Positions 1-64,000 of a stretch of 64,000 nucleotides of DNA are shown here, in pieces (position 1 is the stretch's first letter; each line of letters opens with the position of its first letter). The stretch is taken from IMG/VR virus record IMGVR_UViG_3300020477_000013, positions 1 through 64,000 of that record. One strand, 5' to 3'. Origin of the DNA: a virus. The position numbers and the translations under genes are program-made. The notes beneath the pieces were generated by a model. That model searched no databases and was not told the origin of the DNA. It saw only the letters and a list, made by a program, of their open reading frames with translations.

Positions 1-1620
1 TTTGGGGGTGCATCTAGCCTAGTCTATGATGACTCAAATGGGCGTGTTGGTATAGGAACACAGAGCCCCGGCCAAATTTTATCAGTTTATGGCAATGTTT
101 CTGGTGACTACGTAACCACGATTGATAATGATCAGTCTAGCGCTGGACATGTTTTAAAACTGCTTACAGATGGAAATGGATCTGGCACCCGGATCCTAGA
201 AATGGAAGATGGTGACGGTGATATAATCTTTAGGGCACGTGCTGATGGGCGTTTTGGATTTGGCCCAGACGGTGTCGACAGCATGGGCGCTGGAACTTTT
301 GTGGTTGGAATTGACAATTCATCTCATACTTCAGACATTGCGATCTCTAGAAGATTGCAGCACCTGGGGGATGGTAACACGTATTTAGATTTTCCCTCAA
401 ATGATACTTTCAATTTAGTAGCAGGAGGTAATTCTTTTCTTAAGTACGATGGAGACATTCTAATAAACAACGCAAACGCGAACGCTGATACAAAGATCAT
501 GGCAGATGATGGAAATGTGGTACTACACGTTGATGCCGGTACAAATAAGGTCGGCATTGGTACAACGTCACCTGATTATGCTTTGGATGTAGTCGGTGAT
601 ATTGGGGTGGACGAATACATCTACCACAACGGAGATGACAATACCTATTTAAGATTTACTGCGGATGTTCTAAGATTATCAGCCGGCGGAAAAGTGGGGC
701 TTTCTCTATCGGAAGGTGCAACCGACCAGGTATTTATTGGTACTACACACAATGCAGAATCAGGTGTTTCGAATAGGTATGACCAAGTGCTCATCCTGTC
801 CGGTGGCGCTGCAACATCCCCCCTAGGGTACGGTTCGGATACAAATTTCTTTGTATCTGGAACAATAGGATCTGAGGGAACTAACGTGATGGGAACAGCC
901 GTATTCGGCGGTGATATGGTTTCCAGTGGAACATTATCAACACAAAATAATCTGGTTGTTGAAGATCATGATGCTGATGAACAAGGGGTTATAACGATAG
1001 GAAATCCTGCTGGTGCAGAGTACTCTACAATAACCACAAACCAGTATGGTAGGCTAACTTTCCAGACCAGGAATGGTGGTAGAGATGGTGAGATCTGGTT
1101 AGACTCATCTGACGATATCATTTTGGATGTTGAAAGTGGCGGCACATTAGAGATGAGGGAAAATAGCACATCATTACTCAAGATAACACCGAATTCAAGT
1201 AACGTTGATATTCAACCTCAGGTTAGTAATAAAGACATAAGGTTGGCATCTCAGGGCGGTAATACACTATTAACCGTAGATTCCAGTGATGATGCAATAA
1301 AAATAGATCGCCGCTTCGGCATGGGATCAGATTCCATAACATCAAGTGGGGCCCTAAATGCAAATACACCGATCAATCTAGTTATTGCAATGTCAACCTC
1401 AAATGTTATAGGGGCCCTGGCAGATCCAGCATTCGCAGGACAAATGAAGGTTATCATCGGCCTGCAAGCTAGCTCAGGGAACACACAGGTGACATATACA
1501 AATGCTGCTGGTAGTACTACGACAAAGGTGCTTACTAACGGCGTCGGTATAATATTATGTTCTTTTGACGCAACCGGTGGCGGCACATACCGCTGGGTAC
1601 CTATAGGCGATGTGAGTTAA
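1..1620 (+). CDS. Tail fibre / receptor-binding structural protein (5' end outside window)
   Basis: The reading frame is open from the first base, so the true start lies upstream; about 539 residues are visible. The sequence is rich in Gly, Asp, Asn and Ser and repeats a short fibre motif of the type VGIGT-x-SP followed by a beta-strand (near bases 49-66 and 550-573), typical of trimeric beta-structured phage fibres. The last 60 or so residues (after about base 1430) form a compact beta domain ending in a Trp-containing strand (RWVPIG) and resemble the two small proteins at 39128 and 39540. No intramolecular chaperone (peptidase S74) domain is visible at the C-terminus. Expected role is host surface contact at the tail tip or baseplate. 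The fibre assignment rests on composition and repeat style, not on recognition of a specific homologue. Confidence 0.7.
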   Translation, partial: FGGASSLVYDDSNGRVGIGTQSPGQILSVYGNVSGDYVTTIDNDQSSAGHVLKLLTDGNGSGTRILEMEDGDGDIIFRARADGRFGFGPDGVDSMGAGTFVVGIDNSSHTSDIAISRRLQHLGDGNTYLDFPSNDTFNLVAGGNSFLKYDGDILINNANANADTKIMADDGNVVLHVDAGTNKVGIGTTSPDYALDVVGDIGVDEYIYHNGDDNTYLRFTADVLRLSAGGKVGLSLSEGATDQVFIGTTHNAESGVSNRYDQVLILSGGAATSPLGYGSDTNFFVSGTIGSEGTNVMGTAVFGGDMVSSGTLSTQNNLVVEDHDADEQGVITIGNPAGAEYSTITTNQYGRLTFQTRNGGRDGEIWLDSSDDIILDVESGGTLEMRENSTSLLKITPNSSNVDIQPQVSNKDIRLASQGGNTLLTVDSSDDAIKIDRRFGMGSDSITSSGALNANTPINLVIAMSTSNVIGALADPAFAGQMKVIIGLQASSGNTQVTYTNAAGSTTTKVLTNGVGIILCSFDATGGGTYRWVPIGDVS

Positions 1621-1691
1621 GAGAATGAAAATAACATGTTTCCTTTTTAAGTTATAGGCGTAGAATTAATAGGGAGGAATATTTAGTTAGT

Positions 1692-3191
1692 ATGGCAGGT
1701 ATTCTAGACAATAAAAAGAGGGTTCTTGACACCCTCATATTACCAACGGGCCGGTTCCAGGCTTTTAATGGCCAAATGCAGTTTAGGTATGTGACCGTGA
1801 CTGATAGGCATGCGTTTTATGAGACCTCTGGCTCTATTGATCCTAACGAGGTAACTGATGCTACGGAAAGAGTATACTTTGAAGCTGTTGCACGCTCACA
1901 AGATCAGATTTGCCTAGAGTCAGATGTTAACGCTGCGATTAAGTTTTCCAGTAATTACCTTGTGCCGGATTCTATTGTTACCGGGCTAGCTATGGAGGAG
2001 TCTCCAGATGGTGCAGGCGTTTGGACTTATAATGGTTCATTTCCCACCGACGCTGATGTCGACTATTTTTCTAGTAAGTTTGCCCAAGAGGTAACAACAG
2101 GAATGACCGGCAGCTATGCAGCACAGCACTTTATATCTTCTGAAGACCCCCTTACACCAGAGCCAGGATTTGAACTTAGTAAAAACAAATTAAGGTGGAG
2201 GAATATAGGCGACGGAGTCTGGCTGCCCTTAAATCGATTCCATTCTCATGAATGGTATGGGCTGGAGTGGCTCTACCCACCCTGGTCAGATTGGCATTTT
2301 TCACATTTACCGAACTATAGTTTTCTTCCACCAATTAATAAGTTACCTGAAGGCGTCTCCTACCGCGATGTCTATCCATGGATTAAGACAGGTATTAACT
2401 ATAATATTACCAACTTGAGCTACGAGGGCTGGAGGCAGACTGTTGAGCCGATTCTAGGTCAACTAGAAGAGTCACAAATATTTGATACGGTCCAAACGAA
2501 AGATGGACCTCGTATGGTAGCATCAGATATTACATCAAATCCAAACGTTGCGTCTATGATTGAAGGTGCACAGTTGGGCTCTTCTGGCGTCCTAGGAAAC
2601 TCTATGATGTTTACTGAAAATATGCTTTGGTCGGGAATGATTGACGAGGAGTTACATCTAAAAATAGACGCAATGTTTCCAGCGGACAGCTTTTATCATC
2701 AAATGTCTACATTGATGAAAAGGCTCGTGTTGCCGCTTGTATTTGTAAAGGGTTTAAGGATGGAAGATTTTGCTGCGGCAAAGTCATGTTTCTTGGGGAA
2801 TTACGCCCAGGATAACTACATAAAACATGCATCTTTAGCTTACGCAACAAATAATTTTGAGCAGTTTGCTAGCCAGCTTTTAAGTAACCATTCTACCCGA
2901 GTAAAGCACATAGAGTTTGAAAAGACATCCAGGGATAATAATATTATCGTCCAGTTATTTGAGTATACGCAACCCGGGTTTTCAGCAGAGATGCAAAGCT
3001 TGGTTAAAAAGCTAACATGCATTGATGCAGGATCTATGCCTGTTAACGGTGATGCACAAAATAGTTCGGTGGATTTATATTATGTCGGAAAATTGTATTC
3101 AGACCCTGAGACTGATGAGCTTAAATTTGGCAAAATTTTTACAATTATCATGAGTGATAATGAGCTTTCACAGTGGAGTGATATAATATGA
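1692..3191 (+). CDS. Hypothetical virion structural protein (499 aa)
   Basis: I do not recognise a named family. The protein begins MAGILDNKKRVLDTLILPTG, a start seen in phage baseplate or tail-associated proteins, and has many aromatic residues in the middle (WYGLEWLYPPWSDWHFSHLP around residues 189-208), suggesting a folded virion component. There is no signal peptide or membrane segment. A GGGAGG ribosome binding site lies at 1671-1676, about 15 bases before the ATG, wider than usual. It overlaps the next gene by four bases (ATGA), so the two are probably translationally coupled. Placement between a fibre gene and other giant structural genes suggests a baseplate or fibre-attachment role; this is inference. 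Confidence 0.6.
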   Translation: MAGILDNKKRVLDTLILPTGRFQAFNGQMQFRYVTVTDRHAFYETSGSIDPNEVTDATERVYFEAVARSQDQICLESDVNAAIKFSSNYLVPDSIVTGLAMEESPDGAGVWTYNGSFPTDADVDYFSSKFAQEVTTGMTGSYAAQHFISSEDPLTPEPGFELSKNKLRWRNIGDGVWLPLNRFHSHEWYGLEWLYPPWSDWHFSHLPNYSFLPPINKLPEGVSYRDVYPWIKTGINYNITNLSYEGWRQTVEPILGQLEESQIFDTVQTKDGPRMVASDITSNPNVASMIEGAQLGSSGVLGNSMMFTENMLWSGMIDEELHLKIDAMFPADSFYHQMSTLMKRLVLPLVFVKGLRMEDFAAAKSCFLGNYAQDNYIKHASLAYATNNFEQFASQLLSNHSTRVKHIEFEKTSRDNNIIVQLFEYTQPGFSAEMQSLVKKLTCIDAGSMPVNGDAQNSSVDLYYVGKLYSDPETDELKFGKIFTIIMSDNELSQWSDII

Positions 3192-5920
3192 CTACATTAA
3201 TGCGTGTAGATACAACCTCTGAAGAGAAAGAGAATATTATTTCTTTACAACGTGATTTCTTTAGGGTAGGTGAAATTAATGAAGAGTTCCAGAGGACATT
3301 TGAAATTCACTTCAGCGCAGATTTGATAAGGGCATTCACAAAAGGATGCCTAAAGTTACAGATAAAAGCATACACAAGATCACCTGATATTAATTTTTCT
3401 ATTCTAGGCTCAGATGCTCCTGTAAATGAGTTGTCTAAACAGCTACAACTTAAGTCGAAGATTTTGCAAAATAGGTGGAAAAATAGAGCTAGCTCAGTTG
3501 TTCTTAGAAAGACGGTGGCTTTATCTAGCGCGATTAACGATGCAGGAAAAGTACCTTTTTTAAAGACAGGCAACACTAATTCTCTTTTTGGACTTTTACC
3601 GGAAAGGAATTTAATAAGAATTAAGCCGATGGCAACAAAAAACATGCTGAGTGTTGGAAACATGTTTTCCGTTACGGTACCTGCTGCCCAGGCCTCTTGT
3701 AATGTCCCTGAAGAAAAAGAGCTAGCCGCACCTGATGCGGCGGAAAATACAATGAACCTTGCAATTCTTAAAAATGTTGATCCTGTTGGAGTATTTAACT
3801 CTAAGGCATATGCATTTCCAATAGAGCCAGCCGAACTTAAATTACAGGGATTATCTCCAAGTATCGCCGGGTATGCCGGTTCGCCCCCCACAAATGCTAA
3901 TACTAAGGCTGGGCCCGGGCTGATAAGCATTCCGCCTACATCAAAGCCTGTCTCGAAAGTTTCAATTAACTCTTTAGGCGCATTTACATCTCCCCATTTT
4001 CCTGCTGGTGTAAACCTCCCTAATATCAAGGCAGATCTAGTCACCTCATTTACTAGCAGAAAGCTAAGGGGTATGCCTCAACTAATTGAGAGGGTCCGGA
4101 CCAGACAATCAGTTGTACCTTTTGCAATTCCCGTTGTTTTCTTGGTGGATGAAAAGAAGCTCCGCGGCTATACAAGGATAAATTTTGAGTTTATTGTATT
4201 CGATGAAAAAAATATAGTAAAGCAGAGAATAGTGAGGCCTGTTAATTTGAGGGCTGCATTTATAGATGCTGGGCGTATATATACCCCTCCTACAGTTGGC
4301 GCTGCCACCAAAAGCGTAACGTCTAACACTATCACAATTACACAAGAGGACCCATCTGGGGTTGGTGCAGACCTCTATAAGAAGGTTATAGACCAGTCTG
4401 TTGATGAAAATAGGTGGTCTGCGGGGCGCTGGGTATACATGGGACACTGGGGCGTCACACCCTCTAAGTCGATTACAATTACTGATGTTAATGTGAGCTC
4501 TACTAAAACGACAATGTATAGGGCATGTGCTGTATCTGATACAAAGGATGTAACAAAAACCTTTGGGTCTGCGATAGTAGAGCCTTCGTCTAGGGCAATG
4601 GTGTCTCCAGTTATAACTGAAGATACTAACAACAGGGGTGTTATGGTTACGCCTGATGCTATTTTATCGGCCAGATCAGTTTCGGATGGTGTAAAGTTAA
4701 CAGCTCATAGGACAACATCTAGCGTTAATAGTATTCTTAAAATCTTCGCAGCGGAACGTAGGTCTGATGCACAGGCGGGGGCATCTGTTCGAATGCCTAT
4801 AGATACAAACACGATGATCCATAGAGCAAGGTCGGGAAGGACATATGAGTATACAACTGAACTTCGTTTAGTTGACGGTACTACAGCGGCCGGTAAGAGC
4901 ACCCTGGTGCATAAGCATCTAGCAAGGAATAGAGCAGATGAAGAGGTAAGAGAAAATATTGGTACAATGGCCATCTCTGTTAAGAATACCGGTATTGATA
5001 ATCAATTAGGGGGCCCCGGGGTTTCTCAAAATATAGGCGTTAATTTCTCTATAAGTGTATCTAATTGGGAAGAGTCATTTGACAGTATGGTGGGTAGTAT
5101 AGCATCAATGATTGGGGCAAAAGAGTCATTCATGAAACAGATAGAGGAGCAGAGATCTAGGTATAGGGACCTTCTGAGGCTTAGTATCGATAGGCATGAC
5201 CTTATATCCGGCCTTTCAGAAAATTTTAATATGATTAATACAGATATAAGAAGCTGGTCAGATAATCATGGGTCTAGGAGGACGTTTGCTATTAGTGCGC
5301 CTGCACCAGGCGGGTCTTACCTTTATAAATTTAGGGTTTTAAGGTTGTCAATAGGCGAATTATTATCTAATGTTACATTTGATGAGACTGATCAAGAGAC
5401 CCTTATAAAGTTTCAAAAACTTGCTAAGACAGAAGGGAATGAGGATCCGCTAAAGGGAAATACTACAAAATCTGAAAAGGAGAGTCAAGTCAAAAAAGGC
5501 GCAGAGTCCGATAGCGATAGAAATGGTTTAGCAAACTTATTTGTTGATTCTCCAACTACAATATACTCAGAGGTAAAAGTTGATATACCGCTTCCAACAT
5601 ATACGGTCAAGAATATTACTGCAAAGGCGTCTAGCGATGGTAGAGATATAATGATAAGATGGTCCGGGAACGGTAATGCTTCGATGGTAGATTCATTTAT
5701 TGTGATGGGTGAGTATGATGGCGTTAAGGCGCCCATCGGAACAACACTTATTGATCGTAATGGCGGCTCCAGTATTAAAGACACAGTGTTGGGGGGCATC
5801 GTGGGAGTAAGGTCTTACTCCGTTATACCGGTATTCAACGATTTCTCGAAAGGTAGGGAATCAGACTCAGTACAAGTTAGGATTGAAAATAATCTAGTGA
5901 GAGGAGAGGGGGTCAGATAA
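3188..5920 (+). CDS. Large virion protein with fibronectin-III-like modules (910 aa)
   Basis: The N-terminal 300 residues are unrecognised. From about residue 380 onward the sequence shows repeated beta-sandwich patterns: an aromatic strand (RWVYMGHW) around 417, a Tyr-rich strand (YEYTTELRLVDG) around 556, and a C-terminal module of about 90 residues (from roughly 803) containing ITAKASSDGRDIMIRWSG and a late YSV-P-F strand, which is the layout of fibronectin type III domains. Such domains decorate phage fibres, baseplates and sheaths and often mediate weak surface binding. It starts within the stop of the preceding gene and its own stop overlaps the next start by one base (TAATG), so three structural genes form one translational unit. 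The exact virion position is unknown. Confidence 0.6.
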   Translation: MTTLMRVDTTSEEKENIISLQRDFFRVGEINEEFQRTFEIHFSADLIRAFTKGCLKLQIKAYTRSPDINFSILGSDAPVNELSKQLQLKSKILQNRWKNRASSVVLRKTVALSSAINDAGKVPFLKTGNTNSLFGLLPERNLIRIKPMATKNMLSVGNMFSVTVPAAQASCNVPEEKELAAPDAAENTMNLAILKNVDPVGVFNSKAYAFPIEPAELKLQGLSPSIAGYAGSPPTNANTKAGPGLISIPPTSKPVSKVSINSLGAFTSPHFPAGVNLPNIKADLVTSFTSRKLRGMPQLIERVRTRQSVVPFAIPVVFLVDEKKLRGYTRINFEFIVFDEKNIVKQRIVRPVNLRAAFIDAGRIYTPPTVGAATKSVTSNTITITQEDPSGVGADLYKKVIDQSVDENRWSAGRWVYMGHWGVTPSKSITITDVNVSSTKTTMYRACAVSDTKDVTKTFGSAIVEPSSRAMVSPVITEDTNNRGVMVTPDAILSARSVSDGVKLTAHRTTSSVNSILKIFAAERRSDAQAGASVRMPIDTNTMIHRARSGRTYEYTTELRLVDGTTAAGKSTLVHKHLARNRADEEVRENIGTMAISVKNTGIDNQLGGPGVSQNIGVNFSISVSNWEESFDSMVGSIASMIGAKESFMKQIEEQRSRYRDLLRLSIDRHDLISGLSENFNMINTDIRSWSDNHGSRRTFAISAPAPGGSYLYKFRVLRLSIGELLSNVTFDETDQETLIKFQKLAKTEGNEDPLKGNTTKSEKESQVKKGAESDSDRNGLANLFVDSPTTIYSEVKVDIPLPTYTVKNITAKASSDGRDIMIRWSGNGNASMVDSFIVMGEYDGVKAPIGTTLIDRNGGSSIKDTVLGGIVGVRSYSVIPVFNDFSKGRESDSVQVRIENNLVRGEGVR

Positions 5921-8900
5921 TGCCTGTCAACAAGGGAAAAGGGAAGCGGTTTGTAAGAGCGCCGTCTATGCAACCACTAGCCCCCGGTAAATTATCAGTT
6001 GAAGAACAGACACTTAGGTTTCGTACTGGTCCAGCTGCTCAACTTATTGATGTTGCAAAAAGGTCCAGGGCGAAAAAAGCCCATATTAATATCGGTGCGG
6101 ATAGCGTTGCCATTCCTCGGGGCTACAATGCTACATACACAGAATCGCTAGGGGGCGCGTTCAACCCCCAAAAAAAAGGTGACACCGGCCTAGTCGGCTC
6201 CGACGCTAAGGAAGCATCGAGCGCGGTAGATGGTACCGCCCTCCAAGGAGAGGCCTACTCCGAATCTTCATTTATGGGTGCGGCAATGAAGTTTGTGAAT
6301 ATGATGGCCGCCGACGCCCAAGCAGACCTCGCTAACACCCTCGCCATCGCCGGGGCAGGACTTGCTAGCGGCTTCATCTTCGGCGGCGCCGAGCAAGGTG
6401 AATCCGTGGGCGTTGATTATGGGGACTCTGGAGGATATTCAATATATTATTCACCTTCGCCCGCAAAAGCGAAAACACAGACAAATTATGGGCTTCCTCC
6501 ATCGCCCGGGTCCACACTTAATTCTTCTACATTAATGCTCCCGACGTCGGATGATGTAGCAACAGGCGACGGTGTGAGCCCTTATAAGCCTGAGATAATT
6601 GCATCTTTTGACCTGGATCCTTTTATGCCTAGTGGGGCTGCCCATATTATACAAGACCACAATCGTGCCCATGCCGCAAAAGTGTCCCAAGAATTATTTC
6701 ATTTTCGCTTACAGGAGAATGTGTTACTATATGATAGCGCCCTCGGCATGTTTAAGGATTTCTGGCGCTCACTTCCTTCTGAGGGTAACACTACGATTGT
6801 TACCGGTTTAGACATTACTATAAACAAAGCCTCTGAATACGGTAATGCCCCAGAGACACTCCGTATTGATAAGTCACCTGGTGCCGGCGGCGACGGCACA
6901 CCGGCCTCCAGGATGGATTTTGATGTGGCAAACTTTGTCGAGGCATGCCGAAAATTTTATGCTGAGTGTGCTAATTTAGAGAACAATTTTTATATCCATA
7001 ATTTACGTGGTGATGTTATTAACGATTTTATGACGAACAATGCCCCAGGTACCTTCACATACGGGTCTAAGATTCATAAAACAGGGTGGTTCGGGAACTA
7101 TAATATTCCAGAGTTTATGGATGTGTGTTTGGCAATCAACAATAATACATCAGACTTATCGGCATCAAGAATTATTATGCAATTGCTTGTTGACCTTAGG
7201 GCAACTTTAAAATTCCACAGCCCTAACTTATTCGACAGCGCAATATGGGGGTGGTCAGAGTGGCGCAGCCCGGCAGCACAGGCAAACCAGTTACTAGGTG
7301 GTAATCCCCAAAATCCGATGTGGCAAGCAAATCTGCGTAATAATCCTGCTGATATATACACGTTTGATCGTACACAGTTTGGGTGGGCTACAACTGCATC
7401 GACATGGAATGTATCATCATTTTCAGGGTATACACATTTTGTCAATAGTCTACCCACTCAGGCTGAGTCTTTTGGTAGGCAAGGCATGAATTCAAACAGG
7501 GTTAAGCTATTATGCGTAATCTTAGGAAGAGAATTTACGAACTCTGCATCAATGGCAGCAATGAATCAGGCATCAAGTGATAGCGATGATCTAAAGAGTA
7601 CGAAGGGGTTCTACAATGTGCTTAAGCCTCATTTATTTTCATCTGGTGATTCGACATATTACCCGGGTGAGGATTTTATTGATAGGCTTATCGGTGTTCC
7701 TTCGGAGCTAGGTAGAAATATTGCAATTGAGCCTGCGCTCCACGGCCCCGCAGTCTCTATATCCACTGCTTCTGACTTCACGGGAGGTTCAGGGGGTGCC
7801 CATGACTCCGATGGTGTCGTTCGTCTAACCACCCACGATAGCACGTGGCAGCAACTTGGGTCGTCAAAACTAGAGCCTAAAAATGTACCCCCACTACACA
7901 GGCTACTATCACTTAAGAACCGCGCAGGCCAGCCGGCTATTTCGGAGATCCTAGGGAATGATGCTGATCTCGTTTTACCTTTAGAGATGAGAGCTACGGT
8001 GTCGGAGTCGACACACATGAGGACTAGCCCAGGTTGGGATCTATTCTTTAGAAATCTCTGGACTCCTGGTGATGTGGATACGCTAGGTGAGCAACACGAC
8101 GGCCGAGGCCTGTTCGCAAACCGCGCATTCGCAGACTATTGTCAGTTATGGGGATATTCTTCATTATATTTACACCGGGCTGCCCTCAATTGGTCTGATT
8201 CCCTGATATGGAATCATAGCACCGTCGCCGGAAACGAGGAGGGTACCTTCCATCGCCTAACACCTGATGGCGTATACCAGAGAATATTGAAGGGCATTAT
8301 GAACTTTGTTGCGCCTATTGCAAGATCCTCAGGGGGCGGCATTGATCTGGAATATGGCAACGACTTAAAAGTCGATGAAGACTGGTTTAGCAAAGACTGG
8401 GACGCCGGCTCCGTAACCCCAGGCACCAGCTATGCCCATAAGGATCTTTCTCATGGAAATATCGGCTTAACTGTTCTTATGAAGCTTATAGAGCATGATA
8501 CCACAAGTCCAGAAAGAGCATCTCTAATGAGGTGGAGGCTATATCAATTATTCTTGACATATCGAGATGCTAGGCTAAATAATGAAAAACCAGACAAGGC
8601 TGGACATGACGACCTCTATCAAGGCATTGCAGATCCTGCCGGCGATGGTACCACCTTTATGCGCCATTATCGTCCAACTGCATGTGCCACTAATGCTTGG
8701 ATACAGGAAGGGTTTGATGTTACCCAGGGCATCGAGGGAATTCCATTCGGCGCTAGAATTTCTCAAATATTAATGGGCGATTTTGAGTGGTTAGACAATG
8801 CCCACACCGCCGGCCTCCCTATCGAAGGTTATGGTGTCGGGGGCAACAGCGATAACCTGGTGCAAGATGGTGTTACTGATGGTGAGCAAGAGATTCTGTT

Positions 8901-11900
8901 AGCTGGAACCGTTGAGGGTAATTACCAGATTAGGGAACAGCTCATTGAAATATTGGCTTCATATGCCCAATCCCGCCTTTTTCCAATGAGTTTTGATAAC
9001 GCATATATGCAAGGAGGCCTGGCCGACTATACTAGCATTGACTCAAGCTATCAGAAGGTTGCGATTGAGACATCGAATAACGGCCACATCAGTGATCAGA
9101 CAGATGCTATAAACCCGGGCGCAGGCACATCACAGGTATCTTTTATGTATGATGTAGACCTACCAGCCCCGGCATTTGACCTCTTTAGTGGTACGGATCA
9201 TCAAAGTAAACAGTATTTTAAGAAGTTCTTTAAAGAACTTTTGAGAACTGCTGTATCTACGTCTAATTATGAAAAGCCTGATAATATCGTAGTTAATCCA
9301 GACACAGGCGAGACCCTCCACGCCACTGACCTTTTTCACCATGAATGGGAGACTGGGGGTAAGATTCCGCATTGTAATCTATTTGAGGAGATATTTGAAG
9401 TCGTTGATGACCTGTGCCGCAATGCTGCTATGAGAGCCGGCAGGGATGGTGGTGATATGACCGGCATTGATGAAGATGCCCTCCACCCTAAGACAAACTG
9501 GGTATCACATTCCTACATTACAACAGACGATGGGGAGCCACACCTTGCCCCTGATTACGAGATAATATGGAAAGCCCACAGTACAGGCGGCCTAGCAGGA
9601 GGCATCGTCGAAGACTGGGTGGTCAAAGATACAGACGCCGGGGGTAATGGGCCCTCAAGCGGGGGAGATACAAATGTTGATTCCATAACCCCCGGGGAAG
9701 ACACAGTCTCGCAGCCTAATCTGGGATCTGGTCGTGTAATAGTGAAACCCAGGTTGTCTAGGTGGTCAGGATTTGATGATAATACAATATGCGCAATGGT
9801 TTTTGAGGCATTCTGGTCACTAATTACAACAAATGTTTCTTCAACTGTTGCGCAAGTCGACCCACAAATTGATTCCGCTCAAGATGGGACCCTTATTAAG
9901 AGACGATTGCGTGTTAATCCTGAGGCAAACAGGCAACTAGTTGTGTATTTAGGCGTCCTGTGGAAATCTCTAAAGAACCGCGGCCGCGGAAGGTTCGATG
10001 CATTATGGCCAGGGATGTTTGGTGCACAAGACCAAGAATTCTCGATAGATCTCAGCGAGATAAGTGCAAAGGGTGACAGCAACGTCGGCACACATGCCGG
10101 CTCATTATCACTATACCAGACGTTTCTAACACAGGGCGACGCTAGTCTGGGCCCTGTAGATTCACCGGTCAACACAGTAATAAGGAGCTTAAACGTAGGG
10201 TCTTATGTCGGTACCCAGCAAAAGGTGGCGACTGCAGTTGTGTTGCAGAGAATTGTTTCCCAAAATGCTGTTACACATAATTGGATATTGCTAGATGATG
10301 TTAAGTACAAGTTGTCTGAAGAGGAGTATATTATACGCTATATCTGTAGCGCTCTAGAGTCATATGGTAAGAGTTGGGGTGCTGAGCCCGCGAAGCATGT
10401 TCCATCGGTATATAAAGAAATGTTTAACGACTTTATGGCAGTTGCCGCAGATCATGATAACACAAGCGGTATGGATAAAGCTTTTGTGGGAGGTATTGAT
10501 TCCGATGCCGTACACTTGAATAACTTCTCCCACGGCGGGGTGCCGCTTGCATTTTCCCTATATGGAATGGAGTGGGAGCAGATTAATTGTAAGCGGTTTC
10601 AGAGGGTCCGCTCTATCGCGGGCGCACCGAATACCGGTACCTACAAGCCCTTCAAGGCTCCCTATCTGGATGTGCCCAGCGCGGCATTCGACACTCTCGG
10701 CCCAAAACGCACCGCGGCTACTATTACTTCACTGCTAACATCTACCGGTACACCTGCGTGGTGCAAGTTAGCACTTCCATGGGGCTCAAATGTTAGGAAC
10801 ATGGTTTTCGGTATTCCCCGAGGAATGATAGAGCGACTTAGGAGAGCGCCTATAAATTCTGATCGTGTCGGTAAGATACCTGGATTAAGTAATAGGCGGG
10901 TTAGTCGATCAACTATATTGAGGATAAGGGTTTTCCGTAGGGATTTAAGGCAGCCTGGGCTTATATTTTATCCGCTAACATTCGATTTTGACATGAACAT
11001 GTTTGTAGATCATGACCTTGATAACACACAACTCGATGAGCTCATCTCCGGGACCACCGGTGTACCTTCATGGCAAGAAATTTTAAAGAAGACTATTTTT
11101 ACTAGGTTTCCTGATGCACATTCACCGATGGCAAGAAATTCAGATAATAACAAGAGCTTCGAGGACTCTGCAACTCGCTCTTCTGGAGCCGGCGTTGTAT
11201 CTGGCCTAGAGGCGGAGGGATGGACACAGGGCGGAATGGGTATACCATGGCAACCCGAGGATAATCCATACAAAAATTTCCCAGGGTATACTCGGTTTAA
11301 CTCCATTCAGAAAGTAAGGGCAGGAGGAGATCCTTCACAATTTAATAAATCGTATCAGGAAGGTGCACCGTTGACGAGATTGTTGCATAACCACCTTGTT
11401 GATTACACATTAAAAAAATACTATAGTATTTTAACAGGAATGCAGTTTGATGAACTTGCATTCCCCAATGCGAAAATGAGTTGGGTAAATAATTCTTTAA
11501 TCTCTGGTGCAGTTGCTCAGTATGTTCAGGCTCTTATAGATGGCGATGAATTCGGAGGGATGCTCATCCCCCTGGGCGACGCCCAAGCTTCCCTGGCATC
11601 CGGACGCCGACAGTACTTAGCAAATTTGTTTAGGGTAGTAGCCGGTTGTGGCGGCTCTGGTGAATTACCTCCAGAATTCTTTAAGGGTCTTCTTGATGCA
11701 AACGGCTATCAAGTGACAAATAGGGTAGGCATTGCAGGATATGGTATTAGCGAGTTCCCACAATCAAATGAGATGATAAAGAGTGAATATAATGAAAATC
11801 AATCTCTAGATAACCCCACCTTCCAGGCAAATTGGTCTAGGATGATCAACCATAGGTTGTGCGGTATATTGCTCAATACATGGTTTACTGCACCAGAGAG

Positions 11901-12303
11901 ATTGGGATGGCAAATAAAAGCAACAAAGAAATTTGATAGGACTTTTATGGTACCCATTGATATTGACCAGTTCTCTGTAGATATAAACGCATCAAATGCA
12001 GGTGATCCTAATTTCTGTGAAGAATTAAAACAGCAAGGATACCTAATTGGGTATAAGGTCACCGGCGGTGGCCTTATTGAGGACGGCCCTGAGGTCTGGA
12101 AGGTTAACAGGACAGGGGGCCCCCCTCCGGATCCTGATAACATTAACGTGCCTTTTTTCACCGGTGATGCTTCAATGACTGATGTGGTAAATGACAATGT
12201 CTTGCTGGATCAATTTTTCTTTGACTGTGAACTAGTTGATGATGAAGGTGCTAGCAATATCACGGTTGGCGATCCAACTGAGCCCTCACATTCAATGCAT
12301 TAA
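5920..12303 (+). CDS. Giant virion structural protein, function unknown (2127 aa)
   Basis: This is the longest gene in the window and matches no family I recognise. It starts with a basic segment (NKGKGKRFVRAPS), followed by an Ala/Gly-rich stretch at about residues 120-165 that could be an alpha-helical hydrophobic segment. The rest is rich in Asp, Asn, Trp and Tyr, consistent with a large soluble beta/alpha virion protein. No peptidase, lysozyme or glycosidase signature was seen by eye. It is co-transcribed with flanking structural genes (one-base overlap upstream, 27-base gap downstream). Several stretches (for example 6170-6400 and 10600-10720) use mostly C-ending codons unlike the surrounding sequence. 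It could be a baseplate platform or long fibre component; host-cell roles cannot be excluded. Confidence 0.6.
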   Translation: MPVNKGKGKRFVRAPSMQPLAPGKLSVEEQTLRFRTGPAAQLIDVAKRSRAKKAHINIGADSVAIPRGYNATYTESLGGAFNPQKKGDTGLVGSDAKEASSAVDGTALQGEAYSESSFMGAAMKFVNMMAADAQADLANTLAIAGAGLASGFIFGGAEQGESVGVDYGDSGGYSIYYSPSPAKAKTQTNYGLPPSPGSTLNSSTLMLPTSDDVATGDGVSPYKPEIIASFDLDPFMPSGAAHIIQDHNRAHAAKVSQELFHFRLQENVLLYDSALGMFKDFWRSLPSEGNTTIVTGLDITINKASEYGNAPETLRIDKSPGAGGDGTPASRMDFDVANFVEACRKFYAECANLENNFYIHNLRGDVINDFMTNNAPGTFTYGSKIHKTGWFGNYNIPEFMDVCLAINNNTSDLSASRIIMQLLVDLRATLKFHSPNLFDSAIWGWSEWRSPAAQANQLLGGNPQNPMWQANLRNNPADIYTFDRTQFGWATTASTWNVSSFSGYTHFVNSLPTQAESFGRQGMNSNRVKLLCVILGREFTNSASMAAMNQASSDSDDLKSTKGFYNVLKPHLFSSGDSTYYPGEDFIDRLIGVPSELGRNIAIEPALHGPAVSISTASDFTGGSGGAHDSDGVVRLTTHDSTWQQLGSSKLEPKNVPPLHRLLSLKNRAGQPAISEILGNDADLVLPLEMRATVSESTHMRTSPGWDLFFRNLWTPGDVDTLGEQHDGRGLFANRAFADYCQLWGYSSLYLHRAALNWSDSLIWNHSTVAGNEEGTFHRLTPDGVYQRILKGIMNFVAPIARSSGGGIDLEYGNDLKVDEDWFSKDWDAGSVTPGTSYAHKDLSHGNIGLTVLMKLIEHDTTSPERASLMRWRLYQLFLTYRDARLNNEKPDKAGHDDLYQGIADPAGDGTTFMRHYRPTACATNAWIQEGFDVTQGIEGIPFGARISQILMGDFEWLDNAHTAGLPIEGYGVGGNSDNLVQDGVTDGEQEILLAGTVEGNYQIREQLIEILASYAQSRLFPMSFDNAYMQGGLADYTSIDSSYQKVAIETSNNGHISDQTDAINPGAGTSQVSFMYDVDLPAPAFDLFSGTDHQSKQYFKKFFKELLRTAVSTSNYEKPDNIVVNPDTGETLHATDLFHHEWETGGKIPHCNLFEEIFEVVDDLCRNAAMRAGRDGGDMTGIDEDALHPKTNWVSHSYITTDDGEPHLAPDYEIIWKAHSTGGLAGGIVEDWVVKDTDAGGNGPSSGGDTNVDSITPGEDTVSQPNLGSGRVIVKPRLSRWSGFDDNTICAMVFEAFWSLITTNVSSTVAQVDPQIDSAQDGTLIKRRLRVNPEANRQLVVYLGVLWKSLKNRGRGRFDALWPGMFGAQDQEFSIDLSEISAKGDSNVGTHAGSLSLYQTFLTQGDASLGPVDSPVNTVIRSLNVGSYVGTQQKVATAVVLQRIVSQNAVTHNWILLDDVKYKLSEEEYIIRYICSALESYGKSWGAEPAKHVPSVYKEMFNDFMAVAADHDNTSGMDKAFVGGIDSDAVHLNNFSHGGVPLAFSLYGMEWEQINCKRFQRVRSIAGAPNTGTYKPFKAPYLDVPSAAFDTLGPKRTAATITSLLTSTGTPAWCKLALPWGSNVRNMVFGIPRGMIERLRRAPINSDRVGKIPGLSNRRVSRSTILRIRVFRRDLRQPGLIFYPLTFDFDMNMFVDHDLDNTQLDELISGTTGVPSWQEILKKTIFTRFPDAHSPMARNSDNNKSFEDSATRSSGAGVVSGLEAEGWTQGGMGIPWQPEDNPYKNFPGYTRFNSIQKVRAGGDPSQFNKSYQEGAPLTRLLHNHLVDYTLKKYYSILTGMQFDELAFPNAKMSWVNNSLISGAVAQYVQALIDGDEFGGMLIPLGDAQASLASGRRQYLANLFRVVAGCGGSGELPPEFFKGLLDANGYQVTNRVGIAGYGISEFPQSNEMIKSEYNENQSLDNPTFQANWSRMINHRLCGILLNTWFTAPERLGWQIKATKKFDRTFMVPIDIDQFSVDINASNAGDPNFCEELKQQGYLIGYKVTGGGLIEDGPEVWKVNRTGGPPPDPDNINVPFFTGDASMTDVVNDNVLLDQFFFDCELVDDEGASNITVGDPTEPSHSMH

Positions 12304-12330
12304 TTATTTTAAAGAGTAGATGAGGAAAAT

Positions 12331-14622
12331 ATGGCAGGAGAGAATGTAGTAGACAAAAATGATGACCTTGCAGGGGTCGTCCCTGGTTTTAATGACGCAG
12401 TCAGTGCAGCGGCAGGATATCCACAGGGTCACCAGCCACTTCAAGATCTGGACTGGAACGCACCCAGGGTATATCCTTCATCTCCTATAAATGAGCTCGG
12501 TGCGCCTTCCCCGTCGGCGATATCGCATGTATTTGTCTATAATTTCTATACAAATAATGAATACAGGGATGACTCAGGAACTTCATTTCAGACGCCTGTG
12601 GGTGTAACAACAGATGAGGGGTGGTATAAGCTACCGACAGGCAATGGCGATGCACCCCTCTATCCTGTAGCTCCTGGTGAATCTTTGGACTATGGGCTTA
12701 TTAGGGCAATAGTTCCTAGGTGGATAGAGCTAACATGGGAACCAGTATCTTTTCAAGTAAACGGTACTTATTTAACTCAACCTGCCGGCTCAAGTAGTAC
12801 TGAAGTAACATATAACAATAGCGGCGAGCAATATTCCATGGGAGGATCGCAGTCAGCAGAGGATGAGATTCGTGCTGCATTACTGAATGGTACAATTGTT
12901 GATGAAGTTACTATATCAGCTAGCCCGATAAATTCCTCGCCGTATGTGTCAATCGTCTTACAGGATGCTAACTTAGGGTTAAGTACCCACAAACTAATTG
13001 ATCAACTCGATCAGTGGAGAGGTATCGCGGCGGTGAGCGGTAAAGTTCCAACGAAAATCCAGTCGCTCGATATCCTCCGTGAGAATAATATATATTCCGG
13101 TGACGTCACAGATGAGACGTCGTTTGCATATGCACTACAGGCAGGGGGATTTGCTAGCGCAGATGAGGGGGCATTTTACGTAGATGAATCGGGTCTACAG
13201 AAAAAGGGTTCATTTATGGGGTCAACTAACGACTCTATACCGTTCGACAGGACGGGTATACGTTGTCTCATAAATTCTAAATTTGTAGGTGACGTTATTA
13301 GAAGGTCAGCCGGAAATTTCTTTGGCCCCTTTTATGACGGGTTTTCAGAAGATAAAAATATCGCTAAGGATATCCAGGATACTGCACGCCTAAACATAGG
13401 TTCTCAAAATCACTTTAGTGAAGATGATTACAATGTTTTAATGGGTACTCATTTAATTTTAGAGGATAGGTCGAAACAATCATCTGGTGAGAAAGAGCAA
13501 TTACAGGAAATTCCCACACAAATGTCTATTACTGATATTGTATGCCAGGGGTATATTTTAGAAAAATGGGAGGCAGGATGGGACGCCGGTGGTACAATGG
13601 TGATGGAAAGAAAAGACCCCATTGTCGTCGGGGGCTCAAACGTTTCATCTGCGTTAGATTTAAAGATAAAGGTGGGTACTCATTACGTTTATCGTCCCCG
13701 TGCTGTCTATAAGGTCAAGTTTAATATTATTGATGAGACCACCAGTCATGCATATGAAACTTCACTATGGTTTTTATCAAAGCCCGGGCCCAGCGCTATA
13801 GCAGAGACCATGAATGCAGCTGTTGATAAGCCACCTCCACCCCCACAGGATATGAGATTTATATGGAATTATGATGATGAACTTTTAACTATACACTGGT
13901 CTCATCCTGCTGAGTGGCAGCGTGATGTTAAATTCTTTAAGATTTACCGCCGACCGTCGATATATGAGGCATATCAGCTAATAGGATTTTATGATTTTAA
14001 TGATGCAATAGACCCGGTGTATATTACCGGCCAGCAGGTTAATAACTCGTTGGTTAAAGCGACTAAGCAGACTTACTTAAGGGACATCGATTTTCGGAAA
14101 GACTCCACATATATTTATGCGATTGCATGTACGGATGCTCACGGTATTTCTTCGAATTTATCTGAGCAGTTTGTCGTTAGTTGGGATCACATGTTAAATA
14201 AACTGAGGGTTGACCTTATATCTGCTCCTGGCGCACCTGAACCGTATCCAAATTTTTATCTAAGAAAAAATATGTCTGATCGTATAGGACAGACAAATTT
14301 AACGTCAGATTTGATCAAGTCATCAGGTAGAAAGCATATGTATATTGCCCTGACACCCGCCGGTTGGCGGCACCCTGTAGGAATGATTGAGTTCCCGAAT
14401 TTACAAGTTAAAAAACCTGATGGCGGAATTAGAAATTTAAATCACATTCTGTGGACACCGGAGTCTGAGGGAGGTAGTGCCCCAAGCAGCTGGAAGGGAG
14501 GGTGGACACCACCCGGCCGGGGAATATATACTATGACAATAGCAAATTTAGATAGGCACTTAATGCAGACGGTGAAGATGATGATTGACTATAATTCCCT
14601 CACAGATCCGTCAGAAACTTGA
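12331..14622 (+). CDS. Virion structural protein with fibronectin-III-like domain (763 aa)
   Basis: The first 490 residues are unrecognised. After a Pro-rich linker (KPPPPPQDMRF, about residues 499-510) there is a clear fibronectin-III-like domain to about residue 628: an initial LLTIHWSHP strand, FFKIYRRP in the middle, then YIYAIACTDAHGISSNLSE, the usual pattern of strands C, C' and F/G. A C-terminal segment of 130 residues follows. A purine-rich GATGAGGAAAAT precedes the ATG. It belongs to the same co-directional cluster as the 910- and 2127-aa proteins and is probably a fibre or baseplate-peripheral protein. The downstream gap of 118 bases is the longest in this part of the cluster and may separate transcription units. 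Confidence 0.6.
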   Translation: MAGENVVDKNDDLAGVVPGFNDAVSAAAGYPQGHQPLQDLDWNAPRVYPSSPINELGAPSPSAISHVFVYNFYTNNEYRDDSGTSFQTPVGVTTDEGWYKLPTGNGDAPLYPVAPGESLDYGLIRAIVPRWIELTWEPVSFQVNGTYLTQPAGSSSTEVTYNNSGEQYSMGGSQSAEDEIRAALLNGTIVDEVTISASPINSSPYVSIVLQDANLGLSTHKLIDQLDQWRGIAAVSGKVPTKIQSLDILRENNIYSGDVTDETSFAYALQAGGFASADEGAFYVDESGLQKKGSFMGSTNDSIPFDRTGIRCLINSKFVGDVIRRSAGNFFGPFYDGFSEDKNIAKDIQDTARLNIGSQNHFSEDDYNVLMGTHLILEDRSKQSSGEKEQLQEIPTQMSITDIVCQGYILEKWEAGWDAGGTMVMERKDPIVVGGSNVSSALDLKIKVGTHYVYRPRAVYKVKFNIIDETTSHAYETSLWFLSKPGPSAIAETMNAAVDKPPPPPQDMRFIWNYDDELLTIHWSHPAEWQRDVKFFKIYRRPSIYEAYQLIGFYDFNDAIDPVYITGQQVNNSLVKATKQTYLRDIDFRKDSTYIYAIACTDAHGISSNLSEQFVVSWDHMLNKLRVDLISAPGAPEPYPNFYLRKNMSDRIGQTNLTSDLIKSSGRKHMYIALTPAGWRHPVGMIEFPNLQVKKPDGGIRNLNHILWTPESEGGSAPSSWKGGWTPPGRGIYTMTIANLDRHLMQTVKMMIDYNSLTDPSET

Positions 14623-14740
14623 GATTTTGAGCGATAACATTTTATCAATGTGAGACAACGATGTATTTTTTAGGGGTATAAATGAATAATTGTATAGAAA
14701 TATCGAGACGAATACTTATAAGTGTTCATGGGAGTGAATT

Positions 14741-15448
14741 ATGGGATTTTTAGATAATGCTACCAACAATATCATAATTGATGCTGTTTTAACTGACCGA
14801 GGCCGCCAATTTCTAGCGCAAAATAATGGGTCATTTACTATCACGAAGTTCGCACTTGGTGATGATGAAGTTGACTATAGCATAATAAAGAAATTTGGAA
14901 GGACAGTCGGTAGAGAAAAAATAAGCAAGAACACGCCTGTCCTCGAAGCACAGACTAGGGGAAATTTGGCACTCAAGCACAAATTGCTGAGTTTGAGTAA
15001 TCCCGTACTAATTAGGATGCCTTCTCTAACGTATACGTTGCAAGGGGGGTCGACTGTCTTGACATTAACGAGCCAGTCAGGAACTACATCTAAGTCCAAG
15101 CAGGTTATCGTTGAACAGACTGTCGCAAATCAGGTTGCTGTTGATTCTGAGCTGGTTGATAATTTATTCATAGTTAAAATGGATAACAGGTTTTTAACAA
15201 TTCCAGGAGCAACCCCTTCCGTAAATTCAGACAACATTGCGACGTATGAGCTCAACAGCGATTCAACATCAACATCACAAGGTGGAGGAAAGCTAACATT
15301 TAGTATTGTAGCAAGGACAGTCACTGACCTACAATATTCAGTTAACGGTACCCCCAGCAATAAGAATGTTATCAGATCATATATTAACGTATTCGGGTTT
15401 TATACCGGTGCTCAATTGATAGTAGAAGCACAGATTTCGAAGACGTAA
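14741..15448 (+). CDS. Conserved virion-associated protein, baseplate type (235 aa)
   Basis: The N-terminus reads LDNATNNIIIDAVLTDRGR, then FTITKFALGDDEVDY. This opening, DAVLTD(R/K)GR plus KFALGDDE(V/I)DY, is familiar to me from conserved structural proteins of large aquatic T4-like phages, where it is found among baseplate or fibre genes without a defined function. The remainder is a Ser/Thr-rich beta-type sequence. A good ribosome binding site (GGGAGTG) sits six bases before the ATG. It is followed 24 bases later by the 432-aa gene, so the two are probably co-expressed. The exact position in the virion is not known. Confidence 0.6.
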   Translation: MGFLDNATNNIIIDAVLTDRGRQFLAQNNGSFTITKFALGDDEVDYSIIKKFGRTVGREKISKNTPVLEAQTRGNLALKHKLLSLSNPVLIRMPSLTYTLQGGSTVLTLTSQSGTTSKSKQVIVEQTVANQVAVDSELVDNLFIVKMDNRFLTIPGATPSVNSDNIATYELNSDSTSTSQGGGKLTFSIVARTVTDLQYSVNGTPSNKNVIRSYINVFGFYTGAQLIVEAQISKT

Positions 15449-15472
15449 TTTACAACATGAGGAATTTTAATA

Positions 15473-16771
15473 ATGGCAGTATACAAAGGTATTAGCGATG
15501 CGGATGTACAGACATCTAGGTCGAGTTTAAACCAGCTAATTGACATAGTCCAAGCAGATATATCTGGTTCAACCACCAGGCAAAAATTTCAAGTATTTGT
15601 CACAGGTGGAATTGGGCCTGGGGTGACCTCCTCATTATTTCAGACTGTATATGATCAAAATTACTCATTGCAGACTGCTAACCCCATATTGGATATGACA
15701 TATGGTGTATTTTCGGGCTCCGAGGTGGTTGCTTCATGCTCGCTAGGATCAGATGCAAATGGAAAGTTGTTATTTCCGTCAAGCTCCTTAATGATGAGAG
15801 AAAAGATTAATATCTACAGGCAGTTTTCTCAGCTATTAAATGGTAATGCAACAGGTAGGTTTTATTCTCCATATGGCTCTTCGGATAACCAGGATGCAAT
15901 TGACACTGCACTTTTTATCAATTTTAAGAGGTTATTTGCTCGTGACGCTGTTAAGAGGGAGACATTTGCAATGCAGTTCTTCTCTTCTGGTGCAGCAGTG
16001 AAGGATCCCACTGGTCGAGACTCAGCTGCAAGAAAGGCGCAGTCGCCCTTTGGGGGTGGAGCATACGTCTATACTAACACGAATATTACATCCACAGGCA
16101 GCGCAATGCTAATCACGGACATTGGTGCAGCCGCCAACCTGCAAAATAATGTTTATGGTGGGTCGGTCGGTAAGTTAGTGGATTCTGCAAATACTGCAAA
16201 TAATGTGGGCTTAATTTTCTATGATGATGGAATTGTAGTTCTAAATCTCCAGAAAGTGATGTCAGCTAGTCAGTTTGTCACAGGGGTAATTGATGCCATG
16301 ACGACGGCAACAACTGCCCGGGCTGATGGTGATACATCAATAGCTGCTGGAAAAACAGTTATTGGTTCGTCAGCACAAAATCCGAATGCGATGTTTATTC
16401 CTGACTTCGTTAACTCTGCATCCATAGACAATATTATAGATCATATTGCTATGTGTAGGTTCCAGTCTGGATCTGCAAAGACTGCCGCAACATTCCAGAA
16501 TCAGACGAATATTAACTCAACGTTAATTTTCTGTCGAGCTGGTGCAGGTGACTTTAACTATAGTTCAAATCCAACATTCACGGATAGCTCAAATAACATA
16601 ACAGTCATTTCTCAGGATAATCCAGGACAAAATGAGCGAACATTTACAATGCCGACAACAATTGGCTTATATGACTCAGCTGAAAACCTGCTGGCGGTGG
16701 CTAAATTATCTAGGCCTATTGAGAAGAATGATCAAAAAGACATTGTTTTTCGAGTTAGGTTAGATTTTTAA
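15473..16771 (+). CDS. Virion structural protein with shared C-terminal module (432 aa)
   Basis: Family not named, but it is clearly part of the structural cluster. Its last 75 or so residues contain GAGDFNYSSNPTF followed by IGLYDSAENLLAVAKLSRPI and end in FRVRLDF. The neighbouring 1192-aa protein ends with the same pattern (AGRFTSSSNPSW, then an ITGLNF strand, ending FFRVKLDF), so the two share a C-terminal domain. Such a repeated end module probably acts as a common attachment, folding or trimerisation domain. A GAGGAATT ribosome binding site precedes the ATG. The gene lies 26 bases upstream of the 1192-aa gene. Baseplate wedge or fibre-anchoring function is inference. Confidence 0.6.
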   Translation: MAVYKGISDADVQTSRSSLNQLIDIVQADISGSTTRQKFQVFVTGGIGPGVTSSLFQTVYDQNYSLQTANPILDMTYGVFSGSEVVASCSLGSDANGKLLFPSSSLMMREKINIYRQFSQLLNGNATGRFYSPYGSSDNQDAIDTALFINFKRLFARDAVKRETFAMQFFSSGAAVKDPTGRDSAARKAQSPFGGGAYVYTNTNITSTGSAMLITDIGAAANLQNNVYGGSVGKLVDSANTANNVGLIFYDDGIVVLNLQKVMSASQFVTGVIDAMTTATTARADGDTSIAAGKTVIGSSAQNPNAMFIPDFVNSASIDNIIDHIAMCRFQSGSAKTAATFQNQTNINSTLIFCRAGAGDFNYSSNPTFTDSSNNITVISQDNPGQNERTFTMPTTIGLYDSAENLLAVAKLSRPIEKNDQKDIVFRVRLDF

Positions 16772-16797
16772 TGCTCTTTGCGGTAGGTTAGTGATGT

Positions 16798-19700
16798 ATG
16801 TCAGTTATTGGATTAACACCTCAAAATTTTGATTATGTAACAATAAAGTTACACCCCAGTCGTTCGTTTTCGTCAAGTTCGTTAGGCACTGCCGGATCAG
16901 TATATGTGTATGCTGAGAGATCGACGGACGAAAAAGATGCATATTTTAGTGTACAACAGCGCTCAGATCTGCAATGGGGTCAAGGTGAGATATATAATAT
17001 CCTGAATATTGCACAAGACATATCAGAAAGAAAGCTCGTGAAGGCCGGTGAATATTCGTCAGCTGGACTACTTTCTGCATCTATCAAAGAGTTGTTTACT
17101 GCATCAGAAAGATTACCTAGTTCAGTCAGGGCATTTCACAAGAAAGACATTAAACGCGTATCACCTTCCCCTTCCCTGACATCAGCTAGTTTTGCAAAAA
17201 ACATGTTTAAGGAGAACATGTTTCCGTATTATCGGTCTCAAATACCGACTGCAAATTGGTCATATACGAATTATAATACATTAAATTTTATGAGTAATGC
17301 CAGGGTGCCGTCTGGTTCATGCATAATATATCCTGCATTTACAGGTACATTTAATATTCAATATGACAAGTCCCTTCCCCACTTCATGTTGGGCTCCGAT
17401 AAGAGCGGTTTGGCCCAACATGATGTTCCAAACGTCTTCGGCATCAGCAAGTACGGGCACCCCGACTACACCAACTGGCCTCTTGGCTCAAAAGCCTATC
17501 CCTTTGCCGGACATAAGGCGCTGGGATCAAAATATACTCCATATTTGCCACACCCAAAATATGGTCCAACTGCACCTCTAACCATGGAAAGCGAAGACGC
17601 CAGGTTTGGGTCCAACCCCCTGTCATACAATGGCGTAGACAATGGGGAGACTAGATCATTTTTTAATAGGACACAATTTACATTCGAATTCTGGATCAAA
17701 CCATCCTATAATGACTTAAATACCGCCGGCAATTTTAAGGCTGGTACTTTAATGCACATGTCATCATGCTATGCTATTAGTCTAGTGAGCGGAAGTGAAA
17801 AAGACTTATACGGCCGCCCGTCTACATTTAGGATGATGCTTCAATTGAGTCACAGTGCAGAGTATCCACCATCATCTATCCTATTAAATGACAGTATGAG
17901 AGGTACATTGGGTACACAGGCATCCAGGCTACCAAAGCCCTATGATCTTATATTCGCCTCATCAAAGAATTCATTAAGGTTTAACCACTGGCACCACGTA
18001 GCGATTAGGTGGGGTAGTGATGCAGTACAAGACGGCATTGGCAGTTTTGTTATTGACGGTAAAACTGACACTGAGTTTCAAATTCAATCCGGTACTGTCT
18101 TTCCACCCCCTTGTGTCGGCGTTGGTAATCGCCGCGGCGCCGACGGGACCGGCGTGATTTCACAATATCCCACCTCACATCCCGATTTTTATAATAGAGC
18201 CCGGTGGTTTATGGGTGCTTCCGGCCGTAATTGGGAAGAGATTTTTAGGAACACTGGAAGGGAAAACCCAAATGCATTATTTGTCGGAAACTTTTATGAG
18301 GGTAGAAATCATGGGTCCAGGAGTGCCTACGCAGATGATGGTAGCTCTATTAGGAGATTTTTTAATACGAATGTAGACAGGAATGAGGGTATTGAGACTG
18401 GATTTGATTTCCCCCAAAATTCCGGGGCCGCTTTTGCTGCCACTGGGCGTGACCCTACAATTTCTAGCTACAGCCTTGTACATCCTCTCCAGGCTGAAGT
18501 CCATGAGATAAGACTGTGGAATACTTACAGGACAATTGATGAGATACAGGATTTTATGGTAAAGGGTCTCGGCCCAAAGGAGGTGAAATATTTCCCTCGT
18601 CCATGGCTTTATCCTCCTCACTACACCAACATCGTCCAGCCCTTCACAAACAAAACCAAATTTTGGTCAACAAACAACGTACTCGACACCTTCAACACTG
18701 CCATTACCGCCGGCGTCGGATCAGATAATTTCTGGGTTACTTTGCAGACAGGCCTGGCACCGCTATGTGTCTACCTTGATGATATACCAAACCTGTTATT
18801 CTATTTGCCTGTCCTCTTTACAAAAAATTCTGGCCCCCATCCTCGTAAGATGCTCATATCACCAGCACAGGTGGCCACCCAGACAACATGCAATCCTTTT
18901 AACGCTGAGCTGTCTTTTAGGACAAATACTACTGAGATCAATCTGCCTAACTTTGTGAGAGATTTTGCCACTGGTCAATACCCTAGGTTGTTTATGTTAA
19001 CCTCATCAGTATATAATGATGATATGGGCTTGAATTTAAGCAGGGCTGACACGTCAAACCTGACGCTACCTGCCAAGCCATGGGATTTTACTGCAGCAAA
19101 ACGTGTTGTCGGCGACGGTTCAGGGTCCCTAGGCCAGTATTTCATGTCCCGTCCTAAAACCGCGTCCGGAGTGAACAGCTTAGCAGAGAGATTCAATCAG
19201 GTAAGGGGCTTGTGGTCCTTAGGCGGATCGGAAGATTATCTCCCTGGAACAACGACTCCTAATCCTGACGCAAAGATGGGCCCAGAGCGACGCAAGGCTA
19301 GCCTTCGTAGGAACCTCACTATCTTGCCATGTGATAACGGAAAGTTTAAGCCTAACTGGATGTTGTTATTGAGTGGAACGGATGTGGCTAAGGTATATGA
19401 TAATCTTGCATGGCAAAATAACACAGTTATCAGGCCAGTTTCAGGGTCTTTAATTGATAAATTTGTTAATGATTTAGGTCATCTCGACTTAAGCGTTATC
19501 GGCCTACAAGACATGTGGTATGTGCATAGTGGTGCTGCCGGTGAAATGACACTTATAACTGATACAGTAGGTAAAGAAAATCCTGAATATGAGCTGGCCC
19601 TTTGCGGTCCTACACCTGAGAGGTGGATGGCGTCTGTTCCTCATCCCACATCTGATGGGGGACATCCAATTGCGAAGTATGTCCCTAGCATGGTTAATAG

Positions 19701-20376
19701 GATTGTCGGGACTCCTTCAATCGTCCAGGCACCGGCACCCACCACCCCGCCCTATGACCCTGACCCAGAGAGGCAGATGGTATATACACCATCCGCATCT
19801 TCAAATGCAGTATCATGGTATGACATATCTAGCTTGTATTATGGTGATAGGATCAAGCCAGGGTCACTTAGGCTACAGGGCAGTGTGGGTTGTATTAATA
19901 TTAACGTCATTGACCTAGGTTTAATGAGCGGCACAATTCCCATGACAATTCGCGATGATGGTAACGGATCATTATACAGGGCTGATGCATTAACCCCACA
20001 TGCAAAATGGAATAATGTGGGTAACGTTTTATACGATGAGGGATTTGTGATAATTAAATCTCCTCACATAGCAGATCTAGGATTGTCTCAAAAAGAAGGC
20101 TGGTCAATAGATTTTGCCGGCGAAAAAAATATGCATATATTGGAGATGATGGTGGAATTACCTGCTGGGCGGTTTACTAGTTCATCAAATCCATCATGGA
20201 AATCTTCATACAGAGCATCAGACCATGTTAGCGACGAAGATAGCCAGTTTGTGTATATTACCGGCCTAAATTTTCATGATGAGAATTTTAATATTATTGC
20301 AAGGTCTAATTTAGCACAGCCTGTTGCCAAGCGAGAAGAAGATAAATTATTCTTTAGGGTAAAGCTAGATTTTTAA
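16798..20376 (+). CDS. Large virion protein with LamG/concanavalin-like lectin domain (1192 aa)
   Basis: Residues from about 285 to 590 show a LamG/concanavalin A-like glucanase fold: FTFEFWIKP as first strand, then SLRFNHWHHVAIRWG (the classic W-H-H-V-A motif of these domains), GSFVIDGKTD, and closing VHEIRLWNTYRTIDEIQDFM. This fold commonly binds carbohydrates, so the protein may bind host surface glycans. The N-terminal 280 residues and the region 600-1115 are unrecognised. The last 75 residues are homologous to the end of the upstream 432-aa protein. Two stretches (17370-17640 and 18600-18720) use unusually C-ending codons. The stop overlaps the start of the resolvase gene (TAATG), tying DNA metabolism translation to a structural gene. 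Confidence 0.7.
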   Translation: MSVIGLTPQNFDYVTIKLHPSRSFSSSSLGTAGSVYVYAERSTDEKDAYFSVQQRSDLQWGQGEIYNILNIAQDISERKLVKAGEYSSAGLLSASIKELFTASERLPSSVRAFHKKDIKRVSPSPSLTSASFAKNMFKENMFPYYRSQIPTANWSYTNYNTLNFMSNARVPSGSCIIYPAFTGTFNIQYDKSLPHFMLGSDKSGLAQHDVPNVFGISKYGHPDYTNWPLGSKAYPFAGHKALGSKYTPYLPHPKYGPTAPLTMESEDARFGSNPLSYNGVDNGETRSFFNRTQFTFEFWIKPSYNDLNTAGNFKAGTLMHMSSCYAISLVSGSEKDLYGRPSTFRMMLQLSHSAEYPPSSILLNDSMRGTLGTQASRLPKPYDLIFASSKNSLRFNHWHHVAIRWGSDAVQDGIGSFVIDGKTDTEFQIQSGTVFPPPCVGVGNRRGADGTGVISQYPTSHPDFYNRARWFMGASGRNWEEIFRNTGRENPNALFVGNFYEGRNHGSRSAYADDGSSIRRFFNTNVDRNEGIETGFDFPQNSGAAFAATGRDPTISSYSLVHPLQAEVHEIRLWNTYRTIDEIQDFMVKGLGPKEVKYFPRPWLYPPHYTNIVQPFTNKTKFWSTNNVLDTFNTAITAGVGSDNFWVTLQTGLAPLCVYLDDIPNLLFYLPVLFTKNSGPHPRKMLISPAQVATQTTCNPFNAELSFRTNTTEINLPNFVRDFATGQYPRLFMLTSSVYNDDMGLNLSRADTSNLTLPAKPWDFTAAKRVVGDGSGSLGQYFMSRPKTASGVNSLAERFNQVRGLWSLGGSEDYLPGTTTPNPDAKMGPERRKASLRRNLTILPCDNGKFKPNWMLLLSGTDVAKVYDNLAWQNNTVIRPVSGSLIDKFVNDLGHLDLSVIGLQDMWYVHSGAAGEMTLITDTVGKENPEYELALCGPTPERWMASVPHPTSDGGHPIAKYVPSMVNRIVGTPSIVQAPAPTTPPYDPDPERQMVYTPSASSNAVSWYDISSLYYGDRIKPGSLRLQGSVGCININVIDLGLMSGTIPMTIRDDGNGSLYRADALTPHAKWNNVGNVLYDEGFVIIKSPHIADLGLSQKEGWSIDFAGEKNMHILEMMVELPAGRFTSSSNPSWKSSYRASDHVSDEDSQFVYITGLNFHDENFNIIARSNLAQPVAKREEDKLFFRVKLDF

Positions 20377-20942
20377 TGGGACTTATATTAGGACTAGACG
20401 TTTCAACATCATGTACAGGGTGGTGTATTTTACATCATGATGGATCCCTTGCAGAGATGGACAGTATTATATTGACTGGGCATAAAAGTGTCTACAAGAA
20501 GGCCCAGGCTGTCGAAGAGGCATTAACTGATGTTATGATAAGGTATGACATTTCGCATGTCTATATAGAAGAAAATTTACAGTCATTTCGGAGGGGGTTT
20601 TCATCTGCACAAACACTGTCAACGCTAGCTCGATTTAACGGAATTGTTTCTCTTCTATCATATCAGGTATGTGGTATCGAGCCTGTGCATATCAATGTTA
20701 ACGCAGCTAGGAAAGTTTTAGGTATAAAAATACTAAGCAAGAAAAAAGGTGGGGCCCCCACAAAAGAACAGGTCTTTAATTGGGTATCTGGTAATGTTTC
20801 AAATAGCACACATACCTGGCCAAAAAAGACTTTAAAGAGTGGGCCCCGCAAGGGCCAGACGATACTAGACGTATCTAGCTATGATATGGCTGATGCATAT
20901 GTTATATGTGCCGCTGGAATTGAAATGTACAACAACAAGTAA
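20376..20942 (+). CDS. ruvC: RuvC-type Holliday junction resolvase (188 aa)
   Basis: The protein opens with LILGLDVSTSCTGWCI, the RuvC/RNase H-fold signature with catalytic Asp8. A second acidic strand (VYIEENL, Glu65/Glu66) and a C-terminal YDMADAYVICAAG (Asp170, Asp173) complete the four-acidic-residue, metal-dependent active site. RuvC enzymes cut four-way DNA junctions; in large phages this removes branches from replicated concatemers before packaging, the job of endonuclease VII in T4. Length is close to bacterial RuvC (about 170-180 aa). The start overlaps the preceding stop by one base, and primase follows 18 bases later, so it leads a small replication/recombination operon next to terminase. 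Confidence 0.88.
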   Translation: MGLILGLDVSTSCTGWCILHHDGSLAEMDSIILTGHKSVYKKAQAVEEALTDVMIRYDISHVYIEENLQSFRRGFSSAQTLSTLARFNGIVSLLSYQVCGIEPVHINVNAARKVLGIKILSKKKGGAPTKEQVFNWVSGNVSNSTHTWPKKTLKSGPRKGQTILDVSSYDMADAYVICAAGIEMYNNK

Positions 20943-20960
20943 CTGTTTACAATTACATTG

Positions 20961-21932
20961 ATGCATTATGATTCTAGCAAATTGAACTTCTTAAAGAGGG
21001 TATTTGGTCCTCATGAGAAATCAAAAGACGGTGTGAATTATGCTTTTAAATGTCCTAATTGCGGAAAGCAGGGTAGTACAAAGAAAAAGCTAGTTATAAA
21101 AATTGATGATGGAGTATACCAGTGTTGGGTTTGTGACATTAAGGGGAAAAACCTAGGTTACCTTATTAAGAAATACAGGCCGTCATCATTTGTGGAATAC
21201 CAGGGTACTTATAGAAACTCCACAAGAGGGTCCAGAAATTATGATATCATGGCCGACGAAGAACAGCTTCTGGAGCTGCCGAATGGGTTTAGGTTGCTTG
21301 CTGTTTCTAACGGGATAGTTGATCCGGATTTTGCTGCTGTTAAAAAATATGCAACTTCTAGGATGATTGATGAAAGAGATTTGTGGTATTTTAAGGTAGG
21401 GACATGTCTTAAGGGTAGGTATAGGAGACGATTAATCGTCCCTTCATTTGACGAAGAGGGCAAGCTGAATTATTATGTTGCAAGAACGATAGACAAAGAT
21501 AATCCCAGGAAGTACTTAAATCCCAGAGTTTCGAAAAGAGATATCATTTTTAACGAGATTAACATTAATTGGAATGAGGAGCTTACCTTAGTGGAAGGCC
21601 CATTCGATTTGATGAAGTGTAATGAAAATTCATCTTGTATTCTAGGTAGTAACTTTAATAAAAAATACAGGCTATTTAAGAAGATAGTTGAAAATAGGAC
21701 TCCAGTATTATTGGCATTAGACCCAGATGCTACAAAGAAAATGCATGATATTGCGATGCTGTTATCTCAATATGGCGTGAGCGTTAGGGTCATTCATATT
21801 AAGGGTCATGAAGATGTTGGGTCAATGACAAAGGGTGAGTTTTTGCATTTAAGGAAAAATGCAGTTTCCTGGAGCGGAAACGATAGATTAATGCATATTA
21901 TCGGTGGTATTAAGAGCGGGTCAATCCTGTGA
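20961..21932 (+). CDS. DNA primase, zinc-binding plus TOPRIM type (323 aa)
   Basis: The N-terminus holds a four-cysteine zinc ribbon (CPNC and, about 25 residues on, CWVC), as in DnaG/gp61-type primases that use it to recognise template DNA. The TOPRIM catalytic core follows: LTLVEGPFDLMKC supplies the conserved Glu and LLALDPDATKK the D-x-D metal-binding pair. Length matches T4 gp61 (342 aa). It would synthesise RNA primers for lagging-strand replication. A TTG three bases upstream (20958) is an alternative start; I prefer the ATG at 20961, though neither has a strong ribosome binding site. It lies between the resolvase and the Mre11-Rad50 fusion. Confidence 0.85.
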   Translation: MHYDSSKLNFLKRVFGPHEKSKDGVNYAFKCPNCGKQGSTKKKLVIKIDDGVYQCWVCDIKGKNLGYLIKKYRPSSFVEYQGTYRNSTRGSRNYDIMADEEQLLELPNGFRLLAVSNGIVDPDFAAVKKYATSRMIDERDLWYFKVGTCLKGRYRRRLIVPSFDEEGKLNYYVARTIDKDNPRKYLNPRVSKRDIIFNEININWNEELTLVEGPFDLMKCNENSSCILGSNFNKKYRLFKKIVENRTPVLLALDPDATKKMHDIAMLLSQYGVSVRVIHIKGHEDVGSMTKGEFLHLRKNAVSWSGNDRLMHIIGGIKSGSIL

Positions 21933-21943
21933 GGTTATGAGAT

Positions 21944-24900
21944 ATGAGTTTTAGATGTGTGCATATAGCGGACGTGCATTTTAGAGGGTTAACTAGGCAC
22001 GAAGAATATCGAGAAACGTTCGAGGGCATGTTTAAAGATGTCCGTGCGTTGAAGCCTGATGTTATCTATGTCGGGGGTGATATAGTTCACTCAAAGACAC
22101 AGGGGATATCACCTGAGTTAATTGATATACTTAGCTGGTGGTTTAAGGCCATGGCTGACATTTGTGATGTTCACATCATTTTAGGGAATCATGATGGCTT
22201 AGTCTTGAACAAGCATCGCCAAGATGCAATATCACCTATTATTAATGCTATAGATCCCCGAGGCGAGAGGCTTCACCTGTACAAGAAATCCGGAACATAC
22301 CCCACAGGTGTTCCTGGTTTTAACTGGTGCGTTTTTTCATGCTTCGATGAAGAGTCATGGGGCGATGTCCGGCCCATAGATGGTGAGATTAATATAGCAT
22401 TGTTTCATGGGGGTGTTGCGGGATCAGCAACAGACATAGAGTGGCAGATTGAGGCAGATGTAGACATGTCATTTTTTAATGACTATGACTTTGCCTTCTT
22501 GGGTGATATTCACAAGATGCAATTCTTAGATGACAATAAAAGAATTGCTTATTGCGGTTCAACAATCCAACAGAACTATGGGGAAACGCCTGGTAAGGGC
22601 TACCTGGTGTGGGATATTCGTACTCGTGACGACTTTGATGTTGAATTTCATGAGGCTAGTCACGCATACCCTTTTGTGACAATAGATTGGTCAGGAGATG
22701 TTGAGGATACAATGATGGTTGCCAGAGCTCATCCAAATCATTCGAGGTTTAGGATTAGGGCCTCTGACATGATATCACAGTCAGAGATAAAGCAACTCCA
22801 TCGTTCACTAAAGAAAGAGAAGTTAGCGCATGAGATAGTTTTTAAGTACGATCAGGCTCAGCGAGATGACCTAGTTCATTCTTCATTTGGCGAAATGACA
22901 AGAGAAGACCTCAGGGATGCAAGAACCCATATGAAACTTATGAGGCAGTTTTATTCTTCTACACATGATTTCTCTGATGAGACATGGGAGAGGGTTGAAA
23001 AGCTAATTAATAAGTTCGTAGCACAGATATCCGTGGAGGATAAATCATCACGAAATTCTAGGTGGTCTATTAAGAGCCTGAGGTTCAACAATATTTTTTC
23101 TTATGGAAAAAATAACTTTATAGATTTTGAGAAGCTAAATGGAATTACTGGGATCTTTGGTAAGAATAGGACAGGAAAGTCTTCTATAGCTGGCACATTA
23201 ATGTACTCTCTCTTTAATACAACCGACAGAGGACCTATCAAGAATTTGCATATTATTAACATGCGCAAAGGTCACTGCTCTGCGACAGTCGATTTCATGG
23301 TTGACGGAAATATGTATCGTACCGATAGGCAATCTGTACGCCACCAGACACGGGCCGGAAAGACTCATGCTGTTACCCACCTAAACCTATCTAGGTTAAA
23401 TTCAGCAGGTGAGATTATTCAGGATCTTAATGGTGAACAGAGAAGAGAGACAGAAAAGAGCCTAAGGAAACTAGTTGGGACGCCAGAAGATTTTTTGCTA
23501 ACATCACTCGCTAGCCAGGGGGAAATGAATTCTTTTATCAAGAATAGGGCAACCCAAAGAAAGGCTATTCTTGCTAAGTTTTTAGATCTTAATATCTTTG
23601 ATAGAATGGCAGACATAGCAAAAGATGAGTCTGCCTCGATAAAAGCGTTGCTAAAAAGAGTACCTGATAAGGATTGGACACAATTAATAGAGAGAAAATC
23701 AGATGTCTTAGTAAAGAAGATACAGTCAAAAGAAGAATTAACTGTAGATCTAGAAAAACAACAGGCTGACCTACAAGAACTACAGATTACCCTAGCGACT
23801 CATCATGATAAGGAGGCTGTTACTGAGGCAGATGTTAATACCCTTGAGCTGAAAATAGGCACTTTTAATGATGACTTATCAAGCTTGGAAAAAAGAGTCT
23901 CCAGCTTACAAGATGAACATGAGTCTTCGCTTGAGAAAGTAGAAAAGATCCAGCTCGTAAAGGAACAATTCCCCATACAGGAGCTAAAAGAGCAACTAGG
24001 AATACAACATGATTTAGAGAAGAGCCTTATAGAGCTTGAGCATGCACATGAAAAAGAGAAAGCACGCCTAAAATCCCAGCACAAATCTGTCAAGATATTA
24101 AGTGAAGTACCTTGCGGCGACATGTTTCCAAAATGTAAATTTATCAAGAATTCGCATAATGACAAATTGTTGCTGGAGTCTCAAGAGGAAAAGACAAAAG
24201 AAATTTTATCTAATGTTCGGGCATCTAGGCGCGCACTTAAAAAGTTATCTGAACAAAGCTTAAGCGAAAAAATTAGAAAATATGACGAAATACTAATGCA
24301 GGAGTCAGAGCTTAAATTAGAGAATTCCAAAAGAGAATTGCAGCTAAGCGATCTGGCAAATCAAAAAAATAAGGTTTCTCGAATTATTAATGAGTCAAAT
24401 CTTGAGCTTACAAGCATGAAATTAAGGGTGTCGGATTCATCTACTGCCAAGCAGGTAAGTGCAATCCGCAGCAAGATAAACTCCATACGAGGGAACATAA
24501 ATAAACTTGATTCTAAGAGGATGTCATGCTCTGAATCAATTGCCTTACTGAAAAAAGAGATTAGAAATTTAAAGAAAGAGAGAGATGAGAATAAGCATCT
24601 CTTAGATGAGTGGAAAAGTTATGAAATAATAACGAACGCAGTCTCTAGAAAGGGGATTCCCCTACAGATTATGAGTGCGCAGTTGCCGATTATTAACATA
24701 GAGATATCTAAGATCCTACAGGGTGTCGTAGGTTTTACGGTTGAGCTTGAGGCTGATCCTGCATCAAATGACATGGATATCTTTATAGATTATGGCGATT
24801 CACGTAGGGTCATAGAGTGTGCATCTGGAATGGAAAAAATGATGGCATCTTTAGCTATTCGTGTTGCATTAATTAATGTATCTGCTTTGCCCAAGACAGA

Positions 24901-25096
24901 TTTATTAATTATTGACGAGGGCTTTGGCGCTTTGGATGATATGAATGTTGAGGCCTGCAACCGGCTACTTGCGTCTTTAAAGAAGTGGTTTAAGAACATA
25001 CTGGTTATTTCGCATGTCGATGCTGTAAAAGATGCTGTAGATAATGTTTTAGAGATAACCACAAAGGGCAAGGATGCACGTGTATTTTATGAATAA
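21944..25096 (+). CDS. Fused Mre11-Rad50 (SbcD-SbcC; gp47-gp46) nuclease/ATPase (1050 aa)
   Basis: One frame joins two enzymes. Residues 1-345 are an Mre11/SbcD phosphoesterase with the full metal-binding set: D10-x-H12, GGD46-xx-H49, GNHD (81-84), H155 and GDIH (187-190). From residue 370 the Rad50/SbcC ATPase follows: a Walker A loop (GKNRTGKSS) near 404-412, a long Glu/Lys-rich coiled coil at about 560-905, an apex with a Cys pair (CGDMFPKC, about 724-731), then the ABC signature (ECASGMEKMM) near 957 and Walker B (LLIIDEGFGALDD) near 986. The complex processes DNA ends and hairpins for recombination-dependent replication. In T4 these are separate proteins (gp47, gp46). I see no stop, frameshift or internal start with a good ribosome binding site between the halves. 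Confidence 0.9.
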   Translation: MSFRCVHIADVHFRGLTRHEEYRETFEGMFKDVRALKPDVIYVGGDIVHSKTQGISPELIDILSWWFKAMADICDVHIILGNHDGLVLNKHRQDAISPIINAIDPRGERLHLYKKSGTYPTGVPGFNWCVFSCFDEESWGDVRPIDGEINIALFHGGVAGSATDIEWQIEADVDMSFFNDYDFAFLGDIHKMQFLDDNKRIAYCGSTIQQNYGETPGKGYLVWDIRTRDDFDVEFHEASHAYPFVTIDWSGDVEDTMMVARAHPNHSRFRIRASDMISQSEIKQLHRSLKKEKLAHEIVFKYDQAQRDDLVHSSFGEMTREDLRDARTHMKLMRQFYSSTHDFSDETWERVEKLINKFVAQISVEDKSSRNSRWSIKSLRFNNIFSYGKNNFIDFEKLNGITGIFGKNRTGKSSIAGTLMYSLFNTTDRGPIKNLHIINMRKGHCSATVDFMVDGNMYRTDRQSVRHQTRAGKTHAVTHLNLSRLNSAGEIIQDLNGEQRRETEKSLRKLVGTPEDFLLTSLASQGEMNSFIKNRATQRKAILAKFLDLNIFDRMADIAKDESASIKALLKRVPDKDWTQLIERKSDVLVKKIQSKEELTVDLEKQQADLQELQITLATHHDKEAVTEADVNTLELKIGTFNDDLSSLEKRVSSLQDEHESSLEKVEKIQLVKEQFPIQELKEQLGIQHDLEKSLIELEHAHEKEKARLKSQHKSVKILSEVPCGDMFPKCKFIKNSHNDKLLLESQEEKTKEILSNVRASRRALKKLSEQSLSEKIRKYDEILMQESELKLENSKRELQLSDLANQKNKVSRIINESNLELTSMKLRVSDSSTAKQVSAIRSKINSIRGNINKLDSKRMSCSESIALLKKEIRNLKKERDENKHLLDEWKSYEIITNAVSRKGIPLQIMSAQLPIINIEISKILQGVVGFTVELEADPASNDMDIFIDYGDSRRVIECASGMEKMMASLAIRVALINVSALPKTDLLIIDEGFGALDDMNVEACNRLLASLKKWFKNILVISHVDAVKDAVDNVLEITTKGKDARVFYE

Positions 25097-25382
25097 CGAT
25101 TGGAAAGAAATATCTAGGAATAGGGAAATGTCAATCGGGAAATTTGGTATTACTATCATCAGACCTAGATCGTATGATGACCCCTACCCCCTTGATTGTC
25201 CGATTTGCAAATTTCTAATTAAGGGCCTTGAGGATATCTATATGCTAGATAAATTTGGGTGCTGCCAAGAGTGTGCTTTTACATGGGCTCAACCCCGCCG
25301 GCATGAGTGGGAAGAGGGTTGGCGCCCGACACTCGAACAAATAAATGATAACAATACCAGACGTCTAGAAGGTATAAAATAG
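25074..25382 (+). CDS. Small zinc-ribbon-like protein (102 aa)
   Basis: The core carries two Cys pairs, CPIC and CQEC, about 27 residues apart, the spacing of a zinc ribbon, flanked by charged segments. No catalytic motif is visible. It overlaps the 3' end of the Mre11-Rad50 gene by 23 bases if the ATG at 25074 is used (AAAGGG five bases upstream supports it); a second ATG at 25089 would overlap by 8. Tight coupling suggests a role with the recombination nuclease or terminase, for example as a DNA- or protein-binding adaptor; this is inference from position. The family is not recognised. Confidence 0.6.
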   Translation: MHVYFMNNDWKEISRNREMSIGKFGITIIRPRSYDDPYPLDCPICKFLIKGLEDIYMLDKFGCCQECAFTWAQPRRHEWEEGWRPTLEQINDNNTRRLEGIK

Positions 25383-25417
25383 ATAAGGTGTCATAATTAT
25401 AAGAAACGGAGATTCAC

Positions 25418-25792
25418 ATGTTAGATCTAGAAGATATTAATGCATTAGGTAACATACTAGACTTTACGGTCGGAAGTTCAGGGGACGGAAGGACTGGTAT
25501 TGCTAGCTCCCTACAGGGTGATGTTTTGACCCTAAAATTCTCTACCATAGTATACTTTGCTAGCGAGAGAAGTATGAGAGACCAAGTTGATCGTTTAAAT
25601 GACGAGTCAGTGCAGATATTAGCAGATACAGTTTCTAACCTAAAGAAAGAGTTTAAAGACATGACGGGTAACTCCCTTAAGGTCACTGAACTTTCCAACA
25701 AGAGTGACTTAGAGCTTATACAGGCAACAAATAATTCACCTAGAAAGATAGCTTACTACAGAAGATTTGCGGATCTCCAGGTTGATGTCTAA
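25418..25792 (+). CDS. Hypothetical protein upstream of terminase (124 aa)
   Basis: Unrecognised. The sequence has an N-terminal beta-like half (GDVLTLKFSTIVYFA) and a helical, charged C-terminal half (residues 50-85). A GGAG motif precedes the ATG, and the stop overlaps the terminase start (TAATG), so the two proteins are probably made in fixed ratio. The position is where a small terminase subunit might sit, but I see no helix-turn-helix or the long central coiled coil of T4 gp16, so I do not assign that function. Confidence 0.55.
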   Translation: MLDLEDINALGNILDFTVGSSGDGRTGIASSLQGDVLTLKFSTIVYFASERSMRDQVDRLNDESVQILADTVSNLKKEFKDMTGNSLKVTELSNKSDLELIQATNNSPRKIAYYRRFADLQVDV

Positions 25793-27396
25793 TGCCTCCT
25801 GTGAATAAGCAGAGGCAAGTTAAAGAGATCATAAGGTGCGGAAAAGATCCTGTATATTTTTTAAATAAATACGTTAAAATTCAACATCCAACTCGGGGCC
25901 TGATATCATTTAATACCTACCCATTTCAGGATGATTGTCTGCAGCAGTTTGTAGATCACAGGTTCAATATTATTCTTAAGTCTCGCCAGCTTGGTATATC
26001 TACTCTGACTGCCGCATATGCCATATGGCTTTCTATCTTTTATAAGGACAAGAATGTTCTTGTTATTGCGACAAAGCTTAGCGTCGCGATGAATTTTATA
26101 AAAAAGGTAAAGGTAGCTTTAAAGAATTTGCCAAATTGGCTGGTGCTACCTCAAATAGTATCGAATAACAAACAGTCGGTCGAATTTAGCAATGGGTCTA
26201 CGATCAAGGCAATTCCGACATCTGATGATGCAGGTAGATCAGAGGCATTATCACTGTTAATCGTTGATGAGGCAGCATTTGTTAGAAATTTCGATGAGCT
26301 GTGGATGGGCCTATATCCGACGATCTCTACTGGTGGTCGTGCTATTGTTTTATCAACGCCTAATGGCGTTGGGGGACAGTATCATGAACTTTATGTTCGT
26401 GCTGAAGAGAGTACTAACGAGTTTAATCCAATCAAGCTTCCTTGGGACGTGCATCCTGAGCATGATCAAGAGTGGTTTGATAAAGAATCAAAGAATTTTT
26501 CAAAAAAGCAGATTGCACAAGAGTTCTTATGCGATTTTGCCGCTTCAGGCGATACATTTTTAACCGCAGAGGATTTAGAATATATACGAGTCACAGTCCG
26601 ACCGCCAATGGATAGATGGGGTCCTGATATGGGCGTGTGGGTATGGAAATATGCATTGACTGAACACAGTTATGTAATATCAGCAGATGTCGCGCGCGGC
26701 GATGCAGCTGATCATTCTACATTTCAAGTTATAGATACTCATGAGTCAGAGATAGTTGCAGAATACAAGGGGAAATTACCCCCAGATCAATTTGCAATGT
26801 TGCTAAACGAGGCAGGCCGAAGGTATAATAATGCTCTCCTATGCCCTGAGAATAATACATACGGGTATGCTGTCATAATGAAATTAAAGGAGATGGCTTA
26901 TCCTAACTTGTATTTTAAGAATCAAAAAGACAAATATTCATCTTCTTATTCAAACGAGAGTAACATTCACAAGATAGGGTTTACCACAACTGCACAGAGT
27001 AGAAACCAAATTCTGACAAAACTGGAAGAGGTTATTAGGAATAAACATGTCAAGGTATACTCGTCTAGACTTTATGAAGAGCTCAAGACATTCGTCTGGA
27101 TCGGTAGTAAGGCACAAGCGCAGAAGGGTAAAAATGATGATCTAGTTATAGCTACCGCTATAGGTGTGTGGTTATATGATACATCTCCGTCAATTAGCAG
27201 GCACGCTGTTGATGTCAACAAGGCAATGCTGGCAGCATTTGCAGTTAATGACACTAACCAAGGTAAGGTTTCTTCTAGGAGCGAGTGGGTCTCAAAAAGA
27301 CTAAACCCATTTGTACCGGTAGTCCTTAATGACGTTCCAACACCTACAAGCGGATCTCACCACCCTGTGTACGGAGATCTTTCTTGGTTAGTTTAA
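25792..27396 (+). CDS. terL: Terminase large subunit, gp17-like (534 aa)
   Basis: DNA packaging motor. The N-terminal ATPase has an adenine-binding region (residues 44-50, FQDDCLQ), a Walker A loop SRQLGIST (64-71), Walker B LLIVDEAA (155-162) and the coupling motif LSTPNG (187-192). The C-terminal RNase H-fold nuclease begins SADVARGDAADHS with Asp299 and continues with CPENNTYG (Glu353) and a later Asp pair in GKNDDLVIA, matching the three-acid active site of gp17. It cuts concatemeric DNA and pumps it through the portal encoded immediately downstream. The length is slightly shorter than T4 gp17 (610 aa). Start choice is fixed by TAATG coupling to the preceding gene. Confidence 0.93.
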   Translation: MPPVNKQRQVKEIIRCGKDPVYFLNKYVKIQHPTRGLISFNTYPFQDDCLQQFVDHRFNIILKSRQLGISTLTAAYAIWLSIFYKDKNVLVIATKLSVAMNFIKKVKVALKNLPNWLVLPQIVSNNKQSVEFSNGSTIKAIPTSDDAGRSEALSLLIVDEAAFVRNFDELWMGLYPTISTGGRAIVLSTPNGVGGQYHELYVRAEESTNEFNPIKLPWDVHPEHDQEWFDKESKNFSKKQIAQEFLCDFAASGDTFLTAEDLEYIRVTVRPPMDRWGPDMGVWVWKYALTEHSYVISADVARGDAADHSTFQVIDTHESEIVAEYKGKLPPDQFAMLLNEAGRRYNNALLCPENNTYGYAVIMKLKEMAYPNLYFKNQKDKYSSSYSNESNIHKIGFTTTAQSRNQILTKLEEVIRNKHVKVYSSRLYEELKTFVWIGSKAQAQKGKNDDLVIATAIGVWLYDTSPSISRHAVDVNKAMLAAFAVNDTNQGKVSSRSEWVSKRLNPFVPVVLNDVPTPTSGSHHPVYGDLSWLV

Positions 27397-27458
27397 GTTT
27401 ATTGTCTTATTAATCTGACGTACAATAAATAGTTATATTTTCATGGAAAGAGTAAACC

Positions 27459-29441
27459 ATGCCTAGAAAAACACAAAACTTATTCCAGCGATTAACTCAG
27501 CTCTTTAGATCTGGCCCGATTATTAAAAGAAAAGTCAGAAATTTTTCTGAGCCTACCGCGTCGACAGCCCTTGAGCTATTTCAGAGAGCTCATAGTGATG
27601 TCTATAACAGCACACTAAGCTCGTACGGTTCATTCGACCGTATGTCAAGATATAGCGATTTTAGTGAGATGGAGGCGACTCCGGAGATATCGTCTGCATT
27701 AGACATATATTCTGAAGAGACGGTTTCACCTGATGACAAGGGCAGAATACTACACATATATTCAGAAAACCGTCGGATTCATGAGATTTTAGAGAACTTA
27801 TTTTATGATATCTTAAACGTCGAATTTAACCTAGTAATGTGGGTAAGAAATCTATGCAAATATGGCGATTTCTTTTTGTTTAATGACGTTTCCCCAGAGT
27901 ATGGTGTTATCAATGCATATCCGATAGCTATTTCTGAGATTGAAAGAGAAGAAAATTTCGATCCTAATAACCCATCAGCCGTGAGGTTTAGGTGGCTGAC
28001 ACAGGGGAATACAATTTTAGAAAACTGGCAAGTCTCTCACTTTAGATTGCTGGGAAATGATGCATTCTTACCATATGGTACTTCTGTGCTGGAGTCAGCT
28101 AGGAGAATATGGCGTCAGCTTATATTAATTGAAGACGCAATGCTCGTATATCGCGTTATTCGTGCACCTGAGCGACGTGTGTTCTATATAGATGTAGGTA
28201 ATGTACCTCCAGAAGATGTGGCTGGTTACCTTGAGCAAGCACAATCATCCCTTAAGAGAAGCCAGGTGATAGACAAAGATAATGGCAAGGTCGACCTAAG
28301 GTATAACCCCCTTTCGGTTGATGAAGATTATTTCTTACCTGTTAGAGGTGGCGAATCAGGTACAAAGATTGATACGCTAGCAGGTGGTCAAAATACTGCT
28401 GCAATTGAGGATGTTGAATATATCCAGAAGAAATTATTTGCAGCGCTTAAGATACCTCGTGCTTATTTGGGGTATGATGAAGAAATAGGCTCCAAGGCAA
28501 CATTGGCACAGGAAGACATCAGGTTCTCGAGGTCAATTCAGAGAATTCAGAAAACAGTTATTGCTGAACTTAATAAACTAGCTATGATACATCTCTTTTG
28601 TCATGGGTATGAGGGTGATGATTTAATCGATTTTGACTTAAAACTATCTAATCCTTCGTCTGTTGCCCAGCAGCAGAAATTAGAGTTAATTCGTGCTAGG
28701 TTTGAAATTGCAGGTACAGCCCCGGAGGGATTAGTTAGTAGGGACTGGATCAGGAAAAATGTGATGGGCTTGACTGATAATGACATTAAGCAAATCGAGA
28801 AAGAAAAAGAGGAAGATAAGATTAGGGATACTGAACTTGAAGCAGCGGCTACAGGCGGTGATGCGGATGCCGGTGGTGCCGACGCAGGTGGGGGTGACGA
28901 TGCCGGTGGGCTCTTCGCGGCCGATATTCCGACTGGTCAGCTATTAACAGCCGAACCTCCAACAGATCGTGAGGGTTCTGATGATGACCCTAGCGACGAT
29001 GAAGAGGATGATGAGATTATTTCACTGTCTATCGATGATGAAGATGCTCCTGCAAAGGCTCAGCAACAGATAAGGAATGCATTTAATGAGCCAATAAAGA
29101 AGAGAAGAGTGACCCACGCAGGTGCAGATAGATTACATACGCCTGATTTTTTGAGTATGACATCAGTGGGGAAGCCTGCTAGGAACCAAGATTCTCTAAA
29201 CATGCCACATGAGAGGGACTGGTTAAAAAATCCGTTTAAGGAAGGCTCTATGCTTGATCCGACATGGGATGATCTATCGTCAGTTAGTGACGGCAGTCGC
29301 CATGCAAAATTTACTGTTGAGATGGAATCTGTCATAAATAGTCTTCGTGGCGCAATAAATATTAAAGACAATAAAGGTCTTTTGTCTGAAGATGCTGAAG
29401 ATAAATTGGGGGAGCTGGAATCTGATGGGAAAAGCTCATAA
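27459..29441 (+). CDS. Portal vertex protein, gp20-like (660 aa)
   Basis: The body matches T4-type portals: RYSDFSEMEATPEISSALDIYSEE near residues 65-90 (kept within the conserved EIS-ALDIY pattern), FNLVMWVRNLCKYGDFF, and later YIQKKLFAALKIPRAYLGYDEE. It forms the dodecameric ring through which DNA enters and the neck attaches. It is longer than T4 gp20 (524 aa) because of an extra C-terminal region from about residue 460: Gly/Ala/Asp low complexity (GGDADAGGADAGGG), then a strongly acidic stretch, then about 100 residues of unknown role. Gene order terminase-portal-protease-scaffold-capsid follows T4. Upstream (27418-27432) lies an AT-rich promoter-like element. Confidence 0.92.
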   Translation: MPRKTQNLFQRLTQLFRSGPIIKRKVRNFSEPTASTALELFQRAHSDVYNSTLSSYGSFDRMSRYSDFSEMEATPEISSALDIYSEETVSPDDKGRILHIYSENRRIHEILENLFYDILNVEFNLVMWVRNLCKYGDFFLFNDVSPEYGVINAYPIAISEIEREENFDPNNPSAVRFRWLTQGNTILENWQVSHFRLLGNDAFLPYGTSVLESARRIWRQLILIEDAMLVYRVIRAPERRVFYIDVGNVPPEDVAGYLEQAQSSLKRSQVIDKDNGKVDLRYNPLSVDEDYFLPVRGGESGTKIDTLAGGQNTAAIEDVEYIQKKLFAALKIPRAYLGYDEEIGSKATLAQEDIRFSRSIQRIQKTVIAELNKLAMIHLFCHGYEGDDLIDFDLKLSNPSSVAQQQKLELIRARFEIAGTAPEGLVSRDWIRKNVMGLTDNDIKQIEKEKEEDKIRDTELEAAATGGDADAGGADAGGGDDAGGLFAADIPTGQLLTAEPPTDREGSDDDPSDDEEDDEIISLSIDDEDAPAKAQQQIRNAFNEPIKKRRVTHAGADRLHTPDFLSMTSVGKPARNQDSLNMPHERDWLKNPFKEGSMLDPTWDDLSSVSDGSRHAKFTVEMESVINSLRGAINIKDNKGLLSEDAEDKLGELESDGKSS

Positions 29442-30285
29442 TAAGAAAAGAAATATAGGGATTATTTTTGAGCAGTTAGTTCGTTATATATCTACTGCTT
29501 TAGTAAATAAAGAGCATAGCCGTGCATCAACTGCGTTAGGGATTATTAGGGAACACTTTAAACCGGGTTCTGAGCTCTATCGTGAATTTAGGTTGTTTAA
29601 TGCATTGGTAAAAACGCGTGTCTCTAGTGAGGGTTTAGCAAATAGAATTTTAGCCGAAGCCCGCGAGGCTAGCAGGGGTGTTGATTCTCATAACCTTAGG
29701 GCTCAAAAGTCTATACTCATAAGAGATATTAACCATCGGTTAAACGATAGAAGCTTTTATTTGCAACGAATAAAAGAATACCGAAGTTATGCAACCATAC
29801 AGACACTGCTAAATGACTGGAGAAGTCCAGGGACGGCAGATTTAGGAAAGGTTGCAAAATATGAGAATAGCGTATGTGGCTGGCTACTTGACGAGTCACA
29901 AGGTTCCGACGAGGGCAAAATTCTTTTAGAGAAAGAAGATGTCAACGTATTAACTGTTAAGATACTGACTGAGAAATTTAATAAGAAATATGGCAATATG
30001 TTGAATGAAGAGCAGCAGGACATAGTAAAGAGATATGTGTTTAGTTTAGATGAGATTGACAGCTCACGATTCGCCAATGACCTGAGCAACATTAGGGTTA
30101 ACACTCTGTTGGAACTCAAGGAATATTCTAAAAATTGTGATAATGAAGTTTTAAATGAGAAGATTAATGAGGTCACAAGTAGGGTTAAAAATCTCGCAAT
30201 TGGGCCCATTGATGATTCCTTAATATCTAGATTTTTAGTTATATCTAAGCTTAAAGAAGAGCTTTTGGAGATGGGTAATGAATAA
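29425..30285 (+). CDS. Hypothetical head-region protein (286 aa)
   Basis: Unrecognised, mostly alpha-helical and charged, without a signal peptide or membrane segment. I chose the ATG at 29425, preceded by GGGGGAGC (29407-29414); a start at 29392 is possible but has no ribosome binding site. It overlaps the end of the portal gene by 17 bases and its own end overlaps the protease gene by 8, so portal, this protein and protease form a tightly coupled group. In T4 the corresponding interval holds prohead core proteins gp67 and gp68. A core or portal-associated role is therefore plausible but rests on position only. Confidence 0.6.
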   Translation: MGKAHNKKRNIGIIFEQLVRYISTALVNKEHSRASTALGIIREHFKPGSELYREFRLFNALVKTRVSSEGLANRILAEAREASRGVDSHNLRAQKSILIRDINHRLNDRSFYLQRIKEYRSYATIQTLLNDWRSPGTADLGKVAKYENSVCGWLLDESQGSDEGKILLEKEDVNVLTVKILTEKFNKKYGNMLNEEQQDIVKRYVFSLDEIDSSRFANDLSNIRVNTLLELKEYSKNCDNEVLNEKINEVTSRVKNLAIGPIDDSLISRFLVISKLKEELLEMGNE

Positions 30286-30880
30286 TTTGAAGGTTTTATC
30301 TGATTGGACTCCATTTGAATACAACAAAGATATGATTAACGAGTCCAAAGAGAAAAATGATGGTAAGATTTTGCTAAAGGGCGTTCTACAAAAAGCAGAT
30401 ACACTAAATCAAAATGGCCGCCTGTATCCAGCATCAATTTTAGAGCGTGAAGTAAGAAACTATCAGAAATTTATTAGGGAAAATCGTGCCTTAGGCGAGT
30501 GCGACCACCCTGACTCTTCTGTCGTAGAGCTAAAAAATGTTTCTCATATTGTTAGAGAAGCATGGATGGATGGTGACATATGTTATGGTACGGTAGAGCT
30601 ACTGGATACACCATGCGGAAAAATACTCCAGAGCCTAGTAGAGTCAGGTGTGACATTAGGAATATCATCCCGGGGTGTCGGCTCTACTGTGTCGGAAGGT
30701 GACTATCAGGTTGTACAAGATGATTTCCAGCTAATCTGTTGGGACTTTGTCTCTGAGCCCTCTACACCCGGTGCATTTATGATGAAAGAGGGACTAGAAA
30801 TTAACCAGTCTGACTTAAAGCGTTATTTTAATAAGACCGACCGGATTGATCGGTTATTCAACGACATATTGGAATGGTAA
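30278..30880 (+). CDS. Prohead core protease, gp21-like (200 aa)
   Basis: A herpesvirus-like serine protease of the T4 gp21 family. The catalytic His is in LGECDHPD (His77), and the nucleophile is in the conserved GISSRG (Ser130/Ser131); the N-terminal LNQNGRLYP motif and the downstream DFVSEPSTPGA motif are also characteristic of the family. It is assembled in the prohead core and cleaves scaffold and capsid proteins during maturation. T4 gp21 is 212 aa, so this looks complete. The start overlaps the preceding gene by 8 bases with GGAGATGGG as ribosome binding site. A candidate cleavage site in the major capsid protein fits its L-x-E specificity. Confidence 0.92.
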   Translation: MNNLKVLSDWTPFEYNKDMINESKEKNDGKILLKGVLQKADTLNQNGRLYPASILEREVRNYQKFIRENRALGECDHPDSSVVELKNVSHIVREAWMDGDICYGTVELLDTPCGKILQSLVESGVTLGISSRGVGSTVSEGDYQVVQDDFQLICWDFVSEPSTPGAFMMKEGLEINQSDLKRYFNKTDRIDRLFNDILEW

Positions 30881-30885
30881 ATTAA

Positions 30886-31308
30886 ATGAGCAAGATATCA
30901 AAATCAAAGCTAAAGACGCTGATTAAAGAATGCTTAGTAGAAATTTTAACTGAGTCTACCCACATACCACAGCCTTCTCAAAATCGGTCTTCCAGGTCAT
31001 CTACTTCGCCCCAAAGGAAAGAGAGACCTAGGCCGCGACCCACTGCAATGGATAATATAAGGTTTGAAAACAACGTTAATTCGACCGTAAACCAGATAAC
31101 TAGTGATCCAATGATGGCATCAATTTTTGCAGACACGGCTGTGACAACGTTACAGGAACAATTAGAGGCTGATTCCAGAGGTCCGTCTACCTCAATGCCC
31201 CTAGATTCAGTTTCACTCATGGTTGACCAAGCTGATCCGATGGATCTATTTGCAGATGTTGCAGATAATTGGGCAACTCTAGCATTTGATGACAAGAAAT
31301 CTCCTTAA
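30886..31308 (+). CDS. Hypothetical head-region protein (140 aa)
   Basis: Unrecognised. It opens with a short amphipathic helix (KLKTLIKECLVEILTE, residues 8-23), followed by a Ser/Pro/Arg-rich disordered segment (residues 25-55) and a mildly acidic C-terminal half. Similar short helices at the start of phage head proteins often act as core-targeting or interaction peptides, so an internal or prohead-core role is possible. It begins five bases after the protease stop. Confidence 0.5.
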   Translation: MSKISKSKLKTLIKECLVEILTESTHIPQPSQNRSSRSSTSPQRKERPRPRPTAMDNIRFENNVNSTVNQITSDPMMASIFADTAVTTLQEQLEADSRGPSTSMPLDSVSLMVDQADPMDLFADVADNWATLAFDDKKSP

Positions 31309-31384
31309 GATTTCACGAAAATTTGTGAAGAAACTGTGGCTATGAGATATGTATTTGTGTACGCGACCTAAAAGGAGCTGAAAC

Positions 31385-31663
31385 ATGGCGAGAACAAGTA
31401 GACGTAGACTTACACCTGCCCTTCTGAGAAAGATAGTTCTGGAAGAGAAGCGGCGCATGCAAGAAGTTTTGGAGACCGGTGCTGATGATTCCGAGAAAGT
31501 CAAGCCTGAAGAGGTACCTGCTGACAAGCAGGCTGATTCAATAGAGCAAGATATTGACTGGATGAAGGCACTCAAGATAAAAGAGTCCAAGTTAAGAAAA
31601 AGGCTTAAGAGAATTAGCGAAGTTAAGAAGAAGCTTAGGAACAGAGTTATCCGTAAGCTGTAA
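31385..31663 (+). CDS. Small basic coiled-coil protein in head cluster (92 aa)
   Basis: Short, highly charged and helical: a basic start (RTSRRRLTPALLRKIV), an acidic middle with Glu/Asp (residues 34-58), and a Lys/Arg-rich C-terminal helix with heptad-like leucines (KLRKRLKRISEVKKKLRNR). The pattern is that of a small prohead core or DNA-associated protein, comparable in size to T4 gp67 (80 aa), but I do not see sequence proof. The upstream sequence AAAAGGAGCTG is a very strong ribosome binding site, suggesting abundant synthesis. The 77-base gap before it holds only a weak inverted repeat (31312-31329). Confidence 0.55.
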   Translation: MARTSRRRLTPALLRKIVLEEKRRMQEVLETGADDSEKVKPEEVPADKQADSIEQDIDWMKALKIKESKLRKRLKRISEVKKKLRNRVIRKL

Positions 31664-31674
31664 GGAGAAAATTA

Positions 31675-32187
31675 ATGGCTCGTCGTTATACAATGGTAGA
31701 GTTACCTTCTGCACCACCTGCTGAGCCCGCGATGGGTGCTTCCGGTGTTGGGACGCAGAAGTTGTTTCCCGGATCGCCGATTTACACGCAGAAAGGCACC
31801 GATATAGAAGAATTTACTGATGAAGGTATAAAGGATTGGTATCAGGCCAATGTACTAAATGCCGAAATTAAGTCAGATACATTTGGCACGTTTAGTACTG
31901 AGTTTTTAGGTGCTCCTGATTTGGGTGCTGTAGTCGTAGGGGGAGGTGGGGATCCGTCTACACCCTATACTCCGAATCTTACATCTCCTGGTGAGGGATC
32001 GGTTAACCCTAAGGATCAAAAAGAGATGGATCCAGCATCCTTACCCTCCGCAACTGATGGTACATACGGCTCTGGCGGATCTACTACAAATCCGGCCAAG
32101 ACATCGCCGAAAATTGCCGGCTCTACTTTGGGTGAGTATCTGCTTAAGCCTCCTGGCGAAGCGCAATACCCGGGTACTGGGCGATAG
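31675..32187 (+). CDS. Hypothetical low-complexity head-region protein (170 aa)
   Basis: Unrecognised. Rich in Pro, Gly, Ser and Thr, with no predicted transmembrane segment and little hydrophobic core, so much of it may be extended. The opening ARRYTMVELPSAPPAEP is followed by a short aromatic/acidic segment (residues 38-72). A strong ribosome binding site (AAGGAG) lies before the ATG. It belongs to a run of four unrecognised proteins between the small basic protein and bS21. Confidence 0.5.
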   Translation: MARRYTMVELPSAPPAEPAMGASGVGTQKLFPGSPIYTQKGTDIEEFTDEGIKDWYQANVLNAEIKSDTFGTFSTEFLGAPDLGAVVVGGGGDPSTPYTPNLTSPGEGSVNPKDQKEMDPASLPSATDGTYGSGGSTTNPAKTSPKIAGSTLGEYLLKPPGEAQYPGTGR

Positions 32188-32213
32188 AATTTCTTTCATA
32201 GCTAGGAGACAGC

Positions 32214-32942
32214 GTGAACCACAGGACGGTTGATTTTAATCCAACAGTGGCTAGCCTGGATTTTCTGGAAGATGCTTCGCTATTATCAGTTTCAGATTCT
32301 GTTGAGATAGCGAAGCAGTTTCCGCTAAGTCCAATTATAGGCTCCCACGGAGGCTCTCCAAAGCTAACAGCCAATGAGGTTGCTCGACTATTTCGTTCTG
32401 AGGTTATGAGGTGGGTTTTAACTGAGACTGGCATGGTCGATCCGGATAAAGTGAACCGCGTAGACCCCACTGCTGCAGCCTACTGGGGATTTACGTCACC
32501 GTCAGTTCCCAATTTAGCATACCACCAAGACGGTAAGCAGTCGCTGCCAGAATATGATATTTTAGGTCATGGGTCTGGTGACCCACTAAATTCATTTGTC
32601 CCTAATTTAATGTCGCCAAGCTTAAACACCCCATTTGATCCACTCAATATTCCACAGGGTTGGGATGAGGTAGAGAACACTGCATTATTGAGAAAATCTA
32701 TAGAGATGGTGGACAACCTTAGGGGATCGTCATTTGGATCTGGACCTGGTACCGAGTTATCTCCATACGATGCAGCTAGAAATTTAGCGGGTAGTTCTCC
32801 GTGGAGAGGCGGGTGGAAGGTAAATGCCGAGGATGTAGATGTGGGCATGATTAATTGGTATGAGATGGGATCTAGTGGAATGACAGATAATCATTTAGAA
32901 TTTGATGACATGTCAAACCCTGTACCAGCCGGCGCAGGCTAA
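32214..32942 (+). CDS. Hypothetical head-region protein, GTG start (242 aa)
   Basis: Unrecognised. The GTG at 32214 is supported by an AGGAG ribosome binding site six bases upstream and by the absence of an ATG until far downstream. The protein has one helical segment (LTANEVARLFRSEVMRWVL, about residues 51-69) within otherwise Pro/Asn/Ser-rich sequence. It shares style (Pro/Gly-rich, low hydrophobicity, SP-L/F motifs) with the 170- and 208-aa neighbours, and the three could be related minor head proteins, but I cannot demonstrate homology. Confidence 0.55.
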   Translation: MNHRTVDFNPTVASLDFLEDASLLSVSDSVEIAKQFPLSPIIGSHGGSPKLTANEVARLFRSEVMRWVLTETGMVDPDKVNRVDPTAAAYWGFTSPSVPNLAYHQDGKQSLPEYDILGHGSGDPLNSFVPNLMSPSLNTPFDPLNIPQGWDEVENTALLRKSIEMVDNLRGSSFGSGPGTELSPYDAARNLAGSSPWRGGWKVNAEDVDVGMINWYEMGSSGMTDNHLEFDDMSNPVPAGAG

Positions 32943-32976
32943 TGTGCACTAGTGATACAACGATATAGTTATTATC

Positions 32977-33603
32977 ATGAGTGGAAAGAGTAAAATAGAT
33001 CAGCGGGGTAGTAACCCGAGCCATAGCCCTGTTTTTCAAGACGACAGGAAAGGGCTAGGGTACGGGCAGACATACCCTACTGGGTTTAATTCCACCAAGA
33101 GTTCACAGACATCATTTCCCTATAGGGATCCTGATCCATACGAAGATGATGAACCGATTGACTCATTCGATGATGATGAATTAGACATATTCATAAAGAA
33201 AGTCAATGGTGATATAATGCCTACAGATTTTATGGCAGGAAATAGCACTGATAGAACTTACTTTGTCGCTGGTAATACTAGGGGCCTAACAGGTGTAATG
33301 GAGTCAGGAGTTCCAGTTGCATCTAACAGCATTAGTGCATTGCCGGGCTGGTCAAAAAAGATTCAAGCCACATCAGGTGGGTATGGAACTAATGCTGCAT
33401 TTACCACGGGGCCTTATAAAAGAACAGGGACAACAATGGGTTATTCACATCGCCCACCACATGATGATGTTTATGATCCTGAAGAAGAATTGACTGCTTT
33501 CACCATTCAAGATATCCTACAGGATGATGAGCGTATCTTGGCTAAGACAAAACTAGTGCAAGATAAGATAGACAGGCTTAACAGGTTAGGTAATAATGTC
33601 TAG
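32977..33603 (+). CDS. Hypothetical head-region protein (208 aa)
   Basis: Unrecognised. The N-terminal third is basic and polar; residues 52-75 are very acidic (DPYEDDEPIDSFDDDELDIF); the end is a charged helix (AKTKLVQDKIDRLNRLG). No ribosome binding site is evident before the ATG at 32977; the upstream sequence is AT-rich (GATATAGTTATTATC), so it might be read from a very short leader. The 3' end overlaps the bS21 gene by 8 bases, coupling the two. Confidence 0.5.
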   Translation: MSGKSKIDQRGSNPSHSPVFQDDRKGLGYGQTYPTGFNSTKSSQTSFPYRDPDPYEDDEPIDSFDDDELDIFIKKVNGDIMPTDFMAGNSTDRTYFVAGNTRGLTGVMESGVPVASNSISALPGWSKKIQATSGGYGTNAAFTTGPYKRTGTTMGYSHRPPHDDVYDPEEELTAFTIQDILQDDERILAKTKLVQDKIDRLNRLGNNV

Positions 33604-33820
33604 CTCAAGGGTCTACAATGTTGAAGTTCGTCTCGGAAAAAAGACACGCAATTTTAATCAATTACTGCGTAAGTTCATGAAAATGTGTAAAGAAGAAGGC
33701 ATAGTTCGTGAAGTTAAAGACCGCTCTTTTTATGAGTCAAAGGCCCAAAAAAGGCGCAGGAAGAAACATGCATCAAAGATGAGGCACAAGAAAAAGCGCC
33801 TCCAGGTAAAAGATAAGTGA
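33596..33820 (+). CDS. rpsU-like: Phage-encoded ribosomal protein bS21 homologue (74 aa)
   Basis: Length and pattern match bacterial bS21 (71 aa in E. coli). The segment NFNQLLRKFMKMCKEEGI aligns with the first helix of bS21 (FDVALRRFKRSCEKAGV), RDRSFYE-type residues follow (VKDRSFYESKAQKRRRKK against VRRREFYEKPTTERKRAK), and the C-terminus is a Lys/Arg-rich helix. In ribosomes bS21 sits by the Shine-Dalgarno helix of the 30S platform and aids initiation. Phage copies are known from some pelagiphages and huge phages, and are thought to exchange with the host protein. Here the gene is embedded among head genes with an overlapping upstream stop. Effect on host ribosomes is inference. Confidence 0.85.
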   Translation: MSSSRVYNVEVRLGKKTRNFNQLLRKFMKMCKEEGIVREVKDRSFYESKAQKRRRKKHASKMRHKKKRLQVKDK

Positions 33821-33838
33821 ATTAGCGGCTTTGATATG

Positions 33839-33846
33839 TATATTTA
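33839..33846 (+). promoter_or_regulatory. TATATTTA motif upstream of scaffold gene
   Basis: Lies 23 bases before the ATG in the short gap after bS21. One of a recurrent class of intergenic motifs; promoter function is inferred. Confidence 0.3.
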
Positions 33847-33869
33847 AGTTAAACTTCTAGGAGTGTTTT

Positions 33870-35663
33870 ATGTCTAAACTCTTTAAAGAAGCCATCGCTG
33901 AGGCAAAACAGCTTCGGCACCTGGCTGAAGAGAATGCAAAAAATAAGATTATTGAGTCTATGACGCCAAAGATTAGGCACCTGATTGAACAGGAATTAAT
34001 GGATAGCGTCGAAGAAGATATCGTGGATGATCCTGATGGTGCTGGCGTTGGTGATATTTCTCCAATGGGTGATTTACTGCTAGCTGACACTGACACTGAG
34101 GAAGTGGATTCTATGTCATTTGATTTAGATGACCTTGCATCTTCAACGGACAATCCTCTTGTGTCGATACAGGTTGACGGTACCGCGAATATAGGCGTCG
34201 GCGCTGACACCGGTCTAGAGTCAGAGTCTTCTGAGGGGGATGATGATGAGCTTGTTGAGCTGACTAGCGAGTCCGCAAAGGCATTAGCAGGAATTTTAAA
34301 TTCTTCCTCCAGGGGGAAAAGTTCTTTTGTATTAGAAAGAAAAATTCGCCGTTTACAAACTAGGATTGCTAAGTTTGATAGGCTTTTAAGATGGGGAAAC
34401 TTGCAGGGTGCAAGTTCCTCCCTACGAGAGTCTGCCCGTAAACATTACACACAATTGTTAAAAGAAATGATAAGTTTACAGGGAGACGTAATATTTACTG
34501 AAGGAGCGACAGACAAGGATATTCGCTCGGGATTCAATCGACTAGTAAAGGAGATGAGGAAAATGTCAAGGCGACACGCAGAGACTCTATTTAACAGACT
34601 TTTTGAAGGTACTGATGAAGAAATTGAGGAAACAGGGGACGAGCAATTAGATGAGCTTGATCTCGTGTTTGCTGAGGATGACTTAGATGTCTTGGGTGTC
34701 GAGGCGCCTGAGGATGTCGATGTTACAACACTCGATGTTGGCGTTGAAATGGCCGGCGACGAAGAGGGTGGAGAAGAAGTTGACGTTGAAGAAGAGGAGG
34801 AAGAGATCGATCTTGAAGAGCTTGATATAATCCTCTCCGACGAAGACTTAGGCACTCTCGGCGTAGAAGACACAGAGGACGTCGATGTCACGATGCTCGA
34901 TGTTGGTGTTGAAATGGCCGGTGAAGAAGAAGGTGCTGAAGAGGAAGTTGAGATTGAGGATGACGAGGAGTTAGAGATATCCGAGTCTATGCTCCGTCGG
35001 GAACTTCGTCGTATGCGTCGTCTTCGTGAGCAGGATGAGGCAATTGATGCTGATCCTGCATTGGCACATGGAGGAGAAGATCTAGGTGATGTTATCGTTG
35101 ATGTAGATGAAGAAGATCTTATTAACGCACTTGCTGATGAGCTTGGTTCCGCCGACGTCGCCCCAACAGTCGAATCCAGAATACGGCGTAGAGTTGCCAG
35201 CAGGCGACGCTCCAGTCGAATTTCCGAATCTCGAGCCCGCCGCGCACCTAGGCGTCGCGTGGCTAATAAGGTAAATAAGAGCCGCAGAAATCGTGCTCTT
35301 ACCGGTAAGCTGCTTGAATACAAGAAGGCGGTTGGTTCCCTCCGCGGACAGCTTAACGAGATGAACCTGTTTAACGCTAAGCTTCTTTATGTAAATAAGC
35401 TAATGCAGAACAGGAATCTTTCGCCCAAGCAACAGAGGGCAATTGTCGAGGCATTAGATAATGCAAAGACTCTTAGGGAAGCCAAGTTGCTCTATAAGAG
35501 CTTAACTTCATCTCTCAATAAGCGCTCAACGCTTAAAGAGGGAGCAGTTCGCAGGACGCTCGGTTCATCTTCCAGATCAACCCGGTCGGCGCAGCCGTCC
35601 ACTAGTGGTGTTGAGGTAGATCGATGGGCTGTTCTTGCAGGTATTAACAACAAGAACAATTAA
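33870..35663 (+). CDS. Prohead scaffold/core protein, gp22-like (597 aa)
   Basis: Position directly before the capsid gene and after the protease identifies it as the main scaffold. Composition fits: an N-terminal charged helix (FKEAIAEAKQLRHLAEENAKN), long acidic regions, and a basic Arg-rich helical C-terminal third (residues 420-560) ending in IN-NKNN. Residues 260-304 and 315-359 form an imperfect tandem repeat with a 55-residue period (LGVE-x3-DVDVT-x-LDVGVEMAG in each). It is longer than T4 gp22 (269 aa), mostly because of these acidic repeats. The scaffold should be degraded by the gp21-like protease; several L-x-E sites are present. An AGGAG site and an ATATTTA motif lie upstream. Confidence 0.8.
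   Translation: MSKLFKEAIAEAKQLRHLAEENAKNKIIESMTPKIRHLIEQELMDSVEEDIVDDPDGAGVGDISPMGDLLLADTDTEEVDSMSFDLDDLASSTDNPLVSIQVDGTANIGVGADTGLESESSEGDDDELVELTSESAKALAGILNSSSRGKSSFVLERKIRRLQTRIAKFDRLLRWGNLQGASSSLRESARKHYTQLLKEMISLQGDVIFTEGATDKDIRSGFNRLVKEMRKMSRRHAETLFNRLFEGTDEEIEETGDEQLDELDLVFAEDDLDVLGVEAPEDVDVTTLDVGVEMAGDEEGGEEVDVEEEEEEIDLEELDIILSDEDLGTLGVEDTEDVDVTMLDVGVEMAGEEEGAEEEVEIEDDEELEISESMLRRELRRMRRLREQDEAIDADPALAHGGEDLGDVIVDVDEEDLINALADELGSADVAPTVESRIRRRVASRRRSSRISESRARRAPRRRVANKVNKSRRNRALTGKLLEYKKAVGSLRGQLNEMNLFNAKLLYVNKLMQNRNLSPKQQRAIVEALDNAKTLREAKLLYKSLTSSLNKRSTLKEGAVRRTLGSSSRSTRSAQPSTSGVEVDRWAVLAGINNKNN
34647..34946 (+). repeat. Imperfect tandem repeat inside scaffold gene (165-base period)
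   Basis: Two copies start at 34647 and 34812. Both encode L(D/E)ELD, then DL-x-x-LGVE, DVDVT and LDVGVEMAG followed by an acidic run. It lengthens the acidic central region of the scaffold. Confidence 0.75.
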
Positions 35664-35706
35664 TCGATTTCAACACATAGTCAAAATTATTTAAGGAGAT
35701 ATAAAG

Positions 35707-37638
35707 ATGGCTAAGAATTTTTCACTAAATCAATTGACGGAGGGCATTCGCCAGCGCCACCTCGGTGCTCAGAACCGTCGTCTCGTTGATAAGTGGTCCC
35801 GTACCGGTCTTCTTCGTGGTTTGGATGGCGTTTCTAGAGAGAACATGTCCAGGCTTCTTGAGAATCAGGCTGGCCAGGTCCTTCGCGAGGCAAATTCACT
35901 TTCAACTGGTGGAGGAAACGTTTCGTCTTCCGGAGACCTTCGAGGCTTTAGCAATATTGCTTTCCCCCTCGTTCGTCGCGTTTTCGGCGGGCTCGTTGCG
36001 AATGAGCTAGTCTCCATCCAGCCAATGAGCCTTCCTTCCGGACTGCTCTTCTACTTGGATTACACATATGGCACCCAGGTTGGCGGCGGCGGCGGCCCCG
36101 GTAATAACAGTGCGGCATACATGTCGGGTACATCCATTTATAACCAGCCCGTTGGTAAGGGCGTAAGGTCAGGTTCACTGGGTATCGGTGGACAGTATAA
36201 CCTTGCTGGTTCGGGTTACTCACGTGTTAACGTAAGCACCGCAAAGGCCCTAGGTTATGGTGCCCTACACGCTTCTGGTGCCTACCAGGGCAACTCTTCG
36301 CTCCAGACGAACAGCAACGATGGTGTCTTCATGCACGCTACAGGTACTGATGGAAAGAACCTCCAGTTCGATCCACAGCTTGTTAATCTCATTGAAGATA
36401 CTCCGGCTGCAATTAATTCTGGTGCTACTTACTTGACGGTTGTTCTTAAGACAGCTGACATGACAGGTTCCGGAGACCAGAAGGGTGATCTTACACTTGC
36501 TAAGGAGTTTGCACTCTACGCGACTAATACAGAGACACTCCCGAATGGTCTTGCAACGATAAGCACCTCTGGTGCTAACGCTGTACAGTCTGGCCAGAAT
36601 CTTTTCAATGTTAGAAGGCTCACACAGGTTGGTGAGTGGGATGGCACAAGCTTTACCCCGAACCCACTTGTTGATAGGGACGCCTCAAATGGCGCTGTTC
36701 TTCTTATTTGCTCTGGTAACGGTCATGACACTTCCGACATGGACAGGGTTAGCCTTAGCTTCCCCCTTGATCCGGTCTTAAGCGCTGGTAGCGATGCTGA
36801 CAGCTTGACAATTCCGACATTTGAGTCTAACTTTGGCACTGATCCTTCTCCGGAGATTCCTGAGATTGATATTAAGGTTGAGTCAATTGCTGTTACCGCC
36901 GTTACACGTAAGTTACGTGCTCGCTGGTCACCAGAATTGGCACAGGATCTCAATGCTTACCACAGCCTTGACGCCGAGGTGGAGCTAACCCAGATTCTTT
37001 CTGAGCAAATTGCTCTAGAGATTGATAGGGAGATCTTGAATGACCTTCTTACCCAGGCAGCAACGACCCGTTACTGGTCACGCGCACCTGGTAAGTTTGT
37101 CAATCGTGAGACTGGTGCTGAGGTCAGCAAGTCTGATTCTCTTGCTCCTGGACCTGCTTTCACCGGTACGGTTCGAGAGTGGTATGAGACTCTTGTCGAG
37201 ACAGTCATTGATGTTGCCAATGAGATTCACAGGTTAACGCTTCGTGGGTCGGCTAACTTCGTTGTGGTTTCACCTGATGTTGCTACTATCCTCGAGGCCT
37301 CGGTCCTTTACAGGCCTGCTTACACCCTCGATGGTGATGGCCAGGTTGGTTCACCGTTCTCACTTGGTGCTGAGAAGGTTGGTACTCTTAGCAACCGCTT
37401 CACAGTCTACAAGGACCCTTACTTCCCACGGAACAAGGTCCTCGTTGGATACAAGGGCGGAAGCTATCTTGAGACTGGCTATGTCTATGCCCCGTATGTA
37501 CCCCTGATTGTTACTCCGACGATCTTTGCTCCTGAGGATTTCACCCCGCGTAAGGGTGTTATGACTCGCTACGGAAAGAAGATGGTTCGCAGCGACTTCT
37601 ATGGTACTGTTACGGTACTTGACCTCAACATCATCTAA
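35707..37638 (+). CDS. Major capsid protein, gp23-like (643 aa)
   Basis: The sequence shows the T4 gp23 layout: a helical, charged N-terminal delta region, then FSNIAFPLVRRVFGGLVANE and VSIQPMSLPSGLLFYLDYTYG, the conserved start of the HK97-fold domain, and a C-terminal VYKDPYFPRNKVLVGYKGGS segment ending in TVTVLDLNII. A candidate processing site is LRE/A at residues 59-62, near the T4 cleavage position (Glu65). It is longer than T4 gp23 (521 aa). Codon use differs from most neighbours: CGT/CGC for Arg, and C- or T-ending codons typical of highly expressed genes. TTTAAGGAG gives a strong ribosome binding site, and a strong terminator follows. Confidence 0.95.
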   Translation: MAKNFSLNQLTEGIRQRHLGAQNRRLVDKWSRTGLLRGLDGVSRENMSRLLENQAGQVLREANSLSTGGGNVSSSGDLRGFSNIAFPLVRRVFGGLVANELVSIQPMSLPSGLLFYLDYTYGTQVGGGGGPGNNSAAYMSGTSIYNQPVGKGVRSGSLGIGGQYNLAGSGYSRVNVSTAKALGYGALHASGAYQGNSSLQTNSNDGVFMHATGTDGKNLQFDPQLVNLIEDTPAAINSGATYLTVVLKTADMTGSGDQKGDLTLAKEFALYATNTETLPNGLATISTSGANAVQSGQNLFNVRRLTQVGEWDGTSFTPNPLVDRDASNGAVLLICSGNGHDTSDMDRVSLSFPLDPVLSAGSDADSLTIPTFESNFGTDPSPEIPEIDIKVESIAVTAVTRKLRARWSPELAQDLNAYHSLDAEVELTQILSEQIALEIDREILNDLLTQAATTRYWSRAPGKFVNRETGAEVSKSDSLAPGPAFTGTVREWYETLVETVIDVANEIHRLTLRGSANFVVVSPDVATILEASVLYRPAYTLDGDGQVGSPFSLGAEKVGTLSNRFTVYKDPYFPRNKVLVGYKGGSYLETGYVYAPYVPLIVTPTIFAPEDFTPRKGVMTRYGKKMVRSDFYGTVTVLDLNII

Positions 37639-37662
37639 TTCTTATTAGAAAGAGATTGAGTT

Positions 37663-37695
37663 AAAGGGCACCCTTTTTTGGGGTGCCCTTTTTTT
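37663..37695 (+). terminator. Intrinsic terminator after major capsid gene
   Basis: An 11-base perfect stem (AAAGGGCACCC with GGGTGCCCTTT), seven-base loop and a run of seven T. It ends the head transcription unit. Confidence 0.92.
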
Positions 37696-37727
37696 ATTTT
37701 TAGTTTTTCTTTTTCTTAGTTTAATGT

Positions 37728-37733
37728 TATAAT
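37728..37733 (+). promoter_or_regulatory. Possible promoter -10 element (TATAAT)
   Basis: A perfect TATAAT lies between the capsid terminator and the next ATG (37761), with no clear -35 box. Because it follows a strong terminator, a promoter here is expected. Confidence 0.45.
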
Positions 37734-37760
37734 GTATTTATAGAATTTTGGAGATAAGAG

Positions 37761-38078
37761 ATGCCATCATCTGTGAGAAAGTCTACTAAAGAGAAAGCAG
37801 CCTTAAAAAAGTCCGTTACACCAAAGAGTGTTAGTACTCCAAAGAAGTCGGCAACAAAGAAGGCGGTCACTAGAAAAAAAGCACCTGTGGCTCCACCACA
37901 ATCAACTCCAACAAAGACTACCAGCGCTAATAATACAACAGCTGCTTTAGAGAAAAGAATTGAGGTTCTTGAATCGAGGCTTACAACGCTTGTAAATGCT
38001 CTTCATACTGAGTTTAAGAGAGATATGAGAAAAGGCCCTCGAGGGGTTGCTAAGAGTATCGAGTCACTGCTCTCGTAA
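37761..38078 (+). CDS. Lys-rich coiled-coil protein, possibly DNA-binding (105 aa)
   Basis: The first 60 residues are a Lys/Ser/Thr/Pro/Ala-rich tail (KKSVTPKSVSTPKKSATKK) like histone H1 or bacterial Lys-rich nucleoid proteins. Residues 62-100 form a coiled coil with heptad leucines (LEKRIEVLESRLTTLVNAL). It begins MPSSVRKS; the FtsZ-like protein at 40065 begins MPSTVRRS, a noticeable shared start. Position after the capsid terminator and a possible promoter suggests separate expression. It may bind DNA or nucleoprotein, for example as an internal head protein; this is inference from composition. Confidence 0.6.
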   Translation: MPSSVRKSTKEKAALKKSVTPKSVSTPKKSATKKAVTRKKAPVAPPQSTPTKTTSANNTTAALEKRIEVLESRLTTLVNALHTEFKRDMRKGPRGVAKSIESLLS

Positions 38079-38106
38079 TGTCATTTTAGGCTGCTTTATT
38101 CTACAG

Positions 38107-38118
38107 TATAATATTTAT
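38107..38118 (+). promoter_or_regulatory. TATAAT/ATATTTAT element just before PAS gene
   Basis: TATAAT at 38107-38112 overlaps an ATATTTAT motif ending at 38118. The ATG follows only 4 bases later with no ribosome binding site, so a transcript starting here would be nearly leaderless. Confidence 0.35.
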
Positions 38119-38122
38119 CTGT

Positions 38123-38692
38123 ATGGATAAACCTAGTACCACTGGTAGCAATAGGAGTGATAGTTTACAAAAACTACACAAGCTATGTACTGAGCTGAAT
38201 GACAGAGATGATCAGCTTAAAAAAGATATTAATTTATTCGAGAGCTTTTTTACTAATTTTCCAGTCCCAGTAACAATGTGGTCGATAGGTAAAGATCATA
38301 CTGTTTTGTCTAAGAGAGGAAATGCTTTTACATGTGAAGAGGCCTCCACCTTAGATGATATCTTTAAGTGCCCGATTATCCGGGAACAATCAATAAAGAA
38401 ACATGAGCTCGCGCTGGAGGGAGACATAGTATCTTATTTTGTTGCTCACTCTAGCCATGTCTATTGGACTCGCCTGATCCCTAAGAAAAATAATGATGGT
38501 TCTATTGCCGGTGTTGTAGGAATTGCATGGGATGTTACATCGAATGCTATTATGTTATCTTCTCTAGAGAATGTAGTAGAGATGATAGAATCCGGTGAGT
38601 CGTTAGATGATATTAAACAGGAAGCGATGAGAGGAGTATCCAGTAGTCGCCTCAAGGCCCTTTTAGAGGATGAGGAGTCAATTGGTGGGTGA
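38123..38692 (+). CDS. PAS-domain protein (189 aa)
   Basis: Residues about 38-145 look like a PAS sensory domain: an initial helix (INLFESFFTNFP), first strands PVTMWSIGKDHTVLSKRG, the helical DDIFKCPIIREQS region, the long strand VYWTRLIPKKNNDG and the closing GVVGIAWDVTSN strand, which is the characteristic PAS end. The N-terminal 35 residues are a charged helix and the C-terminus a second helical segment (SLDDIKQEAMRG). There is no kinase, GGDEF or HTH output domain, so it would act through protein contact. PAS domains bind small ligands or mediate dimerisation; which ligand is unknown. PAS proteins are uncommon in phages. Its end overlaps the next ORF. Confidence 0.65.
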   Translation: MDKPSTTGSNRSDSLQKLHKLCTELNDRDDQLKKDINLFESFFTNFPVPVTMWSIGKDHTVLSKRGNAFTCEEASTLDDIFKCPIIREQSIKKHELALEGDIVSYFVAHSSHVYWTRLIPKKNNDGSIAGVVGIAWDVTSNAIMLSSLENVVEMIESGESLDDIKQEAMRGVSSSRLKALLEDEESIGG

Positions 38693-39011
38693 AGGAAACC
38701 AAAATGGATGGAATGAATATTCCAGACTTGTCTTAAAAGAGCTTGAAACCCTTGCAGATTCTATTGCAGGTTTAAGGTCTGAGCTACAAGAGGTGAAACA
38801 AGAGCTAGCCAAGATGCATGCTAGGGAAGATAAAGTAGACGAGCTTAAGCAGTGGAAAGAGAGGCTTGATGAGGTCTGTTCACCCCCTCAACTAAAAGAG
38901 CTAATAACGGAAGTCGAGAACCTAAAGACTTTTAAGACTAAGGCTATAGCATTTTTTACAGCAGCCCAGATCGCCACTGCACTTTTTGCATGGGCTGTAA
39001 ATTTCTTTTAA
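38670..39011 (+). CDS. Coiled-coil protein with C-terminal membrane anchor (113 aa)
   Basis: Residues 20-88 are a charged coiled coil (LADSIAGLRSELQEVKQEL, then KQWKERLDEV); the last 20 residues (AIAFFTAAQIATALFAWAV) form one transmembrane helix. This coil-plus-tail-anchor layout resembles XhlA-type hemolysin/holin accessory proteins of phages, so a lysis or membrane role is possible. The start is uncertain: ATG 38670 lies 23 bases inside the PAS gene, whereas GTG 38685 has GAGGAG seven bases upstream and is equally likely. No lysozyme gene is adjacent. Confidence 0.55.
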   Translation: MRSQLVGEGNQNGWNEYSRLVLKELETLADSIAGLRSELQEVKQELAKMHAREDKVDELKQWKERLDEVCSPPQLKELITEVENLKTFKTKAIAFFTAAQIATALFAWAVNFF

Positions 39012-39127
39012 TTTCATCTGCATGTTGTTTTTTGGTTGTCATTGATCCTATTTATCGGTAGGCCCGGTCCAAATAATCACCTGACACCCGCAGGGGATCG
39101 GAATCATCGGGAGCAAGGAGAAAGATT

Positions 39128-39520
39128 ATGCCAAAAGTAGCCTATACAACAAAAAAGGGCCTCGTTCAATCAGGCGGTGGTGGATTCGTTAACGGATATT
39201 TCCAATCAGGTGGTAGTACTACATCAGCTGCCGATTCACTCGCGATTCCCGTAACCCACAGTGTGGTGGCAAAAACAACAGGCGGCGATGCTGAGACCCT
39301 AACACTAGCAAACGGCCAACCCGGACAAGTGTTAACCATTTATATTGCAACAGATGGTGGGGGCGACGGAACGCTGTCTGCGACCACGATGACCGGCTGG
39401 GCGACCATAGTTTTTGCTGACGCCGGTGATCGCGCAGTTCTTCAATATATCGATGATACTATCGGATGGATTATCCTTGGCCTTTCTGGTGTTGCTGGCC
39501 CTCCAGTAACAACTGTATAA
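39128..39520 (+). CDS. Small beta-rich virion-type protein, paralogue A (130 aa)
   Basis: Begins MPKVAYTTKKGLVQS and is Gly/Thr/Ser-rich, with a C-terminal beta domain ending TIGWIILGLSGVAGPP. The next gene is a paralogue: same start, same GQ-PGQVL strand, and a nearly identical GDRAVLQYIDDTIGWIIL block. The same fold appears to close the partial fibre at 1-1620 (GQMKVII, then a Trp strand). Such domains are common on phage fibres and decoration proteins. AAGGAGAAAGATT gives a strong ribosome binding site. Placement after capsid genes suggests a surface protein of the virion; function is not proven. Confidence 0.6.
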   Translation: MPKVAYTTKKGLVQSGGGGFVNGYFQSGGSTTSAADSLAIPVTHSVVAKTTGGDAETLTLANGQPGQVLTIYIATDGGGDGTLSATTMTGWATIVFADAGDRAVLQYIDDTIGWIILGLSGVAGPPVTTV

Positions 39521-39539
39521 TAGATAAGGGAGAAAGATC

Positions 39540-39920
39540 ATGCCAAAAATGACCTATACGACCTCGAAAGGTCTAGTTCAATCAAGGGGCTCCGGCGCTC
39601 AAAATTTGTACTACATGAATCCAGGAAGCACAACAGGCTCAGGTGCTGGTGCAGTTCCAATCACACATGCATATGTTGCGATGACAGCCGGTGGAACCGT
39701 TGCCTGGACTATTGCCGATGGACTTCCTGGCCAGGTCCTACAAATTTACTCAGTAGATGCAAATACGGGAACACTTACACCCGACACCTCAACAGGTTGG
39801 GCAACGATCGTGTTTACCGACATCGGTGATCGCGCAGTTCTTCAATATATTGATGATACTATCGGGTGGATAATTCTGAGCCTTAGTGGCGTCTCGGCGC
39901 CACCGACTTCAACAGTTTAA
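39540..39920 (+). CDS. Small beta-rich virion-type protein, paralogue B (126 aa)
   Basis: A tandem paralogue of the preceding gene (start MPKMTYTTSKGLVQS). The blocks around 39425-39480 and 39826-39880 share an exact run of more than 25 bases and encode almost the same residues, whereas the middle of the proteins has diverged; this indicates recent duplication or gene conversion of the C-terminal block. The upstream GGGAGAAAGATC is a close copy of the ribosome binding region of paralogue A. A strong terminator follows. Confidence 0.6.
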   Translation: MPKMTYTTSKGLVQSRGSGAQNLYYMNPGSTTGSGAGAVPITHAYVAMTAGGTVAWTIADGLPGQVLQIYSVDANTGTLTPDTSTGWATIVFTDIGDRAVLQYIDDTIGWIILSLSGVSAPPTSTV

Positions 39921-39944
39921 TATTCGTTGTCTGATGTCCTTAAT

Positions 39945-39976
39945 AGTCCCCTTCCTTCTGGTTGGGGGCTTTTTTT
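39945..39976 (+). terminator. Intrinsic terminator after paralogue pair
   Basis: Stem AGTCCCC with GGGGGCT (one G-T pair), a 12-base loop and a run of seven T. Confidence 0.85.
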
Positions 39977-40025
39977 ATTCTTTGCTTGTTATGGTAATTC
40001 ATCATTTTTACTTTAAGAATCGTAT

Positions 40026-40042
40026 ACGTACAATAATTATAG
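40026..40042 (+). promoter_or_regulatory. Possible promoter upstream of FtsZ-like gene
   Basis: ACGTACAATAA at 40026-40036 is identical to a sequence at 27418-27428 upstream of the portal gene. Both lie 28-31 bases before an ATG in an AT-rich gap. TACAAT resembles a -10 box; no clear -35. Confidence 0.35.
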
Positions 40043-40064
40043 CATAACATAAGTGAGATAGAAG

Positions 40065-41231
40065 ATGCCATCTACTGTTAGAAGATCATTGGGGAAAAAA
40101 CCTCCCGAAAAGAAATCTCACAAAAAAGATGAAATAGGAAAGGTTGATATGGTACCTGAGAATGAAAAAGATGATGTATACATCAATACTGATGTTGCTG
40201 GTGACGATTTTGATTTTGTAGAAGCGTATGATGATGATCCTGCTGAGCTTGATGAGAGATTGCTGCCTGATAATACTGCACCTAGCGCAATTTCATGTGG
40301 ATTTCTTGGTATTGGAGGGGGCGGCGGAAAACTCGCCAAGGCATTTATTGACCTAGGCTTTAATAAGACGCTGCTCGTAAATACAACGGCAAAAGACCAA
40401 CCAGGTGGAGTGGATCCCCAGCATTTCTTGCTGGTACCCGGTGCGGATGGGGTAGGTAAGGACATCGAACTTGGCAAGAAGGTCTTAGGTGAACAAAGCG
40501 CTATGGTAGAAGATGCTGTGCGTACCAGGATAGGGACCGTAGATTGGCTCTTTGTCTTGGCCGGCGGCGGGGGCGGCACCGGTAGCGCATGTCATGAGTT
40601 GCATGGTTCCCTGAGTAGATACCTTCAATCCATAGAGTCAGTTGGGAAAGTCGTATATATCGTTACAAAGCCAACTGCTCAAGAGTTGTTAAACCCAACA
40701 ATCTCTAAGAATTATAGCTCGCTGTCTAAGGATGTGGCTGATCACCCTCATATCATCATAGATAATGAGAAACAGCTACAGTTGCTCAGGGGAAAGGTGG
40801 GAATGCTAAATATGTTCCCATCTGCAAATAAGAATTTTGCAAAACTACTATGGCAGGTGCTAAAGCTAGCTTCTGAGCATTCCCCCGTACAGACTTTCGA
40901 CTCTAAGGATTTAGAGCGATGTCTTTCCTGTGATGGCAGGATCGTGTTAGGGAGTACTGTCGTTAGGGATGTAGATAGGAATGACCTAGGATCAATAGTA
41001 TTTCAGGGATGTTTACGATCATCTCCATGCCCTACGCCCAAGGGTTCTACAAAGACTGGTGTTTTACTTCTAGTCGTGGATAATGATATGGCTTCTGACC
41101 CCGACGTCAGCCGCCGTCTAGAATCTGCATTTTCATATGTTGGCGGCCGGGCGGAGACATTATTTTCTGGTGTTTATGTTAAGGAAGGTATACCTGGGCT
41201 AATCGCCATAACCATGCTGGGCGGGTTGTAA
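40065..41231 (+). CDS. FtsZ/tubulin-family GTPase (388 aa)
   Basis: The core carries the defining elements of the family in order: an N-terminal nucleotide loop (GFLGIGGGGGKLAKAF, residues 79-94), the tubulin/FtsZ signature GGGGGTGSA (167-175), a II-DNEKQLQLL segment matching the FtsZ I-PN-x-LL strand, the central helix (FPSANKNFAKLLWQ), and a T7 synergy loop FDSKD (Asp279, Asp282) equivalent to the FtsZ D-F-A-D catalytic pair, followed by GRIVLGSTVV. The protein ends with the last strand of the globular domain (LIAITMLGGL), so it lacks the FtsZ C-terminal linker and FtsA/ZipA-binding peptide. It adds a basic then acidic 70-residue N-terminal extension. It resembles FtsZ more than PhuZ of nucleus-forming phages. 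Likely forms filaments; role in infection unknown. Confidence 0.85.
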   Translation: MPSTVRRSLGKKPPEKKSHKKDEIGKVDMVPENEKDDVYINTDVAGDDFDFVEAYDDDPAELDERLLPDNTAPSAISCGFLGIGGGGGKLAKAFIDLGFNKTLLVNTTAKDQPGGVDPQHFLLVPGADGVGKDIELGKKVLGEQSAMVEDAVRTRIGTVDWLFVLAGGGGGTGSACHELHGSLSRYLQSIESVGKVVYIVTKPTAQELLNPTISKNYSSLSKDVADHPHIIIDNEKQLQLLRGKVGMLNMFPSANKNFAKLLWQVLKLASEHSPVQTFDSKDLERCLSCDGRIVLGSTVVRDVDRNDLGSIVFQGCLRSSPCPTPKGSTKTGVLLLVVDNDMASDPDVSRRLESAFSYVGGRAETLFSGVYVKEGIPGLIAITMLGGL

Positions 41232-41262
41232 GTTATAAAACTATCATATGCACGTCTCGGTT

Positions 41263-41271
41263 GATATTTAT
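41263..41271 (+). promoter_or_regulatory. GATATTTAT motif upstream of gp13-like gene
   Basis: Lies 27 bases before the ATG. Candidate late promoter of the neck-sheath-tube unit. Confidence 0.3.
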
Positions 41272-41298
41272 TAAGATAGATCAACTGGAGATGTATGC

Positions 41299-42495
41299 AT
41301 GGCTACCTTCGCTAATACGCTAAACCCAACTCCCTTCGGCTTTTTCGATAGCGACTCAGGCTTTCAGACAGAGGCTGATGCGATGGTGACGTTTGTAAAG
41401 CGTAAGCTTGGTGATGACATCCTATCTGTTGAACTTACAAAAAAACAGATATGGGCGTGTTTCGAGGAGTCTTTTCTAGAATACGGCTCAGTTGTTAACC
41501 AGTACCAGGCTCAATCGCAACTAATGAATTTATTGGGATTCCCTACAGGTAGTGCTTTATCAGGGTCAACGAATATTGGACCTCACGGATATGAGCAAAT
41601 GCTGGGCAGAGAAAATTTTGAATTTATCTTGAGGCAAGCTGAGCCATATGCAATGGACGCCGGACTAGGGGGATCGTACAATACGGTTACCGGTTCAATC
41701 AGCTTAGAGAAAGAAAAGCAGGATTACGATATCTACACAGACCTTAAGGATGCAGATGGTAATCTCATATTTGACAATGCAAAGAATTCTCCAAAGACAA
41801 AATTGAAAATAATGGAAGTCTTCCATTTCTCAGGTCAGGCCGCCTATCGGTTCTTTGATACAACATCGGCAATTAATTATCTAAATAATGAATTCGATTT
41901 TGAGTCGTTTACTCCGGAGACTGTTTTCTATGTGTTACCGGTATTTGAGGATATCTTAAGGGCCGGGCAAATGGATTTATCAAATCGTGTTAGACGATCA
42001 AATTATTCATATCGTATATCAGGTACGAAGATAAGGATATTTCCTGAGCCTACTAAAGAAGACCCAAAAAAGTTATGGATTAGGGTGGCGTTTAATCCGG
42101 ACCCATTTAATCCTGATTATCAAGATGACACAATTTATGGCGTGAGTAATCTATCGAACGTTCCATATGGAAATCTTCAATTCAATAGGGTTAACAGTAT
42201 TGCACGTCAATGGGTGAGGCAATACACGTTGTCTGCCTGTAAAGAATTATTGGGATATATAAGATCTAAGTTTGATTCTGTCCCTATCGCTGACACGACA
42301 CTGAGCCTTAACGGCGGAGATCTAGTATCCCAAGGAAGAGAAGAGAAAACAAATTTAAAGACTGAACTTAAAGAGATGCTTGATACAATGACGTATGGAA
42401 AGCTCATTGCAGCTGAGGCAGAAGAGGTTGAGTCAATGCAGCGTATCCTTAGGAATATCCCAATTCCTAATGGTAAAGCTATTATAATGGGATAG
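41299..42495 (+). CDS. Neck protein, gp13-like (398 aa)
   Basis: The opening domain (EADAMVTFVKRKLGDDILSVELTKKQ then CFEESFLEYGSVV) is the helical pattern of gp13/head-completion connectors that bind beneath the portal. Order neck-neck-sheath completion-sheath-tube matches T4 genes 13, 14, 15, 18, 19. The middle contains VFYVLPVFEDILRAGQMDL and a YRISGTKIRIFPEPT beta hairpin. It is longer than T4 gp13 (309 aa). An ATATTTAT motif (41264-41271) and ACTGGAGATG precede the start. Assignment depends on domain style and gene order together. Confidence 0.7.
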   Translation: MATFANTLNPTPFGFFDSDSGFQTEADAMVTFVKRKLGDDILSVELTKKQIWACFEESFLEYGSVVNQYQAQSQLMNLLGFPTGSALSGSTNIGPHGYEQMLGRENFEFILRQAEPYAMDAGLGGSYNTVTGSISLEKEKQDYDIYTDLKDADGNLIFDNAKNSPKTKLKIMEVFHFSGQAAYRFFDTTSAINYLNNEFDFESFTPETVFYVLPVFEDILRAGQMDLSNRVRRSNYSYRISGTKIRIFPEPTKEDPKKLWIRVAFNPDPFNPDYQDDTIYGVSNLSNVPYGNLQFNRVNSIARQWVRQYTLSACKELLGYIRSKFDSVPIADTTLSLNGGDLVSQGREEKTNLKTELKEMLDTMTYGKLIAAEAEEVESMQRILRNIPIPNGKAIIMG

Positions 42496-42505
42496 GGGAT
42501 AGTAG

Positions 42506-43189
42506 TTGGCAAGGTTATTCATAACTCCTAGAGAGATTGACTTCATAGCTGATGTCAATAAAGAAATAGTTAAGGATGTTATCGGGCAAAAGATTTACTA
42601 TTATCATGTTCGTGAAGACTTATCTGACGTTCATGAGGTGTATGAAGAGTCTATGAATAAGGTCTTTGACCCTCCTATCGAGATAGGTGCTAGGGTCACA
42701 TGGGCTCCAGCCGAAGTTCGGACAAACAAATTTGGTCAAGAGAATTACTATAGCATTGAAGTATACCTGCAAAGTAGGGATATGCTAGACAAGGATATCA
42801 CACCTCAAGCTGGAGATTTTTTTAGCTATGGAGATACTTTTTTTGAAGTGACGTCGATAGCAACTCAATCTAATATATACGGCCAAATAGAGCATACGAC
42901 GGGTGTGAAACTTGTCGGTAAACAGTCACGCGAGGGCCTGATTAGTAAGACCCCAATTGGTCCGACTGACGAAAGTTACACGGATCCAGGTGCGGTACAG
43001 ACAGTATTCGTGCAGCAAAGAGGGTTTAAAGAAAATAAGGAAGGTCTCACGGGTGATGTGAGATCACTCCAGAAAAAAGGCGTTGTTACTAAGCCTATAA
43101 CAGGCCCTGCCGAGGTTGCGCCTGCTGGAGGAAATGGCGAAGAAAATGAGATAGGAACGATAGATTCGGCATTCTATTCAGATTCTTAG
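42506..43189 (+). CDS. Neck protein, gp14-like (227 aa)
   Basis: Starts with TTG at 42506; AGGGG lies seven bases upstream and no ATG occurs nearby. The segment KIYYYHVREDLSDVHEVYEES followed by FDPPIEI is the recognisable gp14 pattern (T4 gp14 has a similar YYY...V--LYGE... and PIEI block); the IEVYLQSRDML strand follows. The last 50 residues are polar and probably flexible. gp14 forms the outer neck ring joining head to tail. It lies between gp13-like and gp15-like genes with gaps of 10 and 8 bases. Confidence 0.75.
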   Translation: MARLFITPREIDFIADVNKEIVKDVIGQKIYYYHVREDLSDVHEVYEESMNKVFDPPIEIGARVTWAPAEVRTNKFGQENYYSIEVYLQSRDMLDKDITPQAGDFFSYGDTFFEVTSIATQSNIYGQIEHTTGVKLVGKQSREGLISKTPIGPTDESYTDPGAVQTVFVQQRGFKENKEGLTGDVRSLQKKGVVTKPITGPAEVAPAGGNGEENEIGTIDSAFYSDS

Positions 43190-43197
43190 GGGTGTAG

Positions 43198-44514
43198 ATG
43201 TCTACTAGGTTTAGCAAACAGGGAGGAAGCAGCGAGTCAATACCTACAGGGTATGAGGGCACTTCTGTACCTGATTTTGAGATTCCTTCCTGTACTATAG
43301 AGGATGTTGACAGAGGACTGTTTAATCTTTTTAATGAAGAAATACCCTTTTATTTCCAACTAGAAGAACAGTCACGAAGGGTACCGGTTATCTTTGCCAC
43401 AGGCGAAAGATTTGCTATATTACGACGCAACAGGCCCTTGAGGGATAAGGCAGGTGCATTAATACTACCTTTAATCTCTATGATAAGGACTTCAATTAGC
43501 CAAGAGGTCTCTAGGGGCTCAGGCCCTGGGCAGACACAACCTCTAGTCGTTAAAAAAAGGCTGGATAAAAGAGACCCGGAGTATCAGCGGCTAATAAATC
43601 GATTAGCACTTAAGAACCAGGATGATGTTGCGACAACATCTCATAAGCTAGAAGGTAAAGGCGACGGAACAAAGCCGGGGACAGTTGGTACCCGTAGGCA
43701 AGTATCTTTATTGACTACCCCTCAGGCAAGAGAGGGTAAGCTATTAACATCGGATCTTAGCAGGAACATATTCGAGATAATTACCATCCCTCCTGTAAAG
43801 CATTTTATGGCTACTTATGAGATTACATTTTGGACCCAATACACACAGCAGATGAATGATATGGCTACTGCTCTTATGAGCTCTTACCAGAATATGCATA
43901 AAAGAACATTCCGGCTTGAGACAGATAAGGGGTACTGGTTTGTTGGCTATGTAACTGCGGACTTAAGTTCAAATAGCAATTTAGATGATTTCACCGACAG
44001 CGAAAGGATCATAAAGTATACATTCACGGTAGAGGTACCGGCATTTATAGTTAATCCTAGCTATCCAGGATCCCCCAATGCGCTTAGGTCGTTTATGTCT
44101 GCACCTGATGTTAATTTTGAAGTAATACAGTCTAGGGGAAATTTAAACAGTGCACCAAAAACCGGTCCTATAAGCGGTGACCCAAATAAATTTATTTTAC
44201 AGGCGCTTGATTCTACTGAAGACGATTTTCCTGGTACATCCCTTGCTGAGGATTCTAAGGCAGGGTCCGACGATAGAAACCTTGAGGGGGGTACCGATGC
44301 TGTAAAAGATAAGACGGCAAATATAGGCGGCGCTACTGCAGGAAAACTTCCTGTCACGGCACCCAAGTTAAAAACTGATCCATTTACAGGTGAAAAATTA
44401 CCGGTTCCTGTACCGGGCAAAGTAACGACCAACAAGGGCGAGACTAGTTATAAGGATCTTAATACAGGAAAGGTCAATATTGAGTTTGGTGACCTAACAG
44501 ATTTAGATTTATGA
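43198..44514 (+). CDS. Tail sheath stabiliser/completion protein, gp15-like (438 aa)
   Basis: Two blocks match T4 gp15: RRVPVIFATGERFAILRRNR with ILPLISMIRTSI (T4: RVPITYAS--HFM and ILPRINL), and MATYEITFWTQYTQQMND (T4: YELSIFTRYEDDM). gp15 caps the sheath and tube and docks the tail on the neck. It is longer than T4 gp15 (272 aa) because of a Gly/Lys-rich insert near residues 130-175 and a polar C-terminal tail of about 130 residues. Gene order supports the call. Confidence 0.75.
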   Translation: MSTRFSKQGGSSESIPTGYEGTSVPDFEIPSCTIEDVDRGLFNLFNEEIPFYFQLEEQSRRVPVIFATGERFAILRRNRPLRDKAGALILPLISMIRTSISQEVSRGSGPGQTQPLVVKKRLDKRDPEYQRLINRLALKNQDDVATTSHKLEGKGDGTKPGTVGTRRQVSLLTTPQAREGKLLTSDLSRNIFEIITIPPVKHFMATYEITFWTQYTQQMNDMATALMSSYQNMHKRTFRLETDKGYWFVGYVTADLSSNSNLDDFTDSERIIKYTFTVEVPAFIVNPSYPGSPNALRSFMSAPDVNFEVIQSRGNLNSAPKTGPISGDPNKFILQALDSTEDDFPGTSLAEDSKAGSDDRNLEGGTDAVKDKTANIGGATAGKLPVTAPKLKTDPFTGEKLPVPVPGKVTTNKGETSYKDLNTGKVNIEFGDLTDLDL

Positions 44515-44553
44515 TGTTGTATTTAAAGAAAAGGTAATTTAGTAAAAGCTCAC

Positions 44554-44562
44554 AATATTTAT
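44554..44562 (+). promoter_or_regulatory. AATATTTAT motif upstream of first sheath gene
   Basis: Lies 32 bases before the ATG in an 80-base gap. Candidate late promoter. Confidence 0.3.
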
Positions 44563-44594
44563 TTCCGAGAAGTTTAAGTCCAAGGAGACTCTAC

Positions 44595-47500
44595 ATGGCT
44601 GAGCAAACATTTCGTTCACCCGGGTTTTTCGATAATGAGATCGATCTTTCAAACAGAAGTACATCTCCTAGCGGAATTCCAGCGGGTGTTATTGGGACCG
44701 CGAAACGAGGTCCCGCATTTATACCAATCACAGTAGGAAATTTTGCAGATTTCGGAGATCGCTTCGGAAGTTTAGACCCAAATTTGGCGGGTCCCTATGC
44801 TGTTAATGAATTTCTTAAGAATCAGCGTGCATGTACATATGTTCGAGTTTTAGGCTGTGGTGCAAATGAAACCACAAGCGATATAACTACAACTGAGACT
44901 GAGGGAACCGTTAAAAATGCTGGTTTCACAGTTTCAGGTTCAGGGCCTGCTTTAAATAACATTGCTGCTTGGGCAGGCAACGAGCGTGACCGCAGGGCAG
45001 ATGGTGCTGTGCAGTTCTTAATTGCTAGACATTTTGTGTCTGCATCATTCGAAGGTATCGCATTCCCACAGTTTAGTGATAACCAGAGTTTCCCTGGTAC
45101 TGAGTCTGGAAATGATAACATTAACCTAGTACGTGCTGTCCTATTTACCGCGACAGGATCTAGGTTTCATGTCCTTGATTATAATAAGCAATATTCTTCG
45201 GCTAATTGTCTTACCGATGTCGCGTTTATTGCAACGACAGCATCAAATGACAGTGGTGCTAATCCGAACCCATCATTTCCTGCATACTCGTTTAAATTGG
45301 TTCTATCCAATTCAGACGGCAGGGACTTTGCAACGACTGATGGGTCGACAGGTATTAAGGTTTATTCTTGCTCGCTAAATCCGAATGATGAAATATACAT
45401 TTCAAAGGTGTTAAACACAGATCCTTTGAAGTTCCAAGATCATAAGCATGTCTTATATTCTGACTTTGCTGTGGATCATGAGGTTGCACCGCTATCCGTC
45501 ATGGGAGGTCTTAGCCTCGGCGGCGTACAACCAACAATAGCCATCGCATCTGGAAGCTATTTCCGCCCAACTGATAGCGGTAATTCCTCAAAGGTAATGC
45601 AGGAATTGTTCGGTACTTTTGCAACAAGGTACACTAATCCAAAGACAACTTCTATAATATCACAGCCTTTCGGCGAAAAAGAGTGGGATCTTTTCCACGT
45701 TGAGACAATTTCTGATGGTGAAGTTGCAAATGCAAAGTTTAAGTTGTCTGTAAAGAACCTTAAAGCATCAACAAACGATGAATATCCTTTTGGTACGTTT
45801 GACTTAGAGCTTAGGGAAATGGACGATACGGACCTAGACCCACAGGTTATTGAGAAGTGGCCAAATCTTAACATGGACCCAGATAGTGGTAGGTACATCG
45901 CTAGGGTTATCGGTGACAAGAAAGCTTTCTTTAATTTCGACGCTGCGTCAGAGGAAGAGAGAAGAGTTGTTGTCCAGGGTCAATTCCCAAATAAATCTAG
46001 GTTCATAAGGGTAATTCCTAGTACTTTCGTTAAAAATAAAGACGTGCCCAAGGAGGCAATGCCTTTTGGGTTTAGGGGAATTGGGGTCATTAAGACTAAT
46101 GACACGCTAACAGACAGGCTAGATAAAACTATTAACGTCGCAGGTACAAACCTGGGACCCACGCTGATAGGTGCAGATGCAGCGAGACTTTCATTCTGTT
46201 CTGGCTCATATCTTCTCGCATCAAATGCCCAGCCCGAGGGAATATTGCCGGCAGGTCTTAACCTATCAGGCGCTATTGTTCCTCCACTACCGTACAGGTT
46301 CAAATGTACTAGGTATTATATGAAAGGAGCCCAGATAGGCGAAACTGTTAGTTTTGCTGGTGAGCAAGGTGAGGATGAAAGGGCCGACTCTAGGTATTAC
46401 TGGGGAGTCCAAACAGTCAGTGTACCGGCGACAGGGACATTTGGGTCAGGAAATAATGACCTGTTCCGCCCGAATGAAGGTACTACATTTAATGGTATCG
46501 TGAAGGCATATACTAGGTTCGGGGGGATTAAGAAGCTTGACACCTTAGTTACAGGTTCAGGTGCTGATCACTTTAATAGTAATAAGTTTACCCTAGCTAG
46601 GGTGGCATTACCTAATGGCCTCTCTACGACATATCATATAACCGATATTTCTTCTAGCGCAAATGAGCATATGAAGGGCGCTGCCTATATTCGTAATGGT
46701 GTGCCTGAGGTTACAAGATACACGATACCTGAGACCGCCTTGGGGGGACGCGGGAGAATTACATTAGCAACTCTAATCAATTCATCCTCCGTTGTGTTTA
46801 ATCGCTTTACACCCTATGCTAAGTTTACCACCATATTCCATGGTGGGTTTGATGGGTTAAATATCCTAAATGAAGACCAGTTTAGAATGACCGATAAGGC
46901 TTCATCTACGACAACTGGCGGGGGTATGGCAGCAACTGATTATACAGATACAGGCCTAGCAGGTGGAAACCCAGCTGGAACGAAGATTGATAATTCTATC
47001 ATCAGGGCCTATAAGCAAGCAGCGAATATCCTGACTAATCATCATGTGTCTAATGCAAATATTCTGGCAATCCCAGGGATAAGGGATAAGATGATATCTG
47101 ACCATGCCATGGCCAAGTGCGAAGAAAATGGCCAGGTATTTTTCGCGATGGACCTTGAGCCGTTTGACGAAGATGGAAATCGGCTATACAGTGATTCAGT
47201 AAAGCGCCCTGCGGTGCAGACTACTTCTGAGAGATTAGGGCTAAGAAATATAGACAACAATTTTGTTGGGACATATTTCCCTGATGTCTTTATTAATGAT
47301 GCTGTTAATAACCAGGTTGTGAAGGTGCCTGCTTCAATTGCTGCTGTTAGCGCATTGGGATTCAATGACAGTGCCGCAAAGCCATGGTTCGCGCCGGCAG
47401 GCTTTAATCGTGGTTCGCTTGGGTTTGTTTCAAATGTTGATGTTAGGCTATCAGCAGGTGATCGTGATACGCTTTATGATGCAAGGATTAATCCTATCGC

Positions 47501-47882
47501 GACATTCCCCAATAGCGGATTCGTTATTTTTGGCCAGAAGACGCTGCAGGCTGCTAAGACCGCACTCGATCGTATAAACGTACGAAGGATGTTAATCGAG
47601 GTCAAGAGGTTAATTTTTGGGGTGGCTAGGTCTATTTTGTTTGAGCAAAACACTGATGCTACTAGGGCTAGATTTATCTCGCAGGCAACGCCTCTGCTGG
47701 CGCTTGTCCAGGCGGGTCAAGGAATTGAGCAATTCAAAATTGTGATGGATAGTTCCAACAACACCGTTGAGGATGTCGAAGCGAATCGCCTAAATGGGCG
47801 GATCATCGTTGTTCCGACAAGGGCAGTAGAGTTCATCGCGGTTGACTTTATTATAACAGCGTCAGGCGTAAGTTTTGAATAA
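44595..47882 (+). CDS. Contractile tail sheath protein, gp18-like, paralogue 1 (1095 aa)
   Basis: N-terminus PAGVIGTAKRGPAFIPITV and C-terminus ALDRINVRRMLIEVKRLIF, then VPTRAVEFIAVDFI, are the conserved handshake regions of contractile sheath proteins. T4 gp18 has 659 aa; the extra 430 residues lie in the middle and probably form additional surface domains. It is followed 40 bases later by a second full-length sheath paralogue. Upstream are CAAGGAG and an AATATTTAT motif (44554-44562). The sheath contracts to drive the tube through the host envelope. Confidence 0.92.
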   Translation: MAEQTFRSPGFFDNEIDLSNRSTSPSGIPAGVIGTAKRGPAFIPITVGNFADFGDRFGSLDPNLAGPYAVNEFLKNQRACTYVRVLGCGANETTSDITTTETEGTVKNAGFTVSGSGPALNNIAAWAGNERDRRADGAVQFLIARHFVSASFEGIAFPQFSDNQSFPGTESGNDNINLVRAVLFTATGSRFHVLDYNKQYSSANCLTDVAFIATTASNDSGANPNPSFPAYSFKLVLSNSDGRDFATTDGSTGIKVYSCSLNPNDEIYISKVLNTDPLKFQDHKHVLYSDFAVDHEVAPLSVMGGLSLGGVQPTIAIASGSYFRPTDSGNSSKVMQELFGTFATRYTNPKTTSIISQPFGEKEWDLFHVETISDGEVANAKFKLSVKNLKASTNDEYPFGTFDLELREMDDTDLDPQVIEKWPNLNMDPDSGRYIARVIGDKKAFFNFDAASEEERRVVVQGQFPNKSRFIRVIPSTFVKNKDVPKEAMPFGFRGIGVIKTNDTLTDRLDKTINVAGTNLGPTLIGADAARLSFCSGSYLLASNAQPEGILPAGLNLSGAIVPPLPYRFKCTRYYMKGAQIGETVSFAGEQGEDERADSRYYWGVQTVSVPATGTFGSGNNDLFRPNEGTTFNGIVKAYTRFGGIKKLDTLVTGSGADHFNSNKFTLARVALPNGLSTTYHITDISSSANEHMKGAAYIRNGVPEVTRYTIPETALGGRGRITLATLINSSSVVFNRFTPYAKFTTIFHGGFDGLNILNEDQFRMTDKASSTTTGGGMAATDYTDTGLAGGNPAGTKIDNSIIRAYKQAANILTNHHVSNANILAIPGIRDKMISDHAMAKCEENGQVFFAMDLEPFDEDGNRLYSDSVKRPAVQTTSERLGLRNIDNNFVGTYFPDVFINDAVNNQVVKVPASIAAVSALGFNDSAAKPWFAPAGFNRGSLGFVSNVDVRLSAGDRDTLYDARINPIATFPNSGFVIFGQKTLQAAKTALDRINVRRMLIEVKRLIFGVARSILFEQNTDATRARFISQATPLLALVQAGQGIEQFKIVMDSSNNTVEDVEANRLNGRIIVVPTRAVEFIAVDFIITASGVSFE

Positions 47883-47922
47883 GAGATACATATAATGGAG
47901 CAATCAATTAGGAGCGCAAAGA

Positions 47923-50900
47923 ATGGGTGAACAAGTTTTTAATAGTGCCGGCATACAAGCTCAAGAGATAGACCTATCAGGTCCTAAGCCTGCAAAGCCG
48001 GAAGGTACACCGGCAGGTGTTATAGGTACTTCTAGAAAGGGAAGGGCATTCGTTCCTATTACTCTCCCGAATATGTCTGAATTTATAGTTAAATTTGGAA
48101 ATACTGACGGGAAACAATTTGCGCCGCTGGCTATGAGGCAGTGGTTTTCAAATGGAGCGCGTGCAGGTACCTTTGTTAGGGTCCTTGGCGCCGGCGATGG
48201 CAAAAAGCGTGTCGAGTCAGGTGATAATTCCGGACGAGTTAATAGAGCAGGATTTGTCGTCGGTGGTCAGGTCATACAGGATAATGGACAGCTAGGAAAT
48301 AATAAATGGGCAGGTGTTAATGCTGCTGGTGGCGGTCATAAGGATGGGACATCAATAGGTAAAGGTATGGCAGGACGTACCTACTTCTTGGGTTGTTTCA
48401 TGTCGGAATCGAAGATTAGCTCGACTATCTTTCGTGAGTCAGGAATTATCCAGGGCTCAACCGCAAATGGTTATGATAATCCCGCTGGTACAGTCAATCC
48501 GTTAACCCAGTCGAAGCCTATCATCCGTGGCGTCTTATTCGCTGCGTCTGGAGTCGCCCTTGGCCTATCGGCTACTATGCACAAGGGTAATGACCCATTC
48601 ACTGATGCATGCGCTATTACGAAGAGGGCTGCCAATTCAGACCAGGGTTTCACGACCGCTGATTACACAGCTGCTGTATTCGGTGGTCAGTCGGGAAGCT
48701 TTACGACGAATGCCGGAGGTTTCCTGGGTGATATTGATAAATCATCAAATGGCGGTGATAAATTTACCATGATCTTGAATGGTATGCCCACCAATGATGA
48801 ATTTAAGAATGTTATTACAGCATCATTTGATCCCAAGGAAAGATCTTATTTCGCAAATGTGTTTAATAAAGATCCTAATAAGTTAGAAAAGGCTGGGCAC
48901 TGGCTTTACACACACTATGACGTCTATCCTGCATATGCAACTATCACAGGCTCAAAGTCAGCGCTATCAGGTACCGATCCAAAAGACTGGGGGGGCCTGG
49001 GTGATATTACAATTGGCTCCGGCCCATCATCCGGTGGTGCACAGATTGCTTTCCTGTTTACAGCGTCGCTAGCAAGAAATAGTGGCAGCGCTGCTAATAC
49101 TGATGCCGACCTTGCATCTTATTTTGACGGGGCTACCTACGGAGTTCCTAACTTTGAGGGCTTCGAGGATAGGTATAGGGCAGCATTTTCCCCCTATGTA
49201 ATATCTCAAGATATGGGTGATGGTGCTAAGAATTTGTTTAAGGTTCATGCTATCTCTGATGGTTTGGGAGGCTATACACCAACCGCTGCTGATCTTCCCC
49301 CTGAGAAAATAAAGATAAGTATTTTAAACCTCAAGAAGTCTAGGTCGACAAATCCCAACCAGCAGTATGGGACATTTGATTTGCTGGTTAGAAAGCTTGA
49401 TGACACTGATAGGAATCAAGTTGTATATGAGAAGCACACAAACCTAGACCTTGACCCCTCTTCTGATAATTACATAGCTAGGAGGATTGGAGATACTCAT
49501 ATATACTGGGATTGGGATAGGGATGAAACAGCTCAAAAACTAGTCGTAGAGGGTAAATATCCTAATTTTTCCAACTATATTAGGGTTGAGATGAATTCAG
49601 AGGTTGACCGAGGCCCGATTGGAATGGAGCCCAAGGCGATGCCGGTCGGTTTCCGCGGTCCTAACCATCTAGTTACATCCGGCTCTGCAATATTTGCTGC
49701 AATGACAGGAGCACTAGGCAGGGTTGGCCCGGGTTCTGCTCCAGGAGCTTTCGCTTCGTCAGAGATCGTTGTTCCGCCGATTCCTTTCCGTAGGCACATT
49801 ATGCGAAAGCGTGGTGTTGCTGACGTCGCTGTTTCATATCTTCACTGGGGTGTACAAACAACAATCCAGGACTCATTGGAAGAGCCCAATAAGAGTTTAC
49901 AGTACAACGATGGTATAGATTCTTACACAAAGTATTTCCCACATTATGCAACAACTTTCGCAAAGGCATGGGTTGGTGATAATGCGGGCGTCTCGATGAA
50001 GGGCGGGACAGTCCTTGACAGTGATAGGTTTAATAATAACATGTTCACACTAGAGCGAGTTCAGGTTGTGACGCAGAGCAGTACTGTCGATTTACCTGAC
50101 CCACTCCAGTGGGCTGCTGCTAGATATCGACGCGATGGAACGTTGGCTGATTTGACAAAATCAGATGATTCAACGCAACCAGGACGATTTATTAATGTTA
50201 AGAAAGATTTCGGTGATTCAACAACACAGTCTTTCCTAAAATTCTCATTCTTCCTCCAGGGTGGCTTCGATGGTACCAACTTGTTTGATAAACAAAAATT
50301 CGAGTTAACAGATCTTGCATGTAGAAGAGAAAAGGATAACACGAACCAGGGTGGTGTCCGAGGCCCAACGGTAATGGCATACAGGAAGGCTATTGATATC
50401 CTTAAGGAGAGAGCCGATGCAGATATTCAGCTGCTCGCTATTCCTGGGCTGAGACATCCTGTTGTCACTGATTACGCAATTGATGCTATTGAGGATCGCT
50501 TTGATGCATTATACATCATGGATATTGAGGAAAAAGATTCTGCAAACATGTATGTTACAGCTTCAGACGTTCAATTAGTTGATGTTACAAATACAGTTAG
50601 AAGATTCGACGATAGGAATTTAGACACATCATTTGCAGCAGCATATTTTCCAAACGTGGTTATCCGCGATGCTGCTACCGCCACAGACTTGACAGTGCCC
50701 CCGACAGTATCTGTCCTCGGCGCATTCGCTCAAAACGACAGGCTGGGCCACCCGTGGTTGGCACCAGCTGGATTCACACGTGGCGCGCTAAAGGATGTTA
50801 TAGACTTGGGCGTAGAGCTTAAGAAGGAAAATATGGATAAGCTGTACCCAAGTGATATTAACCCCATTACTTCATTCCCCGATGCTTCTGGGCCGCTTAT

Positions 50901-51258
50901 ATATGGCCAAAAGACATTACTTCGAGCGCAGTCGGCTTTGGATAGGGTTAATGTTAGGCGCTTATTAATTGAGATTAGAAGAAGGGTTCGTAAGGTTGCG
51001 AACAATATTCTATTTGAGCCCAATCGTGCATCCACGTTAGCTAGGTTCTCCGCTGCGGTTAATCCGATATTATCGAAGATTCAAGCCCAGCAAGGCCTAG
51101 ATAGGTTCAAAGTTCAGATTGATACAACGACAACAACACAGGCGGATGTTGAGAATAACACCATTAGAGGAAAGATATTCTTGCAGCCCACACGTGCTGT
51201 TGAATTTGTCGCTCTTGACTTTGTTGTTACTAACACAATTAGTGACGATATGTTGTAG
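47923..51258 (+). CDS. Contractile tail sheath protein, gp18-like, paralogue 2 (1111 aa)
   Basis: Shares with the preceding gene PAGVIGT-x3-G-AF-PIT at the N-terminus, a central YGTFDL-x-R-x-DDTD block, and ALDR-NVRR-LIE plus PTRAVEF-A-DF at the C-terminus; the middle surface regions differ greatly. Both copies are intact, each with its own ribosome binding site (here TTAGGAG), so this is not a decayed duplicate. A mixed or two-zone sheath is possible. TATAAT at 47891-47896 in the short gap might allow separate transcription. Confidence 0.92.
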   Translation: MGEQVFNSAGIQAQEIDLSGPKPAKPEGTPAGVIGTSRKGRAFVPITLPNMSEFIVKFGNTDGKQFAPLAMRQWFSNGARAGTFVRVLGAGDGKKRVESGDNSGRVNRAGFVVGGQVIQDNGQLGNNKWAGVNAAGGGHKDGTSIGKGMAGRTYFLGCFMSESKISSTIFRESGIIQGSTANGYDNPAGTVNPLTQSKPIIRGVLFAASGVALGLSATMHKGNDPFTDACAITKRAANSDQGFTTADYTAAVFGGQSGSFTTNAGGFLGDIDKSSNGGDKFTMILNGMPTNDEFKNVITASFDPKERSYFANVFNKDPNKLEKAGHWLYTHYDVYPAYATITGSKSALSGTDPKDWGGLGDITIGSGPSSGGAQIAFLFTASLARNSGSAANTDADLASYFDGATYGVPNFEGFEDRYRAAFSPYVISQDMGDGAKNLFKVHAISDGLGGYTPTAADLPPEKIKISILNLKKSRSTNPNQQYGTFDLLVRKLDDTDRNQVVYEKHTNLDLDPSSDNYIARRIGDTHIYWDWDRDETAQKLVVEGKYPNFSNYIRVEMNSEVDRGPIGMEPKAMPVGFRGPNHLVTSGSAIFAAMTGALGRVGPGSAPGAFASSEIVVPPIPFRRHIMRKRGVADVAVSYLHWGVQTTIQDSLEEPNKSLQYNDGIDSYTKYFPHYATTFAKAWVGDNAGVSMKGGTVLDSDRFNNNMFTLERVQVVTQSSTVDLPDPLQWAAARYRRDGTLADLTKSDDSTQPGRFINVKKDFGDSTTQSFLKFSFFLQGGFDGTNLFDKQKFELTDLACRREKDNTNQGGVRGPTVMAYRKAIDILKERADADIQLLAIPGLRHPVVTDYAIDAIEDRFDALYIMDIEEKDSANMYVTASDVQLVDVTNTVRRFDDRNLDTSFAAAYFPNVVIRDAATATDLTVPPTVSVLGAFAQNDRLGHPWLAPAGFTRGALKDVIDLGVELKKENMDKLYPSDINPITSFPDASGPLIYGQKTLLRAQSALDRVNVRRLLIEIRRRVRKVANNILFEPNRASTLARFSAAVNPILSKIQAQQGLDRFKVQIDTTTTTQADVENNTIRGKIFLQPTRAVEFVALDFVVTNTISDDML

Positions 51259-51284
51259 GATTCGGGCTTTATCGCTCGGGATTA

Positions 51285-51292
51285 TATATTTA
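51285..51292 (+). promoter_or_regulatory. TATATTTA motif upstream of tail tube gene
   Basis: Lies 32 bases before the ATG. Candidate promoter giving extra tube transcripts. Confidence 0.3.
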
Positions 51293-51324
51293 GATAAAGA
51301 CAGGTATTTTAGGAGATAGAAAAA

Positions 51325-51813
51325 ATGGCAGAGACTCTTTCAGTCACAGACATGTTACCAAATAAGTTTGAGCCGAAAAGAAAATTTCGGTGGGTTTTCG
51401 CTATAGAAGGTATTGATGCTTTCTTATGCAAAACAGCTGCACGTCCTACGTTTACGACTGGCGAGCAAGAGATTCAATTCATTAATTCTACTAGGTATAT
51501 TGCTGGTAAGACAAAGTTTGAGACAATGAGCGTTAATTTACACGATCCCATTGCTCCTTCTGGTGCGCAGCAGGTTATGGAGTGGATTAGGACACACTTT
51601 GAGTCCGTTTCAGGCCGCGCTGGTTACGCAGATTTTTATAAGCGTGATTGCCAGCTTAAGCTTTTAGATCCTGTGGGTACTGTTGTCGAGCTATGGGATA
51701 TCAAGGGAGCGTGGATAACATCTGCCAACTTTGGAGACCTAGATTACGGCGCAGAGGATCCGATGGAGGTAGCGCTCACTCTCCGATTTGATAACTGTGT
51801 GCTGCAATACTAG
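51325..51813 (+). CDS. Tail tube protein, gp19-like (162 aa)
   Basis: Length equals T4 gp19 (163 aa). Motifs fit the tube family: FRWVFAIEGIDAFLCKTAARP, YIAGKTKFETMSVNLHDPI near residues 70-90 (conserved N-LHDP), and a WDIKGAWITSANFGDLDY stretch before the final strand. The protein forms stacked hexamers inside the sheath. TTTTAGGAG precedes the ATG and a TATATTTA motif lies at 51285-51292. A strong terminator follows, closing the neck-sheath-tube unit. Confidence 0.93.
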   Translation: MAETLSVTDMLPNKFEPKRKFRWVFAIEGIDAFLCKTAARPTFTTGEQEIQFINSTRYIAGKTKFETMSVNLHDPIAPSGAQQVMEWIRTHFESVSGRAGYADFYKRDCQLKLLDPVGTVVELWDIKGAWITSANFGDLDYGAEDPMEVALTLRFDNCVLQY

Positions 51814-51844
51814 GCATTTAGATTATACATTTCTTATAAACTTT

Positions 51845-51874
51845 AAACCCACCATCAATGATGGTGGGTTTTTT
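51845..51874 (+). terminator. Intrinsic terminator after tail tube gene
   Basis: An 11-base perfect stem (AAACCCACCAT with ATGGTGGGTTT), five-base loop and a T run. Confidence 0.93.
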
Positions 51875-51898
51875 ATTTACAATTTGCTCATACTTGTG

Positions 51899-51907
51899 GA
51901 TATTTAA
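51899..51907 (+). promoter_or_regulatory. GATATTTAA motif upstream of gp26-like gene
   Basis: Lies 31 bases before the preferred ATG and just after the tube terminator, where a new promoter is needed. Confidence 0.4.
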
Positions 51908-51938
51908 CCATCAAAGCATAGACTTATAGGTGGTTATT

Positions 51939-52793
51939 ATGTCTGAAGAGATGGAGAGATCAGCCCGCAGTGAGATTTTTGGAGGCCAACAGCACCAGCC
52001 TGGTATGCCTACCAGGAATGTAATGAAAGACGATTTTGATTTTGAGGTACCTGTTGAGTCAGTACCTATCCCAACTAGGGGTGTTGTTTATCCTCATGAT
52101 TCTACATTACACTCTAGGGAAACGGTCGACATCAAGGGTATGACTGCACGTGAAGAAGATATCTTAACATCACGGGCCCTTATCAAGAAGGGAACGGTTA
52201 TAACCGAGCTCCTAAGGTCATGTATTACAGATAAGAATATTAACCCCGACGATATGTTGGTGGGTGATAGAAATGCATTAATGACCGCTGTTAGAATTAC
52301 AGGTTATGGAGCCGAATATAATTGTGAGATTTCATGCCCTGAGTGTGGTGAGAAATCAAAGCATGACTTTGATCTAACATCATTACCTATTAAGAGATTG
52401 AAGATTGAGCCTGTTGCCGATGGTACCAATACGTTTGAGGTTGAATTGCCCATGACAAAAAAGACAATAAGGTTTAAATTTCTCACGGGGAATGATGAAC
52501 GAGAGATGGTGGTTACACAAGAGAGAAGAAAGAAGCAAGGCATGAAAGCAGATTCTTTAGTGACCGAAAGGTTCTCTCGTCAGATTGTATCAGTAGGCAC
52601 CGTTAATGAGAAAAACAAGATTAACATGTTTGTCCGGAACATGCCAGCCAGGGATTCGTTATTTTTGAGAAAATACATTGATGATAATGAGCCTGGAATT
52701 GATATGACTAGCTGGATGGTATGCCCACATTGCGATGAGCATTCGGAGGTGCGCCTTCCCATGGGCGCTACGTTTTTTTGGCCTGACGCCTAG
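51939..52793 (+). CDS. Baseplate hub protein, gp26/T4-baseplate-family-like (284 aa)
   Basis: The ATG at 51939 has AGGTGG five bases upstream; an in-frame GTG at 51930 is less likely. SVPIPTRGVVYP, then IKGMTAREEDILTSRALIKKG (within residues 65-85) and GDRNALMTAVRITGYG are the hallmark of the T4 gp26-type baseplate family, whose members may act with the tape measure. Two Cys pairs (C133/C136 and C262/C265) can form one zinc ribbon. Near the 3' end a run of seven T (52773-52779) overlaps the start of the next ORF in the +1 frame. An ATATTTAA motif lies at 51900-51907. Confidence 0.72.
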   Translation: MSEEMERSARSEIFGGQQHQPGMPTRNVMKDDFDFEVPVESVPIPTRGVVYPHDSTLHSRETVDIKGMTAREEDILTSRALIKKGTVITELLRSCITDKNINPDDMLVGDRNALMTAVRITGYGAEYNCEISCPECGEKSKHDFDLTSLPIKRLKIEPVADGTNTFEVELPMTKKTIRFKFLTGNDEREMVVTQERRKKQGMKADSLVTERFSRQIVSVGTVNEKNKINMFVRNMPARDSLFLRKYIDDNEPGIDMTSWMVCPHCDEHSEVRLPMGATFFWPDA

Positions 52794-53043
52794 CGATAAA
52801 GAGGTTTTCTTAGAGCAGATATTTGCTCTAATGTACTATATGGGTTTTACATATACGGAGGCGTATACACTACCCATATGGCAGCGGCACTGGTTTATAA
52901 AGAGAACCAATCAAGAGCTAAAACAGGCCAGTGAACAGGATAACGGCGCATCAAGAGCGTTGCATCAAAATACCGGCGAAGCCAGGTCTATGTATAATCG
53001 TGCGAGAAGTCAGGTACCTGCTAAATTAAGAAGGTTCTCTTAG
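52735..53043 (+). CDS. Tape-measure-chaperone-like ORF, possibly made by frameshifting (102 aa)
   Basis: The conserved-looking part starts at about residue 18 (PSDKEVFLEQIFALMYYMGFTYTEAY near residues 19-44, then LPIWQRHWFIKR), a pattern of small proteins encoded before phage tape measures. The nominal ATG (52735) has no ribosome binding site, lies 59 bases inside the gp26-like gene, and its first 13 residues (SIRRCAFPWALRF) are only an out-of-frame reading of that gene. A +1 (or -2) shift on the T7 run at 52773-52779 would join both frames into a 367-aa product. Independent translation from the ATG remains possible. Confidence 0.6.
   Translation: MSIRRCAFPWALRFFGLTPSDKEVFLEQIFALMYYMGFTYTEAYTLPIWQRHWFIKRTNQELKQASEQDNGASRALHQNTGEARSMYNRARSQVPAKLRRFS
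52773..52779 (+). promoter_or_regulatory. Candidate ribosomal frameshift site (T7 run)
   Basis: In the upstream frame the run reads TTT TTT TGG; slippage of the second Phe tRNA by +1 gives TTT then GGC and enters the downstream ORF. The upstream frame stops at 52791-52793, 12 bases beyond the run. Confidence 0.45.
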
Positions 53044-53045
53044 GC

Positions 53046-53054
53046 CATATTTAT
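53046..53054 (+). promoter_or_regulatory. CATATTTAT motif upstream of 83-aa gene
   Basis: Lies 19 bases before the ATG and immediately before the GGAGG ribosome binding site. Candidate promoter. Confidence 0.25.
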
Positions 53055-53073
53055 TATTCGGAGGTGTTTTCGT

Positions 53074-53325
53074 ATGGGTAATGATATTAAGAGATTGTCT
53101 GCACTGGCTGCAGCACACATATTAGGTAAAAAGACAAACATAAAACTAACAGGAAGCAAAAAAAAGGTTATGGCTACCAGGAATGTTATTAATGCATCAA
53201 GGAATTTATATGAAGCCATGAACCGCCAAGAGCCTAGGCTAGATGAGGTAAAATTATGTCTCCAAAAGAAGCAAGATGCTGCCAAAGAATTTAAGGTAGA
53301 ATTTGGTCATTCTTGGCCTCTCTGA
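53074..53325 (+). CDS. Hypothetical small protein before tape measure (83 aa)
   Basis: Unrecognised, Lys-rich and helical (KRLSALAAAHILGKKTN, then VINASRNLYEAMNRQ). CGGAGGTG gives a strong ribosome binding site eight bases before the ATG, and an ATATTTAT motif (53047-53054) lies just upstream. Location between the chaperone-like ORF and the tape measure suggests a tail assembly role by position only. Confidence 0.55.
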   Translation: MGNDIKRLSALAAAHILGKKTNIKLTGSKKKVMATRNVINASRNLYEAMNRQEPRLDEVKLCLQKKQDAAKEFKVEFGHSWPL

Positions 53326-53391
53326 TCTCTAAAGTGGTTTTACCTAATACTTACATAGGTAAGGCATTGTAGTATACGGGACACATGATAT

Positions 53392-56300
53392 ATGGCCGAT
53401 GAATCAGCAGATCAGTTAGCAATTCAACAACAGATCAATGAAGTGCTCGAGGCCCGGAAGGCTATCCTTAAAGAGATGGAGGCTTCTTACTCGCGCCAGT
53501 CGAAGGTTAGCGCAAGTCTCTGTTCTGCGATGGATCAGTGCCGTGTGTCCGCTGATAAGACACGCCAGTCATCCCAACAACTAAGGAACGGGCTGGAACA
53601 AGCTGCGCAAGAGGCAGAAAATTTAAGCGATGAGCTTGAAGGTGCACAAGAAGAAGCAGAGTCAGCGTCAGACTCTATACAGTCTGCTTCTGGTGGCATA
53701 GGTAGTTTTGTCAAGGCCGGTCTCGGCCTTGCTGGTGTTGCTAGCGTTTTTGGGAAAATTGGAGGTATGGCTGAGGGTCTAGGTGCGATTCTGTCTTCGG
53801 TGACATCCGCTATATGGAACATTGGAACGGCAATTATAGCAATCCCATTTCAGATATTCGGTGCCCTCGTTGATATGGCCCAAGGTGGCGGGGGCTCATC
53901 CGGCCTAAGGGAGGCTATAGAGTCAGTTAGGGAACAGTTTGGTGACCTTGCTAGCAATGAAGGTAAGGCCCTGTACAATACCCTCGGCGATATGCGAAAG
54001 AATATGCGTAATCTTGCCGGTACTGGCTTGAGAATGGGCAAGGTGTTCGGGTATGGCCGGAAGGGAATGGCTGAGTTGCTAAAGGCTAATCTTGAGTTAG
54101 CACAAGCACTGGGCCCGTCATTTAACAAGCTTAAGGGTGTCATAGAGAAAAATTCTGTTGCTATAGCTATGTATGGTAAAGGCCTAGGCTTAGCTGCAGA
54201 ACAACAGGCATATATGCTTAAGCATGCTAAGGCAATGGGTAAAGATCCCGTTAAATACCTAAATGCTGTTGCAAATCAGGCCATTCAGCTTGGAAAGCAG
54301 TTCGGGATTAGCTCAAAAGTTATGGGTAAAGCAGTAGGAGAAATGACTGCTGACGTTGATAATTTCGGTCATATGAGTGTTAAGCAATTAGGTGCAACGG
54401 CTGCATTTGCTTCTAAGCTAGGGATTGAGATTAAGACATTATCTGGGATAGTAGATAAATTCCTCAATTTCGAAGATGCAGCACAGTCAGTTGCTCAACT
54501 AAATCAAGCATTCGGCGCTCAAGTTGACGTTATGAAGTTGATGAATGCCGAAAGCCCTGCACAGCAAATAGACATGATGAGAAAGTCAATGTTCGCTGCA
54601 GGAAAAGATATTAGAAGTATGACCCTGGCTGAGCGGAAGTTGCTAGCACAGACGACAGGGTTACAAGGTGCTGCTCTAGAGCAGGCATTCTCTATAGAAA
54701 ACCAGGGCGTTTCTTACGACAAGATGGCAGAGGCTTCTGAAAAGGCTGCAAAAGCTCAAAAATCTCAAGCTGAGGTAATGAAAGAGCTATCAAAGAATAT
54801 AAAACGCCTAGTTCGCTCAGGCGGCGGCGGTAAGGTCAAGGGTTTCTTTGACGCATTCTCAAAGGGATTTGAGGAAGGCATAATGAGAGCAGGCCCATTC
54901 CGCCAGATGCTTAGGAATATTGCTAGGTCATTGAGGATTACCACATATGCGGGTAGAGCTGTAGGCAGAATGTTCGTTAATATGTTTCCCGGTATAAAGA
55001 AAATGACCGGCGGACTTGCGGATATATTCGATCCTAAGAGATTTCAAAAGTTCATGGATAAAATAAAGGGCGTCTTTAGGACCTTTTTTACTGACGTCGG
55101 TGGTAATAAGCCTGGCAGCGTAAAGAATTTCCTAAAGAGCCTCAAGGATACCTTTATGAACTGGCTTTCAGGTGGTAAAGCTGGTGGGGGTAAGATCTTA
55201 GAGGGCCTCTCTGAATTCTGGAATGCATTTAAACTCATAATCAAGCAAGCGATACCCGTCGTGGTTGAGGGCTTAGTGTGGCTATTCGATCAAATAGCCG
55301 CATTTATAAATAACCCCAGTGTCCTCGTAGGCCCGATGAACGCGATAGGGAATTTCTTTGGTAACCTCTTTGACGAATTCTACTCTGTGATTGAGCCGCA
55401 TGTAAGCAAAATAGGCGATGCATTCATGAAACTAGTTCAGGCATTAGAACCGTATTTTGTACAAGTATATGACTGGATAGGCACAAAGATGTCAGAGCTT
55501 GGGACCGTCTTATGGGATGCGATAACAAATTCATGGGTGGCTAAAGCAGCAATTGGTGCAGCTATAGTGATTGTAGGTGCAAAGTTATTGGGGGTGGTGG
55601 GTGCAGTCTTAGGTACCGTATTTTCCGGCATCGGCGGAATAATCGGCAAAATTAAGGGTCAAGGCGCAGGGAGTTCCTTTATAGACTTCTTAACGGAGTT
55701 TGAGGATGTTGAGTATAGCGATATTGCAAAATTTGCGGCATTGTTGGTGGTAGTCGGTGTCGCGATGGCTGGACTCACACATGCAGTGGTTATACCAACG
55801 ATCGAAGCAATTAGCGCGTCCAAGGGCTTGACACCACAGGCTGCTGCAGGGTATGGCATTATAATGGGTGCCTCACTGTTAGGTGTTATAGGCGTTTTAG
55901 AGATTGCAAAGAGATATCAGGCATTAATGGAGAACCAGGGCTTTCTTAAGAAGATAGGAATTGGCCTTGCTATTATTGCCGGTATAATGCTCATTATGGG
56001 AGGAGTCTTTGCACTCAATACATTTATGCTGGTTAAAGCCATGGGTGACAAAGATGCCGGTGGCGTGGGAAAGGTCTTTAAGGCACTTTCTAGTATGCTT
56101 CAAGCCGTTTTGATCATGATGCCTGTAGCAGCAGTCTTAGGCATAGCAGCAGCAGCATCACCATGGGGCACATTAGGAGTAGCGTTGATAGTCCTGGGGA
56201 TGGGTGTTATCGGGACGCTATTGGTCGCTTTAACATATTGCTTAATACCCGCTATCAAGATGATCGCCGGCATGGATGTCGGAAATCCTGCTGAGTTTGA

Positions 56301-58302
56301 AAAGAAAATGAGAGCATTTGTCTCCATTATTCAAGCATTTCAACCAATACTAGAGATGAATAAAGGGTTTGAAAAAATAGAGGATGCTGATCCTGAACAA
56401 ATAATAAAGATGATACAGGAGAATAACGCAGGTGTTACTGGCGTCCTAAAAGAAATGAGGTTGTTTATCAATGACTTAATTTCAGCCGTTGGTGGCATGA
56501 CTCCAGCCCAGATGGAGAGTGCTAAGGTAGGAGGTAAGATTATTTCATCCGTGTCATCATTATTAGGAGTACTTATCCAACCCTTTGGGCAACTAATAAC
56601 GTCTCTTGAAAAATTGGCCGATGAGGATATAGATGACTTTTCTGAAAAGTTGGCTCCAGCATTTCGCAATTTCAGGATTCAAATGGTAGCGATGGTTAAG
56701 CAGTTAGCTGAGCCCCTTAGGGATCTAATAAAAACAATTTATGATGTTGATATCGACATGTCAGATGCCGATAAGGCAAAGAATAAGATGAACCTTATTA
56801 CACTGGCTGCAAGGGCAGCCGGCGATATGATGAAAGGCTTTACTGCTATGACGGAAGGCATCGGCGCGAATAAGGCATTACAACATGCACTAGATGAATC
56901 GTCCTATACAAGCGCAGAGAAATTTTTTAATAAAGAAGCCGTCCGTGGTGGGAAGGTCGTTAGAGAAGGTGGCCAGGTCACAAAGACAAAGCTTGGAAGG
57001 GTTATGAGGGGTGTAGATAGCGTCATGTCAAAGATTACGGGCTCTATTGGCAAGCACATGCCTACAATTCTCACGAAAGTTTCAGGATTGTATACAACGC
57101 TCAAGACATCATTTGCTGGTGAATCAGATGCATCAATATTGAAAAAGCTGGAACTTGTTACTGCTGCTATCGGTATTGCTGGAAAATTTTCAAAGGTGTT
57201 GGGCGAAACCATGCAGTCTCTAGGTGGAGGTTCGGGTGCGCTAAGCAAGGCAATAAGCGAAGGTACTATCTCTACCCTGCTTTTAGCAGTTACGGAGATT
57301 ACGAATGTCTTATCATCTGATCTCGTTCTTAATTTGGGACTAATGGTTTCCGGAATATCTGCGATAGATATCCCAGAGACTATGAATGATGCGAAAATAA
57401 AATCACTTGGTAGCATAATGGGTATAGCTACATCCTTTGCAACGATAATGAAAGATATTCAAGATAAATTTGGGGAAAAGGAAGTACAGATTGATAAGGG
57501 TAAATTCAAGACGATAGGGGCTAGCTTTGGTGTAATGGGTACCATCGTGACTGAGATGAAACAGCCCCTATCAGACCTAGTCGAGAATATGATTGGGAAG
57601 GACGGTAAAGGCGGCCTCATAGGGAAGATCCCAGCAAAGTTCCAGCGTGGCGTTATAGCTGCTAAAGTAAAGACTCTAGGCTTTATCGCACAAGCCGCGA
57701 AATCATTTACTGGCATAATCGGGGGCATGGTGGGTGATGATGGAACGTCATCTATTTTCGGTACCGTTGCGGTTGCAACAGGCACTTCGCTTAGTTGGAT
57801 AATAGCATTAATGGATAAGGGGATGGCTAAAGCTAACGGGATCCCCATGACGATACCAGAATTTACACAGCACATGGCAAATAAAAAAAATAAGTTATAT
57901 GCCATAGGGTCCAAGACAATTGCTGCAATGGATGATATCCCCGTCTTTATGAATGCATTCAGCAGCGCGATGCCGGCTGTACAGAAGGCAGGCGAAGTCG
58001 CTATTTTGAATCATGCATCAAGTATTGCATCTATAGCGGAACAAATTAATACAATGAATGCTTCACTGAGGAGCATTAAGGCAGGATCGATTGATGTTGC
58101 ATTACAAAATTTCACCAAGGCAGTTGCTGTTGGTGGCAACGACAAGTCATTCAAGGTAAAACCGGCGAACATGACAGTTAATATGACAATCAATATCAAG
58201 ATGGATAGGCATTCAATGGTGAAATACCTTTCAGGTAAGGTAAACTCAAAAACGACCGATCGCCTAAAAATTGCAGATAAGCCTAACAAGGATCCAAAAT
58301 AG
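53392..58302 (+). CDS. Tail tape measure protein (1636 aa)
   Basis: Very long, largely alpha-helical. The first 90 residues are a coiled coil (LEARKAILKEMEASYS; EQAAQEAENLSDELEGAQEE split across residues 65-85). Hydrophobic helices occur near residues 105-165 and repeatedly between about 715 and 965 (AAIVIVGAKLLGVVGAVLG; GIGLAIIAGIMLIMGG; TLGVALIVLGMGVIGTLL), typical of tape measures that enter the inner membrane during DNA injection. No lysozyme or peptidase domain was seen. If fully helical (0.15 nm per residue) it predicts a tail of about 245 nm; T4 gp29 has 590 residues for a tail of roughly 100 nm. It follows the gp26-like genes, as expected. Confidence 0.88.
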   Translation: MADESADQLAIQQQINEVLEARKAILKEMEASYSRQSKVSASLCSAMDQCRVSADKTRQSSQQLRNGLEQAAQEAENLSDELEGAQEEAESASDSIQSASGGIGSFVKAGLGLAGVASVFGKIGGMAEGLGAILSSVTSAIWNIGTAIIAIPFQIFGALVDMAQGGGGSSGLREAIESVREQFGDLASNEGKALYNTLGDMRKNMRNLAGTGLRMGKVFGYGRKGMAELLKANLELAQALGPSFNKLKGVIEKNSVAIAMYGKGLGLAAEQQAYMLKHAKAMGKDPVKYLNAVANQAIQLGKQFGISSKVMGKAVGEMTADVDNFGHMSVKQLGATAAFASKLGIEIKTLSGIVDKFLNFEDAAQSVAQLNQAFGAQVDVMKLMNAESPAQQIDMMRKSMFAAGKDIRSMTLAERKLLAQTTGLQGAALEQAFSIENQGVSYDKMAEASEKAAKAQKSQAEVMKELSKNIKRLVRSGGGGKVKGFFDAFSKGFEEGIMRAGPFRQMLRNIARSLRITTYAGRAVGRMFVNMFPGIKKMTGGLADIFDPKRFQKFMDKIKGVFRTFFTDVGGNKPGSVKNFLKSLKDTFMNWLSGGKAGGGKILEGLSEFWNAFKLIIKQAIPVVVEGLVWLFDQIAAFINNPSVLVGPMNAIGNFFGNLFDEFYSVIEPHVSKIGDAFMKLVQALEPYFVQVYDWIGTKMSELGTVLWDAITNSWVAKAAIGAAIVIVGAKLLGVVGAVLGTVFSGIGGIIGKIKGQGAGSSFIDFLTEFEDVEYSDIAKFAALLVVVGVAMAGLTHAVVIPTIEAISASKGLTPQAAAGYGIIMGASLLGVIGVLEIAKRYQALMENQGFLKKIGIGLAIIAGIMLIMGGVFALNTFMLVKAMGDKDAGGVGKVFKALSSMLQAVLIMMPVAAVLGIAAAASPWGTLGVALIVLGMGVIGTLLVALTYCLIPAIKMIAGMDVGNPAEFEKKMRAFVSIIQAFQPILEMNKGFEKIEDADPEQIIKMIQENNAGVTGVLKEMRLFINDLISAVGGMTPAQMESAKVGGKIISSVSSLLGVLIQPFGQLITSLEKLADEDIDDFSEKLAPAFRNFRIQMVAMVKQLAEPLRDLIKTIYDVDIDMSDADKAKNKMNLITLAARAAGDMMKGFTAMTEGIGANKALQHALDESSYTSAEKFFNKEAVRGGKVVREGGQVTKTKLGRVMRGVDSVMSKITGSIGKHMPTILTKVSGLYTTLKTSFAGESDASILKKLELVTAAIGIAGKFSKVLGETMQSLGGGSGALSKAISEGTISTLLLAVTEITNVLSSDLVLNLGLMVSGISAIDIPETMNDAKIKSLGSIMGIATSFATIMKDIQDKFGEKEVQIDKGKFKTIGASFGVMGTIVTEMKQPLSDLVENMIGKDGKGGLIGKIPAKFQRGVIAAKVKTLGFIAQAAKSFTGIIGGMVGDDGTSSIFGTVAVATGTSLSWIIALMDKGMAKANGIPMTIPEFTQHMANKKNKLYAIGSKTIAAMDDIPVFMNAFSSAMPAVQKAGEVAILNHASSIASIAEQINTMNASLRSIKAGSIDVALQNFTKAVAVGGNDKSFKVKPANMTVNMTINIKMDRHSMVKYLSGKVNSKTTDRLKIADKPNKDPK

Positions 58303-58324
58303 CTATTTCACATTCGCTAGGTTT

Positions 58325-58344
58325 TATATTTATTTAATATTTAG
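58325..58344 (+). promoter_or_regulatory. Double ATATTTA motif, candidate promoter
   Basis: ATATTTAT and AATATTTA occur back to back in the gap after the tape measure gene, 28 bases before the next ATG. Same motif class as in several other gaps of the window. Confidence 0.3.
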
Positions 58345-58371
58345 GGAATTGAGTATCGGAGGCAAGTTAAA

Positions 58372-58641
58372 ATGGAAGATAAAGAATTTGAAAATATCAA
58401 CAAAGACGAAGATCTAGACCCGGACTATTTGAGGGCTAGGGATGAAGGTATCCTTGAGGGTGTTTACAAACAACTACATCCTGTTACTAGGGCTTATGTA
58501 GAGAGAAAAGCTAGTGCATTCATGAAGAGCTTCACAGAACACCTAAGGGCAATGGAAAAGGTTGGCGAAGATAAAGATGCTAGAGAAAAAATGTTCCGAA
58601 AACTAAATATCAATCCCAAAGACTCAGGGGGATCTAGGTAA
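58372..58641 (+). CDS. Hypothetical acidic helical protein (89 aa)
   Basis: Unrecognised, charged and probably all-helical (LEGVYKQLHPVTRAYVERKA). CGGAGG lies about 11 bases before the ATG. Its stop overlaps the next start by one base (TAATG), so it is coupled to the large baseplate gene and may assist its assembly. No known motif. Confidence 0.55.
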   Translation: MEDKEFENINKDEDLDPDYLRARDEGILEGVYKQLHPVTRAYVERKASAFMKSFTEHLRAMEKVGEDKDAREKMFRKLNINPKDSGGSR

Positions 58642-61600
58642 TGGGTAAAAAGATCAACACCGGAGGCCTTGACGACTCTTCTACTTCGTACGTTATAAAG
58701 AATAGTGGTGAACCGTTCCAGGCCGGTGATGATCTAACTACTGAGACAAAGGAGACGCTAGGGTCTTACCTCAATAAGATACAAAGTGATAGTGCAAATG
58801 CATTCAAGGTCACGAATGTATCTGGGTCTATGACTCCGAAATTTAATCCTCCTCCCATCCCTAACACGACTCCCTCGATAGTTGTGGGAGGCTTTAGCGA
58901 CGATGGTGTAGAATCTTTCATGGAGGTAATCAATAGTATTACTGCGGATTCATGGTCACCGGTCGAGCAGCTTGGTGATAGCTTAAATGGTAATTTTGAA
59001 GATATATCAAAATTTCTAGATAAGGCTGTTAGGTCCGTCGAGGGTCACACTCTTTTAGCTAATGTTGAACCATATGGTGGTTATCAGGGCACAGGCGAAG
59101 GCGTAGGCACAGGGCGCTTCGGCCAGAAGGACCCGGGGTGGGTTCCTGAGACACCAGACGGCGAATTAGTTCCTCCCCATAGAAAGATGCAGAAGCAGAT
59201 CCAGGGAATCTTGGGACACAATCGCTTTAGCCCTGGTAGCGAGAGTCCATTTATTAGGGACGGTTCGTCATCCGTGTCATACGATGACGCGGGTAAGAGG
59301 AATTCTGCTGATCATCTTGTAGGTTATGTCCAGGATGAACTTGGTGTGTGGAAGAGTGGTCCGTCTGCGAAGGCTATTACATTCAATGAAGTAAGAGAGA
59401 TCGGTTTAGCACTAATGGTTAGGGCGACAGGCCATGAATACATGGATGACGGTACACGTACCGGTGCACTTAACGTTGCGAATGTAGGTGATGCATTGCT
59501 GGCGCCGACAGGTGTACAGCTGCAGATCACAAGGGTATGGACAGACAAGATAACGACAAGGGATGTTATGAATGACCTAGGCATCTATGGTGACCTGGGT
59601 CGCTTTACCATTCCTGATTCTGAATTTCATCCGGGCATCGATCCTGCAACAGGGCAAATAAAAGATGACAGGGGGGATGAAGGGATATTTGGGTATAAGG
59701 GCCCTAGCGCTAATGCATCAAGTTACGGTTCTTTAAATTCTCCGCACGAGCCATTTGACGGGCCGGCTCCCCTAGGGATGATTATTCTTGCTGCGACTAC
59801 AATCGTCAGCATTATACTAATATCATGGGGTATTAATGCTGCTATTGGTACCGCTACCGGAGCCGAAGCGGCCGGTGTGAAGGCAAAAGACAGGAGCAAC
59901 CTAGACGCCCTAGGACGTTCCCCTGCACCCACATGGGGAGGTACTTATGGTAAGTCATCGCCCAAGACGGAGAGTTGGAATTTTGTATTACAGCTTTTGG
60001 GTATTCCTAATTTGACAAACCGATTCGACGCATGCTTTTTTCATGGAATACAGGCATTTTACGGATTTGCAGAAGGTGACCTAGAAGAAATGACGTCAGG
60101 GAACTCTAACCCTACTCCTGAGTTTATTATCGAGTCTGCGCTCAATCTGTTATTGTCTTCTGGCTACTATGCAAATATTATGAGGGCTGTTGCAAGGGAT
60201 ATTGAGCAAATCACACATGCCGGTGAAAAGATGGCCGCTGATATTCCAACGGCACCTGTCACTGCTGGTTTCGAGGGTGTTTTCGGGATCATTGAGGCTC
60301 TTGTCACTTCCACTACGTGGAGGTTTATCATGACGATATGTACTATAGGTGACAAGGTGATTAACGCAGATTTCGGCGTCATGTCAATTGTCCCTGGTCG
60401 AGGCCAGGTACTTTCAAAGGCAAAAGTCTACCCATCGAACCGCATTTACAAGAGCAGAAAGCACCAGGGTCAATCCACCCTTGCATGGGCACAATCTCAA
60501 GTGCCTTCTTTATTTTTGCTTCCAGCCGCGTTCCAGACAGCTGTTACAGAGATGGGTGCCATGGCACCGCAATATGGCGTCACGAAATTTGCTGCTATGG
60601 GATCATCGGATATTGACAAGTACACCGGTACAGGTGCGGTAGTTATAGCTGGAAAGAGCATAAAGGGAAAGGATGGCAAATCAAAGTCAGCCAGCATTCT
60701 TTCTTCTGAATATGTAAGGAAGATGGAGGACTGGCTGGAGTCCGAATATTATCCATTTTATTTTCATGACTTACGAACGAATGAGATTATCGGCTTTCAT
60801 GCATTCTTGTCTTCTCTTGGTGAGTCATTTTCACCAAACTGGAACAGTACCGGCGGCGTAGGCAGGATAGATGATGTTAATACATATGTAAAGACAGATA
60901 GGACGATAGATATTTCCTTCGTTGTTGCATCTACAAGTAAAGAAGATTTCCAGAACATGTGGTGGAAAATAAACAAGCTTGTTTCGATGGTTTACCCACA
61001 GTGGACGCCAGGTAAAATGATGGAGGGCCCGTCTGGCCGACGATTCCGCATGCCGTTTTCCCAAATTCCATCGGCATCTCCAATCATTCGGATGAGAATA
61101 GGCGATATGGTAAAATCTAATTACTCTAGGTTTAATCTTGCTCGTCTTTTCGGGGTGGGAGATGCTGCAGTAAAGGAGGCTTTTTCAAAAGCTGCTGGTG
61201 ACGCAATTACCGCCGCCCAGGTTAAGAAGAGAGATGATAAGATATTAGAGCTTAAAGCTGCGAAGATATCGGAATTTAAAAGTGTCTACGATACCGTCGA
61301 CGATGGGGAACCTAGTTGGAAATGGGTAGAGGGCATGATTGTCCAGCCTAAAAAAGATGTGACGATCCTGATTACTGAGCGTGACAAAAAGGGGAACGGC
61401 GCTTACGAGAAAAAAAACTACAGAAAAAGGAAGGGTGCACCTGGAATGTATGCCATTATTGACAAGGTCCACCCCCATCCTGCACCCTCAGAGGATGCAA
61501 CACCTGAAGAATACGAAGCCTGGTTAGAATCATCTCCAAAGTTAGACGTAATTTTTCAAGATCCCGAAGTTACAGATAGTCCAGGCCATACGTATATTGT

Positions 61601-62195
61601 GGGCGGAAGTCACTCGAAATTTAAACTAAAGGCACCGGTTATGGACGGCGAGAATTTCGTCGGTGTTCCGGAACTCATGTACCTCAAGAAGTGGAAAGCT
61701 GATATCGTTAAGCAGGCAAATGACGAGGCATCTGTCAAGCCTCCAAAAGATCCTGCCTCTGGGTTAGATAAATTTTTTACTGATGATAATGCCGTTGTTA
61801 GATCGTTTGAGGCAACAGCCGGCCGAGGCCTCGCTGGCGTTATCACGAGCCTCACATTCGATTACGCAAACAGCACGTATGAGACAGAAATGGGTAATAG
61901 GGGCGCAAAATTCATGACAGTTAACCTGGCCTTTAAGGTAATACATGATATCACACCCGGTCTGGCACATACTGGTATGCTACGTGCACCTACACACCCT
62001 GTTGGGGACATTGTTAATCAGACATTCGGCGAGCCATGGGAGACCGATGGCATGATGTCAAAGAAACAGGCATATAAAAATCAACAGCTCGGCCTTAATC
62101 AACTGTATTCAGAAGAAGCGCAGGATGGAACAAAGAAACCTGCAGATGCAGATAAGGCAGTCAGCCCAAAGAATCCAGCTAACCCAGGGTCTTGA
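58641..62195 (+). CDS. Large baseplate protein, tube-cap-like C-terminus (1184 aa)
   Basis: The segment FHDLRTNEIIGFHAFLSSLGESF, then the GRIDDVNTYVKTDRTIDISF strand pair and WWKINKLVSMVYPQWTPG, and a C-terminal LTFDYANSTYETEMGNRGAKF leading to MTVNLAFKVIHD, look like the tube-like fold of baseplate tube-initiation proteins (T4 gp48/gp54 and relatives). It is far longer than those (about 320-360 aa). Residues 378-405 (MIILAATTIVSIILISWGI) form a strongly hydrophobic segment, unusual for a baseplate protein. Position after the tape measure also fits gp48/gp54. The subtype is not certain. Confidence 0.6.
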   Translation: MGKKINTGGLDDSSTSYVIKNSGEPFQAGDDLTTETKETLGSYLNKIQSDSANAFKVTNVSGSMTPKFNPPPIPNTTPSIVVGGFSDDGVESFMEVINSITADSWSPVEQLGDSLNGNFEDISKFLDKAVRSVEGHTLLANVEPYGGYQGTGEGVGTGRFGQKDPGWVPETPDGELVPPHRKMQKQIQGILGHNRFSPGSESPFIRDGSSSVSYDDAGKRNSADHLVGYVQDELGVWKSGPSAKAITFNEVREIGLALMVRATGHEYMDDGTRTGALNVANVGDALLAPTGVQLQITRVWTDKITTRDVMNDLGIYGDLGRFTIPDSEFHPGIDPATGQIKDDRGDEGIFGYKGPSANASSYGSLNSPHEPFDGPAPLGMIILAATTIVSIILISWGINAAIGTATGAEAAGVKAKDRSNLDALGRSPAPTWGGTYGKSSPKTESWNFVLQLLGIPNLTNRFDACFFHGIQAFYGFAEGDLEEMTSGNSNPTPEFIIESALNLLLSSGYYANIMRAVARDIEQITHAGEKMAADIPTAPVTAGFEGVFGIIEALVTSTTWRFIMTICTIGDKVINADFGVMSIVPGRGQVLSKAKVYPSNRIYKSRKHQGQSTLAWAQSQVPSLFLLPAAFQTAVTEMGAMAPQYGVTKFAAMGSSDIDKYTGTGAVVIAGKSIKGKDGKSKSASILSSEYVRKMEDWLESEYYPFYFHDLRTNEIIGFHAFLSSLGESFSPNWNSTGGVGRIDDVNTYVKTDRTIDISFVVASTSKEDFQNMWWKINKLVSMVYPQWTPGKMMEGPSGRRFRMPFSQIPSASPIIRMRIGDMVKSNYSRFNLARLFGVGDAAVKEAFSKAAGDAITAAQVKKRDDKILELKAAKISEFKSVYDTVDDGEPSWKWVEGMIVQPKKDVTILITERDKKGNGAYEKKNYRKRKGAPGMYAIIDKVHPHPAPSEDATPEEYEAWLESSPKLDVIFQDPEVTDSPGHTYIVGGSHSKFKLKAPVMDGENFVGVPELMYLKKWKADIVKQANDEASVKPPKDPASGLDKFFTDDNAVVRSFEATAGRGLAGVITSLTFDYANSTYETEMGNRGAKFMTVNLAFKVIHDITPGLAHTGMLRAPTHPVGDIVNQTFGEPWETDGMMSKKQAYKNQQLGLNQLYSEEAQDGTKKPADADKAVSPKNPANPGS

Positions 62196-62207
62196 TAGGA
62201 GTAGATT

Positions 62208-62504
62208 ATGGCATTTTCAAGATACGATCGTTCACCTAAAATAGATTTAGGTAAGATGGTGGGTACATCAAAGTACATACCGGTCTTACAACAGGCTATA
62301 AAACTAGGATTAATTGAGGTAGAAGATGTAGTAGTTTCAAAAGCTCAGCGTCTTGATGTTGTCGCCGGACGAACCTGGGGAGATGGTAGGTATTGGTGGA
62401 TTATCGCTGCTTGTTCCGGAATAGGCTGGGGAATGCAGGTGCCTCCCGGTACTGTTCTAAAAGTGCCTATAAATTTGGGTGATATAGAGAGTTTAGTGGG
62501 GTAG
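62208..62504 (+). CDS. LysM-like baseplate protein, gp53 / tail protein X type (98 aa)
   Basis: The C-terminal half, RLDVVAGRTWGDGRYWW followed by IIAACSGIGWGMQVPPGT and a final L-VP strand, has the LysM-like pattern (start strand, G-D/W helix, N/S-GI, PPGT-L-IP) seen in tail protein X of P2-like phages and in T4 gp53, proteins that clamp the baseplate hub or wedge. The first 45 residues include a short helical segment. TAGGAG precedes the ATG. It lies 12 bases after the large baseplate gene and 8 before the next one. Confidence 0.7.
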   Translation: MAFSRYDRSPKIDLGKMVGTSKYIPVLQQAIKLGLIEVEDVVVSKAQRLDVVAGRTWGDGRYWWIIAACSGIGWGMQVPPGTVLKVPINLGDIESLVG

Positions 62505-62511
62505 CGTTTAT

Positions 62512-64000
62512 ATGACTGATAGTTACGATAAGGATCTACAGCAGATAGGAAAATATTTTGGCGTTCCCACACGTGACAGTAAGGTTATGTTTCTACAGAG
62601 CCTTGAGGCACTTTCGGGCGAGTCATTTAATAAGCTGGTGGGTTCTTCAAATGAGCTAGATAAGATGATCTCAAGTATCCAGTCACCTACCACACTCGGC
62701 CCCTCCGCCAGAGTAATTTACCAGCAACTGAATAATTTATCAACGTCAAAAAATAAAGATGCTGCAGGCGCTGCGATCAAGGATGTTGTCGGTAAGATGA
62801 TTGACGTTACTTGGGTGCACCCACAAACCGCTACTCACCCTGGGATAAACGAGTATATTAACCCTGTTTCAAGCTTTTGGACACAGGGGACTCCGGATGG
62901 TAAGTCTAATACGCCGGCAACGATCAAGAGTATGATGTCTGAAGAGACTCTGGGCGACATTAATAGCAAGCATTTTAAGCCTACCCTGACAGCCCCTAAT
63001 TTGTCGGTAATACAGATATACGACTCTAGACGAACACCATCTTCTACAGATACGGGCGCAGTACAACTTTTCTTAAATTCTATACCCACGATAGAATTAA
63101 GCATGTGCGTTCCATTTTTGGATGTTACTGTTGTCGAGAAAGGCCCTGCCTTAGATTATAATAATAAAGTACAGTCAATGGGTATAGTTCGTACACTAAT
63201 GGGCACGACGAATGTTGGTACTGATCAAAGTCATCCAAACTGGATCCTTGCGAATGCTGTAGATTCAGGGGTTCTGTCAACAATTAGGGAAAATGAACGT
63301 GCAATTCAGAATGGCGTTAACAAGGCTGGTAGGATTGAGACGACCGGGCAAGGCAAGGGCGTTTTTTCTTTTTCTTCTTCTGGGATGGAGATGTTTCTAG
63401 CTCCCCAGACTCTTACACCAAATGATGTATACCAGGATAAAGCAATAGGCGTATCGCCAAGTGGAAAAAATAAAGCATCTGCAAATAAGTCTGAGGCTGA
63501 ATCCGCTCAAGCAAATTCTCAAGCTGGAGCAGGTGGAAGGCCGGCCCCTATTTTAGATAGGTTTAGGCCGCTAGCATCGATTGAGTCATTCAACGTCAGT
63601 ATCAAATCCACCGTGGGGTTTTTATCATTTAAGACTGCTGAATTAGTCATAGTGTTACATGATCGATCTCGCCTTCATGAAATTGCCCCCCTTGTCCGGC
63701 CTGATATTTTCGGTGCTGGAAAAGTTAGGATGATGATTGAATATGGTTGGTCTCATCCAGCAGGAAGTCATAGTACACACTATAGCTTTTTCGGAAGGTT
63801 TTTAGACGGGCTTCGTGTCAAAGAGATGTTCAATGTTGTAAATTCATCATATTCTTTTGACGAAGACGGGAGTGTCAAGATTAGCCTGACACTGTCGACG
63901 GCCGGGGGTACATCGCTGGGAGCGATTATGATTCCTGAGTCGCCAAAGCTTGCTCAAGCAAGGGTCGCGATGGACAACTTGGTAGAGGCAATTAATAGGC
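62512..64000 (+). CDS. Baseplate protein (3' end outside window)
   Basis: The frame opens at ATG 62512 (MTDSYDKDLQQIGKYFGVPT) and remains open to the window end, giving 496 visible residues. The region near residues 345-450 (SFNVSIKSTVGFLSFKTAELV, LHDRSRLHEIAPLVRPDIFG, MMIEYGWSHPAG, then a YSFDEDGSVKISLTL strand pair) resembles baseplate proteins of large phages with hub-type (gp27/VgrG-like) beta-barrel domains. The first 330 residues are unrecognised, apart from a disordered Ala/Ser/Lys-rich linker (residues 318-343). Baseplate location is well supported by context; hub identity is tentative. Confidence 0.65.
   Translation, partial: MTDSYDKDLQQIGKYFGVPTRDSKVMFLQSLEALSGESFNKLVGSSNELDKMISSIQSPTTLGPSARVIYQQLNNLSTSKNKDAAGAAIKDVVGKMIDVTWVHPQTATHPGINEYINPVSSFWTQGTPDGKSNTPATIKSMMSEETLGDINSKHFKPTLTAPNLSVIQIYDSRRTPSSTDTGAVQLFLNSIPTIELSMCVPFLDVTVVEKGPALDYNNKVQSMGIVRTLMGTTNVGTDQSHPNWILANAVDSGVLSTIRENERAIQNGVNKAGRIETTGQGKGVFSFSSSGMEMFLAPQTLTPNDVYQDKAIGVSPSGKNKASANKSEAESAQANSQAGAGGRPAPILDRFRPLASIESFNVSIKSTVGFLSFKTAELVIVLHDRSRLHEIAPLVRPDIFGAGKVRMMIEYGWSHPAGSHSTHYSFFGRFLDGLRVKEMFNVVNSSYSFDEDGSVKISLTLSTAGGTSLGAIMIPESPKLAQARVAMDNLVEAINR

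What the first reader, a model, noticed from the sequence alone, without database searches (positions are those of the whole stretch)
40065..41231. FtsZ-like GTPase in the accessory island of a T4-like phage
The protein has the nucleotide loop, the GGGGGTGS signature and the catalytic Asp pair (D279, D282) of a polymerising FtsZ, yet ends exactly at the globular domain and so lacks the membrane-tether peptide. It also has a 70-residue charged N-terminal extension. Known phage tubulins (PhuZ) belong to nucleus-forming phages; this one sits in a T4-type structural cluster between capsid and neck genes, with its own terminator upstream and a possible promoter. It may position heads or tails, block host division by co-polymerising with host FtsZ, or organise the replication centre. 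This is the best candidate for an undescribed system here.
Basis: partly seen in the sequence, partly recalled or inferred. Interest (0 to 1): 0.9.

Follow-up and report, generated by a model that had tools for sequence, protein, structure and literature searches.

The report
Phage tubulin with an N-terminal tail
The gene encodes a phage-made tubulin-like GTPase, closer to the plasmid-moving protein TubZ than to the cell-division protein FtsZ, that recurs in scores of uncultured T4-type phages outside the nucleus-forming group and carries its flexible tail at the opposite end from its known relatives.

Summary
In detail: 40065-41231 (+) encodes a 388-aa tubulin/FtsZ-fold GTPase (called TUB here), alone of its kind in the 201.6-kb phage record. 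It is not an FtsZ proper. Profile comparison and a tree place it on the TubZ/PhuZ side, nearest plasmid TubZ, on its own long branch. No relative was found in cultured phages or plasmids beyond 26% identity, but at least 182 relatives lie in IMG/VR contigs. All 66 distinct proteins compared keep both T7-loop aspartates, and the other nucleotide-site motifs are invariant or nearly so. All lack the C-terminal tail of FtsZ, TubZ and PhuZ; nearly all carry a disordered, acidic N-terminal tail with a conserved [DE]F[DG]F motif. The gene is accessory: in 17 of 65 distinct relatives it lies between capsid and neck genes, in 22 within 75 nt downstream of a phage tmRNA gene, and some related phages have an empty capsid-neck site or no TUB. 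Most likely it makes GTP-driven filaments that position phage DNA or heads, with the N-tail replacing the C-tail as polymer or cargo contact. That function is inferred. Rating: new variant of a known kind (phage tubulins), with a clean set of experiments available.

The parts
40065..41231 (+). Phage tubulin-like GTPase (TUB), 388 aa as first annotated
40149..41231 (+). Alternative start at Met29 with Shine-Dalgarno-like AGGAAAGG upstream; same two-start pattern in most relatives
40065..40262 (+). N-terminal tail, residues 1-66, mostly disordered in the model (1-61 pLDDT<50); acidic, with motif DDFDFVEAYDD at residues 47-57
40314..40331 (+). T1 nucleotide loop, GGGGGK (residues 84-89), invariant in 66/66
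40563..40586 (+). T4 tubulin signature GGGGGTGS (residues 167-174); GGGTGS invariant in 66/66
40896..40913 (+). T7 catalytic loop FDSKDL (residues 278-283); D279 and D282 invariant in 66/66
39951..39968 (+). Terminator-like hairpin upstream of TUB (number in region not above shuffles)
35707..37638 (+). T4-type major capsid protein, upstream side of the variable slot
   Evidence: phrog_138, 3e-71
41299..42495 (+). Head-tail adaptor (neck) gene, downstream side of the variable slot
   Evidence: phrog_211, 7.7e-11

Best explanation
TUB is a phage-encoded cytomotive tubulin of the TubZ/PhuZ side of the superfamily. Shown by sequence and modelling: tubulin fold, conserved GTP pocket, conserved T7 aspartate pair that in tubulins completes the GTPase site of the next subunit, strong purifying selection, and replacement of the usual C-terminal tail by a conserved acidic N-terminal tail. 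Inferred: it polymerises head to tail with GTP in infected cells, and the dynamic filaments position or move phage cargo (replicating DNA or filling heads) for efficient assembly, as PhuZ does, but without a phage nucleus; the N-tail motif does the job of the missing C-tail, contacting the neighbouring subunit or recruiting cargo.
For: Fold and confidence. TubZ-side placement by profile comparison and ML tree (100% split from cellular FtsZ). Invariant nucleotide and T7 residues across 66 distinct proteins. dN/dS about 0.01-0.06 where dS is not saturated. N-tail enriched in acidic residues with conserved motif, C-tail absent in all. In TubZ and PhuZ the C-tail is both a polymer contact and a partner-binding site (PMC5322520, PMC3678025), so a tail relocated to the other terminus is a sensible functional replacement. 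Retained at several genomic locations, which suggests a self-contained function rather than dependence on head genes.
Against: No experiment shows polymerisation or localisation. No cargo, adaptor or centromere identified. T7 loop lacks the FtsZ Asn (T/S/A at 277). C-tail truncations of TubZ lose GTPase activity (PMC5322520), so a natural tail-less form may behave differently. The cargo role is by analogy only.
Confidence: 0.45

Rival explanations
1. TubZ-like DNA partition: TUB filaments segregate a plasmid-like or pseudolysogenic phage genome through a DNA-binding adaptor and a centromere.
For: Nearest family is TubZ; phage TubZ partition is known from phage c-st (PMC7950403).
Against: No iterons around the gene, no TubR-like neighbour recognised in the window, and the TubR-binding C-tail is absent. 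The genome looks like a T4-type virion builder. A sigma-region-4 protein sits beside TUB only in one context.
Confidence: 0.12
2. Host division inhibitor: TUB disturbs the host Z-ring, by decoy binding of FtsZ or its partners, to keep the cell large.
For: Same fold as FtsZ; accessory, lineage-patchy distribution fits a host-takeover gene.
Against: About 20% identity to FtsZ in structure matches, no FtsZ C-terminal peptide, and its own T7 loop and active site are maintained as for self-assembly.
Confidence: 0.15
3. Virion morphogenesis factor: TUB organises head or neck assembly, as its place between capsid and neck genes suggests.
For: Location in G000 and 17 other distinct loci.
Against: About three quarters of distinct relatives have it elsewhere; close capsid relatives have MCP and neck genes with no TUB between, and several large related contigs lack TUB.
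Confidence: 0.1
4. Non-polymerising GTPase that reuses the fold, for example as a GTP sensor or a regulator of ribosome rescue linked to the adjacent tmRNA.
For: Frequent tmRNA adjacency in relatives; unusual tails.
Against: T7 aspartates act across a subunit interface in known tubulins and are fully conserved; G000 has no tmRNA; a tRNA gene can take the same place, so the adjacency may be an insertion hot spot.
Confidence: 0.1

Closest known systems
Plasmid/phage TubZ (type III partition; incl. Bacillus phage G gp138)
   Same: Best profile match (E=1.7e-24), T2/T3/T6/T7 loop sequences alike, tree neighbourhood
   Different: No C-tail, no tubR/tubC found, acidic N-tail, T4-type phage genome, separate long branch
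PhuZ of nucleus-forming phages (Chimalliviridae)
   Same: Phage-encoded tubulin, T7 aspartates, acidic flexible tail
   Different: Weak profile match (E=1.6e-5); tail at the other end; no shell-protein or phage RNA polymerase relative found with phiKZ queries (low sensitivity)
Bacterial FtsZ
   Same: Fold and GTP pocket; single-sequence best hits
   Different: 24.8 bits against a 295-bit cut-off; T7 motif differs; no linker or C-terminal peptide
FtsZ-like protein of an uncultured Caudovirales phage (A0A6J5RW92)
   Same: Best viral fold match, E=3.2e-21
   Different: 19% identity, 452 aa; not the same family by sequence

Membership tests
Tubulin/FtsZ superfamily | Tubulin fold with G-box GGGTG[ST] and T7 acidic residues | tested here: met
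FtsZ | Score above TIGR00065 equivalog cut-off (295.2 bits) | tested here: not met
   24.8 bits
FtsZ | C-terminal linker and conserved tether peptide | tested here: not met
   0-6 residues beyond residue 388 in 66 proteins
TubZ | Sequence placement with TubZ | tested here: inconclusive
   Best profile match, but own branch; grouping with RepX-type TubZ has 89% support at very long branches
TubZ | Flexible C-tail binding TubR/TubY | tested here: not met
   role of tail from PMC5322520
TubZ | Adjacent centromere iterons and TubR gene | tested here: not met
   no iterons 39300-41500; no TubR-like neighbour recognised; distant sites not excluded
PhuZ | Clear homology to phiKZ-type PhuZ | tested here: not met
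   hhalign 56% probability, E=1.6e-5
PhuZ | Belongs to a nucleus-forming phage (chimallin present) | tested here: inconclusive
   no phmmer match of phiKZ shell protein or RNAP beta in G000; insensitive
FtsZl-type (Pfam Tubulin_2) families | Match to their Pfam models | tested here: not met
   only PF00091 reported at E<=10
Polymerising cytomotive GTPase | GTP-dependent filaments | not testable with these tools
   needs purified protein

The most novel reading that the evidence does not exclude
A separate family of phage tubulins, outside nucleus-forming phages, builds a spindle- or track-like cytoskeleton in which an N-terminal acidic tail replaces the C-terminal tail used by TubZ and PhuZ filaments, and phages carry it as a movable module tied to their own tmRNA gene or to the capsid-neck slot.
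Probability: 0.35. Interest if true: 0.8.

Novelty: new variant of a known kind. Interest (0 to 1): 0.62.

Why it matters
Phage cytoskeletons of the tubulin kind are known almost only from nucleus-forming phages and plasmid-like prophages. A conserved tubulin in T4-type phages would ask whether intracellular positioning by filaments is a general phage strategy and not tied to the phage nucleus. The swap of the tail from one end to the other is a natural experiment on what tubulin tails do. The protein is of ordinary size and can be made from the sequence, so polymerisation is directly testable.

Tried and rejected
FtsZ membership and PhuZ membership rejected. A head-assembly role inferred from location was set aside after finding the other locations and empty sites. 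TubRC partition: no iterons. T4 late promoter TATAAATA is not enriched in the window (2 against 4.9 expected). phiKZ shell protein and RNA polymerase queries found nothing in G000. Literature searches for a phage FtsZ/tubulin with tmRNA or in uncultured phages found no description of this family. Host: the GTDB matches are three short contigs in two Flavobacteriales bins, suggestive only; binning error not excluded. Structure search ranks CetZ/FtsZ first by E-value while profiles rank TubZ first; profiles were trusted more because the fold scores of the three families are close together. CetZ and eukaryotic tubulin were not in the tree, since no sequences could be fetched. pXO1 and phage c-st TubZ were not fetched as yardsticks because of what those records carry; Priestia, Pontibacillus, Planococcus and Lysinibacillus TubZ were used instead.

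Full report
What is there. The 388-codon ORF at 40065-41231 (+) is intact. phmmer finds FtsZ structures at E=1.5e-8. Pfam Tubulin matches at 6e-5, below its cut-off, and the FtsZ equivalog model gives 24.8 bits against a 295-bit cut-off. AlphaFold2 with 15 relatives gives mean pLDDT 82.7, pTM 0.79, with residues 1-61 disordered. Foldseek finds CetZ, FtsZ and TubZ at 1e-16 to 1e-18; among viral models the best is an FtsZ-like protein of an uncultured phage at 19% identity. It is the only tubulin-family gene found in the 201,585-bp record.

Start codon. Most relatives have an in-frame M[APG]S[ST] start followed some 20-60 codons later by an ATG with a good Shine-Dalgarno; the window has this ATG at residue 29. 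Substitutions in the tail still favour third codon positions in most pairs, so the extension is probably translated, but the main start is undecided.

Relatives. tblastn of 50,697 phage records finds only phage G gp138 at 25.6% and no plasmid. IMG/VR holds at least 182 relatives, the fetched ones down to about 60% identity; GTDB genomes hold three short contigs in two Flavobacteriales bins. Across 66 distinct proteins the T1 loop GGGGGK, the NTT.KD of T2, GGGTGS, the NE[KR]Q of T6 and the T7 FD..D are invariant or nearly so. dN/dS is about 0.01-0.06 where measurable.

Placement. hhalign of the TUB profile gives TubZ 1.7e-24, RepX-type TubZ 8e-17, FtsZ 1.8e-13, PhuZ 1.6e-5. An ML tree separates TubZ, PhuZ and TUB from the cellular FtsZs with 100% support and puts TUB on its own long branch next to RepX-type TubZ at 89%; such branches are long and the sister relation is provisional. 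The reference sets are small.

Tails. FtsZ, TubZ and PhuZ all carry C-terminal tails. In TubZ the tail is needed for filament dynamics and binds TubR and TubY (PMC5322520); in PhuZ its acidic knuckle is needed for polymerisation (PMC3678025). TUB ends 0-6 residues after the last strand in all members. Instead it has an N-tail, median 60 residues, 28% acidic and 10% basic, with a motif [DE]F[DG]F..YDD; 60 of 66 match the strict pattern and five of the other six carry a near form, the sixth being a truncated sequence. In the rest of G000 only one other ORF has a loosely similar string.

Location. In the window TUB lies between MCP (phrog_138, 3e-71) and a head-tail adaptor (phrog_211, 7.7e-11). 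Across relatives there are at least four contexts. MCP-neck loci fall in several separate parts of the TUB tree, so the gene has moved or been exchanged repeatedly. In G006 MCP and neck are adjacent, and in G015 the homologues of 38123 and 38670 abut the neck gene with no TUB, while TUB is elsewhere in those phages. Of 15 MCP relatives with contigs of 47-257 kb, only one has TUB, so it is accessory, though the contigs may be incomplete.

tmRNA link. Of 48 distinct relatives outside the MCP-neck slot, 22 have a phage tmRNA gene ending within 75 nt upstream on the same strand and 35 within 1.6 kb; none of 17 in the MCP-neck slot does. G000 has none. In L035 and L091 a tRNA gene lies directly before TUB, 72-77 nt away. 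Either the pair is functional or tRNA-like genes are an insertion hot spot; the data do not decide. Phage tmRNAs as such are known (PMC9004378).

How it most likely works. Shown: fold, active-site conservation, selection, tail anatomy, mobility. Inferred: GTP-driven filaments with the T7 loop of one subunit completing the GTPase site of the next, and positioning of phage cargo. Not shown: polymerisation, cargo, timing. A phage nucleus is not indicated: the phiKZ shell and RNA polymerase queries found nothing (insensitive), and the head and tail genes are T4-type. A published survey links jumbo-phage tubulins with multisubunit RNA polymerases and the nucleus (PMC7824862), which makes this lineage unusual.

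Verdict. A real, conserved and apparently undescribed lineage of phage tubulin. It works most likely like TubZ/PhuZ but fails membership tests for FtsZ and PhuZ and fails the tail and partition features of TubZ. It is a new variant of a known kind.

Noticed in passing
L094-L100 (G000 66.9-195 kb), e.g. G000 82419-89460 and 146524-161168; also window 30886-31308: At least 45 ORFs share a CTS-like N-terminus (MKITKRQLRRIIKEE... or MKLLREYIRSLL...), one close to the prohead protease gene; 24 of 45 have an [LI]xE site within 12 residues after it against 30 of 217 other ORFs (p=5e-8). This looks like a T4 internal-protein-type capsid-targeting and protease-cleavage signal, which would mean dozens of ejected proteins. 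Shuffled sequences give a mean of 0.02 such ORFs; no paper found with the string.
   Followed up: partly
L003, L007, L008, L013, L016-L018, L036, L037, L052-L055, L058, L061, L062, L064-L066, L068, L073, L077-L079, L088: Phage-encoded tmRNA gene directly upstream of the tubulin gene (2-73 nt), tags such as ANDNVEFDYALAA.
   Followed up: yes
L017:9149-9427 (-) and equivalents in 19 loci: Small protein with Cys/His cluster and sigma-70 region 4, convergent with the tubulin gene in one genomic context.
   Followed up: partly
G000 126582-133150 (L097): Phage-encoded GroEL-like chaperonin, sigma-70 factor and DnaK close together; peptide deformylase-like ORF at 130525 by eye.
   Followed up: partly
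window 39128-39920: Two tandem paralogous ORFs (130 and 126 aa) just upstream, 76% identical over 131 nt of DNA; homologues at the same place in L070 and L086.
   Followed up: no
window 37761-38078: 105-aa Lys-rich protein after the capsid gene starts MPSSVRKS, like the tubulin's MPSTVRRS; the only two such N-termini in G000.
   Followed up: no
L102/L114 (G013) and L103/L115 (G012): Tandem duplicate major capsid genes, about 70% identical to the window MCP, in two relatives.
   Followed up: no
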